Of a DNA stretch of 64,000 nucleotides, positions 1 through 64,000 are shown in pieces. The notes under the pieces were generated by a model. That model had not been told where the DNA came from, did no database searches, and worked only from the letters and a program-made list of their open reading frames with translations. Position numbers and translations under genes: made by a program. Origin of the DNA: Pseudoxanthomonas sp. X-1. Lineage in GTDB: Bacteria; Pseudomonadota; Gammaproteobacteria; Xanthomonadales; Xanthomonadaceae. The first letter of the stretch is position 1. Each line of letters begins with the position of its first letter. Location of the stretch: assembly GCF_020042665.1 (NCBI RefSeq), contig NZ_CP083376.1:3074001-3138000 (forward strand), in the 5' to 3' direction.

Positions 1-2
1 CC

Positions 3-1562
3 CTGGCGCTTTACCGGGTGCTCGAGGCCGGCATCCTGGCCGGCCTCCTGTTCAGCCCGCTCTCGGACATCCTGAGCGGGGACGACATCCAGTCGCCCCT
101 GCTGGTCACCTGCGTCACGGTGTTCTACCTGGCGTTCTCGGTGGCGATGCTGATCTTCGGGCGCAACGAGAAGCACCTGCTGCCGATCGTCACGCTCGGC
201 GTCGGCGTCGACATCACCGTGGCCTGCGTGGTGACCTCCGCCCTGCCCCAGTCCACGCAGGGCGTGGCGATGCTGCTGCTGTTCAATGTCGCCGCCGCCT
301 GCGCCCTGCTGCCCCTGCGCTGGGGCATCGGCGTGGCGGTGGCGGCGACGGCGGCGCACTTCGGCCAGTACTTGGTGGCGGCCTTCGCATTGAATGCGCC
401 GCCGCGACCGGTCGCCGAAGTGGTGATGTTCTGCGTCAGCTACCTCGCCGTGGGCCTGCTGTCGGTCCAGGTCGGCCTGCGCGCGCGCCGCAGCCAGCAG
501 CTGGCCGACGAGCGCGGGGCCGAGGTCGCCAACCTGGTGGAGGTCAATGAACTGATCATCCGCCGCATGCGCACCGGCGTGCTGGTGGTCGACGGCGGCG
601 GGCGCATCCGCCTGTCCAACGAGGCGGCCACCGCGCTGCTCGGCGCGGTGGCCGAGGTGCCCGAGGCCAGCGAAGGCAATCTGCTGCAGAACGTGTCCCC
701 GGAACTGGCCCGGCGCATGCAGCGCTGGCGCAACGGCTGGCAGCAGGAGGAGACGCCGCTGGCGCTGTCGCCCGATCAGCCCGACATCCAGCCCCGCTTC
801 GCCCGCCTGCTGGCCGGCAGCGACCTCTCGCTGGTGTTCCTGGACGACGCCACCGTGGTCTCACGCCGGGCCGAATCGCTGACCCTGGCGGCGCTGGGCC
901 GCTTCTCGGCCAGCCTCGCCCACGAGATCCGCAATCCGCTGGCGGCAATCAACTATGCGGTGCAGCTGCTGGAGGAGTCGCACGAGTTCAACGCCAGCGA
1001 TCGCCACCTGCTGGGCATCATCCACCAGCAGTGCCAGCGCACCAACGGCATCGTCGAGAGCGTGCTGGGCCTGGCCCGGCGCGAGCGCGCCATCCCCGAA
1101 CATACCGACCTCAACCTCTTCGCCCGCCAGTTCGTCGACGAGTACCAGCAGTCGATGGCGATCGAGACCGACAGCCTGGAGGCGGTCACCGGCAGGCATC
1201 ACGTGACCGCCTTGGTCGACCCGCGCCACCTGCACCAGGTCTGCACGGTGCTGGTCCACAACGCCTTCAACTACGGGCGCCTGCCGGGCGAGCCGGCGCG
1301 CGTGCGCCTGCGCGTGTTCCAGCTCGACAAGCGCGCCATGATCGACGTGCTCGATCGCGGTCCGGGCATCCCGCCTTCGGTGGCGGCGCAGCTGTTCCGC
1401 CCGTTCTTCACCACCTCCGAGCATGGCACCGGGCTGGGCCTGTACATCGCCCAGGAGCTGTGCCGGGCCAACCAGGCGACGCTGGACTATGTTTCGGTAC
1501 CCGGAGGCGGCAGCTGTTTCCGCATCGCCATGCCCGGCCCCAACGCGTTGCTGGCGAGCTAG
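3..1562 (+). CDS. pilS: PilS sensor histidine kinase, 5' end outside the window
   Basis: Membrane sensor kinase of the PilSR pair, which controls major pilin transcription by phosphorylating PilR (the next gene, 90 bases downstream). The frame is open to the left edge (LALYR precedes the GTG at 18), so the true start is outside the window. In order it shows hydrophobic membrane segments over about the first 165 residues, a PAS-like stretch (GVLVVDGGGRIRLSN), a HisKA domain with the phospho-accepting His in ASLAHEIRNPLAAI (His codon at 921), and an ATPase domain with N box (VLVHNAFNYG), G1 (DRGPGIP) and G2 (GTGLGLYIA). All catalytic boxes are intact. The assignment rests on these domains and on the pilR-pilA neighbours. 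Confidence 0.93.
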   Translation: MALYRVLEAGILAGLLFSPLSDILSGDDIQSPLLVTCVTVFYLAFSVAMLIFGRNEKHLLPIVTLGVGVDITVACVVTSALPQSTQGVAMLLLFNVAAACALLPLRWGIGVAVAATAAHFGQYLVAAFALNAPPRPVAEVVMFCVSYLAVGLLSVQVGLRARRSQQLADERGAEVANLVEVNELIIRRMRTGVLVVDGGGRIRLSNEAATALLGAVAEVPEASEGNLLQNVSPELARRMQRWRNGWQQEETPLALSPDQPDIQPRFARLLAGSDLSLVFLDDATVVSRRAESLTLAALGRFSASLAHEIRNPLAAINYAVQLLEESHEFNASDRHLLGIIHQQCQRTNGIVESVLGLARRERAIPEHTDLNLFARQFVDEYQQSMAIETDSLEAVTGRHHVTALVDPRHLHQVCTVLVHNAFNYGRLPGEPARVRLRVFQLDKRAMIDVLDRGPGIPPSVAAQLFRPFFTTSEHGTGLGLYIAQELCRANQATLDYVSVPGGGSCFRIAMPGPNALLAS

Positions 1563-1652
1563 AAGGTGAGGTCACTGCGACCTCCCGCCGCGGGCGTCTC
1601 GCCCAGCGGCCCGTTCAGCCGGTAGACTGGCAGCGAACCACGCGAGACCACG

Positions 1653-3122
1653 ATGAGCGACCCCCGAAGCGCATTGATCGTCGACGACGAACGCGACATC
1701 CGCGAACTGCTGACCCTGACCCTGGGCCGCATGGGCATTCGCATCGACACCGCCGCCAACCTGGGCGAAGCGCGCGAGCTGCTGGCCCGCAACGCCTACG
1801 ACCTGTGCTTCACCGACATGCGCCTGCCCGATGGCAACGGCATCGAGCTGGTCGGCGAGATCTCGCGGCAGTTCCCCAAGACGCCGGTGGCGATGATCAC
1901 CGCGTTCGGCAACGTCGAACTGGCGGTGGAGGCGCTCAAGGCGGGTGCCTTCGACTTCGTCAGCAAGCCCGTGGACATCAACGTCCTGCGCGGCCTGGTC
2001 AAGCACGCGCTGGAACTCAACAATGCCGAGCGCCCCGCGCCCGCTCCCGCGCCGGCCCAGCACGCCATGCGCCTGCTCGGGCAATCGCCGGCCATGGCCG
2101 AGCTGCGCGATACCATCGCCAAGGTCGCGCGCAGCCAGGCGCCGGTCTACATCCTCGGCGAGTCGGGCGTGGGCAAGGAACTGGTGGCCCGCACCATCCA
2201 CGAGCAGGGCGCGCGCGCGTCCGGACCGTTCGTGCCGGTCAACTGCGGCGCGATTCCAGCCGAACTGATGGAAAGCGAGTTCTTCGGCCACAAGAAAGGC
2301 AGCTTCACCGGGGCGCACGCCGACAAGCAGGGCCTGTTCCAGGCGGCCAGCGGTGGCACGCTGTTCCTGGACGAGGTGGCCGAGTTGCCGCTGCCCATGC
2401 AGGTCAAGCTGTTGCGCGCCATCCAGGAGAAGGCCGTGCGCCCGGTCGGCGCATCGGGCGAGATCCAGGTCGACGTGCGCATCCTGTCCGCCACGCACAA
2501 GGACCTGGGCGAACTGGCCCACGACGGCCGCTTCCGTCATGACCTCTACTACCGCATCAACGTCATCGAACTGCGCGTGCCCCCGCTGCGCGAGCGTACC
2601 GGCGACCTGCCGCAACTCACCGGTGCCATCCTCAACCGGCTGGCGGGAAGCCAGGGGCGCCCGGCCCCGCGCCTGACCGCCGCCGCGGCCGATGCGCTGT
2701 CGCATTACGCCTTCCCCGGCAATGTCCGCGAGCTGGAGAACATCCTCGAGCGCGCCATGGCCATGGCCGATGAGGACGCCATCGACGCCAGCGACCTGCG
2801 CCTGCCCCAGGGCGAGCGCCGGCCGGCCGCGGCAGCGCAGCCTCCCGCGCCATCCGCTGCCCCGCCCCAGGACCACGACCCGTTCCGCCCAGCGCCCGCG
2901 CCCCAGTTCGGCCAGGGCCTGCCGCCGCAGCCGGGCGCACCGGCCTCGCACTCACCCAGCGATGCCGAAGGCCCGCTGCCCTCCTACATCGAGCAGATGG
3001 AGCGCGCCGCCATCCACAAGGCGCTGGAGGACAACCGCTGGAACAAGACCAAGGCGGCGGCGCAGCTCGGCATCACTTTCCGCGCGCTGCGCTACAAGCT
3101 CAAGAAGCTCGGCATCGAATGA
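1653..3122 (+). CDS. pilR: PilR sigma-54-dependent response regulator
   Basis: NtrC-family activator that, once phosphorylated by PilS, opens sigma-54 promoters, classically that of pilA; such a promoter lies 217 bases downstream. 489 residues. The receiver domain begins LIVDDERDIREL, with the phospho-acceptor Asp55 in FTDMRLPDG. The AAA+ domain has Walker A GESGVGKE (about 169-176), a GSFTGA loop (about 216-221; the commoner form is GAFTGA) and Walker B GGTLFLDEVAEL. A Pro/Ala-rich linker precedes a Fis-type helix-turn-helix at the C terminus (NKTKAAAQLGITFRALRYKL). The ATG at 1653 is the first start after pilS that gives a complete receiver domain. Confidence 0.95.
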   Translation: MSDPRSALIVDDERDIRELLTLTLGRMGIRIDTAANLGEARELLARNAYDLCFTDMRLPDGNGIELVGEISRQFPKTPVAMITAFGNVELAVEALKAGAFDFVSKPVDINVLRGLVKHALELNNAERPAPAPAPAQHAMRLLGQSPAMAELRDTIAKVARSQAPVYILGESGVGKELVARTIHEQGARASGPFVPVNCGAIPAELMESEFFGHKKGSFTGAHADKQGLFQAASGGTLFLDEVAELPLPMQVKLLRAIQEKAVRPVGASGEIQVDVRILSATHKDLGELAHDGRFRHDLYYRINVIELRVPPLRERTGDLPQLTGAILNRLAGSQGRPAPRLTAAAADALSHYAFPGNVRELENILERAMAMADEDAIDASDLRLPQGERRPAAAAQPPAPSAAPPQDHDPFRPAPAPQFGQGLPPQPGAPASHSPSDAEGPLPSYIEQMERAAIHKALEDNRWNKTKAAAQLGITFRALRYKLKKLGIE

Positions 3123-3218
3123 GTCGCACGCCTGCCGGCATGGAAGTGAGACTCAGTGTGCGACTTGGACTGAGACTTCACCCAAGTTTTACTCGAAATC
3201 CTTTCTCACCCGCCCGGC

Positions 3219-3241
3219 AAAGTGACGCAGCGCGTCACTTT
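3219..3241. promoter_or_regulatory. Perfect palindrome upstream of the pilA promoter, candidate activator site
   Basis: Ten-base arms AAAGTGACGC and GCGTCACTTT are separated by three bases. The palindrome lies about 100 bases upstream of the sigma-54 promoter of pilA, where enhancer-like activator sites usually sit. It has no T-run, so it does not look like a pilR terminator. Binding by PilR is inferred from position only. Confidence 0.4.
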
Positions 3242-3338
3242 CCGACGCAACAAGGCACAACCGGATCGAGACTTCCCGGTGAGCTAAGCCGAATCCCGTG
3301 TAACTCGCTCGTTTTGCTGGCATAAGGCGGCGGCGAGG

Positions 3339-3355
3339 TTGGCACGCTTCCTGCT
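3339..3355 (+). promoter_or_regulatory. Sigma-54 (RpoN) promoter of pilA
   Basis: The sequence TTGGCACGCTTCCTGCT has the invariant -24 GG (3341-3342) and -12 GC (3353-3354) separated by exactly ten bases, and the -24 half matches the TTGGCACG consensus perfectly. The start of transcription would fall near 3366, leaving about 100 bases of 5' leader before pilA. A PilR-type activator is encoded immediately upstream, as expected for a PilR/RpoN-controlled pilin gene. Confidence 0.85.
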
Positions 3356-3406
3356 GCAGTCCCCCGGCACGTGGGAATCCACGGCGCCCACGGTCCGCGA
3401 CATACC

Positions 3407-3431
3407 AGGGACACGGGGAGACAGTGTCCCT
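3407..3431 (+). promoter_or_regulatory. Hairpin in the pilA 5' leader
   Basis: Eight-base perfect arms AGGGACAC and GTGTCCCT enclose a nine-base loop. The hairpin lies downstream of the predicted transcription start and about 20 bases upstream of the GAAGGA ribosome-binding site. It may stabilise the abundant pilin message. There is no T-run and therefore no reason to call it a terminator. Confidence 0.35.
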
Positions 3432-3464
3432 AACCAGTTCCACCACCCTTCGAAGGAATTGCTC

Positions 3465-3869
3465 ATGAAGAAGAACATGCAGGGCTTCACCCTCATCGAA
3501 CTGATGATCGTGGTCGCCATCATCGCCATCCTGGCCGCCATCGCGCTGCCGGCGTACTCCGATTACACCAAGAAGGCCAAGGTCTCCGAAGTCATTCTCG
3601 CGGCTTCCTCTGCTCGTACTGCAGTTGCCGAGTACGCCGCTGGAAACAACACTCTGCCCCCGACCACTTGGGCGCCGGAAGTTCAGTCGTCCAAGTATGT
3701 CTCCGGACTTGCATGGAGTGGCGGCAAGATCGTTGCCACCAGTACTGTGCCGGGCGCGACCGGCAACATCACGCTCACCCCGACTCTTAACACGGCAAAT
3801 TCTCAAGTCACCTGGGTCTGTGATGGCTCTGTTTCTTCCAAGTATCGCCCGGGCACCTGCCAAGGCTGA
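3465..3869 (+). CDS. pilA: PilA major type IV pilin
   Basis: Structural subunit of the type IV pilus, processed and N-methylated by PilD (gene at 8945). 134 residues. A short basic leader MKKNMQG is followed by the cleavage site, Phe+1 and Glu+5 in [16 protein letters not shown], the conserved hydrophobic spine. Two Cys near the C terminus (WVCDG...RPGTC) fit the usual disulphide-bonded D-loop. The ATG at 3465 follows the ribosome-binding site GAAGGAATT; the upstream in-frame extension from 3339 lies in the promoter and is not coding. There is a single pilA, followed directly by a strong terminator, so pilin can be expressed apart from the motor genes. Confidence 0.95.
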
Positions 3870-3901
3870 TATGAACTAAGCAAGTTCATAATGCTTCTAC
3901 A

Positions 3902-3935
3902 AAAGAGCGGAGGGTTCCTCCGCTCTTTCTTTTTT
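3902..3935 (+). terminator. Rho-independent terminator of pilA
   Basis: A perfect 12-base stem (AAAGAGCGGAGG / CCTCCGCTCTTT) with a three-base GTT loop is followed by CTTTTTTT. It lies 32 bases after the pilA stop and before the next gene. Confidence 0.93.
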
Positions 3936-3944
3936 GGACAACCG

Positions 3945-5690
3945 ATGCGAAGAATATTCAGTAGCAGGAATCTTGTTTTGTCGCTTCTAGCGGCCCTTGC
4001 TGCCCTTGCCTGCATTCCGAGAATCGATATCGGAATTTCCACGTTGGATGACGGCTTTTATGCATACGCGGCCGAGTCCATCTTGGATGGAAAACTCATT
4101 CACAGGGATTTCTTTTCGCAGTACGTTGGCTATCAGCACTATATTCATGCCCTTTTTTTTCGTCTGTATGGCGAAAATTATCTGACGCTGAGATATCCGT
4201 TAATTATCAGCCAGTTCATCTCTTGCCTCGCTGCGGCTCTTATATTCAGACAAAAGCCATTTATAGTTCAGTTGGCAGCCATCACAATCGCGTTGGGATT
4301 TGGGGTTCTTTTATTCAAAAACCCAAGTACAAGCTGGAGCTGTGTTGCTCTCGTACTGGTCATCACTGCATTACTTTCTTCGTCTAAGCCCGGCAATCCT
4401 TCGCGAAGTAAATTACTTGCATTGGGCTTGCTGCTAGGGCTGGTCTTCGGCATTAGGCATCCTACCGCTATTTTTCTGGGAATGGGCGTGCTGTGCCATC
4501 AAACAATATTAACGACGCGTAGCGAGGCTACATTTAAATCAAGTCGAGCAAGCAATGTCGTGCTTACTCTTGGGCTTCTTCTCGCGCTGACTTCACTTTT
4601 GGCTTACATGCTTAAAGCCAGCACTGTCGTCGATCTCGCGCCGTGGTTTGTAGCTCCAGTTTCATACATGGTTTATTCCTTAAGTAATGTCAAACGTACT
4701 GATTCACACCAAACCCTCGCCAATCTAACGTGGATTGGTGTTGGGTTCATCGCTGCGATCTCACCTTGGCTGATCTCCACCACGGCGCACAACAACTGGA
4801 AAGCGACATGGATTGATCTGAGCACAATGCCCACCGACTATTCGTCAATGTTGACCTTCACCACTGCCGATTTCGCCGGTAACATCTTGTTTATCGTCAG
4901 CCATCCCCCTAACGCACAAGCCATACTTGGCGCAGCCGTCTCAGCAGTAGGCCTACTTTTTCCTCTCCTGCTAGCGGCATCAATCTGGAGATTGCACAAA
5001 AATCCCCGCATCCAAGCTTGGGCACTCTCGCCAGTAAGCATAATGGCTGCCTTCCACACACTGGTGCTAGTCGCATTGGTCTCAAGCCTCTACTTGTCCT
5101 ACGTTCTTTGCCTCCAATTCTTATCAATCCTAGCGTTGGCCACCCAGATCAAGAATCATAGGGCGCGGAACGCTGCAATTAGCGCATTGATTGCAACTAG
5201 TGCCGGCTCATTTGTTTTTCTAACACCACAGTTTGAGCCAGCCGGAAACGTGAGCTACCTTGGCAGTATGCCGAGAACACTATCAAAATGCTGGCTACCA
5301 CGCTGCGATCTTCGGACTATCGCTGACAATAACATTATTTCCAAAGAAGCTTATGATGCTCTGGAAAAAATCAAACGCCCTGATTCCACGGTCACCGTAT
5401 TGCCATGGGGATATCACTATGAATTCTCCTACCCCTCTAATTATCGCCCCAAATACCCTGATATAAGACTCCCTCTTTATCGACATGTTCCTGCTGAAAT
5501 CGCCTTTCAGGACATTCTTAATGAAAGAGATCCTGTAATTTTGATTGAGAAGGTTGCCATGAGGGACGAATCAGTTTATCCGGAGTTCTTGAACTATTTT
5601 GCAATCTATTTTGCGAAAGCGTATGACGGGCCAATTTTCATGATTCTGGTCAAGAAAAATCGTTCCCAGCGGGCTAGTCACCAGTCTTAA
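3945..5690 (+). CDS. Polytopic membrane glycosyltransferase-like protein (GT-C type), pilin-linked
   Basis: 581 residues with many hydrophobic helices and an N-terminal DD motif in the first outer loop (STLDDGFYAYAAESILDG), as in GT-C enzymes of the ArnT/PMT type that use lipid-linked sugars. It is clearly more AT-rich than its neighbours and uses codons rare around it, suggesting transfer. It sits exactly between pilA and pilB; in other bacteria, pilin-adjacent genes of this kind (TfpO, TfpW) glycosylate the pilin. That role is inferred from position and topology, and no family was confirmed. The start is set at ATG 3945, because an earlier in-frame start at 3891 would put the pilA terminator inside the gene. 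A cell-wall or lipopolysaccharide sugar transferase is the alternative. Confidence 0.7.
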   Translation: MRRIFSSRNLVLSLLAALAALACIPRIDIGISTLDDGFYAYAAESILDGKLIHRDFFSQYVGYQHYIHALFFRLYGENYLTLRYPLIISQFISCLAAALIFRQKPFIVQLAAITIALGFGVLLFKNPSTSWSCVALVLVITALLSSSKPGNPSRSKLLALGLLLGLVFGIRHPTAIFLGMGVLCHQTILTTRSEATFKSSRASNVVLTLGLLLALTSLLAYMLKASTVVDLAPWFVAPVSYMVYSLSNVKRTDSHQTLANLTWIGVGFIAAISPWLISTTAHNNWKATWIDLSTMPTDYSSMLTFTTADFAGNILFIVSHPPNAQAILGAAVSAVGLLFPLLLAASIWRLHKNPRIQAWALSPVSIMAAFHTLVLVALVSSLYLSYVLCLQFLSILALATQIKNHRARNAAISALIATSAGSFVFLTPQFEPAGNVSYLGSMPRTLSKCWLPRCDLRTIADNNIISKEAYDALEKIKRPDSTVTVLPWGYHYEFSYPSNYRPKYPDIRLPLYRHVPAEIAFQDILNERDPVILIEKVAMRDESVYPEFLNYFAIYFAKAYDGPIFMILVKKNRSQRASHQS

Positions 5691-5754
5691 AAGTATCTGT
5701 CATCATTCAAGTTGCTTATTGCTGAAAGTATTCAAAATCTCCGGAGAGACGAAG

Positions 5755-7479
5755 ATGACTCTTGCTCCAGCTCCCAATCTTGTCGGTGTAACGGGCATCG
5801 CACGGCGTCTAGTGATGGATGGCGCGATGGATGAAGCAACCGCACGCTCGGTCATGACCGATGCATTCCAAGCGAAGATCCCCTTGTCACAATGGATCCA
5901 CGAGAAGAAGCTTGTCACTCCATCGCAATTAGCAGCGGCCAACGCCATCGAGTTCGGCATTCCCCTAATCGACGCGTCGTCATTTGACCCCAGCCAGAAC
6001 GCCTTGAAACTGGTAAGTGAAGAACTGTTGCAAAAGCACCAGGTTCTTCCGATGTTCAAACGCGGCAACAAGCTTTATGTAGGCGTTTCGGACCCTACAC
6101 GCATGGAGGGGCTGGACGAAATCAAGTTCCACACTAATTTGGTCGTGGAGCCTATCTTGGTAGCCGAGGACCAACTCCGCCGCACTTTAGAGACGTGGAC
6201 TAATGCTTCCGACTCACTCGCTGGCATGGGTGGCGACGAAGAGGATTTTGGCAGCCTAGACACTGCGGGCGGGGATGAAGAGAGCAGCGACACCGGGATC
6301 GACGCCAAAGGCGAGGACACGCCGGTCGTGAAGTTCGTGAACAAGATGTTGGTCGACGCGATTCGCCGCGGCGCCTCGGATATTCATTTCGAGCCTTACG
6401 AGACGGACTATCGCGTCCGTCTGCGCATCGACGGCATCCTCAAGACCGTCGCGCGCGCGCCACAGAAGCTTAACCAGCGCATCGCCGCGCGCCTGAAGGT
6501 CATGTCGCAGTTGGATATCGCTGAAAAGCGCGTACCGCAGGACGGCCGCATCAAACTCAATCTGTCCAAAACACGTCAGATCGACTTCCGCGTCAGCACC
6601 TTGCCGACGCTGTTCGGCGAAAAGGTCGTGCTGCGTATCCTGGATGGCAGCGCAGCCAAACTGGGCATCGACAAGCTGGGCTATGAGCCGGACCAACAAA
6701 AGCTGTTCCTCGACGCGATCCACAAGCCGTACGGCATGGTGCTGGTCACCGGTCCGACCGGTTCGGGCAAGACCGTATCGCTGTATACGGCCCTGGGGAT
6801 CCTCAACGACGACACCCGCAACATCTCCACGGCGGAGGACCCGGTCGAAATCCGCCTGCCCGGCGTCAACCAAGTGCAACAGAACAACAAGCGCGGAATG
6901 ACATTTGCCGCGGCGCTGCGCTCGTTCCTGCGTCAGGATCCGGATATCATCATGGTCGGCGAAATCCGCGACTTGGAGACGGCCGAGATCGCGGTCAAGG
7001 CCGCCCAGACCGGTCACATGGTGCTTTCTACCCTGCATACCAACGACGCGCCGCAGACCATCGCCCGTTTGATGAACATGGGCATCGCCCCGTACAACAT
7101 CACCTCGTCGGTGACGCTGGTAATAGCCCAGCGCCTGGCACGCCGCCTTTGCCCACGCTGCAAGCGCCCTCACGACATCCCGCCACATGCCCTGCTGTCG
7201 GAAGGCTTTACCCAAGCCGATCTTGACGCGGGCCTGACCCTTTACCAGGCGGTTGGCTGCGACGAGTGCACGGAAGGCTACAAGGGGCGCGTAGGTGTCT
7301 ACCAAGTCATGCCGATGACGGACGAGATTGCCGCGATCGTGCTGGAGGGCGGCGGCGCAATCCAGATCGCCGAGGCCGCCCAGCGTTCCGGCATCCGCGA
7401 CCTGCGCCAGTCGGCGCTCTGGAAGGCCAAGCAGGGATTGACCAGCCTGGCCGAGATCAATCGCGTCACCAAGGATTGA
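5755..7479 (+). CDS. pilB: PilB pilus extension ATPase
   Basis: Cytoplasmic hexameric ATPase that powers pilus assembly with the platform protein PilC. 574 residues. An N-terminal domain of about 150 residues (ARRLVMDGAMDEATA...) is followed by an acidic linker, then the secretion ATPase core with Walker A GPTGSGKT (about 333-340), the Asp/Walker B box IIMVGEIRDLETAE, a His box (GHMVLSTLHTNDA) and a tetracysteine zinc site (CPRC...CDEC). The start at 5755 follows GGAGAGACG; the earlier TTG at 5719 lacks a binding site. The N-terminal third has lower GC than the core, as if the AT-rich segment starting after pilA reaches into this gene. Confidence 0.95.
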   Translation: MTLAPAPNLVGVTGIARRLVMDGAMDEATARSVMTDAFQAKIPLSQWIHEKKLVTPSQLAAANAIEFGIPLIDASSFDPSQNALKLVSEELLQKHQVLPMFKRGNKLYVGVSDPTRMEGLDEIKFHTNLVVEPILVAEDQLRRTLETWTNASDSLAGMGGDEEDFGSLDTAGGDEESSDTGIDAKGEDTPVVKFVNKMLVDAIRRGASDIHFEPYETDYRVRLRIDGILKTVARAPQKLNQRIAARLKVMSQLDIAEKRVPQDGRIKLNLSKTRQIDFRVSTLPTLFGEKVVLRILDGSAAKLGIDKLGYEPDQQKLFLDAIHKPYGMVLVTGPTGSGKTVSLYTALGILNDDTRNISTAEDPVEIRLPGVNQVQQNNKRGMTFAAALRSFLRQDPDIIMVGEIRDLETAEIAVKAAQTGHMVLSTLHTNDAPQTIARLMNMGIAPYNITSSVTLVIAQRLARRLCPRCKRPHDIPPHALLSEGFTQADLDAGLTLYQAVGCDECTEGYKGRVGVYQVMPMTDEIAAIVLEGGGAIQIAEAAQRSGIRDLRQSALWKAKQGLTSLAEINRVTKD

Positions 7480-7678
7480 TACTCCTCCTACAGGGGCGCA
7501 CCGCAAGAGAGCGCGATGAGGCTTTTCAGGCAAAGCCCTCGCATCCACCCTCCGGTGCGCCCCTACCCGAGTGCTTTTCCAAGGGAATCTGACACTTGCA
7601 CGTTGTTTTGCCAGCGGAACCCGCTAACATGCGAGTCGAGCTACCCGGCATGGGGATGCCGGCAACTGGGGAACCAAG

Positions 7679-8941
7679 ATGGCCGTAAGCCGTTCAGCCG
7701 CCAAGAAATCCGTCCCGGTCGCGCGCGATACCAAGCAGCTGGCTGTCTTCGTCTGGGAAGGCACCGACAAGCGCGGCGTGAAGATGAAGGGCGAGCAGGA
7801 GGCTCGCAATGCCAATCTGCTCCGTGCGGAGCTGAGAAGTAAGGGCATCTCTCCCACTACGCTCAAGCCAAAGCCCAAGCCGCTCTTCGGGGGGGCCGGC
7901 AAGCCAATCAAGCCGTCCGACATCGCTTTTTTCAGCCGCCAGATGGCTACGATGATGAAATCCGGCGTGCCAATTGTGACGTCGTTGGAGATTATTGGCG
8001 GCGGACACAAGAATCCGCGCATGAAGAAGATGTTGGATTCGCTGCGCGCCGATATCGAAGGCGGCTCGTCTCTTTCCGAGGCGATCAGCAAGTTTCCTGT
8101 ACAGTTCGACGAGCTGTATCGCAATCTGGTGCGCGCCGGCGAGGGCGCGGGCGTTCTGGAAACCGTGCTGGACACGGTGGCGAGCTACAAGGAGAACATC
8201 GAGGCGTTAAAGGGCAAGATCAAGAAGGCGTTGTTTTATCCCGCGATGACCATCGCGGTCGCGGTTCTGGTGAGCGCAATTCTTTTGATCTTCGTTGTGC
8301 CCACCTTTGAAAAGGTCTTCGCCGATTTCGGCGCAGAACTGCCCGCCTTCACAAAGATGATCATCGCCGCCTCGCACATCGCCGTGGACTATTGGTGGCT
8401 GGCGATGATCGTAATCGTCGGCGGCGGCATCGCGGCAGTGATGGCCTTCAAGCGTTCACCCAAGTTCCAACACTTCATGGATCGAGTGGTGCTGAAACTA
8501 CCCGTTATCGGCGCCATCATGCATAACAGCGCGATCGCACGTTTTTCGCGGACGCTAGCGGTCACTTTCCGTGCTGGCGTTCCTCTGGTGGAAGCGCTCG
8601 ACACGATCGCTGGCGCAACAGGAAACACGGTGTACGAGCACGCGGTTCATCGGATCAAGGACGATGTTTCCGTGGGCTACCCGGTCAATATGGCCATGAA
8701 GCAAGTCAATCTCTTTCCTCACATGGTCATCCAGATGACCGCCATTGGCGAGGAGGCGGGAGCGCTCGACACCATGCTGTACAAGGTTGCCGAGTACTAC
8801 GAGCAAGAAGTCAACAACGCCGTGGATGCGCTCAGCAGCCTGATTGAGCCGATGATCATGGTGGTGTTGGGTATCCTTGTCGGCGGCATGGTCATCGGCA
8901 TGTACCTGCCCATCTTCAAGCTCGGCGCGGTGGTCGGCTGA
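7679..8941 (+). CDS. pilC: PilC inner-membrane platform protein
   Basis: Polytopic platform protein of the type IV pilus, homologous to GspF, which couples PilB/PilT ATPases to pilin movement. 420 residues, normal for the family. Two cytoplasmic T2SSF repeats are seen (FFSRQMATMMKSGVPIVTSLEII and FSRTLAVTFRAGVPLVEALDTIAG), each followed by membrane helices, with a final helix near the C terminus (PMIMVVLGILVGGMVIGMYLPIF). A 199-base gap separates it from pilB, long enough for its own promoter; pilD follows three bases after its stop. Confidence 0.95.
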   Translation: MAVSRSAAKKSVPVARDTKQLAVFVWEGTDKRGVKMKGEQEARNANLLRAELRSKGISPTTLKPKPKPLFGGAGKPIKPSDIAFFSRQMATMMKSGVPIVTSLEIIGGGHKNPRMKKMLDSLRADIEGGSSLSEAISKFPVQFDELYRNLVRAGEGAGVLETVLDTVASYKENIEALKGKIKKALFYPAMTIAVAVLVSAILLIFVVPTFEKVFADFGAELPAFTKMIIAASHIAVDYWWLAMIVIVGGGIAAVMAFKRSPKFQHFMDRVVLKLPVIGAIMHNSAIARFSRTLAVTFRAGVPLVEALDTIAGATGNTVYEHAVHRIKDDVSVGYPVNMAMKQVNLFPHMVIQMTAIGEEAGALDTMLYKVAEYYEQEVNNAVDALSSLIEPMIMVVLGILVGGMVIGMYLPIFKLGAVVG

Positions 8942-8944
8942 TCC

Positions 8945-9808
8945 ATGGCGTTTCTTGATCAACACCCCGAGCTGGGGTATCCGGTGGTGGGCGCGCTTGG
9001 CCTGATGGTCGGCAGCTTCCTCAATGTGGTGATCCTGCGGCTGCCGCGGCGGCTGGAGTGGCAGTGGCGGCGCGATGCCACCGAGATCCTGGAGCAGCCT
9101 GACCTGTACGATCCACCGCCGCCGGGGATCGTGGTCGAGCCTTCGCATTGCCCGCACTGCAAGCACAAGCTGGCGTGGTTCGAGAACATTCCGCTGTTCA
9201 GCTGGCTGGCGCTGAGGGGCAAGTGTCGTTACTGCCACGCGCCGATTTCCGTGCAGTATCCGGCGGTCGAGCTGCTGGTCGGGCTGCTGGCGGTCACCTG
9301 CGTATGGCGCTTCGGCTTCGGCTGGCAGGGATTCGGGGCGGCGGTGTTGAGCTGCTTCCTGGTCGCGCTGTCGGGGATCGACCTGCGCACACGGCTGCTG
9401 CCCGATACGTTGACCTTGCCGCTGATGTGGCTGGGGCTGGTCGCCAGCCTGGAACATCTCTACATCCAGCCCAAGCCCGCGCTGTTGGGCGCGATGGCGG
9501 GCTACGTGTCGCTGTGGTCGGTCTGGTGGCTGTTCAAGCAGCTCACCGGCAAGGAGGGCATGGGCCACGGCGACTTCAAGCTGCTGGCGGCGATCGGGGC
9601 CTGGGTCGGGTTGCGCGGGATCCTGCCGGTGATCCTGTTCTCGTCGCTGATTGGCGCGGTGGTGGGTGCGGCTTGGCTGGCGACCAAGGGCCGCGATCGT
9701 TCGACCCAGATCCCGTTCGGACCTTACCTGGCCGTGGCCGGGTGGGTGGTGTTCTTTTGGGGCGACCAGATCATCGACGGGTATCTGCGGTTGTCGGGGA
9801 TGCGATAG
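8945..9808 (+). CDS. pilD: PilD prepilin peptidase / N-methyltransferase
   Basis: Aspartic membrane protease that removes the leader of PilA and other prepilins and methylates the new N terminus. 287 residues. The N-terminal helix (GALGLMVGSFLNVVILRLPRR) is followed by a cytoplasmic domain with two CxxC pairs (CPHC and CRYC), a zinc site of classical PilD. The catalytic Asp residues are in GIDLRTRLLPD and in GMGHGDFKLLAAIG. It is co-transcribed with pilC (three-base gap). In Xanthomonas coaE usually follows pilD; here a strong terminator ends the operon instead. Confidence 0.95.
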   Translation: MAFLDQHPELGYPVVGALGLMVGSFLNVVILRLPRRLEWQWRRDATEILEQPDLYDPPPPGIVVEPSHCPHCKHKLAWFENIPLFSWLALRGKCRYCHAPISVQYPAVELLVGLLAVTCVWRFGFGWQGFGAAVLSCFLVALSGIDLRTRLLPDTLTLPLMWLGLVASLEHLYIQPKPALLGAMAGYVSLWSVWWLFKQLTGKEGMGHGDFKLLAAIGAWVGLRGILPVILFSSLIGAVVGAAWLATKGRDRSTQIPFGPYLAVAGWVVFFWGDQIIDGYLRLSGMR

Positions 9809-9834
9809 CGCGACTTGTCCACGTCTTCGATACG

Positions 9835-9862
9835 AAAACGCCGGCTTGACGCCGGCGTTTTT
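9835..9862 (+). terminator. Rho-independent terminator after pilD
   Basis: An 11-base perfect stem (AAAACGCCGGC / GCCGGCGTTTT) with a five-base loop ends in a T-run. It lies 26 bases after the pilD stop. The A-rich left arm could also give a T-run on the minus strand, so the hairpin may work in both directions. Apart from it, the stretch 9809-10055 shows nothing recognisable. Confidence 0.9.
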
Positions 9863-10055
9863 GTTTGGCGAAGGCTGATGTGCCAGTGACGATGTCAGGG
9901 GAGCCATTGGATCCCCACCTGCACGGCGATGATGCCCTGAAGGGAGCAGAGCGCGGCCCGCCTCTGACCACCAGTTTTTGCAGGACGCGGCAGCGAGAGC
10001 GCAGTTACCGGCTAACCCAGGAATGGCGATTGTCGCCGCAAGTCACCGCCATGCC

Positions 10056-11060
10056 CTACCCCTTCCACTTCCCTAGCGCCGCCAGCCCATTCTCCTTCGC
10101 GCGCTCCAGCACGATGGCCTGGGCGGCGGAGAAGTTGCCGGTTGGATCCTGGGCCCAGTGGGCCAGCGCGGCCTGTTGCATGGCGCGGCCGTAGGAGAAG
10201 CTCAAGGGCCACGGCAGGTTGCCAAGGCGGTTCATCGCGTCCAGATGCGCGGTGGCGTCCTCGTCGGACTGGCCGCCGGAGAGGAAGACGATGCCGGGCA
10301 GGATCGCCGGCACGGTGCTCTTCAGGCACATCACGGTCGAGTCGGCGACTTCCTCGACGTCGGCCCGCTCCTCGCAGTCCTGTCCCGGCACGACCATCGA
10401 GGCCTTGAGCAGCGTGCCCTCCAGCAGCACGCCCTGATCGTGCAGCGCACCGAACAGCGAGCGCAGCATCGCCTCGGTGACCTCGTAGCAGACCTGAATG
10501 TCGTGGTCGCCGTCCATCAGCACTTCCGGCTCGACGATGGCGACCAGGCCCTGCTCCTGGCACAGCGCCGCGTAGCGGGCCAGGGCGTGGGCGTTGACCT
10601 CGATGCAGGTGCCGGAGGGGATGTCCTCGCCGATGGTGATCACCGCGCGCCACTTGGCGAAGCGCGCGCCCAGGGCGTAGTAGGCCTTGAGCCGGTCGCG
10701 CAGGCCGTCTAGGCCCTCGGTCACCAGTTCACCCGGGCAGCCGGCCAGGGGCGAGGTGCCCTTGTCGACCTTGATGCCGGGGATGAGGCCGTGGCTGGCC
10801 ATGTACTTGGGGAACGGGGTGCCGTCCTCGGTGCTCTGGCGCAGGGTCTCCTCGAACAGGATCGCGCCGGCGATGTGATCGCTCAGCCGGGGCGTGGTCA
10901 GCAGCAGCTCGCGATAGCGGCGGCGGCGCGCCTCGGTGTTCTCGATGCCGACCGCGGCGAAACGCTTGCCGATGGTGGCCGTGGATTCGTCGATGGCGAG
11001 GATGCCCTTGCCGGGGGCGACCAGCGCCTGCGCGGTTTCGGCGAGCGATTCGATGCTCAT
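10056..11060 (-). CDS. fba: Class I fructose-bisphosphate aldolase
   Basis: Cleaves fructose 1,6-bisphosphate to dihydroxyacetone phosphate and glyceraldehyde 3-phosphate through a Schiff base rather than a metal. 334 residues, close to eukaryote-like class I aldolases. Typical stretches are GKGILAIDESTATIGKRF at the N terminus, IPGIKVDKG (Schiff-base region helper Lys), IVEPEVLMDGDHD, and LLEGTLLKASMVVPG, which carries the Schiff-base Lys. The ATG at 11060 follows AGGAGCTCCA. It is the last gene of the minus-strand glycolytic cluster, 70 bases after pyk. Many bacteria have the class II enzyme instead, so the type is informative. Confidence 0.93.
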   Translation of the reverse strand: MSIESLAETAQALVAPGKGILAIDESTATIGKRFAAVGIENTEARRRRYRELLLTTPRLSDHIAGAILFEETLRQSTEDGTPFPKYMASHGLIPGIKVDKGTSPLAGCPGELVTEGLDGLRDRLKAYYALGARFAKWRAVITIGEDIPSGTCIEVNAHALARYAALCQEQGLVAIVEPEVLMDGDHDIQVCYEVTEAMLRSLFGALHDQGVLLEGTLLKASMVVPGQDCEERADVEEVADSTVMCLKSTVPAILPGIVFLSGGQSDEDATAHLDAMNRLGNLPWPLSFSYGRAMQQAALAHWAQDPTGNFSAAQAIVLERAKENGLAALGKWKG

Positions 11061-11130
11061 TGGAGCTCCTGGGGAACGCACTGCGAGGGGGCCGCAGTAT
11101 AGCGGCGCCCCCTCGCCGCCCAGGGGCGGC

Positions 11131-12600
11131 TTACAGCTCGCCCAGGCCGCTGGCGCGGCCGTCCTCGCCCACTTCCAGCAGGCGCAGGGTATTGGTGGCG
11201 CCGTGGGTCTCCATGTGCTCGCCACTGGTGAACACCACGCGGTCGCCCGGCCCCAGGGCGCCGGCCTTGACCAGCATCTGGATGCTCGCGCGGGCGGCCT
11301 CGCGCGGCACCATGCCGCGGCTGTCGAAGGCGATGGGATGGACGCCGCGCATCAGCGCCATGCGCCGCCGCGCGCCGCCGTGACGCGAGAAGGCGTACAC
11401 CGGCACGGTGGAACGGAACCGCGACAGGAAGCCCGCGGTACCGCCGGATTCACTCAGGGCCACCACGCCGCCCAGCTTGATGTGCTCGGACAGGAACATC
11501 GTGGCCATCGCGATGGCGTGGTCGGCGCGCTGCAGGTTGCGCTGGGCCGCCTCGAAATCGGTATCCATCGAGAACGAGCGTTCGGCGCCCACGCAGATGC
11601 GCGCCATCGCCTCCACCGCGCGCACCGGATAGGTGCCGGCGGCGGTCTCGGCCGAGAGCATCACCGCGTCGGTGCCGTCGATGACCGCATTGGCCACGTC
11701 CATGACCTCCGCGCGCGTGGGCAGCGGGCTCTCCACCATCGACTGCAGCATCTGGGTCGCGGTGATGACGACCTTGTTCTGTTCGATCGACTCGCGAATG
11801 ATCTGCTTCTGCAGCCCCGGCAGCTCGGCGTCGCCGATCTCCACGCCCAGATCGCCGCGCGCGACCATCACCACGTCGCTGGCGCCGACGATCTCCTTCA
11901 GGTTCTCGATGGCCTCGGTGCGCTCGATCTTGGACACCAGGAAGGCGTCGCTGCCGTGCTTGCGCGCCAGGCTCCGCGCTTCCTCCATGTCGGCCGCGTT
12001 GCGGCAGAAGGAGACGGCGATGAAGTCCACGCCGATGTCGGCGACGATGGCGATCAGCTCGCGGTCGCGGTCGCTCAGCGCGCCCAGCGACAGGCCGCCG
12101 CCCTGCTTGTTCAGGCCCTTGCGGTCGGACAGCACGCCGTCGTTGAGCACCTGGGTGACGATGCGCTCGCCTTCCACGGCGGTGACGCGCAGCTGCATCA
12201 TGCCGTCGTCGAGCAGCAGCACATCGCCGGGCGCCACGTCGCCTGGCAGGCCGAGGTAGCTCACGCCGACCTGGGTCTCGTCGCCGGCCGGCACGCCCTC
12301 GCGCGCGACCAGGTCGAAGCGCGCGCCGGTCTTCAGCTGCACCTTGCCCTGCGCGAAGCGCTCGATGCGGATCTTCGGACCCGGCAGATCGGCCAGGATG
12401 CCCACCTCCAGGCCCAGCTTGCTGGCGGCGCTGCGCACGGCTTCGGCGCGGTCGCGCTGGGCCGACGGGTCGCCATGGGAAAAGTTGAGACGCACCACGT
12501 TCACGCCGGCGCGCAGCAGATCCTCCAGCACGCCGGGCGGATCGGTGGCAGGGCCGAGCGTGGCCAGGATCTTGGTGCGGCGGGCGTTGGATTGGCTCAT
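11131..12600 (-). CDS. pyk: Pyruvate kinase
   Basis: Converts phosphoenolpyruvate and ADP to pyruvate and ATP. 489 residues. The N terminus MSQSNARRTKILATLGPATD contains the conserved TKI.ATLGPA strand. Further marks are VNVVRLNFSHGD, the catalytic Lys in FLVSKIERTEAIENL, the metal-binding MVARGDLGVEIG, and the effector-loop region MLSAETAAGTYPV. An upstream in-frame extension to 12726 lacks homology and a ribosome-binding site. It sits between the HAD phosphatase and the aldolase on the same strand. Confidence 0.95.
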   Translation of the reverse strand: MSQSNARRTKILATLGPATDPPGVLEDLLRAGVNVVRLNFSHGDPSAQRDRAEAVRSAASKLGLEVGILADLPGPKIRIERFAQGKVQLKTGARFDLVAREGVPAGDETQVGVSYLGLPGDVAPGDVLLLDDGMMQLRVTAVEGERIVTQVLNDGVLSDRKGLNKQGGGLSLGALSDRDRELIAIVADIGVDFIAVSFCRNAADMEEARSLARKHGSDAFLVSKIERTEAIENLKEIVGASDVVMVARGDLGVEIGDAELPGLQKQIIRESIEQNKVVITATQMLQSMVESPLPTRAEVMDVANAVIDGTDAVMLSAETAAGTYPVRAVEAMARICVGAERSFSMDTDFEAAQRNLQRADHAIAMATMFLSEHIKLGGVVALSESGGTAGFLSRFRSTVPVYAFSRHGGARRRMALMRGVHPIAFDSRGMVPREAARASIQMLVKAGALGPGDRVVFTSGEHMETHGATNTLRLLEVGEDGRASGLGEL

Positions 12601-12786
12601 GTCATAGGTCTCCGTCTTCGCCGTAAACGCTACCACAGGACTGGTGGTGGTCCGCTTCTGCGCTGCAGCAAACATCCACGCCGTCTCGCCCTGCTGCACC
12701 GGCGTTGCGCCAACTCCTTGATGCAAAAAGGGCTTTGGATCGGACCGCCAAGAACGCTTGGGACCGAAATGGATTTGTAATGGTAT

Positions 12787-13449
12787 TCAACCGCGCGGCA
12801 GCACGACGCCGAGCACGTCAGCCAGCGCCGACGGCGTCCCGACCACCTGCCCGGCGCCGGCCGCGAGCAGTTCGTCGCGTTCGCCGAAGCCCCACAGCAC
12901 GCCGATGCTGCGCATCGCGTGGGCCGCGGCGCCTTCGATGTCCATGCGGCGGTCGCCGATCATCACGCACTCGCCGGCCTGCCCCTGCAGCCGCGCCAGC
13001 GCCTCGGCGATCAGGTCGGGCTTGAAGCGGCGCGTCCCGTCGTCGCTGGCGCCGACGATTTCCTCGAAGGCCGCGCCGAACGGCAATGCACCCAGGATGC
13101 GCCGCGCCGCGCGCTCGTTCTTCGAGGTCACCACCGCCAGTCGATGGCCGGCCTGCGCCAGTGCCTCGATCAGCTCAGGAATGCCGGGATATACCGTCAG
13201 CTCAGTCCAGCCCAGCGTGTCGTAACGCTGCCGGTAGAGCGCAAGCGCCTGCGTCACCCGCGTCTCGTCGCCGAAGGCGGCCTGGAAGCTGTCGCGCATC
13301 GGCGGGCCGATCCATGCGCGCAGCGCCTCGCGCGGCGGCACGGGCTGGCGCAGCGCCTCGAACACATGCGCGATGCCGTTGACGATGCCGGGCTCGGAAT
13401 CGACCAGCGTGCCGTCCAGGTCGAAGAACAGGGTAGGAAGAAATGCCAT
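12787..13449 (-). CDS. HAD-family phosphatase, phosphoglycolate phosphatase-like
   Basis: 220 residues with all four haloacid dehalogenase motifs: FFDLDGTLVDSE (nucleophile Asp), VVTSKN (motif II), the Lys in RRFKPDLI, and MIGDRRMDIEGA (motif IV, metal Asp). A helical cap lies between motifs I and II, as in Gph/PGP subfamily proteins. The ATG at 13449 follows GAGG; a TTG 18 bases earlier is less likely. The placement between pgk and pyk suggests removal of a phosphorylated by-product, but the substrate is not shown by sequence. A pyrophosphatase or a sugar-phosphate phosphatase is possible. Confidence 0.82.
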   Translation of the reverse strand: MAFLPTLFFDLDGTLVDSEPGIVNGIAHVFEALRQPVPPREALRAWIGPPMRDSFQAAFGDETRVTQALALYRQRYDTLGWTELTVYPGIPELIEALAQAGHRLAVVTSKNERAARRILGALPFGAAFEEIVGASDDGTRRFKPDLIAEALARLQGQAGECVMIGDRRMDIEGAAAHAMRSIGVLWGFGERDELLAAGAGQVVGTPSALADVLGVVLPRG

Positions 13450-13474
13450 GCGGACCTCGTGATGCAAACCAAAG

Positions 13475-13500
13475 AAGCCCGGCTTTTCAGGGCCGGGCTT
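13475..13500 (-). terminator. Hairpin terminator after pgk
   Basis: Nine-base perfect arms AAGCCCGGC / GCCGGGCTT with an eight-base loop lie between the pgk stop and the HAD gene start on the minus strand. The tail on that strand is CTTTGGTTT, a weak T-run, so read-through into the HAD gene is likely. Confidence 0.6.
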
Positions 13501-13530
13501 TGCAGGAACGGCGCGAACGCGGCGAGGCGA

Positions 13531-14706
13531 TCAGCGGCCGCGCGCTTCCAGCGCCGCGACCGCCGGCAGCGTCTTGCCTTCCAGGAACTCCAGGAACGCG
13601 CCGCCGCCGGTGGAGATGTAGGACACGTCCTTGGCGATGCCGTACTTGTCCACGGCCGCGAGCGTGTCGCCGCCGCCGGCGATGGAGAAGGCCGGCGAGG
13701 CGGCGATCGCGCGCGCCAGGGTCTCGGTGCCCTTGCCGAAGGCGTCGAACTCGAACACGCCGACCGGGCCGTTCCACACCACGGTGCCGGCCTTGGCGAT
13801 CAGCGCGGCGTAGGCCTGGGCGGTGTCCGGGCCGATGTCCAGGATCAGGTCATCGGCCTCGACCTTGTCGACCGGCTTCACCGTGGCGGCGGCGTCGGGC
13901 AGGAACTGCTTGGCCACCACCACGTCAGTCGGCAGCGGGATCTCGGCGCCGCGCGCCTTGGCGTCGGCGACGATCTGCTTGGCCGTGCCGATCAGGTCCG
14001 GCTCGCACAGCGACTTGCCGACGCTGTCGCCCGCCGCGGCGATGAAGGTGTTGGCGATGCCGCCGCCGACGATGAGCTGGTCGACCTTGCCGACCAGGTT
14101 GGACAGCAGCTCGAGCTTGGTCGAGACCTTGCTGCCGGCGACGATGGCCAGCAGCGGCTTGGCCGGGTTGTCCAGCGCCTTGCCCAGCGCGTCCAGCTCG
14201 GCCATCAGCAGCGGGCCGCCGGCGGCGACCGGCGCGTACTTGATCACGCCATGGGTGGAGGCCTGCGCGCGATGCGCGGTACCGAAGGCATCCATGACGA
14301 ACACGTCGCACAGCGCGGCGTACTTCTTCGACAGCGCCTCGTCGTCCTTGGCCTCGCCCACGTTCATGCGGCAGTTCTCCAGCAGCACGACCTGGCCGGG
14401 CTGGACCTCCACGCCGTCGACCCAGTCGCGCACCAGTTCGACCTTGACGCCCAGCAGGGCGGTCAGGCGCTCGGCCACCGGCGCCAGCGAATCCTCCTCG
14501 CTCCAGGTGCCTTCTTTCGGCCGACCCAGGTGCGAGGTGACCATCACCGCGGCACCCTGCTCCAGCGCGGCCTTGAGGGTCGGCACCGAAGCGGTGATGC
14601 GCTGCTCGGAGGTGATCTGGCCGTTCTCGATCGGGACGTTGAGATCCTGCCGGATCAGCACGCGCTTGCCGGACAGGTCGAGGTCGCTCATGCGGACGAT
14701 GGTCAT
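13531..14706 (-). CDS. pgk: Phosphoglycerate kinase
   Basis: Transfers phosphate from 1,3-bisphosphoglycerate to ADP. 391 residues, the usual length. The N terminus holds the substrate signature [13 protein letters not shown] and later SHLGRPKEG. The nucleotide-binding C-terminal domain shows [29 protein letters not shown] and [16 protein letters not shown]. The ATG at 14706 is kept because MTIVRM before SDLDLSGKR is typical of the xanthomonad protein. It is preceded by a 342-base gap, which probably carries its promoter. Confidence 0.96.
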
Positions 14707-15048
14707 GCTTGGGTCCTGTACAGGGGGAAGATCAGACCCCCATTGTCCGCGCTGTGGGACGGAGCGGCAAACCTGGCGCTCGAATTCCGGAGCGTATCGG
14801 GAAGATCGCGTTGGCGATCACCAGGCCCCAGATCGCGAACCAATACTGCGAGGCTTGCTGGACTTGCGCGCCCGTTCAATGGTGGTCAACAACCTGCCCT
14901 TGATTCCCGAAGGGACCAGAGATCGATCGACGGACTTCGCCCATCAGGCTCGACCTGGCCGAGCGCGTCTCTTCGGATCGTCGATCCAAACGAAGAACCC
15001 CGCGCTTTTGGCGCGGGGCTCGGAGTGCAAGCTGCGGGAGGCCCCGCC
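14707..15048. other. Gap between pgk and the exported BamE-like gene
   Basis: 342 bases without a convincing gene. It should contain the pgk promoter. A small dyad (GATCGC GTTG GCGATC) lies near 14805, and the terminator hairpin of the upstream gene lies at 14998-15018. I see no clear promoter boxes and no RNA gene. Confidence 0.5.
14998..15018 (-). terminator. Terminator of the exported BamE-like gene
   Basis: Eight-base perfect arms CCCCGCGC / GCGCGGGG with a five-base loop lie 30 bases after the stop at 15049. On the minus strand the hairpin is followed by TTCTTCGTTT. Confidence 0.7.
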
Positions 15049-15561
15049 TTACTCCATGTCGAACGAGGTCACCACGCCGCCCTGCAGCTGGATGGTCAGC
15101 CGCGAGGCACCATCGGACTCGGCCGACGCATCGGCGTCGGTGCCCGCGCGCGCGGACAGCCGGTCGGCGGCGTTGGCGCTGCGCTGCGCGCGATAGCTGT
15201 TGGACGCCACCTCGCCGCCGACATTCTTGCCGGTCAGGTCGGAGACATCGCCCAGCACACCACGCAGCGAGCCCACCATCTTGCCGAAGCCCGATCCGGC
15301 CGAGGCCGCCGGCTTCTTGGCCGCGCCCTTGACGTAGACGTAGGTCTCCGAGGCACCGCCGGAAGAACTCAGCTTGGCCTTCTTCGAGGTCGGCTCGCCG
15401 AAACTCTCCAGGACCTGGGCCTTGGTTGTCTTGCCGGCCACCAGGTGCCCCTGCACGTAATCGATGTCGAAGATGTTCGCCGTCTGCGCCCAGGCGCCCG
15501 GAGCCATCAACGCCGCGGCCACCACCACCAGACCGCACCCAAACCACTGCTTGATCTTCAT
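15049..15561 (-). CDS. Exported protein with a BamE/SmpA-like segment
   Basis: 170 residues. A clear Sec signal peptide (MKIKQWFGCGLVVVAAALMAPGAWAQ) is followed by VQGHLVAGKTTKAQVLESFGEPT, a pattern found in BamE/SmpA/OmlA and related outer-membrane or periplasmic proteins. The rest is Ser/Ala/Gly-rich with a basic segment. There is no lipobox, so it is not BamE itself. The frame stays open to 15975 without a ribosome-binding site, and the start is set by the signal peptide. It lies between gapA and pgk with its own terminator. Function unknown. Confidence 0.75.
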   Translation of the reverse strand: MKIKQWFGCGLVVVAAALMAPGAWAQTANIFDIDYVQGHLVAGKTTKAQVLESFGEPTSKKAKLSSSGGASETYVYVKGAAKKPAASAGSGFGKMVGSLRGVLGDVSDLTGKNVGGEVASNSYRAQRSANAADRLSARAGTDADASAESDGASRLTIQLQGGVVTSFDME

Positions 15562-15810
15562 GAAACGCCTACCCCTTGAGTGAAATACGCTTCCCTGCCC
15601 CACGGCTTGGACCGCTGGACGATCAGCGGGAGATTCATACCACGACATTCTTTCCGAAAAAAGAGACCCGCACCACCACTTGCGCCCGCCCCCGCGCAGA
15701 TGGCCCTGGCCGATGGGACGCCATGTCCTCATGACGGCACCAAAACAAAGAAGGCCCGATGGTGCCCTTGCGCTTTTGACGGGCTCGGACTGGAACGACG
15801 GACCGAACCC

Positions 15811-15837
15811 GCCGCTCCCGCCGAGGGCGGGAGCGGC
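15811..15837. terminator. Perfect GC hairpin 3' of gapA
   Basis: Twelve-base perfect arms GCCGCTCCCGCC / GGCGGGAGCGGC with a GAG loop lie 20 bases after the gapA stop. No T-run follows on either strand, so it may be a transcript-end stabiliser or a REP-type element rather than a true intrinsic terminator. The rest of 15562-15856 holds nothing I recognise. Confidence 0.5.
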
Positions 15838-15856
15838 GACATGGGTCTTGAGGCGC

Positions 15857-16915
<1,059 letters not shown>

Positions 16916-16968
16916 TCAGCATTCTAGCAGCGCGCCCCGTTGCCGCCGGGTCGTGGTGTACCGGGCAT

Positions 16969-16984
16969 TTGGAATCGATTCCAA
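16969..16984. promoter_or_regulatory. 16-base palindrome in the gapA-ompW control region
   Basis: TTGGAATCGATTCCAA is a perfect palindrome with a central CG, 108 bases upstream of gapA and 97 bases upstream of ompW. The form TGNNANCGNTNNCA resembles operators of the LacI/GalR/CcpA family. No such regulator is encoded in this window. The assignment to a family is inference. Confidence 0.45.
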
Positions 16985-17004
16985 GGCGGCATCGCCCCGC
17001 GATT

Positions 17005-17026
17005 CGCCTTGATCCGGATCAAGGCG
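17005..17026 (+). promoter_or_regulatory. FNR/CRP-FNR-type box upstream of ompW
   Basis: The core TTGATCCGGATCAA (17009-17022) matches the FNR/Anr consensus TTGAT-N4-ATCAA exactly and sits in a 22-base perfect palindrome. Its centre is 65 bases before the ompW ATG, compatible with activation from about -41 and a short leader. ompW of E. coli is known to respond to FNR and oxygen, which supports the reading. Confidence 0.7.
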
Positions 17027-17080
17027 CGCGCCCGGACCGGGGCCGAGCATGTGCGCCACACACACCGGAGAGTCATCGTC

Positions 17081-17704
17081 ATGCGCAAGTCCCTCACCCC
17101 CTGCCTGATCGCCCTGGCCCTGGGCGGCATCTCGGTCCAGGCCGCCGCCCAGTCGCGCGGCGACTTCACCGTCGGCGTCGGCATCCACCAGGTCAATCCG
17201 AAGTCGGACAACGGCAAGCTGGCCGGCGGCGCGCTGCCGGTCAGCGTGGACAGCAGCACCCGCCCCAGCGTCACCGGCGAGTATTTCGTGGCCGACAACC
17301 TGGGCATCGAGGTACTGGCCGCCTGGCCGTTCCAGCACGACATCAACATCAAGGGCCTGGGCAAGGTCGGCACCACCAAGCAGCTGCCGCCGGTGGTGTC
17401 GCTGCAGTACCACTTCAACCACGCCGGCAAGGTGTCGCCCTTCGTGGGCCTCGGCGTGAACTACACCAAGTTCTTCAGCACCGACGCCAAGGGCGCCCTG
17501 GCCGGCAGCGACCTGGACCTGGGCGACTCCTGGGGTCTGGCCGCGCACGCCGGCCTGGACTTCGCGCTGAGCGCGCGCAGCGCCCTGCGCGTGGACGTGC
17601 GCTGGGCCGACATCGACACCAAGGTCAAGCTCAACGGGGCCAAGCTGGGCACGGCCAACATCGATCCGATGGTCTACGGCGCCGCCTGGGTCTATCGCTT
17701 CTGA
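17081..17704 (+). CDS. ompW: OmpW-family outer membrane protein
   Basis: Small eight-stranded beta-barrel of the outer membrane. 207 residues: a signal peptide (MRKSLTPCLIALALGGISVQAAAQ), then family stretches TVGVGIHQVNPKSDNGKL, YFVADNLGIEVLAAWPFQHDI, LPPVVSLQYHF, VSPFVGLGVNYTKFF and a C-terminal Phe (WVYRF), the outer-membrane sorting signal. The start at 17081 follows CCGGAG; the longer in-frame extension has no signal sequence. It is preceded by a perfect FNR-type box, suggesting induction at low oxygen. Confidence 0.93.
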   Translation: MRKSLTPCLIALALGGISVQAAAQSRGDFTVGVGIHQVNPKSDNGKLAGGALPVSVDSSTRPSVTGEYFVADNLGIEVLAAWPFQHDINIKGLGKVGTTKQLPPVVSLQYHFNHAGKVSPFVGLGVNYTKFFSTDAKGALAGSDLDLGDSWGLAAHAGLDFALSARSALRVDVRWADIDTKVKLNGAKLGTANIDPMVYGAAWVYRF

Positions 17705-17923
17705 GCAGACGCGACGCGCGCGCCCGCGATGGACGTGCGCGCATGCCGGATGGGGACCGGCCGGGATGGCCGGGTGTCCTGCCGCCACGGAAGGCGGTTC
17801 TCGGCGCATGACGCGCGGCGACGCTGGCCGTCAGTGCGCGACGCCACGGCGCACGCGTGACATCGAGCCGGCGCCGGCACGCGGGTATCATCCGCGGCTC
17901 GTGTGTCGAAAGCCGGATGTCGC

Positions 17924-18754
17924 GTGTTGAAGATTCCGTTCGTGCGGCCGGTGGCCGCGTTGCTGTCCCTGAGCCTGCTGGCCTGCCCATCCTCCGCCTT
18001 CGCCTGGGGCCGCACCGGCCACCGGCTGGTGGCCGAACTGGCAGCGCCCGACCTCACCGCGCAGGCACGCGCGCAGATCGACGCCCTGCTGGCGCTGGAA
18101 CCCGGCGCGACGCTGCCCGGCATCGCCAGCTGGCCCGACGAACTGCGCGAATCCGACCCGGACCTGGGCAAGCGCACCGCCGCTTGGCACTACGTCAACC
18201 TGGGCGAGGACGACTGCCATTACGACCCGCCGCGCGACTGCCGCGACGGCAACTGCTCGGTCGCCGCGCTCACCGTGCAGACCAAGGTACTGGCCGACCG
18301 CAACGCGCCGGCGGCCGCGCGCCTGCAGGCGCTGAAGTTCGTCGTGCATCTGGTCGGCGACGCCCACCAGCCGCTGCATGCCGGCTTCGCCCGCGACAAG
18401 GGCGGCAATACCGTGCAGGTCAACGTGGATGGCCAGGGCAGCAACCTGCATTCGCTGTGGGACAGCGGCCTGCTGCGCCACACCGGCCTGGACGAGGACG
18501 CGCTGCTGGCGCAGATCCGTGCCCTGCCCCGGCCCGCGCCGGGTGCGGGCGCCGGCTTCCCGCCGGACGCGAGCTCATGGGCCGAAGCGTCCTGCCGCAT
18601 CGTCCGTTCGCCAGGGTTCTACCCGGCCCGGGCCAAGCTGGACCCGGCTTACTTCGCCACCTGGACGCCGGTGGCCGAGCAGCAGCTGCGCCTGGCCGGC
18701 GTGCGCCTGGCGGCCGTGCTGAATGCGGCGCTGGGGCAGACCCAGGGCGGCTGA
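17924..18754 (+). CDS. S1/P1-type single-strand-specific nuclease, exported
   Basis: Zinc-dependent nuclease that cleaves single-stranded nucleic acid and removes 3' phosphates. 276 residues from this start. A signal peptide ends ...SSAFA, so the mature protein begins WGRTGHR; the N-terminal Trp and the His of WGRTGH are zinc ligands in this family. Other ligand motifs are WHYVNL, HLVGDAHQPLHAG and GNTVQVNV...NLHSLWDSGL. There is no ATG in the region; GTG at 17924 is chosen (GTG 17903 and TTG 17927 are alternatives) and no clear ribosome-binding site decides. Likely role: nutrient scavenging outside the cytoplasm. Confidence 0.88.
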   Translation: MLKIPFVRPVAALLSLSLLACPSSAFAWGRTGHRLVAELAAPDLTAQARAQIDALLALEPGATLPGIASWPDELRESDPDLGKRTAAWHYVNLGEDDCHYDPPRDCRDGNCSVAALTVQTKVLADRNAPAAARLQALKFVVHLVGDAHQPLHAGFARDKGGNTVQVNVDGQGSNLHSLWDSGLLRHTGLDEDALLAQIRALPRPAPGAGAGFPPDASSWAEASCRIVRSPGFYPARAKLDPAYFATWTPVAEQQLRLAGVRLAAVLNAALGQTQGG

Positions 18755-18932
18755 CGAAGGCCACCTGTCGCGGCCTGCGACGCGCTGGGCCCTGGACGCA
18801 ACGGGTGAGGGTTGCTCTCTGCCTCAGCCACTCGGCGCTTCCCGATGATCCCCACCTCCCTCGCGCAGCGCTGGAAGTGGAGGAATGCTTTTCGCGGCGC
18901 TCACGGCAACGGCAACAACCAACCCCTCCCCC

Positions 18933-18964
18933 TCAGTCGCTAGCCGCGACTTCGAGCTCCCCTG
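18933..18964. repeat. Dispersed 32-base intergenic repeat, copy 1
   Basis: This copy matches 55665-55696 at 31 of 32 bases. The core GTCGCTAGCCGCGAC has five-base inverted arms around TAGCC and is followed by TTC(G/A)AGCTCCCCTG. Looser similarity continues upstream (CCCTCCCC...). It looks like a family of non-coding repeats of this genome. Confidence 0.75.
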
Positions 18965-19015
18965 CTTCGCCAGAGAGGGGGCAGACCTTGTGGTCGGAGG
19001 CGCTGCTGCCCGAAC

Positions 19016-19057
19016 CCCCAATCCCCAATCCCCAATCCCCAATCCCCAATCCCCAAT
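19016..19057. repeat. Six tandem CCCCAAT heptamers
   Basis: Six exact head-to-tail copies of CCCCAAT lie in the gap between the S1/P1 nuclease and the aldehyde dehydrogenase, 194 bases before the latter. They are a candidate for slippage and phase-variable length. Confidence 0.9.
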
Positions 19058-19250
19058 CCGGGGCACCCGTGCCAAAGGCGGAGACGGCGCTGAGCAGCAC
19101 ACCTCGAGCGTTAGCCTGCGGCAGCGAACGCGGCCTATCCCGGCCTGCGCCCCCTGGCCTGGCCCAGGCCTGGCCGAGCGGCCTGCTAAAATTGCCGATC
19201 CTGCCGCGCTCCCCCGCCCGCGGCACCTCGCATTCGAACACGGAGCTTCC

Positions 19251-20783
19251 ATGTCTGCTGACCTGCTCAAGGCCCTGGGCCTTGGCCCGACCAATCCCGG
19301 CACCTACCTCGGCAACGGCCAGTGGTCCGACACCACCGACGCCGGAGTGCTGGAGTCGGTCAACCCGACTACCAATGCCGTCATCGCCACGGTCCATGCC
19401 AGCAGCCAGTCCGATTACGACACCGTGATCGAACGCGCGCAGGCGGCCTTCAAGACCTGGCGCACCACGCCGGCGCCGCGTCGCGGCGAGGCCGTGCGCC
19501 TGTGCGGCGAGGCGCTGCGCAAGCACAAGGACCTGCTCGGCTCGCTGGTGGCGCTGGAGATGGGCAAGTCCAAGCCGGAAGGCGATGGCGAGGTGCAGGA
19601 GATGATCGACATCGCCGACTTCGCCGTGGGCCAGAGCCGCATGCTCTATGGCTACACCATGCATTCGGAGCGCCCGGGCCATCGGATGTACGAGCAGTAC
19701 CACCCGATCGGGCTGGTCGGCATCATCAGCGCGTTCAACTTCCCGGTCGCGGTGTGGTCGTGGAACGCCTTCCTGGCCGCCATCTGCGGCGACATCTGCA
19801 TCTGGAAGCCGTCCAACAAGACTCCGCTGACCGCACTGGCCACGCAGAAGATCTGCAACGACGCGCTGAAGGACGCCGGCTTCCCCGACCTGTTCTTCCT
19901 GATCAACGATGCCGGCATCGAACTGTCGCAGCAGCTGGTGGACGACAAGCGCGTGCCGCTGATCAGCTTCACCGGCTCGACCGAGGTCGGCCGCATCGTC
20001 GGCGAGCGCGTGGCCCGTCGCATGGGCCGCAGCCTGCTGGAGCTGGGTGGCAACAACGCCATCATCCTGGACGAGACGGCCGACCTGAAGCTGGCCGTGC
20101 CGGGCATCGTGTTCGGCGCGGTGGGCACCGCCGGCCAGCGCTGCACCACCACCCGCCGCCTGATCGTGCACGCCTCGATCTACGACACCGTGCTGGCCAC
20201 GCTGGTCAAGGCGTACAAGCAGGTCGAAGGCAAGATCGGCGATCCGCTGGACGCGGCCAACCTGATGGGCCCGCTCAACAGCAAGGCCGCGGTCGATGCC
20301 TTCCTGAAGTCCATCGAGCAGGCCAAGGCCGCCGGCGGCACGGTGGAGACCGGCGGCAAGGCGCTGGAGCGCGAGGGCAACTTCGTCCTGCCGACCATCA
20401 TCTCGGGCCTGAAGAACTCCGATGCCATCGTCCAGCACGAGACCTTCGCCCCGATCCTGTACGTGATGAAGTACGAGACGCTGGAGGAGGCCATCGACAT
20501 GCAGAACGGCGTGCCGCAGGGCCTGTCGTCCTCGATCTTCACCAACAGCCTCAAGTCGGCCGAGAAGTTCCTGTCGGCCGCCGGCAGCGACTGCGGCATC
20601 GCCAACGTCAACATCGGCACCTCCGGTGCGGAGATCGGCGGCGCGTTCGGCGGCGAGAAGGACACCGGCGGCGGGCGCGAGTCCGGTTCGGATGCGTGGA
20701 AGGCCTACATGCGCCGCCAGACCAACACGATCAACTACTCCGATTCGCTGCCGCTGGCGCAGGGCATCAAGTTCGATCTTTAA
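19251..20783 (+). CDS. amaB: ALDH7-type aldehyde dehydrogenase (L-piperidine-6-carboxylate dehydrogenase-like)
   Basis: NAD-dependent enzyme that oxidises 2-aminoadipate semialdehyde (in equilibrium with piperideine-6-carboxylate) in lysine breakdown. 510 residues. It has NAD-binding [10 protein letters not shown], the general-base Glu in SLLELGGNN, the catalytic Cys298 in [12 protein letters not shown], and the ALDH7 signature [20 protein letters not shown] with [16 protein letters not shown]. The start at 19251 follows CGGAGC. No other lysine-catabolism gene is nearby. The symbol rests on ALDH7 features; another semialdehyde substrate is possible. Confidence 0.82.
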
Positions 20784-20832
20784 GGGGCCAACAGTGCACG
20801 GAACGGCCTTGGGGCCGATCCGTGCCTGATCT

Positions 20833-20860
20833 CGCCGTCGCCGTACGGCCGGCGACGGCG
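20833..20860. terminator. Hairpin between convergent genes
   Basis: Ten-base perfect arms CGCCGTCGCC / GGCGACGGCG with an eight-base loop lie between the stops of the ALDH7 gene and the convergent beta-galactosidase. There is no T-run. It is probably a two-way transcript end. Confidence 0.5.
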
Positions 20861-20879
20861 CATCTCAGGTCGCGCGCGC

Positions 20880-23432
20880 CTAGGCAGGCGCGACCAGGAC
20901 TTCCAGCTCCAGCACCGCACCCCGCAAGCCGGGCGCGCTGGCCTGCAGCCGCAGCCGGCCCGGCGCACGCGCACTCTGCACGATCGCCTGGCACAGGCCG
21001 TTGAAGGCGCGGCGCCGCGCGGCCTTGTCGGCCTCGTGGCTGGCCGGGTCGCCGTTGCCGACGCCGATCAGCGCCCCCGCCCCGCTGACCTGGAAACGAA
21101 CCTCGTCGCTCGCGGTCGGCACCTGCCGGCCCTGCGCGTCGACGATGGCCACTTCGATCATGCCCACGTCCTGGCCGTCGGCCAGCAGGCTGGCGCGCTC
21201 GCAGCGCAGCGCGATGGCGGCCTGCGCGCCGGTGGTCTCGCGCCGCTGCACCAGCACCTGCTCGCCGCCGCGATAGCCGCGCGCCTCGATCGCGCCAGGT
21301 GCATAGCGCACGCGCCACTCCACGTGGCCGTAGCGCGGCACGCGGCGCCGGCCTTGGCTAACGCCGTTGACCCACAGCTCGACCTCGTCCAGGTTGCTGT
21401 GGCACCACACGTCCACCATGCCATTGGCCAAGGCCGGCAGCGCGTCCCAGTTCCAGTGCGGGAACAGGTGCAGCACCGGCGCCTGCGTCCACTGCGCGCG
21501 GTAGTACCAGGCGTTGTCCTTGGGGAAGCCGCAGCTGTCGAGCACGCCGAACTGCGAGCCCACGTTGGGCCAGCGGTTGTAGGGCGTCGGCTCGCCGCGA
21601 TAGTCGAACCCGGTCCAGACGAAGCCGCCGGCGATCCACGGCCGTTCGGCCACGAACGCCCACCACGACTCGGACGTGGACGCCCACCACGGGTGGTCGA
21701 CGTCGTAGGCGCGCGTATAGCCACGGGCATCGTCGACGAAGTAGTTGCCGCGCACCGACACCGTGCTGGCGGTCTCGCTGCCGTACACCGGCCGCTGCGG
21801 ATCGCGCGCGTGGAAGGCGTCCATCTGGTTGGTGCGATAGTTGAAGCCGACCACGTCCACCACCTGCCCCACGCCCTCGCCGAAGCCCTTGTCCATGGCG
21901 AAGGTAGTCGGCCGGGTCGGATCGAGCCGGCGTACCAGCGCCTGCATCGTGCCGACGATGCGCGCACCGCGCGCGGTGACCATCTGCGGCTCTTCGTTAC
22001 CCAGCGACCAGGCGATCACGCTGGGCCGGTTGCGGTCGCGCAGCAACAGGCGCTGCAGCTCGTGCATCGCCTCCGGGTCGGAGGACATGCGCCGGGTCTC
22101 GGCGATCACCAGCATGCCCAAGCGGTCGCACAGGTCCATCAGCGCCGGGCTGGCCGGGTTGTGCGCCATGCGCCAGGCGTTGCATCCCAGGGCCTTGAGC
22201 TGCTGCAGGCGCCAGGCGTGCAAGGCGTCGGGGATGGCCGTGCCCACGCCGGCATGATCGTGGTGGTTGCAGGTGCCCTTGAGCTTGTACGGCGCGCCAT
22301 TGAGCAGGAAGCCGCGCTGGGCGTCGAAGGCGATGCTGCGCACGCCGAACGCGACCTGGACCGCATCGCGCGCGACGCCCTCCACGCGCAGTTCGGCCAG
22401 CAGTTGGTACAGCACCGGCGTCTCGGGCGACCACAGCTGCGGCGCGTCGAAGGCCAGCGCGTGGCGGACCGTGGCCGAATCGCCCGGCGCCACCTGCGCC
22501 GCCGGCAGCCGCGCGTTGGCGACCACGCGCCCGTCGGGGGCCAGGACCTGCAGCACCAGCATGCAGGCCTCAGCCTGGTCGCCCGCGTTGTGCAGGGTCG
22601 CCTCGACCGCGCAGGCGGCCTGCCCGGCGCGGGGCGTGGCGCGCACCACGATCCCGCCGGCGGGGATGTGCAGCGGATCGGTCCTGCGCAGCCAGACATG
22701 GCGGTAGATCCCGGCGCCTTCGTAGAACCAGCCTTCGCCCAGCGTGGCATCCACGCGCACGGCGATCACGTTGCGGGCGCCGTAGTCGACCACATCGGTG
22801 ATGTCCACCTCGAAGCCGCTATAGCCGCTGGCGTTGGTGCCGACGATATGGCCGTTGCAGAACACGACGCAGTCGCGGAACACCCCGTCGAATTCCAGCA
22901 CCAGGCGCCGACCCGCATCGCCGGCGGGAATGTCCAGTTCGCGCCGGTACCAGCCGACGCTGGTCTCGGGGTGGTCGCGGCCCACGGGACGATAGCCGTG
23001 CGCGGCGGCCGGATCGTCGACGCCGGCGGGCGGTCGGGGATTGGGCACGAAGGGCAGTTCCACCGCCCAGTCGTGCGGCAGCGACAGCGCGCGCCAGCCC
23101 GCATCGTCGTAAGCGATCTGCGCCGCATCGGCGGTGTCCTTGCCGGCCTTGGCGTAGGTGCGCTGGTAGGTGCCGAAGTTGAAGTCGCGCGCCGGGTCAT
23201 CGGCGTGGCCGAAGGCGAAGCGCCAGTCGGCATCCAGGCGGTCGCGCTGACGCGCGCCAGGCGTTGGACGCCCGGCCGGCGCCCGCGGCAATGCGAGTGC
23301 CGAGGATGCCTGCGCGACGGCCGCGTCACCGGCGGCGCTCGGTGTCGCCGCCGCGCGGCCCGCCGGCACGGCGACCGCCACGCCACCAGCCATCAGCGCG
23401 CGCAGCAGTTCGCGTCGGCTCAACTCGCTCAT
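20880..23432 (-). CDS. GH2 beta-galactosidase, exported
   Basis: Releases galactose from galacto-oligosaccharides made by the GH53 enzyme encoded just upstream. 850 residues. The N terminus MSELSRRELLRALMAGG is a twin-arginine-like signal. A jelly-roll sugar-binding domain (WYRRELDIPAGDAGRRLVLEFDGV), an Ig-like domain and a TIM barrel follow. The acid/base Glu is in SLGNEEPQ (about 480) and the nucleophile in VYGSETAS (about 553). C-terminal beta domains complete it. The start overlaps the GH53 stop by four bases (ATGA), so the two are co-translated. Beta-glucuronidase activity is the main alternative within GH2; the galactan context argues for galactosidase. Confidence 0.85.
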   Translation of the reverse strand: MSELSRRELLRALMAGGVAVAVPAGRAAATPSAAGDAAVAQASSALALPRAPAGRPTPGARQRDRLDADWRFAFGHADDPARDFNFGTYQRTYAKAGKDTADAAQIAYDDAGWRALSLPHDWAVELPFVPNPRPPAGVDDPAAAHGYRPVGRDHPETSVGWYRRELDIPAGDAGRRLVLEFDGVFRDCVVFCNGHIVGTNASGYSGFEVDITDVVDYGARNVIAVRVDATLGEGWFYEGAGIYRHVWLRRTDPLHIPAGGIVVRATPRAGQAACAVEATLHNAGDQAEACMLVLQVLAPDGRVVANARLPAAQVAPGDSATVRHALAFDAPQLWSPETPVLYQLLAELRVEGVARDAVQVAFGVRSIAFDAQRGFLLNGAPYKLKGTCNHHDHAGVGTAIPDALHAWRLQQLKALGCNAWRMAHNPASPALMDLCDRLGMLVIAETRRMSSDPEAMHELQRLLLRDRNRPSVIAWSLGNEEPQMVTARGARIVGTMQALVRRLDPTRPTTFAMDKGFGEGVGQVVDVVGFNYRTNQMDAFHARDPQRPVYGSETASTVSVRGNYFVDDARGYTRAYDVDHPWWASTSESWWAFVAERPWIAGGFVWTGFDYRGEPTPYNRWPNVGSQFGVLDSCGFPKDNAWYYRAQWTQAPVLHLFPHWNWDALPALANGMVDVWCHSNLDEVELWVNGVSQGRRRVPRYGHVEWRVRYAPGAIEARGYRGGEQVLVQRRETTGAQAAIALRCERASLLADGQDVGMIEVAIVDAQGRQVPTASDEVRFQVSGAGALIGVGNGDPASHEADKAARRRAFNGLCQAIVQSARAPGRLRLQASAPGLRGAVLELEVLVAPA

Positions 23433-24571
23433 CGCGGCAGGCGGTAGTCGTGGCGCATGAAGTCGATGCCCGGCAGCAGCGCGTTGCCGTGCCGGAAGTC
23501 GAAGAACGTGGCGTTCTCCCAGGACGAGCCGGTGCCCCAGCGCGTCTTGCAGCGGCTGGTGGTCCACTCCGGCGCCCAATAGACCACGCCGCTGCCGTCG
23601 TTGTCGGCCACCAGTTGGGTCAGGTCGGTGAGATAACGCAGCTGCCCATCGGGCGTGGCCGGATAGCCTGGGATCAGCGAGTCCTCACCGAGCAGGTTGT
23701 GCGATGCGTCGCCCGCTTCCAGCGTCCACGGGTACGCCGTCTCCACCACCACCACGTCCCTGTCCGGATAGGTCTTGCGCAGGCGCGCGATGGTCTGGCC
23801 CAGCTGCGCCATCGTCTGCGTGGACCACTTGCGGTAATAGCTGATGCCGATCAGCTCGAAACCGCGCACCCCGGCGCGCTCGGCTGCCGCGAACCAGGGC
23901 TCCACGTTCTCCGGCTGGGCAATATGCAGCATCACCCGCGGCCGGATCCTGGAGTGGGCGCCGGCATCGTGGACCGCGCGGATGCCGGCGTTGAACAGGG
24001 CCGCGTTGCGCGTCCAGTCGATGCGGTCCTTCTGCTTGTCCCAGACCCGGGAGCTCATCAGCTCGGGATTGGTCTCGTTGCCGACCTGGATCAGCTCGGG
24101 CATCAGCCCCTCGCGGTCCAGCGCCATCAGCGTGTCGTAGGTGAAGTTGTAGAGCGTGCGCGCCAGGTCGTCGGTATCGGCGATGTCGGCCCAGGCCTTG
24201 GGGATGTACTGCTTGTCGCCGTCGGCCCAGTCGTCGGAGTAGTGCAGGTCCAGCAGCACCTGCATGCCCTGGGCGCGGGCCCGGCGCACGGTCTTCTTCA
24301 CGTCCGACAGGTCGCTGTAGCGCGTCCAGCGCGCGTCGTTCCACAGCCGCACGCGCACCAGGTTGGCGCCATGGGCGCGGAAGAGCGAGAACACGTCCTC
24401 GACCTTGCCGCCCTCGCGGTACTGCACGCCGCAGTCCTCCATCTCGTTGGCGAAGGACAGGTCCGCGCCGAGATAGAACGGGCGCCCGGGCTCATCGGCC
24501 CAGCCCGGCAGCGCCACCAGCGACGCGGCCAGCAACGCGGCGCGCAGCCATCCTCTGCTCCGATTGGTCAC
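23429..24571 (-). CDS. GH53 endo-beta-1,4-galactanase
   Basis: Cuts beta-1,4-galactan side chains of pectin (arabinogalactan I). 380 residues with a signal peptide (RAALLAASLVALPGWA). Family motifs are FYLGADLSFANEMEDCGVQY, VRVRLWNDAR and LLDLHYSDDWADG. The acid/base is Glu166 in VGNETNPE and the nucleophile Glu277 in VVVETAYPWT. The start is GTG at 24571, preceded by AAGGAG that overlaps the TonB-receptor stop; the gap is 13 bases. It is the middle gene of the receptor-GH53-GH2 operon. Confidence 0.92.
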   Translation of the reverse strand: MTNRSRGWLRAALLAASLVALPGWADEPGRPFYLGADLSFANEMEDCGVQYREGGKVEDVFSLFRAHGANLVRVRLWNDARWTRYSDLSDVKKTVRRARAQGMQVLLDLHYSDDWADGDKQYIPKAWADIADTDDLARTLYNFTYDTLMALDREGLMPELIQVGNETNPELMSSRVWDKQKDRIDWTRNAALFNAGIRAVHDAGAHSRIRPRVMLHIAQPENVEPWFAAAERAGVRGFELIGISYYRKWSTQTMAQLGQTIARLRKTYPDRDVVVVETAYPWTLEAGDASHNLLGEDSLIPGYPATPDGQLRYLTDLTQLVADNDGSGVVYWAPEWTTSRCKTRWGTGSSWENATFFDFRHGNALLPGIDFMRHDYRLPR

Positions 24572-24584
24572 AGGCGCAGCTCCT

Positions 24585-27257
24585 TCAGAACCGGAACGTG
24601 GCTTCCAGCGAGAAACGCCGGCCGAACAACTGGTAGCCGCCGTCGTCCATGTTGGCCAGGCGATACGGCAGGTTGTCGGTATAGGCGCGCATGGCCTCGT
24701 TGGTGAGGTTGCTGACCTGCAGCTTCACGCCCCAGCGCGGATTGAACTGCCAGCCCACGCTGGCATCCCAGGTGCCCATGCTGTCCAGGCGCACCAGGTG
24801 GGCGGCGTTCCAGCCGTACACCGTGGTGTAGGGGCTGTGGTAGCTGTAGCCCGCGCGCGCCTCCAGCGTGCCGTTGCTGTACCACAGGTCGGCCGAACCG
24901 GTGCGCCGCGCCAGCCCGCTCAGCGGCAGCGGATTGTTGGCCGGCGAGAACTCGTGCAGGTTGGAATCGACGTAGGAGAGGTTGGAATAGATGCCGAAGT
25001 TCTCCATCCCCGGGATGAACCAGAACGGCGTCTGGAAGGTCAGCTCGACGCCGTCGATGTAACCGCCGCCGCCGTTGAACGGGCCACTGATCAGGTAGTC
25101 GCGGCCGTCAATGGTCTCGTGCTCGGTCTTGTAGCCGATGCTCGAATCGACCCACTTGCGATACACCGCCAGCGCGGCCAGCGCCTCCTTGTGGAAATAC
25201 CACTCGTAGGACAGGTCGAGCTGGGTGGCGCGGAACGGGTCCAGCCGCGGGTTGCCGCCGCTGCCGGTGAGCTGGCCGCTGACCGTGGCCGGATTGTCCA
25301 GGTAACGACCGGTGCGCAGCTCGTCCAGCGGCGGCCGAGCGACCACCTTGGCGGCGGACAGGCGCAGGATCTTGTCGTCGGCGATGAGGAAGTTGACCGT
25401 CGCGCTGGGCAGCACGTCGGTGTAGTCCTTGCTCGCGCTGCTGGGCGCGTAGGTGTTGCCATCGACGGTGTCGTAGCCGTCGCTGCGGGTGCGCGTGGCG
25501 ACCACGCGCACGCCGACATTGCCGGTCACGTCCACGCCCAGCCAGTTGGAGCTGAAGTTGGCCTTGGCGAAGGCTTCCTTGACCCGCTCGCGCACGTTCC
25601 AGTGATCCAGCATCTGCTCGGCCAGCGCGGAAGGAGCGAAGCCGCCGAAGCCCAGCCCGGCGATGTCGTCCACGTTGCCGGCATAGACCGGCGGCACGTT
25701 CAGGCCGGGAATCTCCAGGGGATGGATCAGACCGGCATAGGCCGAGATCGGCTGGTCGTAGTCCGAGTAGTTGGCCAGCTCGTGGCGGTTGCGCTTGACC
25801 CGGTCGGAAACGCGCGCGCCGAACGAGAGCCGGTTGAACGCGCCATCCAGCGGACGGCTGGCATCCAGCGCCAGCGCGACGATGCGGTCGCGCAGGGTCT
25901 GCGGCTCGTCGCTGCCGGCGATGCCCCAGGCCGGCGTGGCGCTGCTGGTCGAGATCCAGGGCGCGTGGCCCGGCGCGAAGTCGAAGGACACGCTGTCCGG
26001 ATTGAGCCCGAACTGCACCGAGCGCCAGCGGTTCTCGCGCTTGGCCTGCGAGGCCGACAGATCGGCGCCGAGGGTCCACACCTCGCCGGTCCACTTGCCG
26101 TTGAGGCCGCCGGCGGTGAGCGTCTTGACCTCGTTGTACTTGGCCAGCACCTGGTCCATCTCCAGCGGCGTGCCCCACTGCGAGTTGATCAGCGTGCCGC
26201 CGACCACGTTGTGGTCGATCATGTGGATCGACGAGCCCGGCTGGCCGTACGGGTTCCACCACGACCAGATGCTGTCGTCCCAGTTGCGGTACCAGGTCTG
26301 CGACTGGTCCTCGTCGATGCGCACCTTGGAATAGAGCGCGTCGGCCTTGAGTTCGAAGTTGCCGCTGCGCCACTGCAGCGCGGCCATCGCGCCGGTGCGT
26401 GTCTGGTCGATCAGCTTGAGCTGGTCGGCCGCGCCCCAGGGGGTGTAGTCGCGCGTGCCGTCGCCGTCCACGTCCACCGCGCTGGCGTCGTCGGTATAGC
26501 CCCAGCTGCCGATCAGCGCGTTGGCGTTCTTCTGCTTCTGGTAGGTCGCGCCCACGGCGATGGCCAGGTCGTCGTTGATCCGGCGCACCCAGCTGGCGCC
26601 GAAGCGGCTGCCCCAGGGGCTGTAGCCGTCCACGTCCTTGCCCTGGTCGTAGAACACCGGCCCAGCGCTGGCCACGAACTGCGGGCCGGTGTAGGTGAGC
26701 GGATCGATCGTGGCGATGTCCACGGTGGCGGCGATGCCGCCGGCGATCAGGTCGGCCGAGGGCGTCTTGTAGACCTTGACCGAGGACACGATCTCGGTGG
26801 GAAAGATCTCCCAGCGCACCGCGCGGTCCGGCTCGGACGAGGCGATCTCGCGGCCATTGACGGTGCCCATGGTCATCCGCGGGCCCAGGCCGCGCACGGT
26901 GGCCAGGCTGGCGTTGCCGCGGTCCAGCGTGGCCGTCACGCCCGGCAGGCGCGCCAGCGCCTCGGCCACGGTGACGTTGGGCATCTGGCCCATGTTGTCG
27001 GCCGAGACCACCTCGACCACGTGATCCTCCATCTGCTTGACCGAGACCGCCTTGTCCAGCGCAGCGCGCTGGCCGGTGACGGTCACGGTGTCCAGGCGGG
27101 TGATGGCGTCACTGTCCTGGCCGGCGTCCGGCTTGCCGGACGCGTCCTGGGCCAGCGCCTGGCCGCCCAGGATGCCGAGCACGGCGACGGACAGCAGACT
27201 GAGGACGAAACGTCCCGACGCGCCGCGATGCAGGGCGCGCATGTGGTGCACTGGCAT
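24585..27257 (-). CDS. TonB-dependent outer membrane receptor, galactan oligosaccharide type
   Basis: Gated outer-membrane porin that imports substrate using TonB energy. 890 residues: signal peptide, a TonB-box region (DTVTVTGQRA), a plug domain (MPNVTVAEALARLPGVT...), then a 22-strand-type barrel ending in ...ATFRF with a terminal Phe. Plug wording such as NGREIASSEPDRAVRWEIFPTEIV belongs to the large Xanthomonas/Caulobacter receptor subfamily. The ATG at 27257 follows GGGAGG. First gene of the galactan operon; the substrate is inferred from the adjacent GH53 and GH2 enzymes. Confidence 0.9.
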   Translation of the reverse strand: MPVHHMRALHRGASGRFVLSLLSVAVLGILGGQALAQDASGKPDAGQDSDAITRLDTVTVTGQRAALDKAVSVKQMEDHVVEVVSADNMGQMPNVTVAEALARLPGVTATLDRGNASLATVRGLGPRMTMGTVNGREIASSEPDRAVRWEIFPTEIVSSVKVYKTPSADLIAGGIAATVDIATIDPLTYTGPQFVASAGPVFYDQGKDVDGYSPWGSRFGASWVRRINDDLAIAVGATYQKQKNANALIGSWGYTDDASAVDVDGDGTRDYTPWGAADQLKLIDQTRTGAMAALQWRSGNFELKADALYSKVRIDEDQSQTWYRNWDDSIWSWWNPYGQPGSSIHMIDHNVVGGTLINSQWGTPLEMDQVLAKYNEVKTLTAGGLNGKWTGEVWTLGADLSASQAKRENRWRSVQFGLNPDSVSFDFAPGHAPWISTSSATPAWGIAGSDEPQTLRDRIVALALDASRPLDGAFNRLSFGARVSDRVKRNRHELANYSDYDQPISAYAGLIHPLEIPGLNVPPVYAGNVDDIAGLGFGGFAPSALAEQMLDHWNVRERVKEAFAKANFSSNWLGVDVTGNVGVRVVATRTRSDGYDTVDGNTYAPSSASKDYTDVLPSATVNFLIADDKILRLSAAKVVARPPLDELRTGRYLDNPATVSGQLTGSGGNPRLDPFRATQLDLSYEWYFHKEALAALAVYRKWVDSSIGYKTEHETIDGRDYLISGPFNGGGGYIDGVELTFQTPFWFIPGMENFGIYSNLSYVDSNLHEFSPANNPLPLSGLARRTGSADLWYSNGTLEARAGYSYHSPYTTVYGWNAAHLVRLDSMGTWDASVGWQFNPRWGVKLQVSNLTNEAMRAYTDNLPYRLANMDDGGYQLFGRRFSLEATFRF

Positions 27258-27478
27258 GATTTGTTCCCTCCCAAGGACAAATTGGCCGAACGAGTTGTGA
27301 GCTGGCACGGGGCGCAACTGGCCAGGCCGGCACCGAGCCGCGAGGGCGGTACCGCCGTGCCGATCAGCCGGACCTCAGGTCCGAGGCCTTGCCTGCCACG
27401 ATCGGCAGGGTCGGTTGGACCCGGCAGGGCCACGATGTGTCTGCGGGGCGGCAGCATAGGAATGGCAGACATGCCGCA

Positions 27479-27491
27479 CAAATGAAATATT
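27479..27491. promoter_or_regulatory. Candidate operator CAAATGAAAT upstream of the galactan operon
   Basis: CAAATGAAATATT lies in an AT-rich patch about 222 bases upstream of the TonB receptor start. The first ten bases recur, in the same orientation relative to transcription, upstream of the galactose operon (28534-28543). It is a plausible common regulator site; the LysR gene between the operons is the natural candidate. Elsewhere 27258-27528 shows no clear promoter boxes. Confidence 0.4.
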
Positions 27492-27528
27492 CACAGGGAG
27501 CTATCTCACCCAGGAATACGTGCGACCC

Positions 27529-28446
27529 TCACGCCGGCGTGTCGTAAAGCCCCCGCGCCGTTTCGCGCAGCGCCTCAAGGACGCTGGACGCGGCGGGCGA
27601 AAGCTGGTGGCCGCGGCGGCGGACGATGCCGAAGTCCTCCATCTGCACATCCATGTCGATCGGCAGCACCGCCAGCTGCCCGGCCTGGACGTGGGCCGCC
27701 ACCGAGCGCGCCGGCAGCACGGTCAGGAAGTCGCTCTCGGCCAGCAGCGCGGTGATCACCGGCAGGGCCGAGGTCTCGATGACGTTGTCCGGCCAGGGCA
27801 TGCCGTACTGCATGAACGCCGTGCCCAGCCGCGCGCGCAGCACGCTCTCGCGCGGCGGGACGATCCAGCCGCATCCGGCCAGGTCGGCGTGCGACAGCGG
27901 GCGCCCGCTCAGCGGATGGCCGGCGCGGGCGATCACCGCGTGCGGCTCGTCGGCCAGGCGCTCGAACTCCAGCTCATCGCGCAGCTCGGCATCCATGATC
28001 CGCCCCACCACGATGTCCAGCTGGCCATCGAGCAGGCGCGAGACCAGCGGCCGGCTGTAGTCCATCTCCACCCGGACCAGGATGCCGGGGAAGGCGCGCT
28101 TGACCCGCGCCACCGCCAGCGGCACCAGGTTGGTGCCCGGGTTGACGACCGTGCCCAGCGCCGCCTGCCCCAGCCGCCCCTCGCGCAGCGCGGCGATCTC
28201 ATCGCCGGCATGGGCCAGCTCGGACAGCGCCGCCCGTGCATGGCGCGCCAGCACCTCGCCGTAGCGGGTCGGTTCGACGCCGCGCGCGTGGCGCTCGAAC
28301 AGCGGCACGCCCAGCAGGCTCTCCATCTCGGTCAGCAGCTTGGAGGCGGCCGGCTGGGTCATCCGCGTCGCCTCGGCGGCGCGCAGGACCGAGCGTTGCT
28401 CGTGCAGATGCTGCAAAAGCAGAAGGTGGCGCGTCTTCAGCAGCAT
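27529..28446 (-). CDS. LysR-family regulator of the galactose/galactan locus
   Basis: 305 residues. The N-terminal winged helix (HLLLLQHLHEQRSVLRAAEATRMTQPAASKLLTEMESLLGVPLFERHARG) is followed by a periplasmic-binding-like effector domain (DELEFERLADEPHAVIARAGHPL). It resembles the GbpR-type regulators linked to galactose uptake. It lies between the minus-strand galactan operon and the divergent De Ley-Doudoroff operon, so sugar-responsive control of one or both is likely; the effector is not shown by sequence. Confidence 0.85.
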   Translation of the reverse strand: MLLKTRHLLLLQHLHEQRSVLRAAEATRMTQPAASKLLTEMESLLGVPLFERHARGVEPTRYGEVLARHARAALSELAHAGDEIAALREGRLGQAALGTVVNPGTNLVPLAVARVKRAFPGILVRVEMDYSRPLVSRLLDGQLDIVVGRIMDAELRDELEFERLADEPHAVIARAGHPLSGRPLSHADLAGCGWIVPPRESVLRARLGTAFMQYGMPWPDNVIETSALPVITALLAESDFLTVLPARSVAAHVQAGQLAVLPIDMDVQMEDFGIVRRRGHQLSPAASSVLEALRETARGLYDTPA

Positions 28447-28533
28447 GGTCCAGTCCCCTTTCTCAACCGGCGTCGATGACGCGGACGGTGGCGGACCGTA
28501 ACGTATTCCGTGGCGAAATAGAACTCTCGAAAA

Positions 28534-28543
28534 ATTTCATTTG
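28534..28543. promoter_or_regulatory. Second copy of the CAAATGAAAT motif, upstream of the galactose operon
   Basis: ATTTCATTTG on the plus strand is the complement of CAAATGAAAT at 27479-27488. It sits in a longer imperfect dyad (TGGCGAAAT ... ATTTGCCA, 28511-28545) in the divergent gap between the LysR gene and the dehydrogenase operon, where LysR regulators usually bind. Confidence 0.45.
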
Positions 28544-28575
28544 CCAGGCATAGCTTGGCTTCCAATAATCAGCGC

Positions 28576-28605
28576 CGCTCCCACCCCGCGGTCGCGGTGG
28601 GAGCG
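28576..28605. repeat. REP-like hairpin
   Basis: Ten-base perfect arms CGCTCCCACC / GGTGGGAGCG surround CCGCGGTCGC. The GTGGGAGCG arm is of a kind common in xanthomonad intergenic repeats. It lies 80 bases upstream of the leader ORF of the galactose operon. Confidence 0.55.
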
Positions 28606-28684
28606 ACCATTCCGGTAGCGTCGCGTGAAGACGGCCGCACCGGACCATTCCGTCACGGATCGTGATGAACCGAGGAGGGGTTCC

Positions 28685-28735
28685 ATGACGCATTCGCAGA
28701 CAGACGCCGGCCCGTTGCCGGCGCCTTGCGCATGA
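28685..28735 (+). CDS. 16-codon leader ORF coupled to the galactose dehydrogenase gene
   Basis: A very good ribosome-binding site (GAGGAGGGG) stands at the right distance before this ATG, whereas the dehydrogenase ATG at 28732 has none. The ORF encodes MTHSQTDAGPLPAPCA and stops in an ATGA overlap with that ATG. Translational coupling of the operon through this leader is the simplest reading. Alternatively, a one-base indel has separated the true N terminus from the dehydrogenase. Confidence 0.45.
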   Translation: MTHSQTDAGPLPAPCA

Positions 28736-29472
28736 GCGGCCGGCTGTCCGGCAAGCTCGCGCTGGTCACCGGCGCGGCCAGCGGCATCGGCGCGGCCACG
28801 GCCGCGCTGTTCGCCGAGCACGGCGCCACGGTGATCGGCCTGGATCGCAACGCGCCGGCCGCGGCCGATGCGCGCCTGGCGCTGGTGCAGGGCGACATCA
28901 CCGACGGCGCAAGCGTGCAGGCACTCGTCGCCGACGTGCTGGCACGCCACGGCCGCGTCGATGTGCTGGTGAACAACGCGGGCGCGGACGTGTTCTCCGA
29001 TCCGCTTCAACTGGGCGATGCCGACTGGCAGCGCTGCCTGGACCTCAACCTCAAGGGCGCCTGGAACCTGTGCAAGGCAGTGCTGCCGGCGATGGTCGCC
29101 GCCGGCGCCGGCAGCATCGTCAACATCGCCTCGGTGCACGGCCACAAGATCATCCCGCACGCCTTCCCCTACCCGGTCGCCAAGCACGGCCTGATCGGGC
29201 TGACCAAGGCGTTGGGCATCGAGTACGCCGCGCGCGGCATCCGGGTGAACTCGATCTCGCCCGGCCTGATCCTGGTGCCGCGCATCGAGGCCTGGTTCGC
29301 CCGCGAACCGGGCGCGCGCGAACGCCAGACCGCGCTGCTGCCCCCGGGCCGCATCGGCACGCCGCAGGAGGTGGCCTACACCGCCCTGTTCCTGGCCAGC
29401 GACGAGGCCCGCTTCATCAACGCCACCGACATCCTGATCGATGGCGGCCGCTCCCAGCTCTATCACGAGTAA
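28732..29472 (+). CDS. SDR-family galactose (aldose) 1-dehydrogenase
   Basis: 246 residues. Short-chain dehydrogenase with NAD(P)-binding TGAASGIGAAT, NNAG, catalytic Ser in NIASVHG and YPVAK (Tyr-x-x-x-Lys). As the first gene of a De Ley-Doudoroff operon it most likely oxidises D-galactose to galactono-lactone. This is inferred, because SDR substrate specificity cannot be read from the motifs. It has no ribosome-binding site of its own and appears coupled to a 16-codon leader ORF. dgoA follows four bases after the stop. Confidence 0.8.
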   Translation: MSGRLSGKLALVTGAASGIGAATAALFAEHGATVIGLDRNAPAAADARLALVQGDITDGASVQALVADVLARHGRVDVLVNNAGADVFSDPLQLGDADWQRCLDLNLKGAWNLCKAVLPAMVAAGAGSIVNIASVHGHKIIPHAFPYPVAKHGLIGLTKALGIEYAARGIRVNSISPGLILVPRIEAWFAREPGARERQTALLPPGRIGTPQEVAYTALFLASDEARFINATDILIDGGRSQLYHE

Positions 29473-29476
29473 GTCC

Positions 29477-30103
29477 ATGTCCCACGACACGCGCCTGTTC
29501 AAGCTGCCGCTGGTCGCGATCCTGCGCGGCATCACGCCGGAAGAGACCGCGACGCATGTCGATGCCCTGGTCGGCGCCGGCTTTGACGCCATCGAGATCC
29601 CGCTCAATTCGCCGCGCTGGCAGGACAGCATCGCGCTGGCCCATCGCGAGTACGGCGCGCACGCGCGGATCGGCGCCGGCACCGTGCTGCACAACGAGCA
29701 GGTCGATGCGCTGGCCGAGATCGGCGCGCGCTTCATCGTCACGCCCAACACGCGGCCCTCGCTGATCCGCCATGCGGTCGAGTGCGGCATGACGGTGGTG
29801 GCCGGCTTCGCCACGGCCAGCGAGGCGTTCGATGCGATCGATGCCGGCGCGCAGATCCTCAAGCTGTTCCCCGCCGCCACCTACGGCGCCGGCCATGTGC
29901 GCGCGCTGCGCTCGGTGCTGCCGGCGGCGGTGCCGGTGTACGTGGTCGGCGGCGTCACCCCCGACACGCTGGCCGGCTTCCTCGCCCAGGGCGCGGCCGG
30001 GGCCGGCATCGGCGGCGAGCTGTACCGGCCGGGCCAGACGCCCGAGACCACCGCCGCGCACGCGCATGCCTTCGTGCAGGCCTACCAGGACGCTCAGGGA
30101 TGA
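29477..30103 (+). CDS. dgoA: 2-dehydro-3-deoxy-6-phosphogalactonate aldolase
   Basis: Last step of the pathway: splits KDPGal into pyruvate and glyceraldehyde 3-phosphate. 208 residues, class I KDPG/KDPGal aldolase family. [12 protein letters not shown], the catalytic Glu in [16 protein letters not shown] and the Schiff-base Lys in [11 protein letters not shown] are all present. The LNSP ending after the catalytic Glu is typical of the galactonate rather than the gluconate enzyme. The stop overlaps the dgoD start (ATGA). Confidence 0.92.
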
Positions 30104-31248
30104 AGATCACCCGCTTGACCACCTACCACGCCGCGCCGCGCTGGCTGTTCCTCAAGGTCGAGACCGACGAGGGCATCACCGGCTGGGGCGAACCGGTCAT
30201 CGAAGGCAAGGCGCGCAGCGTCGAAGCAGCGGTGCACGAGCTGTCGCAGTACGTGGTCGGCCAGGACCCGGCGCGCATCAACGACCTCTGGCAGACCCTG
30301 TACCGTGGCGGCTTCTACCGTGGCGGCGCGATCCTAATGAGCGCCATCGCCGGCATCGACCAGGCGCTGTGGGACATCAAGGGCAAGGCGCTGGGCGTGC
30401 CGGTGTACCAGCTGCTCGGCGGCCTGGTGCGCGACCGGATGAAGACCTATCGCTGGGTCGGCGGCGACCGCCCGGGCGACATCGTGGCGCAGATGCAGGC
30501 CCATCAGGCGCTGGGCTACGACACCTTCAAGCTCAACGGCACCGAGGAGATGCGCCTGATCGACAGCCCGCGCGCGGTCGATGCGGCGGTGGCCAAGATC
30601 GCCGGCATCCGCGCGGCGCTGGGCGACACGGTGGACTTCGGCATCGACTTCCACGGCCGCGTCGGCGTGCCGATGGCCAGGACGCTGCTGCGCGAGCTGG
30701 AACCCTACCGGCCGCTGTTCGTGGAGGAACCGGTGCTGGCCGAACACTACGAGCACTACGCGCGCCTGGCCGATGCCACCAGCATCCCGCTGGCCGCCGG
30801 CGAGCGCATGTACTCGCGCTTCGAGTTCAAGCACGTGCTGGCCCAGGGCGGCCTGGCGATGCTGCAGCCGGACTTGTCGCATGCCGGCGGCATCACCGAA
30901 TGCCTGAAGATCGCGGCGATGGCCGAGGCCCACGACGTGGCGCTGGCGCCGCACTGCCCGCTCGGCCCGGTCGCGCTGGCCGCGTGCCTGCAGGTGGATC
31001 TGGTCTCGCACAACGCGGTGCTGCAGGAACAGAGCATCGGCATCCACTACAACCAGGGCGCCGACCTGCTGGACTATCTGGTCAACAAGGAAGATTTCGC
31101 CTGCGTGGACGGCTACATCGCCGCGCTGCCCAGGCCGGGCCTGGGCGTGGAGATCGACGAGGAGCGGCTGGTCCACGCCAACCGCACGCCGCCGGACTGG
31201 GCCAACCCGCTGTGGCGCCATGCCGATGGCAGCGTGGCCGAATGGTGA
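30100..31248 (+). CDS. dgoD: D-galactonate dehydratase
   Basis: Converts D-galactonate to 2-dehydro-3-deoxygalactonate. 382 residues, mandelate racemase subgroup of the enolase superfamily. N-terminal capping domain [31 protein letters not shown]; metal ligands in [17 protein letters not shown] and AAGERMYSR; a C-terminal catalytic His region in [14 protein letters not shown]. Length and wording match bacterial DgoD closely. Overlaps dgoA by four bases. Confidence 0.95.
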
Positions 31249-31252
31249 GCCG

Positions 31253-32152
31253 ATGAGCGCCGCGGCCAGCGTCGCCCTGGCGGTGGACAGCCGCTGCACG
31301 CACGGCGAAGGCGTGCTGTGGTGCGAACAACGGCAGGCCGTGTTCTGGGTGGACATCAGCGGGCAGCGCCTGTGGCGCCACGACCCGGCCGACGCCCTCA
31401 CCCGATCCTGGTCGTTGCCCGACCGTCCGGCCTGCCTGGGACTGATGGAAGACGGCCGGCTGCTGGTGGTGATGGCCAAGTCGATCGCCCTGGCCGACCC
31501 GGACGCGCCCGCCGGCGCGCTGCCGCTTCAGACGGTGTGCGCGGTCGAGGCCGATCAGCCGCATACGCGCAGCAACGATGGCCGCGCCGACCGCCACGGG
31601 AATTTCGTGTTCGGCACCATGGACGAGCATCCCGACAAGGCCGCGCGCGGCGCCTTCTACCAGTTCTCCTTCGCCCATGGCCTGCGCCGGCTGCCGCTGG
31701 GCGGGGTCTCGATTCCCAACTCGATCTGCTTCAGCCGCGACGGCCGCACGCTGTACTACTGCGACTCGTTGCAGCCGCGCATCCTGTGCTGCGACTACGA
31801 TCCGGACCGCGCCTGGACCGGCAGTCCGCGCGTGTTCGCGCAGGTCGATGCCGAGGGGGCCGAACCGGATGGCTCGGTCATCGATGCCGAAGGCCATCTC
31901 TGGAACGCGCAGTGGCGCGCCTGGCGCGTGGTGCGCTATGCGCCCGATGGCCGGATCGAACGGATCGTGCCGATGCCGGTCAAGCATCCCACCTGCCCGG
32001 CCTTCGGCGGGCCTGATCTGCGGCATCTGTTCGTGATCAGCTCGCGCCTGGACCACACCGCCGAGGAACTGGCGCGCACGCCGCAGGCCGGCGGGCTGTT
32101 CGCCTGCGCACCCGGCATCGCGGGCCTGCCCGAAGGCCGGGTGCGCGCATGA
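31253..32152 (+). CDS. SMP-30/gluconolactonase-family sugar lactonase
   Basis: Hydrolyses the galactono-lactone made by the dehydrogenase. 299 residues, six-bladed propeller. Metal-site motifs are seen: CTHGEGVLW (Glu), TRSNDGRADRHGNFVFGTM (Asn and Asp region), SIPNSICFSRDGRTLYYCDS and AEGAEPDGSVIDAEGHLWNAQWR (Asp). It starts four bases after dgoD and overlaps dgoK by four bases. Confidence 0.9.
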   Translation: MSAAASVALAVDSRCTHGEGVLWCEQRQAVFWVDISGQRLWRHDPADALTRSWSLPDRPACLGLMEDGRLLVVMAKSIALADPDAPAGALPLQTVCAVEADQPHTRSNDGRADRHGNFVFGTMDEHPDKAARGAFYQFSFAHGLRRLPLGGVSIPNSICFSRDGRTLYYCDSLQPRILCCDYDPDRAWTGSPRVFAQVDAEGAEPDGSVIDAEGHLWNAQWRAWRVVRYAPDGRIERIVPMPVKHPTCPAFGGPDLRHLFVISSRLDHTAEELARTPQAGGLFACAPGIAGLPEGRVRA

Positions 32153-33024
32153 TCGCCATCGACTGGGGCAGCAGCAGCCTGCGCGCCTGGCGGCTCGACG
32201 CGAACGGCGCGATCGTGGACACACGGCGCGCGGATCTGGGCGCGCTCGGCCATGGCGCGGCGACGCCGGCACTGCTGGCCGATGCGCTGCAGGGCTGGGA
32301 CGACACCGAGCTGCTGCTGTGCGGGATGGTCGGCGCGCGCGGCGGCTGGTCCGAGGCGCCCTACCTGCCCTGCCCGGCCACGCCGGCCGCGCTGGCGCAG
32401 GCGCTGCAGGAGATCCCGACCAGGCACACCGTCCTGGAAGGCCGACGCGTGCGCGTGGTGCCAGGCGTGTGCGACGGCGCCGATGCCGTGCCCGACGTCA
32501 TGCGCGGTGAGGAAACGCAGATCGTGGGCCTGCTGCGACGACAGCCCGACGCGACCCTGGCCTGCCTGCCAGGGACGCACAGCAAGTGGGTGTCGCTGGA
32601 AGCCGGTGCGATCGCCGCCGTGCGCACCGCGATGACCGGCGAGTCCTACGCCCTGTACCGCCAGCACAGCATGCTGGCGCGCAGCATGCCGCCAGCGCGG
32701 GACCAGGACGCCTTCGATGGCGAGGCGTTCGCCGCCGGCGTGCGCCGCAGCGGCGAGCCGGGCGGGCTGCTGCAGCATCTGTTCGGGCTGCGCACCCTGG
32801 GCCTGTTCGACCGGCTGGCGCCGGCACAGGCGCCGTCCTATCTGTCCGGCCTGCTGATCGGCCACGAGGTCCGCGCGCGCATGCCGCTGCCGGCGCCGGT
32901 GCACCTGATCGGCAGCCCGGCGCTCGGCGCGCGCTACCGGCGGGCCTTCGACTTGTTGGGAATCGACAGCGTCCCGCACGACGAGGATCTTGCCGCCAGC
33001 GGGCTGTACCAGCTGTCCCGATGA
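32149..33024 (+). CDS. dgoK: 2-dehydro-3-deoxygalactonokinase
   Basis: Phosphorylates KDGal to KDPGal. 291 residues. N-terminal phosphate loop AIDWGSSSLRAWRLDANG; family stretches LLCGMVGARGGWSEAPYLPCPA, MRGEETQIVGLL, CLPGTHSKWVSLEAGAI, TAMTGESYALYRQHSML and LIGHEVRARMP. Overlaps the lactonase gene by four bases (ATGA) and completes the pathway with dgoD and dgoA. Confidence 0.93.
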   Translation: MIAIDWGSSSLRAWRLDANGAIVDTRRADLGALGHGAATPALLADALQGWDDTELLLCGMVGARGGWSEAPYLPCPATPAALAQALQEIPTRHTVLEGRRVRVVPGVCDGADAVPDVMRGEETQIVGLLRRQPDATLACLPGTHSKWVSLEAGAIAAVRTAMTGESYALYRQHSMLARSMPPARDQDAFDGEAFAAGVRRSGEPGGLLQHLFGLRTLGLFDRLAPAQAPSYLSGLLIGHEVRARMPLPAPVHLIGSPALGARYRRAFDLLGIDSVPHDEDLAASGLYQLSR

Positions 33025-33107
33025 AACGTCCCTCCGCCCTGCCTCGCACCGTCCGTCCCGCGCGGGCGGAGGCGCGGCCGGGCGATCCTGCCAGGAACCC
33101 CTGAACC

Positions 33108-34670
33108 ATGCGCCTGTCCCCGCTCGACACCTGCATCGTCGTCCTCTATGCGATCTTCATCTTCGCCCTGGCCCAGTGGGTCTCGCGCGAGAAGCGCGGC
33201 GGGCAGCGCAGTGCGCAGGACTATTTCCTGGCCAGCCGTGCGCTGCCGTGGTGGGCCATCGGCACCTCGCTGATCGCGGCCAACATCTCGGCCGAGCAGA
33301 TCATCGGTATGTCCGGCTCGGGCTATGTGATCGGCCTGGGCATCGCCTCCTACGAGTGGATGGCGGCGCTGACGCTGATCATCGTCGGCAAGTTCTTCCT
33401 GCCGATCTTCCTGAAGAACGGCATCTACACGATGCCCGAGTTCCTGGAGAAGCGGTACAGCCCGACGGTGCGCACGGTGATGGCGCTGTTCTGGCTGGGC
33501 GTGTACGTGTTCGTCAACCTGACCTCGATCCTGTGGCTCGGCGCCACCGCAGTGCATACCGTGGCCGGGGTGGACGTGGACGTGGCGCTGGTGGCGCTGG
33601 GCCTGTTCGCCGGCGCGTACGCGCTGTACGGCGGGCTGAAGGCGGTGGCGCTGACGGACTTCGTGCAGGTCTCGCTGCTGGTGCTGGGCGGTCTGCTCAT
33701 CACCTGGATCGCGCTGGACAAGGTGGCCGACGGAGCGGGCGTGGTCGCCGGCTTCCAAGTCCTGCTGCAGCGGGCGCCGGAGAAGTTCCACATGATCCTG
33801 GACCGCTCCAATCCGCACTACAAGGATCTGCCGGGGCTGTCGGTGCTGCTGGGCGGCATGTGGGTGATGAACGTGTCCTACTGGGGCTTCAACCAGTACA
33901 TCATCCAGCGCGCGCTGGCCGCCAAGAGCCTGGGCGAGGCACAGAAGGGCATCGTGCTGGCGGCGTTCCTGAAGCTGATGATGCCGCTCATCATCGTGGT
34001 ACCGGGCATCGCGGCGGTGCTGCTGGCGCCGGGCCTGGAGCGTCCGGACGCGGCCTATCCGCATCTGATGAGCCTGCTGCCCAACGGGATCCTCGGCGTG
34101 GTGTTCGCGGCGCTGATGGCGGCGGTGATCGCGTCGCTGGGCTCCAAGATCAATTCCATCGCGACCATCTTCACCATGGACGTCTATCGGCCGCTGCGGC
34201 GTGGGGCCTCCGAGAAGCAGCTGGTGCGGGTGGGTCGCATCGCCGCGGCGCTGGCGCTGGTGCTGGCCATCTTCTCGGCGCGTCCGCTGCTGGGCAGCTT
34301 CGATCAGGCGTTCCAGTACATCCAGGAGTTCACGGGCTTCTTCACCCCTGGCATCTGCGTGATCTTCCTGCTGGGCATGTTCTGGAAGCGCACCACGGCC
34401 ACGGCGGCCTTGGTGGCCGCGGTGGCCTCGGCGGTGCTGTCGCTGGCGTTGAAGCTGTGGCTGCCTTCGGTGGCCTTCATGGACCGCGTCGGCCTGGTGT
34501 TCCTGGCCTGCATCGCGCTGGCGGTGGTGATCTCGCTGGTGCAGCGCGGTGGCCAGAGCCGCTACAACGTGGAATTGGACGACATCGACTACACCACCAG
34601 CAAGGGCTTCAATCTGGCCGCGCTGCTGGTGGTGGTGATTCTGATCAGTCTGTACGCCGTGTTCTGGTGA
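33108..34670 (+). CDS. Sodium/solute symporter (SSS family), probable galactose importer
   Basis: 520 residues with about 14 membrane helices. SSS family signs: DYFLASRALPWWAIGTSLIAANISAEQIIGMSGSGYVIG near the N terminus and AALMAAVIASLGSKINSIATIFTMDVYRP. It is closest in style to the bacterial sodium/galactose carrier vSGLT. Last gene of the operon, 83 bases after dgoK. Galactose as substrate is inferred from the operon. Confidence 0.88.
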   Translation: MRLSPLDTCIVVLYAIFIFALAQWVSREKRGGQRSAQDYFLASRALPWWAIGTSLIAANISAEQIIGMSGSGYVIGLGIASYEWMAALTLIIVGKFFLPIFLKNGIYTMPEFLEKRYSPTVRTVMALFWLGVYVFVNLTSILWLGATAVHTVAGVDVDVALVALGLFAGAYALYGGLKAVALTDFVQVSLLVLGGLLITWIALDKVADGAGVVAGFQVLLQRAPEKFHMILDRSNPHYKDLPGLSVLLGGMWVMNVSYWGFNQYIIQRALAAKSLGEAQKGIVLAAFLKLMMPLIIVVPGIAAVLLAPGLERPDAAYPHLMSLLPNGILGVVFAALMAAVIASLGSKINSIATIFTMDVYRPLRRGASEKQLVRVGRIAAALALVLAIFSARPLLGSFDQAFQYIQEFTGFFTPGICVIFLLGMFWKRTTATAALVAAVASAVLSLALKLWLPSVAFMDRVGLVFLACIALAVVISLVQRGGQSRYNVELDDIDYTTSKGFNLAALLVVVILISLYAVFW

Positions 34671-34686
34671 GTCTGCAGCCGAGTGG

Positions 34687-34956
34687 CTAACGCTTAGACG
34701 ACGTGCTGGTGTCCGTTCGTCCTGACTGTTGGCATGTGAAGCAGGCCCGGAAGCGGTCCTTCTCCCGGTGGGGATTGCGGCGCCTGAGCTTTTTTGACTT
34801 CGGAGGGGCAGCGGTCCGGCGGGCGGCCGCTTGTCCCTCGATCAGGGCAGCCTGCCCTGCCTTAAGGCGCTCGGCTTCCTGCCTCGCTAGGCGCGGCCAC
34901 CGCCCGCCGGCCCGCTGCCTCGCGAGTTGAGATAGAGGATTTCGGGTCGTAAGCAC
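34687..34956 (-). CDS. Small basic hypothetical protein, doubtful
   Basis: 89 codons from a GTG start, rich in Arg/Ala/Gln (LARQRAGGRWPRLARQEAER), with FRACFTCQQSGRTDTS near the C terminus. The composition looks more protein-like than the opposite strand, but no good ribosome-binding site precedes it and the family is not recognised. It occupies most of the 435-base gap 34671-35105, in which I see nothing else. Confidence 0.3.
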   Translation of the reverse strand: MLTTRNPLSQLARQRAGGRWPRLARQEAERLKAGQAALIEGQAAARRTAAPPKSKKLRRRNPHREKDRFRACFTCQQSGRTDTSTSSKR

Positions 34957-35105
34957 CCCTGACCGTGTGCGTCAGAACCTGAATCTTCCCGGCTCGAACC
35001 CAGTGGGCGAAGTGCAGCCGCCCAGCCCCGCGCCGGCGAAGGGCCTAAAATCTGCGGACCGATCGCAGTCCGGACGTCTCCCGGGCCGGTTACCGGGAGT
35101 TCCGC

Positions 35106-35894
35106 ATGTCGCTGGATTCAACCCAACGTTTCACCTCGCGCGTGGCCGACTATGTGCGCTATCGGCCCGATTACCCACCCGCGCTGATCGAGTGGCTGCA
35201 GGGGCCGATGGGCGTGGCGCGCGACGCGTCGGTGGCCGACATCGGCGCCGGCACGGGCATTTCCTCCAAGCTGTTTCTCGACGGCGGCCATCCGGTCACC
35301 GCGGTGGAGCCCAATGCCGCCATGCGCGCGGCGGCGGTGGAGTGGCTGGGGGGCGATGCGCGCTTTGCCGCGGTGGACGGGACGGCCGAGGCGACCACGC
35401 TGGCCGACGCCAGCGTCGGGCTGGTGATCGCGGCGCAGGCGTTCCACTGGTTCGACCAGCAGGCGGTTCGGCGCGAGTGGGCGCGCATCCTGCGGCCCGG
35501 GGGGCTGGCGGTGGTGTTCTGGAACTCGCGCCGGCTGACCGGCACGCCGTTCCTGGAAGGCTATGAGCGGCTGCTGCTGGACTACGGCCTGGACTACACC
35601 AGCGTGGCCGAACGCTACAGCGACGATGCGGCGATGAGGGCCTGGTTCGGCGGCGGGCTCAGGGGCATGGTGCGCTTCGACCACGGCCAGCGGCTGGATT
35701 TCGACGCACTGCGCGGGCGCCTGCTGTCCTCGTCCTACGCGCCGCAGGCCGGCCATCCGCGCCATGCGCCGATGATCGCCGCGCTGCGCGCCCTGTTCGA
35801 GGCCACCGCGGTGGACGGGACGGTGTCGTTCGACTACGACACGCGCGCCTTTGCCGGTACCCTTGCCTCACCGCCCGAAGGAGCCGCCGCATGA
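35106..35894 (+). CDS. Class I SAM-dependent methyltransferase
   Basis: 262 residues. SAM-binding motif [20 protein letters not shown], acidic motif [10 protein letters not shown], and later [30 protein letters not shown], typical of the UbiE/BioC-like (Methyltransf_11) group with the HWF signature. The substrate is unknown. It overlaps the next gene by four bases and heads a run leading to pyrD and murB. Confidence 0.85.
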
Positions 35895-36178
35895 ACGTCG
35901 CCGTCGCACGTCCCACCAGCAGCCTGGCCGTGGTCTCGCTGGTGTTCGGCATCCTGGGCTGGAGCCTGCTGCCCACCATCGGCGCGCTCGTGGCGATCAT
36001 CACCGGCCACATGGCGCGCGCCGAGATCCGCCGCAGCCAGGGCGCGATGGATGGCGACGGCATGGCCGTGGCCGGGCTGGTGCTGGGCTGGCTGCACCTG
36101 GTGCTGCTGGTGCTGGGCATCGCGGCGCTGTTCCTGTTCTTCGGCGGCCTCGCTGCGCTGGCGGCGTACGCCAACTGA
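35891..36178 (+). CDS. DUF4190-type small membrane protein
   Basis: 95 residues with two hydrophobic segments around a conserved [29 protein letters not shown] stretch, the pattern of DUF4190 proteins. Function unknown. ATGA overlap with the methyltransferase; pyrD follows eight bases later. Confidence 0.8.
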
Positions 36179-36186
36179 AGGACCGC

Positions 36187-37251
36187 ATGATTCCGATGTA
36201 TTCCCTGGCGCGCCCGTTCCTGTTCGCCCTGGACGCCGAGCAGGCGCACGGCGCCGGCCTGCGGGCGCTGGAGCTGGCCTACCGCACCGGCACGCTCGGC
36301 CTGGCCACGCGCCAACCCGGGCCGATGCCCACGCGCGTGCTGGGGCTGGACTTCCCCAATCCGGTCGGACTGGCCGCGGGCCTGGACAAGAACGGCGCGC
36401 ATATCGACGCGCTGCTGGCGCTGGGCTTCGGCTTCGTCGAGGTCGGCACGGTCACCCCGCGCCCGCAGGCCGGCAATCCGCAGCCGCGCATGTTCCGGCT
36501 GCCGCAGCACCGGGCGGTGATCAACCGGCTGGGCTTCAACAACGAAGGCGTCGATGCGCTGGTGCGCAACGTGCAGCGCGCGCGCCGCAAGGGCGGCCTG
36601 CTGGGCATCAACATCGGCAAGAACAAGGACACGCCCAACGAGTCGGCCGCGCAGGACTACCTGTTCTGCCTGGAACGCGTGTATCCGCTGGCCGACTACA
36701 TCACCATCAACATCTCCTCGCCCAACACCGCCGGCCTGCGTGAACTGCAGGAAGAGCAGTCCCTGCGCCAGCTCATCGGCACGCTGCGCGAGGCGCAGGA
36801 GCGGTTCGGCGCGCAGCACGGCAAGCGCGTGCCGATGCTGGTCAAGGTGGCCCCCGACCTGTCCGACCCGGACATCGACGCGGTCTGCCGCGTCCTGGCC
36901 GACCTGTCGGTCGATGGCGTGATCGCCACCAACACCACCATCGACCGCAGCGCGGTGATCGCCCATCCGCACGCCGGCCAGGCCGGTGGGCTGTCCGGCG
37001 CGCCGCTGATGGGCCAGTCCACGCTGGTACTGCGGCGCATGCGCACGCGCCTGCCGCAGGAGATCCCGCTGATCGGCGTGGGCGGCATCACCTCCGGGGC
37101 CGACGCGGTGGCCAAGATGTCGGCGGGCGCCTCGCTGGTGCAGCTGTATTCGGGCCTGGTCTATCGCGGGCCCTCGCTGGTCCACGAATGCGTGGAAGCC
37201 ATCCGCCGCCGCCGCGAGCAGCCCAGCGGCGGCCCGGTCGCCCCGGCATGA
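36187..37251 (+). CDS. pyrD: Dihydroorotate dehydrogenase (quinone), class 2
   Basis: Fourth step of pyrimidine synthesis, membrane-attached and quinone-linked. 354 residues. An N-terminal amphipathic extension ([24 protein letters not shown]) marks class 2. FMN-site stretches are [48 protein letters not shown] (catalytic Ser), NTTIDR and [12 protein letters not shown]. The start at 36187 follows GAAGGA; ATG 36196 is an alternative. The stop overlaps murB. Confidence 0.95.
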
Positions 37252-38291
37252 GCGCATCGCGCTGGCTGCTGACCGAGCACGCCCCGCTCCGTTCCCGCAA
37301 CACCTTCGGCGTCGCCGCGCAGGCCCGCTACCTGCTGCAGGTGGCCGACCTGGCCGCGCTGCCCGAGGCCCTGGCCCTGCCGGCGGTCCAGGGCCAGCCG
37401 CTGCTGCCCATCGGCGCCGGCAGCAACCTGCTGCTGGCCGGCGATCTGGACGGCGTGGCGCTGGGCTTCGACGCGCGGCGCATCGACCTGCTCGACGACG
37501 ACGAGGCCGGCGTGCGGGTGCGCGCGGAGGCCGGCGTGGTCTGGCACGAGCTGGTGCTGTGGACCCTCGCGCAGGGCGCGTTCGGCCTGGAGAACCTGGC
37601 CCTGATCCCCGGCACCGTGGGCGCCTGCGCGATCCAGAACATCGGCGCCTACGGCGTGGAGGTCGGCGAGCACATCGACAGCGTCGAGGCCTGGGATACC
37701 CGCGCCGGCGACTGGTGCCGGCTGTCGCGGGCCGAATGCGCCTTCGGCTACCGCGACAGCGTGTTCAAGCGCCAGCCCGGGCGCTGGATCATCACCGCGG
37801 TGACCTTCGCCCTGTCGCGCGTGGCGGACCTGCGCCTGGACTACGCGGGGCTGCGCGCCGAGTTGGACGCGATGGGCGTGGCCGAGCCGGGCCCGGCCGA
37901 GGTAGCGCAGGCGGTGATCCGCGTGCGCAGCCGCAAGCTGCCCGACCCGGCGGTGCTGGGCAACGCCGGCAGCTTCTTCAAGAACCCGATCGTACCGGCG
38001 GCGCTGGCCGAACGGCTGGCGGCCGATTTCCCCGGCCTGCCGGTGTTCCCGGGCGATGCCGCCGACACGCGCAAGCTCCCGGCGGCCTGGCTGATCGAAC
38101 AGGCCGGCTGGAAGGGCCAGCGCGACGGCGACGCCGGCGTCTCGCCCGACCACGCGCTGGTGCTGGTCAATCACGGCGGCGCCAGCGGCGCGCAGCTGCT
38201 GGCGCTGGCACGGCGCATCGCCGCCTCGGTGCAGGCGCGCTTCGGCGTGGCGATCGAACCCGAACCGCGCATCGTCGGCGCGACGTGGTGA
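37248..38291 (+). CDS. murB: UDP-N-acetylenolpyruvoylglucosamine reductase
   Basis: FAD enzyme of peptidoglycan precursor synthesis. 347 residues, type [40 protein letters not shown], the proton-donor Ser in [11 protein letters not shown] and the terminal EPEPRIVG are all present. ATGA overlap with pyrD and GTGA overlap with the next gene, so the three are translated together. Confidence 0.95.
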
Positions 38292-39202
38292 TCGCCCCGG
38301 CGCCGGTCGCGCCGCTGCGCGCGGCGCTGCTGATGCTGGCCAGCACGCTGTCCTTCGGCCTGATGGCCATCAGCATCCGCCTGGCCTCGCAGTCGCTGGG
38401 CACCACCGAGATCGCCTTCTTCCGCAACGCCATCGGCCTGGCCGTGCTGCTGCCGATGGTGCTGCGCCCGGGCCGACCGGCGCCGCGTACCGCGCACCTG
38501 CCGCGCTATCTGGTGCGCACCCTGATCGGGCTGTGCTCGATGCTGTGCGGCTTCTGGGCGATCGCGCACCTGCCGCTGTCGCAGGCCATCTCGCTGTCGT
38601 ACTCCACGCCGCTGTTCGTGACCATCGCGGCGGTGTTCTGGCTGGGCGAACGCGTCCACGTGCGGCGCTGGCTGGCGGTGGCCGCGGGCTTCATCGGCGT
38701 GCTGGTGATCCTGCGCCCCGGCTCGGCGCAGTTCTCGCCCGGGCTGCTGGTGGCGGTGGCCGCGGCGGTGACCAGCGCGGTGGTGGCGATCCAGATCAAG
38801 CAGCTCTCGCGCATCGATCCGCCGGACACGGTAGTGTTCTACACCTACCTGTTCTGGGTGCCGATGTCGCTGCTGCTGGCGCTGGCGCACTGGCGCTGGC
38901 CGCAGGGCATCACCTGGCTGTGGCTGCTGGGCTGCGGGGTGTTCGGCACCGGCGGCCAGCTGCTGTGGACGCGCGCGCTGAAGCTGGGCGAGGTCTCGGC
39001 GCTGCAGCCGATCAGCTTCATGCAGCTGCCGCTGGTGATCGTGCTGGGCGGCTGGCTGTTCGGCGAACGGCTGGATGGGTGGACGGCGGTCGGCGCCGGC
39101 ATCATCCTGGCCTCCACGGCCTACATCGCCCAACGCGAGGCCACCCTCGCCCGGCGCGCGGCGACCACCGCCCCGGTCGAGGGCGCCAAGCCTGGCGAAT
39201 GA
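38288..39202 (+). CDS. EamA/DMT-family transporter
   Basis: 304 residues with ten predicted helices in two EamA repeats (LASQSLGTTEIAFFRNAIGLAVLLP ... LSQAISLSYSTPLFVTIAAVFWLGERV, and ALKLGEVSALQPISFMQLPLVIVLGGWLFGE). The GTG start overlaps the murB stop (GTGA); the later ATG at 38333 would remove part of helix 1. Substrate unknown. Confidence 0.87.
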   Translation: MIAPAPVAPLRAALLMLASTLSFGLMAISIRLASQSLGTTEIAFFRNAIGLAVLLPMVLRPGRPAPRTAHLPRYLVRTLIGLCSMLCGFWAIAHLPLSQAISLSYSTPLFVTIAAVFWLGERVHVRRWLAVAAGFIGVLVILRPGSAQFSPGLLVAVAAAVTSAVVAIQIKQLSRIDPPDTVVFYTYLFWVPMSLLLALAHWRWPQGITWLWLLGCGVFGTGGQLLWTRALKLGEVSALQPISFMQLPLVIVLGGWLFGERLDGWTAVGAGIILASTAYIAQREATLARRAATTAPVEGAKPGE

Positions 39203-39221
39203 CCCCACATCAGGAGATCCA

Positions 39222-39911
39222 ATGCAGACCATCGGCCTGATCGGCGGCATGAGCTGGGAATCCACCCTGCCCTACTACCGCCTCATCAACCAGACCGTGC
39301 GCGAGGCGCGCGGTGGGCTGCACTCGGCCAAGGTGCTGCTGTACAGCGTGGACTTCCACGAGATCGAAGTGCTGCAGCACGCCGGCGACTGGGACGCGGC
39401 CGGCGCGGCGATGGCCGACGCCGCGCGCCGCCTGCAGGCCGGCGGCGCGGACTTCATCGTGCTGTGCACCAACACCATGCACAAGGTCGCCGACGCGATC
39501 ACCGAAGCCACGCCGCTGCCGTTGCTGCACATCGCCGATGCCACCGCCCAGGCGCTGATCGAGGCCGGCATCGGCCGCGTCGGCCTGCTCGGCACGCGCT
39601 TCACCATGGAGCAGGACTTCTACCGCAAGCGGCTGGAAGCGCGCGGGCTGGAGGTGATCGTGCCGTCGGCGCCGGACCGCGACACGGTGCATCGCATCAT
39701 CTACGACGAACTGTGCCAGGGCGTGATCGACGACGCCTCGCGCGAGGCCTACCGCGAGGTCATGACGCGCCTGGTTGCCGCGGGCGCCGAAGGCATCATC
39801 CTGGGCTGCACCGAGATCTCGCTGCTGGTCGGCGAGGCCGACGCCAGCGTGCCGCTGTTCGACACCACCACGCTGCACGCCCGCACCGCGGCGCTGCATG
39901 CACTGGACTGA
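39222..39911 (+). CDS. Aspartate/glutamate racemase-family protein
   Basis: 229 residues. Two catalytic Cys are present in IVLCTNTMHK and IILGCTEISLL, with GLIGGMSWEST at the N terminus and LHIADATAQAL, as in YgeA/aspartate racemase proteins. A PLP-independent amino-acid racemase is expected; the substrate is uncertain. Start after AGGAGATCC. Its stop touches the stop of the convergent PAP2 gene within TGATCA. Confidence 0.88.
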   Translation: MQTIGLIGGMSWESTLPYYRLINQTVREARGGLHSAKVLLYSVDFHEIEVLQHAGDWDAAGAAMADAARRLQAGGADFIVLCTNTMHKVADAITEATPLPLLHIADATAQALIEAGIGRVGLLGTRFTMEQDFYRKRLEARGLEVIVPSAPDRDTVHRIIYDELCQGVIDDASREAYREVMTRLVAAGAEGIILGCTEISLLVGEADASVPLFDTTTLHARTAALHALD

Positions 39912-40616
39912 TCAGCGCGCCGGCGGTTCGACCTGCGGCGTCTTCCACGGCCGCCGCGCGCCGCGGAACACCGCGGCATAGACACCGACGGTCCAGGCGA
40001 TCGCCGCGGCCCAGCCGCCCAGGATGTCCGACGGGTAGTGCACGCCGAGGTAGACGCGCGAGGCGCCCACGGCCAGGGCGACCATCGCGCACAGGACCAG
40101 CACCGGCCAGCGCCCGCGCGTGCCCCAGGCCAGCAGCACCAGCACCGCCATCAGCGTCATCGAGCCCATCGCATGGCCGCTGGGGAAGCTGAAGGTGTCC
40201 TCGGGCGAGATCGATTCCCACAGACTCGGCCGCGCGCGCCCGAACAGCTGCTTGGTGCCCATGTTCAGCAGGGCCGAGCCGACCACGGTCGCGCCGACGA
40301 AGGTGGCCTCGCGCCAGCGCCGCGCCAGCAGCAGGCCTGCCACCAGCAGCGCATCGACCAGGATCACGCCCTGGTAGCCGGCCCAGCTGATGCCCAGGAA
40401 GGCCTGGTCCAGCCACGGGCCGGACAGCGCCTTGGCGCGCAGCAGGATCGGATCGTCGAAGACGAAGCTTTCGGCCTCGTGCACCTCGTCGCCCAGCTCG
40501 GCGAAGCCCCACAGCGGCAGCAGGATCGCCGCGAACAGCAGGCCCATGCGCCAGCCGATGCGCTGCAGGATGCGGGCGACGACGCCCGCGCCGTCGCGGG
40601 GACGCTCAGCCCGCAC
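39912..40616 (-). CDS. PAP2-family membrane phosphatase
   Basis: 234 residues, several helices. Phosphatase motifs [21 protein letters not shown] and [17 protein letters not shown] are complete (catalytic His in the second and third). Probable undecaprenyl-pyrophosphate or phosphatidic-acid phosphatase. The GTG start overlaps the end of ispG by 11 bases; no clear ribosome-binding site is seen, so translation may be coupled. An internal ATG at 40547 would cut into the first helix. Confidence 0.87.
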
Positions 40617-41892
40617 TGGGCGCGTAGTGGCGGTCGACGTACTCGTCGATCAGGGCGACGAACTCGTGCGCGATGTTCTCCCCGCGCAGGGTCACCGCCT
40701 TCTCGCCATCGATGAACACCGGCGCCGACGGCGCCTCGCCCGTACCCGGCAGCGAGATGCCGATGTTGGCGTGGCGCGATTCGCCCGGGCCGTTGACCAC
40801 GCAGCCCATCACCGCCAGGGTCATGTGCTCGGCGCCGGGGCGGGTGATCTTCCATTCGGGCATCTTGCCGCGCACATGTTCCTGCACGACCTTGGCCAGC
40901 TCCTGGAAGAACTCCGAAGTGGTGCGTCCGCAGCCCGGGCAGGCGGTGACCATCGGCGTGAACGCGCGCAGGCCGGTGGTCTGCAGCAGTTCCTGGGCGA
41001 CGATGACTTCCTGCGTGCGCGAGGTGCCGGGCTCGGGTGTGAGCGAGATGCGGATGGTGTCGCCGATGCCTTCCTGCAGCAGCACCGCCAGCGCCGCCGA
41101 GGACGCCACGATGCCCTTGGAACCGATGCCGGCCTCGGTCAGGCCCAGGTGCAGGGCGAACTCGCTGCGGCGCGCCAGGTCGCGATAGACGGCGATCAGC
41201 TCCTGCACGCCGGAGACCTTGGCCGAGAGCACGATGCGGTCGGCCGGCAGGCCCAGCTCCACCGCGCGGTGGGCCGAGTCCAGCGCCGAACGGATCAGCG
41301 CCTCGCGCAGCACCGCGGTGGCCTCCCAGGGCTGGGCGCGCTGGGCGTTCTGGTCCATCAGCGCGGCGGCCAGCGCCTGGTCCAGCGAGCCCCAGTTGGC
41401 GCCGATGCGCACCGGCTTGCCGTAGCGGATGGCGAACTCGATCAGCTGGGCGAACTGGGTGTCCTTCTTCTTGCCGAAGCCGACGTTGCCGGGGTTGATG
41501 CGGTACTTGGCCAGCGCTTCGGCGCAGGCCGGTTCGCCCGCCAGCAGCTGGTGGCCGTTGTAGTGGAAGTCGCCGATCAGCGGCACCTCGATGCCCATCA
41601 TCGCCAGCTTGTCGACGATGCGCGGGATGGCGGCGGCGGCCTCGGGCGTGTTCACCGTCAGGCGCACCAGCTCCGAACCGGCCCGCCACAGCTCGGCCAC
41701 CTGCTTGACGCTGGCGGCCACGTCGGCGGTGTCGGTGTTGGTCATCGACTGCACCACCACCGGCGCGCCGCCGCCCAGCTGCACCTTGCCCACGCGCACG
41801 CCATGCGTGGCGCGCCGCGGCTGGCTGCCGGCGGCGATGGGCGTGGGTTCGGACACGGGCAGCGGGGTGGGAATGGCGTTCATGACGCGCAT
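40606..41892 (-). CDS. ispG: 4-hydroxy-3-methylbut-2-enyl diphosphate synthase
   Basis: Iron-sulphur enzyme of the MEP isoprenoid pathway. 428 residues. VGGG-type N terminus ([22 protein letters not shown]), [23 protein letters not shown], and [4Fe-4S] ligands in TACPGCGRT and [10 protein letters not shown]. The start at 41892 is the longest ATG; 41883 is also possible. Probably co-transcribed with the PAP2 gene, whose lipid substrate (undecaprenyl pyrophosphate) derives from the same pathway. Confidence 0.95.
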
Positions 41893-41909
41893 TTTAGCCC
41901 GTGCCAGGT

Positions 41910-41976
41910 GTGGGAGCCGCCACGGCGGCGAGAGGCTTTACCGGGAACGCTTCATCGCCGCCATGGCGGCTCCCAC
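41910..41976. repeat. REP-like inverted repeat
   Basis: Two 22-base arms (one mismatch) carrying GTGGGAGCCGCC(A)-type sequence are separated by 23 bases. They lie in the divergent gap between ispG and xseA. The arm type is common between genes of xanthomonads. It leaves little room for the two promoters. Confidence 0.75.
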
Positions 41977-42014
41977 CAACCCACCCACACGGGCGCGGCT
42001 ACACTGGCGCGCTG

Positions 42015-43358
42015 ATGAACGAACTGCCCGACCGCGACGTCCTGACCCCGTCCCAGCTCAATACCCTGGCCCGCGACCTGCTGGAAGGCAGCTTCCCGGC
42101 GATCTGGGTGGAGGCCGAACTGGGCAACGTCACCCGGCCCGCGTCGGGACACCTGTACTTCACCCTGAAGGACGCGCGCGCCCAGGTGCGCTGCGCGATG
42201 TTCAAGCCCAAGAGCAGCTGGCTGAAGTTCGTCCCGCGCGAGGGCCTGCGCGTGCTGGCACGCGGGCGGGTCACGCTGTACGAGGCGCGCGGCGAGTACC
42301 AGCTGGTGCTGGACCACATGGAGGAGGCCGGCGAAGGCGCGCTGCGGCGGGCGTTCGAGCAGCTCAAGGCGCGGCTGGCGGCAGAGGGCCTGTTCGACCC
42401 GGCGCGCAAGCGCGTGCTCCCGGCCTTCCCGCGCCGGCTGGCGGTGATCACCTCGCCCAGCGGCGCGGCGGTCCGCGATGTGATCAGCGTGCTGGGCCGG
42501 CGCTTTCCGCTGCTGGAGGTGGAGGTGCTGCCGACCCAGGTGCAGGGCACCGCGGCGGCGGCGCAGATCGCTGCCCTGGTACGCGCCGCCGGCACCAGCG
42601 GCCGCTACGACGCGCTGCTGGTCACGCGCGGCGGCGGCTCGATCGAGGACCTGTGGGCATTCAACGACGAGGCGCTGGTGCGCGCGGTGGCCGCCTGCGC
42701 GGTGCCGGTGGTGTCGGCGGTCGGCCACGAGACCGACTTCACCCTGTGCGATTTCGCCGCCGACCTGCGCGCGCCCACGCCCTCGGCCGCGGCCGAGCTG
42801 CTGGTGCCGTCCATCGCCGACCTGGGCACCCGCCTGCGCGGCCTGGGCCGGCGCCTGCACACCCTGCACGCGCACCGCATGGACCGCGTCCAGCAGCGCG
42901 TGGACCGCGCCTGGCTGCGCCTGCAGGCGCAGGGTCCGCAGGCGCGGCTGGCGCTGATGCGCCGCCGCCACGCCGACGCGCTGCGCCACCTGCAGGCGCA
43001 GTGGCAGCGGCAGCTGGAGCAGCGCCGGGCGCGGCTGCGCCACGCCGAGGGCGTGCTGCGCGCGCATTCGCCGCAGCGCCGGCTGGCCGCGCTGGCCGAG
43101 CGCCTGGCGGCCCTGCAGACGCGCCCGCAGGCGGCCATCGGCCGCCATCTGCAGCGCGAGGCCCTGCGCCTGGCCGGGCTGGCGCGCTCGCTGGAGGCCA
43201 TCAGCCCGCTGGCGACGGTGGCCCGCGGCTATGCGCTGGTGAGCCGGGAGGACGGCACGCTGGTGCGCAGGGCCACGCAGGTGACGGTGGGCGAGCGGCT
43301 GGAGGCGCGGCTGGCCGACGGCACGCTCAGCGTGCAGGTGCTGCCGCCGCGCGACTGA
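42015..43358 (+). CDS. xseA: Exodeoxyribonuclease VII large subunit
   Basis: Single-strand exonuclease with XseB; repairs DNA by degrading to acid-soluble oligonucleotides. 447 residues. N-terminal OB fold ([24 protein letters not shown]), catalytic domain with [34 protein letters not shown] and [14 protein letters not shown], then a long Arg/Leu-rich coiled coil (about 265-400). Start after the REP-like repeat. Confidence 0.95.
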
Positions 43359-43557
43359 GCGCCGGCCCCCAATCCGTGACGGAATCCGGGTGATCCGGCC
43401 GGCGATCGGGCCGGCCCCGGAAGGGGCGTGCGCCTGGCGCCACGCGCACGTCCACGCCGCTGCCGTCGAAGACCATCGACCGGTGCGGGCTTGCAGCAGT
43501 CTCGCCAACGAGGGGTGACGCGCAGACCTGGCGCATGGGAGGCCCGCGCCTGGCCGG

Positions 43558-44796
43558 TTACCGCGCCGGAGATTCGGGCGCGGGGGCGTTGCGCTCGAAA
43601 TTGGCGCGCAGGCGCTCGACCATCGCCGGGACGTTATGGTCGAAATGATGCCCCCCTGCGGTCTTGGCCACGCGGATGCCGCGCGCGGCCAGCGTCGGGC
43701 ACAGCGTGTCCTTTTCTTCCTCGCCGTAGACGCACAGCAGCACACCGGGCGGCAGCTTGGCCAGCTCCGGCTCGACCGGCGCATCGTCCGAGGACGGCGT
43801 CCCCAGCCAGCCGCCGACCGAGACACGGAACGAGGCCTCGTGCCCCAGGCCGAGCAGCGAGATCGAGCGCACGCTGGCGCGGGTAGCGGGCGGCAGGCGA
43901 TTGTAGAGGAAGGGCATGGCGTCGGCGCCGAAGGAATAACCGATCAGCTCCACCTCGTCGGCATGCCAGCGCCGGCGGTATTCGTCGATGACCGCCGCCA
44001 GGTCCGCGGCGGTCTCCTCCGGCGTGCGCCGCGACCAGAAGTAGCGCAGGCTGTCCCAGCCGATCACCGACACGCCCTGCGCGCGCAGGCCGCTGCTGAC
44101 GCCCTTGTCGAGGCTGCGCCAGCCGCCGTCGCCGGAGATGAAGATCGCCAGGCGATGGCTGCCGGCGGCGGGCAGTTCGATCAGCGGCAGGCCGCGGAAC
44201 GCCGGCTCCGGCCGCGGCAGGTGCGACACTACCGCATCGGCCACCGCCTGCGGCCCGGCCTGCTCCAGCACGAAGCCCTGCTCGGCCGAGGACGGCGCCA
44301 CCGCACAGCCGGCGGGCGCGGCCGCGGCGAGGCCGTTCAACACCGCGCCGACCACGGTCTGCGGCAGCGCGTTGGCCACCGCCAGCCGCGCCAGCGCACC
44401 GCCCGTCGCGTCGGCGCCGACCAGCATCGGCGCGAAGTAGGCGTCCACCTCGCCCTGGCGCATCAGGCGCCGGCCCACGCGCTCGACGCTGTTGGCGACC
44501 AGCTCGCAATGCTGCGGATCGACGTGGGCCAGCGCCTGGGCGGCGGGCACCAGCGCCACCAGCAGGCCGCGGTCGGCCAGCGACTGCGCCAGCTCCGCCG
44601 CCGCGCCGTGCCGTCGCGCGCGCTCGGCCATCACCACCACCACGCCGCGCGGCTTGCCGGCCGGCTCGAAGGTCAGCGCCACGCCGAAGGGCTGGCCCAG
44701 GTGGCTGCGGCGCAGGTGCGAGGCCAGTGCCACGCACGCCAGCGCGCTCAACACCAGGGTCAGCAGCGTCCAACGGACCCAGGGGCGGATGCGCAT
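43558..44796 (-). CDS. AcvB/VirJ-family exported protein
   Basis: 412 residues. An N-terminal signal anchor (WTLLTLVLSALACVALAS) is followed by a degenerate first alpha/beta domain and a second with family wording IFISGDGGWRSLDKGVSSGL and VIGWDSLRYFWSRRTPEETAADL. GYSFGADAMPF has the Ser of an alpha/beta hydrolase and GGHHFD a likely catalytic His. AcvB of Agrobacterium hydrolyses lysyl-phosphatidylglycerol in the periplasm; its partner synthase is not in this window. Diverges from the VWA lipoprotein gene. Confidence 0.82.
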   Translation of the reverse strand: MRIRPWVRWTLLTLVLSALACVALASHLRRSHLGQPFGVALTFEPAGKPRGVVVVMAERARRHGAAAELAQSLADRGLLVALVPAAQALAHVDPQHCELVANSVERVGRRLMRQGEVDAYFAPMLVGADATGGALARLAVANALPQTVVGAVLNGLAAAAPAGCAVAPSSAEQGFVLEQAGPQAVADAVVSHLPRPEPAFRGLPLIELPAAGSHRLAIFISGDGGWRSLDKGVSSGLRAQGVSVIGWDSLRYFWSRRTPEETAADLAAVIDEYRRRWHADEVELIGYSFGADAMPFLYNRLPPATRASVRSISLLGLGHEASFRVSVGGWLGTPSSDDAPVEPELAKLPPGVLLCVYGEEEKDTLCPTLAARGIRVAKTAGGHHFDHNVPAMVERLRANFERNAPAPESPAR

Positions 44797-44977
44797 ACGG
44801 TTCCCGAAGGAAGGAAAAGGTCGCGCAGCCTAGCGCCATGGCGTGGCAAACGCGCACGCCGGCCGTGCGGACGTTTCGTCCCGGTTGAACTGGCCTGGCC
44901 GCCGGTCATTCACGACCGCAACCCCATCGCGGCGGTTGGCGCGTTTGCAGGCCCGTCCCTCCCAACGAGTCACCGAC

Positions 44978-46717
44978 ATGTCCCGTACGCCACACACCTG
45001 CCTGTCCCTGCTGATCGCCGCCACGTTGGCGGCCTGTTCCTCGACGCCCCCCTCGCCTGAAGCGCAGGCGCGCTTCCAGGCCCAGGAGACCGCCAAGGTC
45101 GCGGTGGCCGAAGCACCCCTCGTCCAGGCCGAGCGCATGGTCATGCCGGCGCCGCCCGCCCCGCCACCGCCGCCCGCGCCCCAGCGCGGCGCGCGCAGGG
45201 CGATGCCGGCCGGGATCATGCCGCCCCTGCCCTCGCCCATACCGCCCCCGCCCGCGGTCAACACCGAGCGCTACGCCCACCAGGACGACAACCCGGTGCG
45301 GCGCACCGTCGAGCAGCCGGTGTCGACCTTCTCCATCGACGTGGACACCGGCAGCTACAGCAACGTGCGGCGCATGGTCCGCGCTGGCCAGCGCCCGCCG
45401 GCCGACGCGGTGCGCGCCGAGGAATTCATCAACTACTTCGATTACCGGCATCCGGCGCCCGAGCGCCGGGCCGTACCGTTCCGCGTGACCACCGAGCTGG
45501 CGCCGGCGCCGTGGAATCCCCGGCGCCAGCTGCTGATGATCGGCATCAAGGGCTACGAACTGCCCAGGCGCGAGCTGCCGCCGTCCAACCTGGTGTTCCT
45601 GATCGACACCTCCGGCTCGATGGACGAACCGGACAAGCTGCCGCTGCTCAAGCAGTCGCTGGCGATGCTCGTGCCGCAGCTGCGCGCGCAGGACCGCGTG
45701 TCGATCGTGGTCTACGCCGGCTCGGCCGGACTGGTGCTGCCGCCGACCCCGGGCGATGCGCACGCCACGATCCTGGCCGCGCTGGACCGGCTGCAGGCCG
45801 GCGGCAGCACCAACGGCGGCGCCGGCATCGCCCTGGCCTATGCCATGGCGCGCCAGGCCTTCATCCCCGGCGGCAGCAACCGCGTCCTGCTGGCCACCGA
45901 TGGCGACTTCAATGTCGGTACCGTCGATCAGCGCGCGCTGGAGACCCTGGTGGGCGATGCGCGCAGATCGGGAGTGGCGCTGAGCACGCTGGGCTTCGGC
46001 CAGGGCAACTACAACGATGCGCTGGCCGAGCGCCTGGCCGACGTCGGCGACGGCCAGCACGCCTACATCGACTCGGACCGCGAGGCGCGCAAGGTGCTGG
46101 TGCAACAGCTGCAGGGCACGCTGCTGACCATCGCGCGCGACGTCAAGATCCAGGTGGAGTTCAACCCGGCGGCGGTGGCCGAGTACCGCCTGATCGGCTA
46201 TGAGAACCGGGCCCTGGCGCGCGAGGACTTCGCCAACGACAAGGTCGATGCCGGCGAGATCGGCGCCGGTCACGAGGTGACCGCGCTGTACGAGCTGACC
46301 CCGGCCGGTTCGGACGCGGCGCGCCTGCCGGCGCTGCGCTATGGCGCGCCGGTGAGGCCTTCGGCCGATGCGCGCGAGATCGCCGACCTGCGCCTGCGCT
46401 ACAAGCGCCCCGGCGAGGACGCCAGCCGCCTGATCGACGCGCCGATCCTGGCCTCCTCGGCCCGGACCCAGGGCAGTGCCTCGCTGCGTTTCGCCAGTGC
46501 GGTGGCCGGCTATGCCGACCTGCTGCGCGGCGGCACACGCTTCGACGGCTGGGGCTGGGACCAGGTGATCGCCACCGCGCGCGCGGCCAGCGGGCAGGAT
46601 CCGGATGGCCTGCGCCACGAGTTCGTCGAACTGGCGACCACCGCCCGCGCGCTGACGACGCCTGCCCAGGGAGACGGCGTGGCCGCCGCGCCCGCGGCGC
46701 CGGCCCTGGTGCGTTAA
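44978..46717 (+). CDS. VWA-domain lipoprotein, YfbK-like
   Basis: 579 residues. Lipoprotein signal ending LAAC, a Pro-rich segment, a YfbK N-terminal domain (VSTFSIDVDTGSYSNVRRM ... AEEFINYFDY), a von Willebrand A domain with complete MIDAS (DTSGSM, a Thr in GGSTNGG, ATDGDFNVG), and a C-terminal domain (RFASAVAGYADLLRG). Role unknown; adhesion or scaffold at the membrane is typical of VWA proteins. Its stop overlaps that of the convergent GGDEF-EAL gene (TTAA). Confidence 0.88.
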   Translation: MSRTPHTCLSLLIAATLAACSSTPPSPEAQARFQAQETAKVAVAEAPLVQAERMVMPAPPAPPPPPAPQRGARRAMPAGIMPPLPSPIPPPPAVNTERYAHQDDNPVRRTVEQPVSTFSIDVDTGSYSNVRRMVRAGQRPPADAVRAEEFINYFDYRHPAPERRAVPFRVTTELAPAPWNPRRQLLMIGIKGYELPRRELPPSNLVFLIDTSGSMDEPDKLPLLKQSLAMLVPQLRAQDRVSIVVYAGSAGLVLPPTPGDAHATILAALDRLQAGGSTNGGAGIALAYAMARQAFIPGGSNRVLLATDGDFNVGTVDQRALETLVGDARRSGVALSTLGFGQGNYNDALAERLADVGDGQHAYIDSDREARKVLVQQLQGTLLTIARDVKIQVEFNPAAVAEYRLIGYENRALAREDFANDKVDAGEIGAGHEVTALYELTPAGSDAARLPALRYGAPVRPSADAREIADLRLRYKRPGEDASRLIDAPILASSARTQGSASLRFASAVAGYADLLRGGTRFDGWGWDQVIATARAASGQDPDGLRHEFVELATTARALTTPAQGDGVAAAPAAPALVR

Positions 46718-49614
46718 GGCACGCGCTCGCCCAGCACCGGCCCGGGCCGGCCCAGCAGGTAGCCCTGCGCGTAGTTGCAGCCCAGCTCGCGCAGGGCAGC
46801 CAGCTGCGGCTCGGTCTCCACGCCTTCGGCGATGGTCTCGATGCCCAGCGTGCCGGCCAGGGCCAGGATCGCCCGCACCAGGGCCAGGCTCCCCTCGCGG
46901 TGCTCGGCGCCCAGCCCGGCGATGAAGCTGCGGTCGATCTTCAGCGCCGAGATCGGGAAGCGGTGCAGGTAGGACAGCGCCGAGAAGCCGGTGCCGAAGT
47001 CGTCCAGCTGCGCCAGCACGCCGCGCGCGCGCAGCTGCTCGAGCATGCGCAGCGCGCGTGGCGCATCGTCCAGCAGCGCCATCTCGGTGATCTCCACGCG
47101 CAGCTGCGCGGGGTCGGCGCGGTGCTGGTCCAGCAGCCGCAGCAGCCGTCCGGCGAAGTCGGGCGAACGGAAGTGCCGCGGCGAGACGTTGACCGAGACG
47201 TAGCCTTCCACGCCGGCGGCGATGCGGCCGACCACCTGCTCGTAGAGCAGCCAGTCGATCTGCTCGATCAGGCCGCTGTCCTCGCCCTGGGCCAGGAACT
47301 GCCCGGGCAGCAGCAGGCCGCGGCGTTCGTGATGCCAGCGCAGCAGCGCCTCGTTGCCGATCACCGCGCCATCGGACAGGCGCAGGATCGGCTGGAAGTA
47401 CGGGCTGAAATGCTGGCTGTTGATCGCACGCCGCAGGTCGGCCTCCAGGTCCAGGCTCTGCATGGCGGCCTCGCGCATGCGCTCGTCGAACACCGCGCTG
47501 CGCTCGCGCCCTTCGGCCTTGGCTCGGTACATCGCCGCGTCCGCGTCGCGCAGCATGTCCTCGCCGCGCTGGTAGCGCGGGTGCCAGGCGGCGATGCCGA
47601 TGCTGGCGGCCGGGAACAGCTCGCGTCCGGCGACCCACATCGGCCGGTTCAGCGCCTCCAGCAGGCGCGAGGCGAATTCCACCGCCTCGTGCGCGCCGCG
47701 CCGGCAGGCGATGACCATGGCGAACTCGTCGCCGCCCAAGCGCGCGACCAGGTCGCCCTCGCGCACCTGCGAGGTGATGCGGCGGGCCACTTCGATCAGC
47801 AGTTCGTCGCCGGCGGCGTGGCCGATCGAGTCGTTGACCAGCTTGAAGCGGTCCAGGTCCATGAACAGCACCGCGAAGTGCTGCCCCGGATTGGTCTGGG
47901 CGCGGGCGATCGCGGCGGTCAGGCTTTCCAGCAGGAAGGCGCGGTTGGGCAGCCCGGTGAGCGCGTCGTGCGTGGCCTGGTAGGTCAGACGCTGCTCGGC
48001 GCGCAGGCGCTCGCCGATCTGCGCCATCAGCTTGGCGTTGGCCTCGGCCAGTTCGAAGGTGCGCGCCTCCACCCGCGCCTCCAGCTCCAGGTGCGCGGCG
48101 CGCAGCGACTCGCGCGCCCGCTGCCGGGCCAGGCCGGCGCCGAAGTGATGGGCGACGAAGGACAGCAGGTTCTGGTCGTGCAGGGTGTAGTGCACCTCGC
48201 TCGAATAGCTCTGCACCACCACGCAGCCGCGGGTCTCCCCGCCGTGGTCCAGCGGCACGCCCAGCCAGCTGTACGCCGGCGGGCCGTGCTGGATCACCTG
48301 GCCGCTGGCCACCAGCTCGGCCACGTCCTCGGCCTCGGCCAGCAGCGGCTGGCCGGTCCGGATGACGTATTCGGTCAGGCCCTGGATGGCGCGGCGCGAG
48401 CGGCGCACCGGATCGTGCTCGTCCACCGAATACGGGAAGTGCAGCGTCTGGCTGTCGTCGTCCAGCAGCGCGATGTAGAAGTTGCGCGCCACGATCAGCT
48501 CGTCCACCACCCCGTGCACGGCGGCGTAGAACTCCTCCAGCGAAGTCGAGGTATTGGCCAGGTCGGTGATGCGGAACAGCGCGGCCTGCAGCTTCTCGGC
48601 GCGGCGACGCTCCTGGATCTCGGCCTGCAGCTCGCGGTTGGTCTGCCGCAGCTCGTGCGTGCGCGCCTCGATGCGCGCTTCCAGTTCCTCGTGCGCGTGG
48701 CGCCGGTCCAGCGCGGTCAGGATGTGCTGGGCCACGTAGCTCAGCAGCGCGCGATCCTCGTCGGTGTAGCTGGCCGGGGTGTCGTAGCTCTGCACCACGA
48801 TCGCGCCGCACACGCGGTCGTCGCGGCGCATCGGCACGCCCAGCCAGTCCACGCTTTCCGGGCCATGACTGGCGTCCAGCGTCACACCCAGACGCTGGCT
48901 CACCGCCGCCGACGGTCCGCGCATCGGCTTGCCATGGTGCAGCAGCGCCAGGGTCACGCTGTTGCGCATCTCGTCCTCGCCGAACTCGCGCTCCGGGTCG
49001 GCCACGTACGGGTCGATCAGGTCGGCGAAGTAGAGGAAGCGCAGCGTGCGGCGCACGTCGTCGTAGAGCACGATGTAGCAGTTCTCCGCGTACATCAGCG
49101 AGCCGACCACCGCGTGGATGCGGGCCAGCATTTCGTTCATCTCCAGATCGGCGCTGGCCAGGTCGGCGATCTCGTACAGCGCCTGCTGCAGGCGCTTGGA
49201 CTTCTCCAGCGTGACGATCCGGGCGCGGGCGCGCTCGGCCTCGAGCACGGCGCCGACCAGCGCCTGCGCGGCCGCCTTCCAGGCGCTGACCTGCGCCGGC
49301 GTCAGCGGCGCGGCGAGGCTGGCGGCCAGCGACATGCGCGCGTTGCCTTCCAGGTTGGACCAGGCCAGCAGCAGTTCGTCCTCGTTGCGCACCACGTGCT
49401 GCGGGTTGTCCCACAGCGCCTGCTCGGCACGCCGGCGCAGCGCGGGGCTGGCGTCCTCGCTGATCGCGCCACCGGCTCCGATCGCCCAGTCCCGCCAGCA
49501 GGCCACGACCTGCGACCCCTCGGGCAGCAGGCCGCACAGCACCCGCGCCACGGCGTCGGCCGCCACGGCGCTGGCACCGGCCTGCTGCACGGCAGTGGCG
49601 GTCTGGCCAAGCAT
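46714..49614 (-). CDS. Double-GAF GGDEF-EAL protein, cyclic di-GMP metabolism
   Basis: 966 residues, no membrane helix, so a cytoplasmic sensor. Two GAF domains (about 150-310 and 345-510), each followed by a coiled coil (ELEARIEARTHELRQTNREL and LELEARVEARTFELAEANAK), then GGDEF and EAL domains. The cyclase site GGDEF is intact, with an inhibitory RxxD (REGD) five residues before it. The phosphodiesterase domain keeps NEALLRW, NVSPRHF, EITEMALL, DDFGTG, LKIDRSFI and AEGVET, so both activities look possible. Start after GAGGGGAACAG. Confidence 0.92.
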   Translation of the reverse strand: MLGQTATAVQQAGASAVAADAVARVLCGLLPEGSQVVACWRDWAIGAGGAISEDASPALRRRAEQALWDNPQHVVRNEDELLLAWSNLEGNARMSLAASLAAPLTPAQVSAWKAAAQALVGAVLEAERARARIVTLEKSKRLQQALYEIADLASADLEMNEMLARIHAVVGSLMYAENCYIVLYDDVRRTLRFLYFADLIDPYVADPEREFGEDEMRNSVTLALLHHGKPMRGPSAAVSQRLGVTLDASHGPESVDWLGVPMRRDDRVCGAIVVQSYDTPASYTDEDRALLSYVAQHILTALDRRHAHEELEARIEARTHELRQTNRELQAEIQERRRAEKLQAALFRITDLANTSTSLEEFYAAVHGVVDELIVARNFYIALLDDDSQTLHFPYSVDEHDPVRRSRRAIQGLTEYVIRTGQPLLAEAEDVAELVASGQVIQHGPPAYSWLGVPLDHGGETRGCVVVQSYSSEVHYTLHDQNLLSFVAHHFGAGLARQRARESLRAAHLELEARVEARTFELAEANAKLMAQIGERLRAEQRLTYQATHDALTGLPNRAFLLESLTAAIARAQTNPGQHFAVLFMDLDRFKLVNDSIGHAAGDELLIEVARRITSQVREGDLVARLGGDEFAMVIACRRGAHEAVEFASRLLEALNRPMWVAGRELFPAASIGIAAWHPRYQRGEDMLRDADAAMYRAKAEGRERSAVFDERMREAAMQSLDLEADLRRAINSQHFSPYFQPILRLSDGAVIGNEALLRWHHERRGLLLPGQFLAQGEDSGLIEQIDWLLYEQVVGRIAAGVEGYVSVNVSPRHFRSPDFAGRLLRLLDQHRADPAQLRVEITEMALLDDAPRALRMLEQLRARGVLAQLDDFGTGFSALSYLHRFPISALKIDRSFIAGLGAEHREGSLALVRAILALAGTLGIETIAEGVETEPQLAALRELGCNYAQGYLLGRPGPVLGERVP

Positions 49615-49845
49615 CTGTTCCCCTCTGTCGCGGCGATTACATCGGAGCCAATGCACACTTCGTGCCAGCTTCTTGCCAGCGGCGTGATGGTGGCGCGACC
49701 CCGCTCCGGGCCCCTGGACGTTCGCCCTTCCATGCCTGTGGCCCGAGCGAACGCGCGAGTATACGGATGCCCGCTCCGCCCGCGCGGCCGCGGGGTCCGG
49801 CGGCCTGCCGACTTTGAGACGCAGGCCTCAGCCCTTAGGCTAGCC

Positions 49846-50403
49846 GTGGTGAACGATGCCGCCGAGCCCGCCGACGACGCCCTGATGCTGGCCTACGCCG
49901 CCGGCGACGTGCGTGCCTTCGAGCAGCTCTACGCGCGTCATCGCGGACCGCTGTACCGCTTCCTGCTGCGCCAGCTGCGCGATGGCGCGCTGGCCGACGA
50001 GCTGTTCCAGGACGTCTGGCAGCGGGTGATCGGCGCGCGCGCCAGCTGGCAGCCGGAGGCGCGCTTCGCCACCTGGCTGTACCGGATCGCCCACAATCGC
50101 CTCAACGACCACTGGCGCGCGCTCCGGCACCGCCCGCCGGCGCCGGAGGACGCCGACGCGCGGACCGAACGGGTCGAGGATCCGGACACGCCGGAGCGGC
50201 AGCTCAGCGCGTTCGAGTCCCGCCGCGAGTTGCAGCGCGCGCTGGATGCGCTGCCCGACGAACAACGCGAGGTCCTGCTGTTGCGACTGGAACAGGAACT
50301 GACCCTGGAGGAGATCGGCCAGATCACCGGCGTGGGCCGCGAGACGGTCAAGTCGCGCCTGCGCTATGCGATGGACAAGCTGCGCACGGGGCTGGGCCGA
50401 TGA
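49846..50403 (+). CDS. ECF-type RNA polymerase sigma factor
   Basis: 185 residues. Region 2 (AFEQLYARHRGPLYRFLLRQLRDGALADELFQDVWQRVI...FATWLYRIAHNRLNDHWR) and region 4 (LPDEQREVLLLRLEQELTLEEIGQITGVGRETVKSRLRYAMDKL). The start is GTG at 49846 or the adjacent GTG at 49849. ATGA overlap with the next gene, a putative anti-sigma factor. Confidence 0.92.
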   Translation: MVNDAAEPADDALMLAYAAGDVRAFEQLYARHRGPLYRFLLRQLRDGALADELFQDVWQRVIGARASWQPEARFATWLYRIAHNRLNDHWRALRHRPPAPEDADARTERVEDPDTPERQLSAFESRRELQRALDALPDEQREVLLLRLEQELTLEEIGQITGVGRETVKSRLRYAMDKLRTGLGR

Positions 50404-51482
50404 ACACGCCGCGCGAACCGCTGACGCCGGAAGAACGCGCCCTGGCCGAGCGCCTGGCCGCCGGCGATGCGCGGCGCGAGCCCGGTCCGGCGCTGGACGC
50501 GCGCATCCTGGCCGCGGCTCGCGCGGCCGTGGACGCGACCGCGCCCACGCACGCGGCGGGCCCGTCCCTGCCGCCCGCGCCCCCGGTCGCCCTCGGCGCG
50601 TCGCGTGCGCGCCGCCCGCGCCGACGCTGGTCGCTGGGCCTGGGCGTCGCCGCCTCGCTGCTGCTGGCCGTGACCCTGGCCTGGCAGCTGCGCCCGCAGC
50701 GCACGTCCCAGATCATTCACGAAGGCCCGGCGCCTGCGTCGACGACCACGCCGCTGCTGGTGCTGCCCACCGCGCCCGAGGCCGCGCCCGCGCCGGCTGA
50801 GGCCGAGGCAGACAGCGCGCCGCTTGAGGAAGCACACCCGGCGAACGCCGCGCGAGGCCGGGCCCCGCGCGACATCGCGTCCGTGCCCCCCCTGCCCGCG
50901 CCCCTGCCTCCGCCTCCGGAAGCGCCTGCCGTCGTGCCCGCCGAGCCGGCGCGCGTCCAGTCCCCGGAAGCGACCGCGCAGGCCGCGCCCAAGCCGTCGG
51001 CCTCCAATCGGGCGCAGGTCGACGCCGATTCGGCCGCGGCCGCGCCGGCGCGGAAGACTGAGCTCTACACGCCGCCTGCCCCGCCCGCCCCGCCCCCGCC
51101 GCCGCCGGCTCCCGCGGCCGTGCAGGCGCTGTCGCGCGAGGTCGAGCGCCAGGCCGAAACCGCCGCAGTACAGGAAGACCGCAAGCCCGAGGCCAGGCGC
51201 GCCGCGCCGCCGGCCGGCGAGGCCCTGCGCGCGCCCCAGGTCCAGGCCGCCGGAGACATTCCGCAGCCCCGCACCATCGACATGCCGCAGGATCAGGCGC
51301 CGCCGGCGCTGGAACGCGCCCTGGCCGAGGATCGCGCCCTGCCGCCGGCGCAATGGCTGCAGCGCATCCGCCGCCATCGCTTCGAGGGCGACGGCGCGCT
51401 GGCCCGCGCCAGCCTGGCCGCCTTCGTCCAGGCCCATCCCGAGCAGCGGATCCCCGAGGACCTGCGCGCGCTGCTGCCATGA
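50400..51482 (+). CDS. Membrane-anchored putative anti-sigma factor
   Basis: 360 residues. Short cytoplasmic N terminus ([35 protein letters not shown]), one membrane helix (about 78-97), then a long Pro/Ala-rich periplasmic part and a C-terminal helical domain (WLQRIRRHRFEGDGALARASLAAFVQAHPEQRIPEDLRALLP). No zinc-binding CxxC signature. The role is inferred from the overlap with the ECF sigma gene and the topology. Confidence 0.75.
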   Translation: MNTPREPLTPEERALAERLAAGDARREPGPALDARILAAARAAVDATAPTHAAGPSLPPAPPVALGASRARRPRRRWSLGLGVAASLLLAVTLAWQLRPQRTSQIIHEGPAPASTTTPLLVLPTAPEAAPAPAEAEADSAPLEEAHPANAARGRAPRDIASVPPLPAPLPPPPEAPAVVPAEPARVQSPEATAQAAPKPSASNRAQVDADSAAAAPARKTELYTPPAPPAPPPPPPAPAAVQALSREVERQAETAAVQEDRKPEARRAAPPAGEALRAPQVQAAGDIPQPRTIDMPQDQAPPALERALAEDRALPPAQWLQRIRRHRFEGDGALARASLAAFVQAHPEQRIPEDLRALLP

Positions 51483-52075
51483 GCGACACCTTGGCCGCGC
51501 CACTGCGGCACGAGCAGTTGGTCAAGCACAGCCGCTTCCTGGTCCAGGCCGGGCCGGTGGCGTCGGCCGACGACGCCATGGCCTTCATCGCCGCGGTCAG
51601 CGACGCCGATGCCACCCACAACTGCTGGGCCTGGCGCGTCGGCGAGGCGTTCCGCTCCAGCGACGACGGGGAACCCGGCGGCAGTGCCGGCCGGCCGATC
51701 CTGGCGGCGATCGACGGGGCCGGCTTCGACCAGGTCGCGGTGGTGGTCACGCGCTGGTTCGGCGGGATCAAGCTGGGCGTGGGCGGGCTGGTGCGCGCCT
51801 ACGGCGGCAGCACCGCCAGCGCGCTGCGGCAGGCGCCGCGCGTGCCGCTGGTGGCGATGGCCGGCCTGGAGATCGGCTGCGGCTTCGACGACCTGGGGCA
51901 TGTGCACGCGGCGCTGCTGGCGTTCGCCGCGCACAAGGACGCCGAGACCTTCGACGCCGCCGGCGCGGTGCTGCAGGTGCAGCTGCCGCTGGATCGCCGC
52001 CAGGCGCTGGAAGACGCCCTGCGCGAGGCCACCCGCGGTCGCGTGCGCTGCCGCGGCTCCGCACCGGCGCATTGA
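51479..52075 (+). CDS. IMPACT/YigZ-family protein
   Basis: 198 residues. Family stretches HSRFLVQAGPV, THNCWAWRVG, SSDDGEPGGSAGRPILAAI and VVVTRWFGGIKLGVGGLVRAYGGS are complete. The family is linked to translation or stress control, but its bacterial function is not settled. ATGA overlap with the anti-sigma gene. Confidence 0.9.
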   Translation: MSDTLAAPLRHEQLVKHSRFLVQAGPVASADDAMAFIAAVSDADATHNCWAWRVGEAFRSSDDGEPGGSAGRPILAAIDGAGFDQVAVVVTRWFGGIKLGVGGLVRAYGGSTASALRQAPRVPLVAMAGLEIGCGFDDLGHVHAALLAFAAHKDAETFDAAGAVLQVQLPLDRRQALEDALREATRGRVRCRGSAPAH

Positions 52076-52214
52076 AAACCACGCGCGCCACCGCCACCCA
52101 TGGCAGGATGCGCGCCCGGCCGGCCGCGGCGGCCTGACGCCTTCTCGCCGGCAACCGGCACGCGATCGGCCGGAGCGATCCCGGCGCTCTCTCCCTCACT
52201 GGCTGTCCGAACCG

Positions 52215-54002
52215 ATGAACTCCCAAGCCCAGACGCTTCCCGCCACCGGCGCGCCGGCGACGCGCCCCAAGGCCAGGCTGGGCAGCCTGCGCGCGCTGTG
52301 GCCGTTCGTGCGCGCCCATCGCGGGCTGTTCGTGAGCTGGCTGATCGCGCTGGCGGTGGCCTCGGCCGCGACGCTGAGCCTGCCGTACGCCTTCCGGCAG
52401 ATGATCGACCAGGGCTTTTCCAGCGGGGCGAACATCGATCGCGCGTTCCTGGGCCTGTTCGGCGTGGCCGTGGTGCTGGCGCTGGCCAGCGCCGCGCGCT
52501 TCTACTTCGTCTCGCTGCTGGGCGAACGCGTGGTGGCCGACCTGCGCCGCCAGCTCTACGCCCACCTGCTGGGCCTGGATGCGCAGTTCCACGACCGCAC
52601 CCGCAGCGGCGAGCTGGTCTCGCGCCTGTCGGCGGACTCGGAGCTGCTGCGCAGCGTGGTCGGCAGCGCGATGTCGGTCGCGGTGCGCAGCGCGGTCACG
52701 GTGATCGGCTCGGTGGTGATGATGTTCATCGCCAGCCCGCACCTGGCCGCGTTCGCGCTGGTCGGCATCCCGGTGGCGGTGGTGCCCATCGTGCTGGGCG
52801 CGCGCAGGCTGGGGCGGATCGCGCGCGCCAGCCAGGATCGCGTGGCCGACGCCAACACCCTGGCCGGCGAATCGCTGGGCGCGGTGCGCACGGTGCAGGC
52901 GCATGCCCGCGAGCCCTACGAGCAGGCGCGCTTCGAAGCGGCGGTGGACGTCGCGGTGCAGACCGCGCGCAAGCGCATCCGCGCCCAGGCGATGGTCACC
53001 GCCGGGGCGATCACCCTGGTGTTCGGCGCGATCACGCTGGTGCTGTGGTCCGGCGCACACGACGTCATCGCCGGGCGCCTGAGCGCCGGCACGCTGGCGC
53101 AGTTCGTGCTGTACGCGCTGATCGGCGGCGGTTCGATCGGCTCGCTGGCCGAAGTGTGGAACGAGCTGCAGCGCGCGGCCGGCGGCATGGGCCGCATCGG
53201 CGAACTGCTGGACGAATCCGCGCACGTGCGCGCGCCCGCCCAGCCGCTGGCGCTGCCGCGCCCGCTGCGCGGACAGGTGCAGTTCGACCACGTCGCATTC
53301 CGCTATCCCACCCGGCCCGATGCGCCGGCGCTGGACGACTTCACCCTGGACATCGCCCCCGGCGAGACCGTGGCCCTGGTCGGCCCGTCCGGCGCGGGCA
53401 AGAGCACGGTGCTGTCGATGCTGCTGCGCTTCCACGACGTGAAGGCCGGCGCGATCCGCATCGACGGGCTGGACCTGCGCCAGCTCGACACCGCCGCGCT
53501 GCGCGAGCAGATCGCGCTGGTGCCGCAGGCACCGACGATCTTCGCCGCCAGCGCCGCCGAGAACATCCGCTACGGCAGGCTCGAGGCCACCGACGAGCAG
53601 GTGCGCGCCGCCGCGGTGGCGGCCGAGGCCGACGGCTTCCTGCGCGAACTGCCCGAGGGCTACGACAGCCAGCTGGGCGAGCGCGGCGCGCGCCTGTCCG
53701 GCGGCCAGCAGCAGCGCATCGCGATCGCCCGCGCGCTGCTCAAGGACGCGCCGATCCTGCTGCTGGACGAGGCCACCAGCGCGCTGGACGCACAGAGCGA
53801 GCGCGCCGTGCAGAGCGCGCTGGAGCGCCTGATGGCCGGGCGCACCACCCTGGTCATCGCCCATCGCCTGGCCACCGTGCTCAAGGCCGACCGCATCGTG
53901 GTGATGGACCGCGGCCGCATCGTCGCCCAGGGCACGCACGAGGCGCTGATGGCCCAGGGCGGACTGTATGCGGAACTGGCGCGGTTGCAGTTCATCGACT
54001 GA
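52215..54002 (+). CDS. ABC exporter, fused membrane and ATPase domains
   Basis: 595 residues, half-transporter of the MsbA/multidrug type, acting as a dimer. Six helices (about 25-310), then the ATPase with Walker A GPSGAGKST, Q loop VPQAPTIFAASAAENI, signature LSGGQQQR, Walker B ILLLDEATSALD and H loop VIAHRLATV. Start at 52215; the upstream frame is not coding. Substrate unknown; lipid or drug export is usual in the family. Confidence 0.92.
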   Translation: MNSQAQTLPATGAPATRPKARLGSLRALWPFVRAHRGLFVSWLIALAVASAATLSLPYAFRQMIDQGFSSGANIDRAFLGLFGVAVVLALASAARFYFVSLLGERVVADLRRQLYAHLLGLDAQFHDRTRSGELVSRLSADSELLRSVVGSAMSVAVRSAVTVIGSVVMMFIASPHLAAFALVGIPVAVVPIVLGARRLGRIARASQDRVADANTLAGESLGAVRTVQAHAREPYEQARFEAAVDVAVQTARKRIRAQAMVTAGAITLVFGAITLVLWSGAHDVIAGRLSAGTLAQFVLYALIGGGSIGSLAEVWNELQRAAGGMGRIGELLDESAHVRAPAQPLALPRPLRGQVQFDHVAFRYPTRPDAPALDDFTLDIAPGETVALVGPSGAGKSTVLSMLLRFHDVKAGAIRIDGLDLRQLDTAALREQIALVPQAPTIFAASAAENIRYGRLEATDEQVRAAAVAAEADGFLRELPEGYDSQLGERGARLSGGQQQRIAIARALLKDAPILLLDEATSALDAQSERAVQSALERLMAGRTTLVIAHRLATVLKADRIVVMDRGRIVAQGTHEALMAQGGLYAELARLQFID

Positions 54003-54094
54003 AGTCACCGTGTGCGGACGCACGGCGCGGCTCACGCGCCTTTACGGTGCGCGTTCGCAGGCTGGTCGCCTGTTTCCCGCACCGCGAGCCCGCC

Positions 54095-54286
54095 ATGAGC
54101 CCCGCCGACAATTCCCGCATCCCCAAGGACATCGCCAAGGTCGAGCTGACCGAGGAATGGGAGCTGGCCTACTGGACCCGGCACTTCAACGTCAGCGAAC
54201 AGGACCTGCGCGCGGCCGTGCAGGAAGCCGGCGACGCCACCGACCAGGTCAAGCGCCACCTCGAATCGCGCCCGCAGAAATCCTGA
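54095..54286 (+). CDS. DUF3606 small protein
   Basis: 63 residues: IAKVELTEEWELAYWTRHFNVSEQDLRAAVQEAGDATDQVKRHL matches the DUF3606 pattern (a YW followed by a short helical repeat). Function unknown. Its stop overlaps the start of the next gene (TGATG). Confidence 0.8.
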   Translation: MSPADNSRIPKDIAKVELTEEWELAYWTRHFNVSEQDLRAAVQEAGDATDQVKRHLESRPQKS

Positions 54287-54855
54287 TGCCCGCAGTGCGC
54301 ACGGTCTCCAGGCGCGCGCGCCTGGGCGCGGCCGCAGGCGGCCTGGTGCTGCTGGCCGGCTGCGGCACGGCGCCGTCCCTGCGCACCGTGACTGCGAGCG
54401 CGACGGGGGCGACGTTCCTGCTGGTGGCCAACGCCGACGCCGTCGCCGGCGCGGACGAGGATCCACCGCTGTCTCCCGCAGGAGAGGCGCGCGCCGAACG
54501 GCTGGCGCAGGCGTTGGCGGACGCGCCGCTGGTGGCGATCTACACCGATGAGTTCAGGCGCACCCAGCAGACCGCGGCACCTGTGGCCGCGCAGCATCCG
54601 CGGGCCGAACGCCTGCGCTACTTCTCGCGGGGACCGGCGCAGGACAGCGCGCGCCAGTGGCGCTCGGCGTACGACCGCGACACGGTGCTGGTCGTGGCCC
54701 AGCCCGACACGCTGGCGCCGCTCGCCGACGCCCTGTGCGGATGCACCGTGCGTCCGATGCGCGCCGGGCAGGTCGACCGGCTGCTGCGCATTCACCTGCC
54801 CGCGCACGCCGCGGCGCAGGTGCAGGACATGCGCTACGGCGGGCCCGCGCCATGA
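54286..54855 (+). CDS. Histidine-phosphatase-like lipoprotein lacking catalytic residues
   Basis: 189 residues. Lipoprotein signal ending LLAGC. The fold of the histidine phosphatase (phosphoglycerate mutase-like) superfamily is recognisable from [18 protein letters not shown] and [18 protein letters not shown]. However, the catalytic RH of the usual VRHAE is AN here (LLVANADAV), and the second catalytic His of GHSNT is replaced in [11 protein letters not shown]. The protein should therefore be inactive as a phosphatase, and a binding role is possible. Overlaps endonuclease V by four bases. Confidence 0.82.
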
Positions 54856-55556
54856 CCTCCTCGGTCTTCGCCGGCTGGGACGGCAGCATCCCCGGCGCGC
54901 GCGCGCTGCAGGAGCGGCTGGCCGCAAGCGTGCTGCTGGAGGATCGCGTGCCCGGGGCGCCGCGCACGATCGCCGGCTTCGACGTCGGCTTCGAGGACGA
55001 GGGCCGCGTCACGCGTGCCGCGGCGGTGCTGCTGGACGGCGCCACGCTGCAGCTGCTGGCCAGCACCGTGCAGCGCGTGCCGACCTCGATGCCTTACGTG
55101 CCGGGCCTGCTGAGCTTCCGCGAACTGCCCGCGCTGGTGCAGGCGCTGGAATCCCTGCCGCAGGTGCCGGACCTGGTCGTGGTCGATGGCCAGGGCATCG
55201 CCCATCCGCGCCGGCTGGGCATCGCCGCGCACTTCGGCGTGGTCACCGGCCTGCCCACCCTGGGCGTGGCCAAGCAGGTGCTGTGCGGGCGGTTCGAGCC
55301 ACCCGGTGCGCAGCCGGGCGATCACACGCCGCTGATCCATCGCGGCGAGCAGATCGGCTGGGCCCTGCGCAGCAAGCTGCGCTGCAATCCGCTGATCGTC
55401 TCGCCGGGGTACGGCATGACGATGGACGGCGCGCTGGCCTGGACCCGCGCGCTGCTGCGCGGCTACCGCCTGCCCGAACCCACCCGCCTGGCCGACCGCC
55501 TGGCCTCACGGCGCGGCCCGATGCCGGGCGACACACCGCAGCTGCCGCTGGCCTAG
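54852..55556 (+). CDS. nfi: Endonuclease V
   Basis: Repairs deaminated DNA by cutting near deoxyinosine. 234 residues. [22 protein letters not shown] (catalytic Asp), [37 protein letters not shown] and [10 protein letters not shown] are characteristic. ATGA overlap with the lipoprotein gene. Confidence 0.93.
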
Positions 55557-55578
55557 CCGCGGCCTCGAACTCCGCGGT

Positions 55579-55696
55579 TGCCCCTCCCCTTTCGCGCAGC
55601 GAAGGGGGAGGCTGGGAGGGGGTGCTTTTGCTGTTGCCTTTCCCGCGAAGAGCACCCGTCCCCATCAGTCGCTAGCCGCGACTTCAAGCTCCCCTG
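55579..55696. repeat. Composite intergenic repeat, includes copy 2 of the 32-base repeat
   Basis: The first part is a long imperfect hairpin (CCTCCCCTTTCG ... CGAAGGGGGAGG). The last part (55665-55696) matches 18933-18964 at 31 of 32 bases, with core GTCGCTAGCCGCGAC. No gene is seen in 55557-55837, which also holds the promoter of the pirin gene. Confidence 0.7.
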
Positions 55697-55837
55697 GGCC
55701 TGCGGCCAAAGAGGAAGGAGCAGAACACGCGCGTCTACTTTCCACCCGAACTGCAACAATCCGTTGTGCGCGATCGTCAGGCCGCGCGCCCGGCCGGCAT
55801 GCGATCCTGCCGGCCTTTCGAACCGGAGCCGACGCCC

Positions 55838-56701
55838 ATGACCGCCACCGTCATCGAACCGCGCGTGCACGACCTGGGTGGATTCCAGGTCCGCCGCGCC
55901 GTGCCCACCGTGCAGGCGCGCAGCGTGGGACCGTTCGTGTTCGTCGATCACATGGGGCCGGCCGAGTTCGATGCCGGGCACGGCATCGACGTGCGCCCGC
56001 ATCCGCATATCGGCCTGGCCACGGTCACCTTCCTGTGGGAAGGCGCCATCGGCCATCGCGACACGCTCGGCTCGGACACGATCATCCGTCCCGGCGACGT
56101 GAACTGGATGACCGCCGGCCGCGGCATCGCCCATTCCGAGCGCAGCCCGCAGGCCGAGCGGGTGGACCATGCGCCGCTGCACGGCATGCAGACCTGGGTG
56201 GCGCTGCCGAAGTCCGACGAGGAAGTCGCGCCGGAGTTCTACCACCATGCCGCCGCCACCCTGCCGCACTGGGACCAGCACGGCGCGCGCCTGCGCGTGA
56301 TCGCCGGCCGCGCCTGGGGCCGCGAATCGCCGGTGCGCGTGTACTCGGATACGTTCAACGTCGCCCTGGACCTGGCGCCGGAGGCCGAACTGGCCATCGA
56401 CGACAGCGCGGTCGAGCGCGCGCTCTACATCCTCGACGGCCAGGCGCAGCTGGACGGCAGCGACGTGCCGATGCGCCACCTGATCGTGCTCGAACGCGGC
56501 ACCCGCCCGGTGCTGCGCGCCAAGACGCCGCTGAAGGCCATGCTGGTGGGCGGCGAGCCGCTCGATGGCCCGCGCCATCTGTGGTGGAACTTCGTGTCCA
56601 GCTCCACCGAGCGCATCGAGCAGGCCAAGCAGGACTGGCGCGAGGGCCGCTTCGGCCACATCGCCGGCGATCCGGAGTTCATCCCCCTGCCGGAACGTTG
56701 A
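55838..56701 (+). CDS. Pirin-family protein 1
   Basis: 287 residues, bicupin. Metal-binding His/Glu pattern in RPHPHIGLATVTFLWEGAIGHRDTLG and GDVNWMTAGRGIAHSERSPQ. Pirins may be quercetin dioxygenases or regulators; the role here is unknown. The start at 55838 gives a normal N terminus. A second pirin gene lies at 62947-63801 on the other strand. Confidence 0.88.
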   Translation: MTATVIEPRVHDLGGFQVRRAVPTVQARSVGPFVFVDHMGPAEFDAGHGIDVRPHPHIGLATVTFLWEGAIGHRDTLGSDTIIRPGDVNWMTAGRGIAHSERSPQAERVDHAPLHGMQTWVALPKSDEEVAPEFYHHAAATLPHWDQHGARLRVIAGRAWGRESPVRVYSDTFNVALDLAPEAELAIDDSAVERALYILDGQAQLDGSDVPMRHLIVLERGTRPVLRAKTPLKAMLVGGEPLDGPRHLWWNFVSSSTERIEQAKQDWREGRFGHIAGDPEFIPLPER

Positions 56702-56963
56702 CGCGGCGCACAGTCCCCAAGGCGGCCGCATGCGGCCGGATGAACACGCAGGGCCGGGTTTGGCTTATGTTGCAATGCGATGCCGGCACGCGCCCAGGCG
56801 CGGCGGCATCGACTACACGACGCGTCGACCGGGCGGCCCGCACCAGCGTGCGGACGCGCAGGGGAGCTCCAGGGGTGCGCGGCATGGCCCGGGCGAGGCG
56901 TTCGTTTTCCATCCACCGCGCATCGCCCTGAAGCGATGCGCCCTGCGCATTGGGGATCGTTCG

Positions 56964-57437
56964 ATGAAAGCCTGCCTTGCCTCCGCCGCCGGCCTGCTGC
57001 TGTCGCTGGCCGCCGCCGGCGCGTCCGCCCAGTCCACGGCCAGCCAGTCCACGGCCGCGTGTCCGCAGTTGCCGGCCGGCAGCGGGCTGCGCTGGGAACA
57101 GAGCGGCACCGCCGCGCTGGTGATCTGCAAGGCCCTGGACGACGGGGGGCAGCAGGCTTTCGGCGTGATGCTCACCACCAAGGAGCCGGACAAGCCGGCC
57201 GGCGCGCGCGAGGAGAAGACCGAGATCGACGGCCGCAAGGCGCGCTGGTACCACACCCGGATCGCCAACCGTCCCGACGCCCAGAACCGCATGGCGGTGA
57301 TCGAGCTGGGCGACGAGCGCTGGGCGCAGCTGTGGATCGACGCCCCCAGCGAGGCCGCGCTGCAGGCGACGATGGCCACCGTGCGCAACCTGCGGTTCGA
57401 CCCGGCCTCGATGGCCGACGCGAACCCGCGCCGCTGA
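56964..57437 (+). CDS. Exported hypothetical protein
   Basis: 157 residues with a signal peptide (MKACLASAAGLLLSLAAAGASAQ), two Cys in the mature part (AACPQLP and VICKAL), and a compact domain ending AALQATMATVRNLRFDPASM. Family not recognised. It has its own strong terminator, and the transposon is inserted directly behind that. Confidence 0.75.
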   Translation: MKACLASAAGLLLSLAAAGASAQSTASQSTAACPQLPAGSGLRWEQSGTAALVICKALDDGGQQAFGVMLTTKEPDKPAGAREEKTEIDGRKARWYHTRIANRPDAQNRMAVIELGDERWAQLWIDAPSEAALQATMATVRNLRFDPASMADANPRR

Positions 57438-57455
57438 GCCACCCCTGCAACAACG

Positions 57456-57486
57456 AAAAGGCCGCCTAAAGGGCGGCCTTTTCGCG
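57456..57486 (+). terminator. Rho-independent terminator
   Basis: Eleven-base perfect stem AAAAGGCCGCC / GGCGGCCTTTT with a five-base loop, 18 bases after the stop of the exported protein. The direct repeat flanking the transposon begins one base after the T-run. Confidence 0.85.
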
Positions 57487-57493
57487 TTGGGAC
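57483..57493. repeat. Direct repeat flanking the transposon, left copy
   Basis: CGCGTTGGGAC, identical to 62904-62914 and abutting the left inverted repeat. It behaves as a target-site duplication. If the ends are taken as the full 22-base inverted repeats, nine bases (57485-57493) lie outside on both sides. Confidence 0.8.
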
Positions 57494-57515
57494 CGCCATG
57501 ATGGCGCAAACGCCC
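57494..57515. repeat. Left terminal inverted repeat of the transposon
   Basis: Begins CGCCATGATGGCGCAA and ends ACGCCC. It matches the complement of 62884-62905 at 21 of 22 bases. Confidence 0.88.
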
Positions 57516-57551
57516 AATGATGATCTTGGCCCGTATCGATAGCCTTATCGC

Positions 57552-58079
57552 ATGCGGACCAAGACTCCCTCCTCCCTGAAATGGCTTGTTGACCGTCGAT
57601 CGCGAACCCTCGGCAGCAAGAAAGCGCAGTTACGCAAGGCCAAGGCCTCAATCGATGAGGCCGATCGCCTGAGACAGGTAGCGGCGAGCCTTCAAGCGGA
57701 TCTGGACAGCATCGACAGAGTGCTATCGATGCATGAGGTTCCGTTGGACCCATCAATGATCGCGCCCAGGAAGACGCCGCAGGGCAGATTGCTGCCCTAC
57801 GGCAAAGTGACACGGGGGATCTATGCGTGCCTACGAAAAGCTGAAGGCCGATGGTGCTCCACGACTGAGGTCTTGGTTTTTGTCGCACAAAGACAGGGGC
57901 TCTCAGTTTGCTCCGAGACCTACGCCCATGCCCGACTGGTCGTGCGTAGGAGGCTGAGAGCCTTGGCATACGCCGGCAAGATTCGCCGGCGGCCAGAGCC
58001 AAAACTCCATCTGGAAGCCTATTGGGCGCTAAACCCCAAAACCAGCCTAACGGCGCAGGTCCCGCCACCTGTTCAATAG
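57552..58079 (+). CDS. Transposon accessory protein, coiled coil plus winged-helix-like
   Basis: 175 residues, not a family I can name. The N-terminal half is a charged helix likely to form a coiled coil (SKKAQLRKAKASIDEADRLRQVAASLQADLDSIDRVL). The C-terminal half (LPYGKVTRGIYACLRKAEGRWCSTTEVLVFVAQRQGL ... ARLVVRRRLRALAYAGKIRRR) reads like a DNA-binding winged helix. First gene inside the left inverted repeat; it converges on the transposase gene with a 33-base tail overlap. A role in regulating transposition or cargo is inferred from position. Confidence 0.7.
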   Translation: MRTKTPSSLKWLVDRRSRTLGSKKAQLRKAKASIDEADRLRQVAASLQADLDSIDRVLSMHEVPLDPSMIAPRKTPQGRLLPYGKVTRGIYACLRKAEGRWCSTTEVLVFVAQRQGLSVCSETYAHARLVVRRRLRALAYAGKIRRRPEPKLHLEAYWALNPKTSLTAQVPPPVQ

Positions 58080-59147
58080 GATTTCCGACCCTCGGTGGTG
58101 ACCCTGGTAGTACCCGCGCCACCACCAAGAAAAGCCCGACGTCATGGCCCGGCGGAGAATGTCCTTTAGGAGCATGCTGAGCGGGATACGCCGACTGTCT
58201 TCACGCCATGCCATCTCGTTGGCCTTGTCGGCCAGGTAGGTGGGCGTCATCCGATGGGCGACGCCCAACTCGTGACGCCGCTGTCGAGTAAAGAAGGATT
58301 CCGCCTGATTTTCATTCACTCCATCAGACCTGACAAACATTCGGCCGTGATTGACTGGTTCGTGGTCGTGCGTCATGCCGAGGGGCGTATAGGCGGGATT
58401 CTCGTCGGTCCAGATAATGGCGTCTGGATCGACATACCGATCAACGAGTTCCCGCACGTCCGCTTCGTTTTCTGACAAGGCGACCGCCGTAATGGTTCGT
58501 GTCGCGCCCCTGCGGTGCGGTCCTTGTTGCCTGAGCACCATGACCACCCGCTTGTTCCTTCGCTTATCCCAATTCTGCTGGGTCATGCCTGCGGCATGCC
58601 ATGGCTTCCGGCCTGGCATGGGGCGCCCCGTCAACCTAGCCGCAATCATCCTGTCGTTTCGGCGTCCTCGATGATTGGGCTTGCGAGGTTTGCCTCCGAA
58701 ATAGCCGCCGTCGATCTCGACAATGCCCTTCAGCGGCGTTTCGTCCTGCGTCCGAAGCAAGGCCTCGCGCAGCTTGCCCAAGGTGACGTGCGCGGCCTTG
58801 GGGGAGTAGTCCCCTGAGCGACTGAGCTGCAGTCCTGCAAGCCCTTTGGGCGAAGTTACGTAGTGGAAGAGTGCCGCCAGGATGTGCTTGAGCGACTTCT
58901 TGTGGTTGGCGAACGCGGTACGCGAGGTAACTGTGAAATCGGTCCTGCAGGCCTTGCATCGCCATTGCTTCCGCCGCGCGCGCCAGTAATGGACGTCCCA
59001 CGCCCCGCAAGCAGGACAGCCTTGATGGGTTAGCGAATCCCATCGGGCGAGGACATACATTTGGTGGACCTCATTATCTGACATCGCGTAGATCGCGCCG
59101 AGCGTGAGATCGCGATAAGCGGCGCTTCGTAGGTAGTGTTGGCTCAT
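58047..59147 (-). CDS. IS1595-family (ISXO2-like) transposase
   Basis: 366 residues. N-terminal zinc finger (CPAC ... WRCKACRTDFTVTSRTAF) and a DDE-type catalytic core with EIDGGYFGGKPRKPNHRGRR, WTDENPAYTPL and NENQAESFFTRQRRHELGVAH. MSQHYLRSAAYRDLTL is the likely N terminus (ATG at 59147); an in-frame extension to 59207 is not supported. It looks complete and undamaged, so the element may still be mobile. Confidence 0.9.
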   Translation of the reverse strand: MSQHYLRSAAYRDLTLGAIYAMSDNEVHQMYVLARWDSLTHQGCPACGAWDVHYWRARRKQWRCKACRTDFTVTSRTAFANHKKSLKHILAALFHYVTSPKGLAGLQLSRSGDYSPKAAHVTLGKLREALLRTQDETPLKGIVEIDGGYFGGKPRKPNHRGRRNDRMIAARLTGRPMPGRKPWHAAGMTQQNWDKRRNKRVVMVLRQQGPHRRGATRTITAVALSENEADVRELVDRYVDPDAIIWTDENPAYTPLGMTHDHEPVNHGRMFVRSDGVNENQAESFFTRQRRHELGVAHRMTPTYLADKANEMAWREDSRRIPLSMLLKDILRRAMTSGFSWWWRGYYQGHHRGSEILLNRWRDLRR

Positions 59148-59221
59148 AGTTGGTGTCCGAGAGCCGTTCACGGGACGGCCGGGGCCCTCCGCGAGAACGG
59201 AAATCAAAAGACCGGGACAAG

Positions 59222-59271
59222 CCCCTCCTGCTCACGCCCGCAGGGCATGTTGACTTTGGTCAAAGGAGGGG
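59222..59271 (+). promoter_or_regulatory. Stem-loop that buries a ribosome-binding site
   Basis: CCCCTCCT (59222-59229) pairs perfectly with AGGAGGGG (59264-59271), which is the ribosome-binding site six bases before the ATG at 59278. The loop carries a smaller hairpin, TTGAC TTTG GTCAA. It could hold back translation of the small ORF until opened. Confidence 0.4.
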
Positions 59272-59277
59272 TGCACT

Positions 59278-59547
59278 ATGGCAAAACAGTCTTCAGCTGC
59301 TTGCCACAAGAAGCCCAGATCCCTGCCAGGGGAGCTGGGCTTTGTGCTTTCTGCCCAGATGAAATTGCGGTCACTCAGGTTTGGGCTGATCGATAGGCGT
59401 AGTCCTTCGTCGCGTCGAGAGGTGGGGCGCGTCTGCAGGCATTGGCCGGAGGCAAGCAAGAGACGACAGTGGTCGCGTCCGGAATGTACGGTCCGACGCC
59501 GCCCGAGTGTCTCAGTCCGCGGAAGGAAATGGAAGCTAAGTTATTGA
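59278..59547 (+). CDS. Possible small basic protein inside the transposon
   Basis: 89 codons, very basic (FGLIDRRSPSSRREVGRVCRHW). The support is a near-ideal AGGAGGGG six bases upstream. Against it are poor protein-like composition and a terminator-like hairpin inside the frame (59311-59342, AAGCCCAG / CTGGGCTT). The family is not recognised. The remainder of the gap 59148-59602 shows only short direct repeats. Confidence 0.3.
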   Translation: MAKQSSAACHKKPRSLPGELGFVLSAQMKLRSLRFGLIDRRSPSSRREVGRVCRHWPEASKRRQWSRPECTVRRRPSVSVRGRKWKLSY

Positions 59548-59548
59548 T

Positions 59549-59581
59549 TTGTATGTGCAAAATGTGTGCATTGTATGTGCA
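59549..59581. repeat. Pair of direct repeats TTGTATGTGCA
   Basis: Two exact copies (59549-59559 and 59571-59581), 22 bases apart, in an AT-rich patch just beyond the stop of the 134-residue protein gene. A related TGTGTGCA lies between them. Purpose unknown. Confidence 0.6.
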
Positions 59582-59602
59582 TTGCACGTACACGAGCTTA
59601 GA

Positions 59603-60007
59603 TCAGTGGTCTCGCACTTCTACGTCCCGATTTGTGAAAATCGTTTCGAGCGTCGCAGGGCTCATCTGGGTTCGTGTCGAACGGGACACCTGCTCCAAGG
59701 CAATCTCCATTCTGTAATCGTGGAAGAACCGAACTAGATCATCCTGTGAGACCGTTGCGGTCATCGAATTGCTCTTACCCACCAAGATGTGGACGATCAA
59801 GGCTAGCGGCCCTGTAAGCGCATGAAGAACGGCCGGATCGCGGGACCCAAGTTCGCAGTCTAAGACCTCAAGATCACGCGCAATTGAGTTAAGCCAGAAG
59901 TCCGAGAGTTGGCTAGGAAGCGCTGCATCAGCCGATTTGGATAAGATTTCTTCCTGCAACCGCTCCAGGTCCGTAGCAGGAAGCTCAGTGGTCATGCCCG
60001 CGGCCAT
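59603..60007 (-). CDS. Small unknown protein of the transposon cargo
   Basis: 134 residues (130 if the ATG at 59995 is used), mostly helical and acidic (LPATDLERLQEEILSKSADAALPSQLSDFWLNSI), with FFHDYRMEIALEQVSRSTRTQMSPATLETIF near the end. No family recognised. It lies downstream of the methyltransferase on the same strand, 195 bases away, with a hairpin in between. Confidence 0.6.
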   Translation of the reverse strand: MAAGMTTELPATDLERLQEEILSKSADAALPSQLSDFWLNSIARDLEVLDCELGSRDPAVLHALTGPLALIVHILVGKSNSMTATVSQDDLVRFFHDYRMEIALEQVSRSTRTQMSPATLETIFTNRDVEVRDH

Positions 60008-60081
60008 CGATAAGGGATTTTAGACGGACGTGACGCTCGGGATCACGCCGACGACAGCTGATTCAATAGTCTCTAGCTTTT

Positions 60082-60106
60082 CATGGGGTCTTTTCGAGAC
60101 CCCATG
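60082..60106. other. Perfect hairpin between methyltransferase and 134-residue gene
   Basis: Ten-base arms CATGGGGTCT / AGACCCCATG with a five-base loop. On the transcribed (minus) strand no T-run follows, so it may be a processing or attenuation structure or a protein-binding dyad. Confidence 0.5.
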
Positions 60107-60202
60107 CGACGGGACTCGCCTCCAAGATGATCGTATAAAGCCGCGTCAAGCACTGGACCTTCCGAGCCGAGAGGTGCCACCGACGGTCTACAGATCTTAC
60201 GT

Positions 60203-61108
60203 TCAAGCAGTTGCAAACTTTGAACCAAATTCTTCGACAGCCCAGGGACGCCGACAGCGCGATCTCACCCCATCCATGTCTGGAGGCGTAAGCTTGTCAC
60301 TGAAGAAAACCAATTCATTCCCGACGCGCGCGTGCTCTTGCGCGCTATAGTGAAGTGCCAGATCGGTCGAGCGGAACGGCTTGTAGATTTCGCGAATAAG
60401 GTCGTGTGCGTCGTAAGACACTATCCAATGGCAAGGAAGCTTCGCAACCAAGCGGGCGAGCCGGCGATGATCGTCCTCTTCGTAAGCATTTAGATACAGT
60501 CCAGGACCTTTATCTACATATGGTGGGTCTAGGTACATCAAAGAACTTTCAGTCGCACGATCGCAATAGGAAGAGACCAGGTCACATGCATCTAAATTGG
60601 TGACCGCGATCCGACTCCGCAATTTTCCAATGCGTTCGATACGCCCAATCAAGTCGACCTTGTTCATTCGGGCATCTAAAGACCACTTGCCCGTTTGCTC
60701 TTTACCGCCGATCACCCCGCCTTTGAGGATGCCAGATCGGTTCGTTCTATTTAGGAAGAAAGTGGCGAATCCCAAGTCATGCAGGCTCGAAACATCAGAA
60801 GACCTGTAAATGGCTTTGCAGTCATACCAAGTCTCCATTGAGCACGGAGTTTCCTCAATTCGTGCGCACAGTCGGTCCGTATGATCTACAGCTTCTCGCC
60901 AGAAAGCGAACACTGCGCGGTCTAGATCATTGAGGTGTATCGCCGATACAACGCCTGCTCGCAGCAGCTCAATGGCCAGCCCCGCTCCGCCGCAGAACGG
61001 CTCAACATATGTACAGTCATACAAGTTGTTCTGCGCGATTAGGCGCTGGAAGTACTTGTATAACTTGGCTTTTCCGCCCGGATAGCGGAGAGGGGTGACG
61101 TTAGGCAT
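60203..61108 (-). CDS. D12-class (Dam-like) DNA adenine methyltransferase
   Basis: Adds a methyl group to adenine N6. 301 residues. N-terminal SAM-binding TPLRYPGGKAKLYKYF, YVEPFCGGAGLAIELLRAG, and catalytic motif IV LMYLDPPYVDKGPGLY. A middle target-recognition region includes FFLNRTNRSGILKGGVIGG. The order of motifs fits the alpha (Dam/DpnM) group. No restriction enzyme is recognised beside it. It starts 25 bases after the ParB-like gene on the same strand, so the two probably form an operon. Recognition site unknown. Confidence 0.9.
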   Translation of the reverse strand: MPNVTPLRYPGGKAKLYKYFQRLIAQNNLYDCTYVEPFCGGAGLAIELLRAGVVSAIHLNDLDRAVFAFWREAVDHTDRLCARIEETPCSMETWYDCKAIYRSSDVSSLHDLGFATFFLNRTNRSGILKGGVIGGKEQTGKWSLDARMNKVDLIGRIERIGKLRSRIAVTNLDACDLVSSYCDRATESSLMYLDPPYVDKGPGLYLNAYEEDDHRRLARLVAKLPCHWIVSYDAHDLIREIYKPFRSTDLALHYSAQEHARVGNELVFFSDKLTPPDMDGVRSRCRRPWAVEEFGSKFATA

Positions 61109-61133
61109 CGTGCCAGTTCGTGGAAGTATGCAC

Positions 61134-62612
61134 CTATTGTGCAGGAGCCTCGGGGTGTTGGCCACCGCCTCGACTGACTCGACGCCAAGCCAGTCGTAGC
61201 GCCGGTTCGATGGAGTCCCAAGTCGCTCTAACATGGTCTGGCGATAGGCTGACGTAGACATTGTGAGTCGCGTCACTCAATCCTTCGTATACACCCGCGT
61301 CTTTCAAGAGTGCGCGACCGATCGCAACTCTATCTGCAGGCTCGTCACTAATGCGAGGCTGCGACATCAGGTCCTGCGCCATAGAGCTGATGTTGTTCGT
61401 GAAATTTCCGGTAATGCGAAGCTCAAATCGACTCAGGTAAGTATGTGCTGTCAATTCTAGGAGCGAGCGCACCAAAAACGCACATGCATACGGTGCCTCG
61501 GAGACCTTAACCTTCCCCATCAACTCGTCATGGATTCGTCGGCACTTCTGTTGGTTGACCGGAAGTGGGCTTCGACGATCAATTAGATAGTGACGAACTC
61601 TTGGCGCCCGCGGGCGGGGTACTGCAGTTCCCCCCGGCAACGGCGTCCCCGTCGGCGGCGGCGGTTGGGGCCTCGGCATTATATTGGGGGTAGGCGTGCC
61701 TCCGGGTGATGCAGGCGAAGCGGCTGTGTTCGGCTCGTCATTGATCGAATCGGGATCGTCGTCAACGGCGTCTGCCTCAGTGGTGCCTTCAAATGCCCTG
61801 TAGATGGGCTCCAAATACCGAGCGACATCTTCGGTTAACTGGATGGTGCGTGAGGTAATTTCGCCAGAGGCGGTATCGTTTGCGATCCTAGCCCAGCCAA
61901 AGAGCGCGCGCGATGGGTTGATGCCCTCGTCATACGCATCCGTAGCTATGCGACCGCCGAACCTAGTGGTGAACTCCGTGCTTCCGGCAGCACGCTCGAA
62001 AGTCGAGATTGAAAATTCACTGGAATCGAGTTGGCCTAAAGTTTGCGAGTTGAGCAGCCCATCAACACGAAGGCGTGTTAGCAGCTTAAACGTTCCAGTG
62101 TCCTCGAACCTGGCTTGTTGCATCGGCGACCAAGCGCTTCGGCCAGCCCCCTCCAGCGCGCCCGTGTGCTTTAGGCGGATGAACGGGCGAGCTTCCTCTC
62201 GTGAATCAGCAAGAGCGACGTCAATTCTTGTTGAAATTTCGTCGATCGCATACTCGTTTCGGAGCGCATGCATCCGACGATTTAATGAAGCCGGCATGCC
62301 TATATCATCACGATCAAGCAGAGTGGGCTCGGTAAGTAGCTTGAGAGCTGTTACTCGCCTATTACCATCCAGCACGATGTAGCGCCCTGGAGCCTGCGGG
62401 TTAGCGATCACAATTAGCCGCTCGCTAGGATCTATGCTGGCGAGTTCGCAGATACTCTTGGCTAAGACATACACCTTTTCGCCAATGCGCTCGCCGATTC
62501 GCTCGGACTGCAGAATTTCCGAAATGGCTTGGGTCTGATGTTGCGCTGGATCGATCCTCGGGTTCCGAAGATCTAGGTCCAGTGTTGCGAGGTCAACAGT
62601 CAAGCTCTGCAT
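61134..62612 (-). CDS. ParB-like protein with Pro-rich linker and helical C-terminal domain
   Basis: 492 residues. The N-terminal part has a ParB/sulfiredoxin-type core: LDLRNPRIDP and YIVLDGNRRVTALKLL, the DGxRR box that binds nucleotide in ParB-like proteins. The middle (about 130-270) is unfamiliar. A Pro-rich linker (about 300-345) leads to a helical domain ending GLSDATHNVYVSLSPDHVRATWDSIEPALRLAW, in the manner of HEPN-type C-terminal domains (a tentative comparison). Encoded directly upstream of the DNA methyltransferase. It could guide or sense methylated or foreign DNA; its function is unknown. Confidence 0.75.
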   Translation of the reverse strand: MQSLTVDLATLDLDLRNPRIDPAQHQTQAISEILQSERIGERIGEKVYVLAKSICELASIDPSERLIVIANPQAPGRYIVLDGNRRVTALKLLTEPTLLDRDDIGMPASLNRRMHALRNEYAIDEISTRIDVALADSREEARPFIRLKHTGALEGAGRSAWSPMQQARFEDTGTFKLLTRLRVDGLLNSQTLGQLDSSEFSISTFERAAGSTEFTTRFGGRIATDAYDEGINPSRALFGWARIANDTASGEITSRTIQLTEDVARYLEPIYRAFEGTTEADAVDDDPDSINDEPNTAASPASPGGTPTPNIMPRPQPPPPTGTPLPGGTAVPRPRAPRVRHYLIDRRSPLPVNQQKCRRIHDELMGKVKVSEAPYACAFLVRSLLELTAHTYLSRFELRITGNFTNNISSMAQDLMSQPRISDEPADRVAIGRALLKDAGVYEGLSDATHNVYVSLSPDHVRATWDSIEPALRLAWRRVSRGGGQHPEAPAQ

Positions 62613-62883
62613 ATGGGCCCCTGGTCCGTCAGTATGTGCCCGCGCTGCAGGCCCCCACAGGTTAACCGATGGGAGTCACCGCTAAAGACGCTGGGAAAGC
62701 GGCTCAGCGCCGTTCGATGGCGGGCAGCATGGCGACCTCGGCGGAGAAAAGCGCGCTTGGGCAATCCAGCCTTGCTCGGAGCCTGGCAAGACCGGTGGGC
62801 ACTCGGATGTTGCTGGTGGAGGGGCGTCGACCTTAAGCGTTTGGACAGCGCGGCTAATTGCGATCGCCAATCCCACAGACTAG
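62613..62883. other. Right-end non-coding part of the transposon
   Basis: 271 bases between the ParB-like gene and the right inverted repeat. GC rises toward chromosomal values. It should hold the promoter of the cargo operon. Short open frames here are not convincing. Confidence 0.5.
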
Positions 62884-62905
62884 GGGCGTTTGCGCCATCA
62901 GGGCG
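62884..62905. repeat. Right terminal inverted repeat of the transposon
   Basis: Complement begins CGCCCTGATGGCGCAA. It matches the left repeat at 57494-57515 at 21 of 22 bases. Confidence 0.88.
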
Positions 62906-62914
62906 CGTTGGGAC
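62904..62914. repeat. Direct repeat flanking the transposon, right copy
   Basis: CGCGTTGGGAC, identical to 57483-57493. It overlaps the inverted repeat by two bases. Confidence 0.8.
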
Positions 62915-62946
62915 AGCCGCGCAGGCGGCTTTCCGAGTGGCCCGCT

Positions 62947-63801
62947 CTAGAAGCGGCCCTCCTGGAAATCGACGAAGGCCTGCATCAGCTCCTGGCGGGT
63001 GTTCATGACGAACGGGCCGTGGCGCACCACCGGCTCGCGCAGCGGGCGGCCGGCGACCAGGATCACGCGCGCGCCCTGCGCGCCGGCCTGCAGGACCAGC
63101 GACTCCCCGCCGCCGAGCACCGCCAGCGTGCGGCTGGGCAGTTCGCGTGCGCCGTCGCCCTCGCCCACCGTGACCTCGCCTTCGTAGGCATAGGCGAAGG
63201 CGTTGTGGCCTGCGGGCAGGGCGTAGGTCCAGCGCGCGCCGGGCGCGAGCGCGATGTCCAGGTACAGCGGGTCGGTCGCCGGCTGCACGATCGGCCCGGT
63301 CACTTCGCCGACCGCACCGGCGATCACCTTGACCTCCACGCCGGCCGACGGGGTGGCCACCGGGATGCGCTCGGGGGCGAACTCCTGGTACCTGGGCGCG
63401 GTCATCTTGTCCTTGGCCGGCAGGTTGACCCACAGCTGGAAGCCGCGCATGCGGCCGGATTCCTGCTCGGGCATCTCCGAATGCACCAGGCCGCGCCCGG
63501 CGGTCATCCACTGCACGCTGCCCGGGGTGAGCAGGCCTTCGTTGCCATGGTTGTCGCGGTGGCGCATGCGCCCGTCGAGCATGTAGGTCACCGTCTCGAA
63601 GCCGCGGTGCGGGTGCTCGGGGAAGCCGGCCAGGTAGTCCTCGGCCTTGTCGGTGCCGAACTCGTCCAGCATCAGGAACGGATCCAGGTCCGGCAGTTCG
63701 GGCGTGCCGATCACGCGGGTCAGCTTGACCCCGGCGCCGTCGGACGCGGGCATGCCGCGCACGGTACGGACGATGCGGGCCGCATGGGCGGTGTCGTTCA
63801 T
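62947..63801 (-). CDS. Pirin-family protein 2 (YhhW-like)
   Basis: 284 residues, bicupin. FPEHPHRGFETVTYMLDGRMRHRDNHGNEG carries the metal-binding His residues, followed by VQWMTAGRGLVHSEMPEQ, the closing Glu region. YhhW-type pirins have quercetinase activity; the role here is unknown. It differs clearly from the pirin at 55838. The stop lies 32 bases beyond the transposon repeat, so the insertion spared it. The last 199 bases of the window (63802-64000) hold its promoter region and nothing else I recognise. Confidence 0.9.
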   Translation of the reverse strand: MNDTAHAARIVRTVRGMPASDGAGVKLTRVIGTPELPDLDPFLMLDEFGTDKAEDYLAGFPEHPHRGFETVTYMLDGRMRHRDNHGNEGLLTPGSVQWMTAGRGLVHSEMPEQESGRMRGFQLWVNLPAKDKMTAPRYQEFAPERIPVATPSAGVEVKVIAGAVGEVTGPIVQPATDPLYLDIALAPGARWTYALPAGHNAFAYAYEGEVTVGEGDGARELPSRTLAVLGGGESLVLQAGAQGARVILVAGRPLREPVVRHGPFVMNTRQELMQAFVDFQEGRF

Positions 63802-64000
63802 GGCATTACTCCAGAAGGCTTGCGTCTGGCCAGATGATGGCGACGCCGCGCGGCCGACAGTACCGCCACGCCGCGCAACGATCCATTGCGGCTGACGACG
63901 GCCGGTGCTGGAGCCTGCCTGAAGGAGTTCTTTGCGACGCGCGGAGAAGCGGGCAAGTCGAAGATACGAACGCTGGCTCGGCGAGCGGACTTCGCCGACC

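What the first reader, a model, noticed from the sequence alone, without database searches (positions are those of the whole stretch)
57483..62914. Complete transposon with terminal repeats and an uncharacterised methylation cargo
Two 22-base inverted repeats (21 matches) and an 11-base direct repeat define both ends of a 5.4 kb element carrying one intact IS1595-type transposase and several passenger genes. Read with the direct repeat, the empty site would restore a continuous sequence behind the terminator at 57456. Simple IS1595 elements are near 1 kb, so this is a cargo-carrying member. The target duplication (9-11 bases) is longer than the 8 usual for the family.
Basis: partly seen in the sequence, partly recalled or inferred. 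Interest (0 to 1): 0.85.

Follow-up and report, generated by a model that had tools for sequence, protein, structure and literature searches.

The report
Defence-carrying transposon with target-choosing gene
A complete 5.4 kb jumping element carries a two-gene anti-phage system, and comparison with its relatives suggests that a small, unnamed DNA-binding protein encoded beside its transposase chooses where the element lands.

Summary
In detail: a 5,412 bp element (57494-62905) with 22-base ends matching at 21 positions, a 9-base target duplication (CGTTGGGAC), one copy in its genome, and a gap-free empty site in the sister genome G004. The transposase is IS1595 type. The "uncharacterised methylation cargo" matches the PD-Lambda-5 anti-phage pair. 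Cargo-carrying IS1595 elements (transporter IS) are already known.

The new part is orfA (57552-58079, 175 aa, no Pfam family). All 56 end-bounded elements compared, window included, carry a homologue; its model is a long helix plus a winged-helix domain. Thirty-one of the 56 sit in seven recurrent sites: two in comM, two in a glycosyltransferase gene, one in dprA, one behind tRNA-Gln, one in an unnamed gene. The nearest orfA shares the target in 31 of 31, the nearest transposase in 14 of 31. Transposases 86-91% identical with orfA 20-23% identical hit different genes. Best explanation: OrfA is an exchangeable target selector that works like TnsD/TnsF of Tn7 but is not one. The window element abuts a terminator-like hairpin, as do 5 of 10 other readable gamma/beta elements (0.27% of random positions). 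Exceptions exist (19 of 62 orfA-similar pairs do not share a site). Nothing was tested at the bench.

The parts
57454..57484 (.). Terminator-like hairpin at which the element is inserted (arms 57454-57466 and 57472-57484, A/T runs inside the stem)
   Evidence: Perfect 13-nt inverted repeat; present at the empty site in G004. Not listed by the consensus terminator scan, which wants the T run after the stem.
57485..57493 (.). Target duplication, left copy CGTTGGGAC
57494..57515 (+). Left terminal inverted repeat (orfA side)
   Evidence: same first 15 bases in relatives L032 and L093
57552..58079 (+). orfA, 175 aa: coiled-coil arm plus winged-helix domain; proposed target selector
   Evidence: Homologue in 56 of 56 bounded elements; model; fold; covariation with target
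58047..59147 (-). IS1595-family DDE transposase, 366 aa (3' end overlaps that of orfA)
   Evidence: NF033547 101 bits against a cut-off of 75; PF12762 and PF12760 above cut-off
59603..60007 (-). 134-aa gene of unknown function
   Evidence: Four other homologues, unnamed; no significant family
60203..61108 (-). D12-class adenine DNA methyltransferase, PD-Lambda-5_B
   Evidence: PADLOC E=4.8e-113; PF02086
61134..62612 (-). 492-aa protein, PD-Lambda-5_A (ParB-like N-terminus, weak match only)
   Evidence: PADLOC E=3.5e-118 over residues 5-479; parB_part only 14.8 bits, below cut-off
62884..62905 (-). Right terminal inverted repeat
62906..62914 (.). Target duplication, right copy CGTTGGGAC

Best explanation
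The element is an IS1595-family cargo transposon (transporter IS; by ends and size probably the ISNha5 subgroup, which is recalled) that carries a PD-Lambda-5 anti-phage pair. Its transposase recognises the ends and cuts and joins DNA. OrfA, a winged-helix protein with a long coiled-coil arm, binds target DNA and brings the transposase to it; family members change target by exchanging orfA. The window's orfA lineage tends to send the element to the foot of terminator hairpins, behind genes, where insertion breaks nothing. Shown by sequence: ends, duplication, empty site, cargo identity, orfA in every bounded element, recurrent targets, covariation of target with orfA. Inferred: that OrfA binds target and transposase, that the transposase alone lacks this specificity, and that the cargo protects against phage.
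For: orfA in 56 of 56 bounded elements; the orfA profile hit only once in 622,156 bases of flanks. 31 of 56 elements sit at seven recurrent sites, each with both orientations, hence separate insertions. Nearest orfA shares the site 31/31, nearest transposase 14/31; AUC 0.973 against 0.600; target changes on the tree 6 (minimum) against 12. Given transposase identity orfA still predicts target (0 of 5000 shuffles); given orfA identity the transposase does not (32-set). dprA and glycosyltransferase elements: transposase 86-91%, orfA 20-23% identical; tRNA-Gln elements: transposase 47%, orfA 50%. Three of four right-end-only loci with a labelled orfA neighbour of at least 44% were at the predicted site. 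Winged-helix model. Terminator-like hairpin within 5 bases of the duplication in 6 of 11 readable gamma/beta elements, 53 of 20,000 random positions, 0 of 52 other bounded elements.
Against: 25 of 56 elements are at sites seen once. Of 62 pairs with orfA at least 44% identical, 19 do not share a site; of 38 elements with such a neighbour, 27 share its site (this counts window, L093 and L096 as one terminator class). L190, L178, L169, L164 and L194 have orfA close to a recurrent group but sit elsewhere. L032, whose orfA is 86% identical to L093's, sits inside an AraC-type regulator gene, not at a terminator. 5 of 11 gamma/beta elements fail the hairpin test, which was loosened once after seeing the data. 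No binding or transposition experiment.
Confidence: 0.7

Rival explanations
1. Ordinary transporter IS: the transposase alone chooses targets, and orfA is a passenger or regulator (for instance of transposase expression) that only seems to follow the target.
For: IS1595 transporter IS with passenger transcription regulators are described (ISNha5, passage of PMC11891212); a winged helix fits a repressor.
Against: The transposase tree needs 12 target changes against 6 for orfA, and transposases up to 91% identical use different genes. The transposase adds nothing once orfA is known.
Confidence: 0.15
2. Recombination artefact: orfA lies next to one end, so elements at the same host site could share orfA because host flank and orfA recombine together.
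For: orfA is the gene nearest one end in most elements (50 of 56 after the transposase on the opposite strand).
Against: At the four sites with several pairs of each orientation, median orfA identity is 39/40, 70/70, 54/48 and 46/61% for same/opposite orientation, so one fixed flank cannot carry it.
Confidence: 0.05
3. For the window alone: the element landed beside a hairpin by chance or simply because intergenic insertions are tolerated; the terminator is not a target.
For: Intergenic ends are tolerated; positions up to 100 bases behind long genes pass the hairpin test in 55 of 4,620 cases, 12 of 597 under the first, wider criterion. 5 of 11 gamma/beta elements fail it.
Against: 6 of 11 pass, with the hairpin edge 0-5 bases from the duplication; 0 of 52 other bounded elements pass.
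Confidence: 0.3

Closest known systems
IS1595-family transporter IS, ISNha5 subgroup (Siguier et al. 2009, paper not held and not seen; mentioned in passages of PMC3129680, PMC11891212, PMC10667641, PMC8101967)
   Same: IS1595 DDE domain and zinc ribbon, inverted ends, short target duplication, passenger genes. Ends of the CGGnnTT type and a size of 3.5-7.9 kb for ISNha5 are recalled, from no call.
   Different: PD-Lambda-5 cargo; a conserved orfA that covaries with target site; recurrent gene-level targets; 9-base duplication in the window.
PD-Lambda-5 anti-phage system (Vassallo et al. 2022, PMC9519451, passages)
   Same: Adjacent A and B genes matching the PADLOC models over nearly full length.
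   Different: Vehicle: passages seen report it in prophages, ICE/IMEs and genomic islands, here on a small DDE transposon. Activity untested.
Tn7-like target selectors TnsD/TniQ and TnsF (PMC10293859 passages; PMC2918618 abstract start only)
   Same: Modular selectors on transposons; TnsF of Tn6022 and of Tsy also targets comM at the Walker B motif, just ahead of comM site B here.
   Different: Single IS1595-type transposase; no TnsC, TniQ or tyrosine-recombinase match among the window element's scanned proteins; OrfA is a small coiled-coil/winged-helix protein.

Membership tests
IS1595 family | DDE_Tnp_IS1595 catalytic domain | tested here: met
   PF12762 114.7 bits, NF033547 101.4 bits against a cut-off of 75
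IS1595 family | N-terminal zinc ribbon (absent only in the IS1016 group, PMC8101967 passage) | tested here: met
   PF12760 28.8 bits against a cut-off of 25.4
IS1595 family | Target duplication usually 8 bases (PMC8101967 passage) | tested here: inconclusive
   9 bases in the window; 8 in the relatives, but most were sought with exactly 8; 7, 9 and 10 gave nothing in 14 unbounded loci
ISNha5 subgroup | Groups with ISNha5 in the transposase tree of ISfinder | not testable with these tools
   ISfinder not available; subgroup assigned from recalled ends and size
PD-Lambda-5 | Adjacent PD-Lambda-5_A and _B genes | tested here: met
   E=3.5e-118 and 4.8e-113, same strand, 25 bases apart
PD-Lambda-5 | Reduces phage plating | not testable with these tools
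   Needs an experiment
Tn7-like transposon | TnsB-type transposase with TnsC AAA+ and TniQ-family or TnsF selector | tested here: not met
   Transposase is IS1595 type; none of the window element's scanned proteins matched such families in Pfam
Transposon target selector (functional class) | Target specificity follows the selector gene, not the transposase | tested here: met
   Comparative only: 31/31 against 14/31, exceptions listed
Transposon target selector (functional class) | Selector protein binds the target and is needed for insertion there | not testable with these tools
   Needs an experiment

The most novel reading that the evidence does not exclude
A DDE transposon family outside Tn7 has its own exchangeable target selector: one small coiled-coil/winged-helix protein, without an AAA+ partner, that re-addresses an IS1595-type transposase to natural-transformation genes (comM at two sites, dprA), a glycosyltransferase gene (two sites), a tRNA-Gln 3' end or transcription terminators. 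Several of these transposons carry anti-phage or toxin-immunity-like cargo, so some may silence DNA uptake in the host while defending it.
Probability: 0.65. Interest if true: 0.9.

Novelty: new variant of a known kind. Interest (0 to 1): 0.8.

Why it matters
Site-specific insertion by exchangeable protein selectors is, as far as I know, a hallmark of Tn7-like elements. A two-protein version on a compact transposon would be a simpler model of target choice and a possible source of protein-guided insertion tools. It would also give a mechanistic reason why small transposons land in competence genes, a conflict argued from genomics (PMC4774983, passages), and it adds a small DDE transposon to the vehicles of PD-Lambda-5 and other defence genes.

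Tried and rejected
An 11-base duplication: rejected, two bases belong to the right inverted repeat. A recent burst: rejected, single copy. Element ends were not found for 10 of 30 loci, 8 of 10 and 14 of 47 (short contigs, decay or larger elements); these are not among the 56. L185 first fell into the comM site B group through one weak alignment; it was taken out when its site proved unrelated. That removed the only orfA misassignment (31 of 32), so both counts are told; the shuffles and the thinned test (orfA 13 of 14, transposase 1 of 14) use the 32-set. The tRNA-Gln pair just missed the strict cut (E=9e-12 against 1e-12) and was kept by hand because both lie behind tRNA-Gln(ctg). A sequence relative of OrfA in Pfam: no consistent hit, at best 2 of 17 members to an unrelated family. 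The structure list shows generic winged helices in the 50 rows given; no TniQ-type selector stood among them, which excludes nothing. Terminator test: the first criterion found 5 of 11 and missed the window's own hairpin because its T run lies inside the stem; it was loosened in T-run place and tightened in distance, with the background recomputed. The consensus scan does not list that hairpin. Six of 17 gamma/beta loci (L100, L101, L102, L202, L204, L205) had no readable right end and were dropped; of the 11 read, four were read on both sides and seven on the right only. PD-Lambda-5_A relatives: 4 of 199 relatives and 2 of 369 class genomes, own genome included in both, and 2 plasmid records; no orfA match in L081-L084, which are only 3.3-3.6 kb long. 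Paper searches for an IS1595 target selector or IS1595 defence cargo (listings) showed none in the rows listed; three of these listed only the top 15 of 2,333, 3,419 and 409 papers, and the library lacks most subscription journals, Siguier 2009 included.
Full report
What is there. The window is positions 3074001-3138000 of a 4.52 Mb single-contig genome. G475 and G333, of the same family, have contig lengths equal to those of the Xanthomonas records behind L032 and L033, so the host belongs to the Xanthomonas family. Between a hairpin with a 13-base stem at 57454-57484 and a pirin gene (62947-63801) lies a 5,412 bp insertion. Its 22-base ends match at 21 positions and CGTTGGGAC flanks it on both sides; the finder's 11 bases include two that belong to the right inverted repeat. 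A 9-base duplication with arms of at least 15/22 occurs once in 8 kb and never in 20 shuffles. It is the only copy in the genome. G004 has the same two neighbours and the hairpin without insertion, and the joined flanks align without a gap. This meets the finder's own test.

Genes. The transposase (58047-59147, -) has the IS1595 DDE domain and zinc ribbon. Upstream of it on the same strand are a 134-aa gene (four other homologues, unnamed), a D12 adenine methyltransferase and a 492-aa protein. The last two match PADLOC PD-Lambda-5_B and _A with E=4.8e-113 and 3.5e-118 over nearly their full length. PD-Lambda-5 was found by functional selection in E. [quoted passage not shown] The cargo is therefore a candidate anti-phage system. 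Convergent with the transposase is orfA (57552-58079, +), without a match above cut-off in PADLOC, NCBIfam or Pfam.

The family. One scan of genome contigs with the transposase gave 28 loci. Searches of 199 relatives, 395 family genomes, and 297, 296 and 190 genomes of the orders of G842, G841 and G843 gave more; larger stretches were fetched. Requiring an exact duplication and matching arms, 56 elements including the window's were bounded: 1.9-8.9 kb, median 4.0 kb. The X. phaseoli element (L032) and one in G378 (L093) share the window's first 15 end bases. Cargo varies: an RHS protein beside a DMP19 protein (L093), a Zeta_toxin/XVIPCD protein beside a DUF6988 protein (L096), a methyltransferase-Mrr protein (L047); a dCTPase (L168), type III restriction-modification proteins (L186), a C5 methyltransferase (L172), a BstA-like KilA-N protein (L161), a SLFN_AlbA_2 protein (L200). 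L032 holds IS-type transposase frames instead (judged by eye). These were chosen genes: 20 of the 111 cargo frames of at least 150 aa listed, the window's two included, went to a family library, some without a hit, so no frequency is claimed. A DUF6471 gene is in 16 of the 21 elements first bounded (profile; name), and an unnamed family of about 300 aa has 18 members.

Targets recur. Comparing joined empty sites, 31 of 56 elements fall into seven sites: glycosyltransferase site 1 (8), comM site A (6), comM site B (6), glycosyltransferase site 2 (5), dprA (2), directly behind tRNA-Gln(ctg) (2), one unnamed gene (2). Pfam supports the names on one or two members per gene: Mg_chelatase for comM, DNA_processg_A for dprA, Glyco_trans_2_3 and Glyco_tranf_2_3. 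The role of ComM and DprA in natural transformation is established knowledge (ComM: passages of PMC4774983 and PMC10293859). comM site B lies just behind the Walker B motif (sequence; motif recalled), the region that Tn6022 and Tsy hit through TnsF. All seven sites hold both orientations, so these are separate insertions.

Target follows orfA, not transposase. Within the 31, the nearest orfA is at the same site 31 times, the nearest transposase 14 times; AUC 0.973 against 0.600; target changes on the tree 6 (the minimum) against 12, with about 20 for shuffled labels on both. The earlier 32-set, with the later-removed L185, gave 31 and 15 of 32. In that set, with transposase identity held constant orfA still predicts the target (0 of 5000 shuffles reach it) and the reverse fails (4994 of 5000); thinned to 16 elements, 13 of 14 against 1 of 14. 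Sharpest contrasts: L044/L052 (dprA) and L050/L051 (glycosyltransferase) have transposases 86-91% identical and orfA 20-23%; L034 and L200 (tRNA-Gln) have transposases 47% and orfA 50% identical. The two comM sites, about 190 bases apart, and the two glycosyltransferase sites, about 415 bases apart, have different orfA groups, so local DNA rather than the gene seems to be read. Linkage of orfA to one flank does not explain it: at the four larger sites opposite-orientation pairs are about as similar as same-orientation pairs (medians 40/39, 70/70, 48/54, 61/46%). Three of four right-end-only loci with a labelled orfA neighbour of at least 44% were at the predicted site (L187, L181, L058; not L194), and L201, without a close neighbour, lies at a third position in comM. 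The predictive signal is not confined to the winged helix: AUC 0.961 there, 0.933 in the coil, 0.939 in the linker.

Results against. 25 of 56 elements are at sites seen once, and the nearest-neighbour test is conditional on recurrence. Of 62 pairs with orfA at least 44% identical, 19 do not share a site; of 38 elements with such a neighbour 27 share its site (53 and 14 for transposase at 60%); these counts treat window, L093 and L096 as one terminator class. L190, L178, L169, L164 and L194 have orfA close to a recurrent group but sit elsewhere. Either selectors have off-targets, or target change outruns this measure, or the model is incomplete.

The window's target. The hairpin touches the duplication. 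Among 17 gamma- and betaproteobacterial loci 11 ends could be read; six (window, L093, L055, L099, L203, L206) have a terminator-like hairpin within 5 bases of the duplication. L096 has a hairpin with only three T in a row and fails, as do L032, L095, L097 and L098. Random host positions pass in 53 of 20,000 cases, positions within 100 bases behind long genes in 55 of 4,620, the other 52 bounded elements in none. L206's orfA is not close to the window's, and L032's, 86% identical to L093's, has led elsewhere. I hold terminator preference of the window lineage at about 0.6, below the general selector claim.

Mechanism proposed. Shown: anatomy, cargo identity, empty site, covariation. Inferred: OrfA binds target DNA through its winged helix, the coil contacts the transposase or makes a dimer, and the transposase inserts beside the bound site. 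It works like TnsD or TnsF but is no member of that system: no TnsC, TniQ or recombinase match was found among the window element's scanned proteins.

Novelty. IS1595 transporter IS and PD-Lambda-5 are known kinds. PD-Lambda-5 on such a transposon, and an IS1595 target selector, did not appear in the rows listed; that library is open-access only. Siguier 2009, the family paper, was not seen; the transcription regulators it is cited for as ISNha5 passengers (passage of PMC11891212) could be orfA, but a role in target choice is not mentioned in the passages I saw.

Noticed in passing
L037-L040, L167, L172 (comM site B); L035, L036, L041, L183, L191, L193 (comM site A); L044, L052 (dprA): Fourteen relatives interrupt natural-transformation genes; two sites lie in comM and one in dprA.
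   Followed up: yes
L047, L050, L051, L161, L168, L170, L176, L182 (site 1); L046, L173, L175, L179, L184 (site 2): Thirteen relatives interrupt one kind of glycosyltransferase gene at two fixed sites; the one examined on that side (L046) also has an MshEN domain. Why this gene is hit so often is unexplained.
   Followed up: partly
L093 (G378) and L096 (G256): Relatives in the window's family carry toxin-immunity-like cargo: RHS protein with DMP19, and a Zeta_toxin/XVIPCD protein with a 139-aa neighbour and a DUF6988 protein.
   Followed up: partly
L035, L038, L039, L041, L048, L050, L051, L161, L176, L183, L188-L193, L195, L196: An 18-member family of about 300 aa at the left end of alphaproteobacterial elements; the one member scanned had no Pfam match. 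Function unknown.
   Followed up: no
L047:3069-6590 and 6598-11230: Two element-like units lie side by side, with overlapping duplications GATTATCC and GGATTATC, at the glycosyltransferase site.
   Followed up: no
G000:C1:539912-540196 (L084): A second, weak relative of the window's PD-Lambda-5_A protein in the same genome (E=3.5e-4).
   Followed up: no
59278-59547 +: An 89-aa frame inside the element; only a 24-residue weak match in L032; probably not a gene.
   Followed up: no
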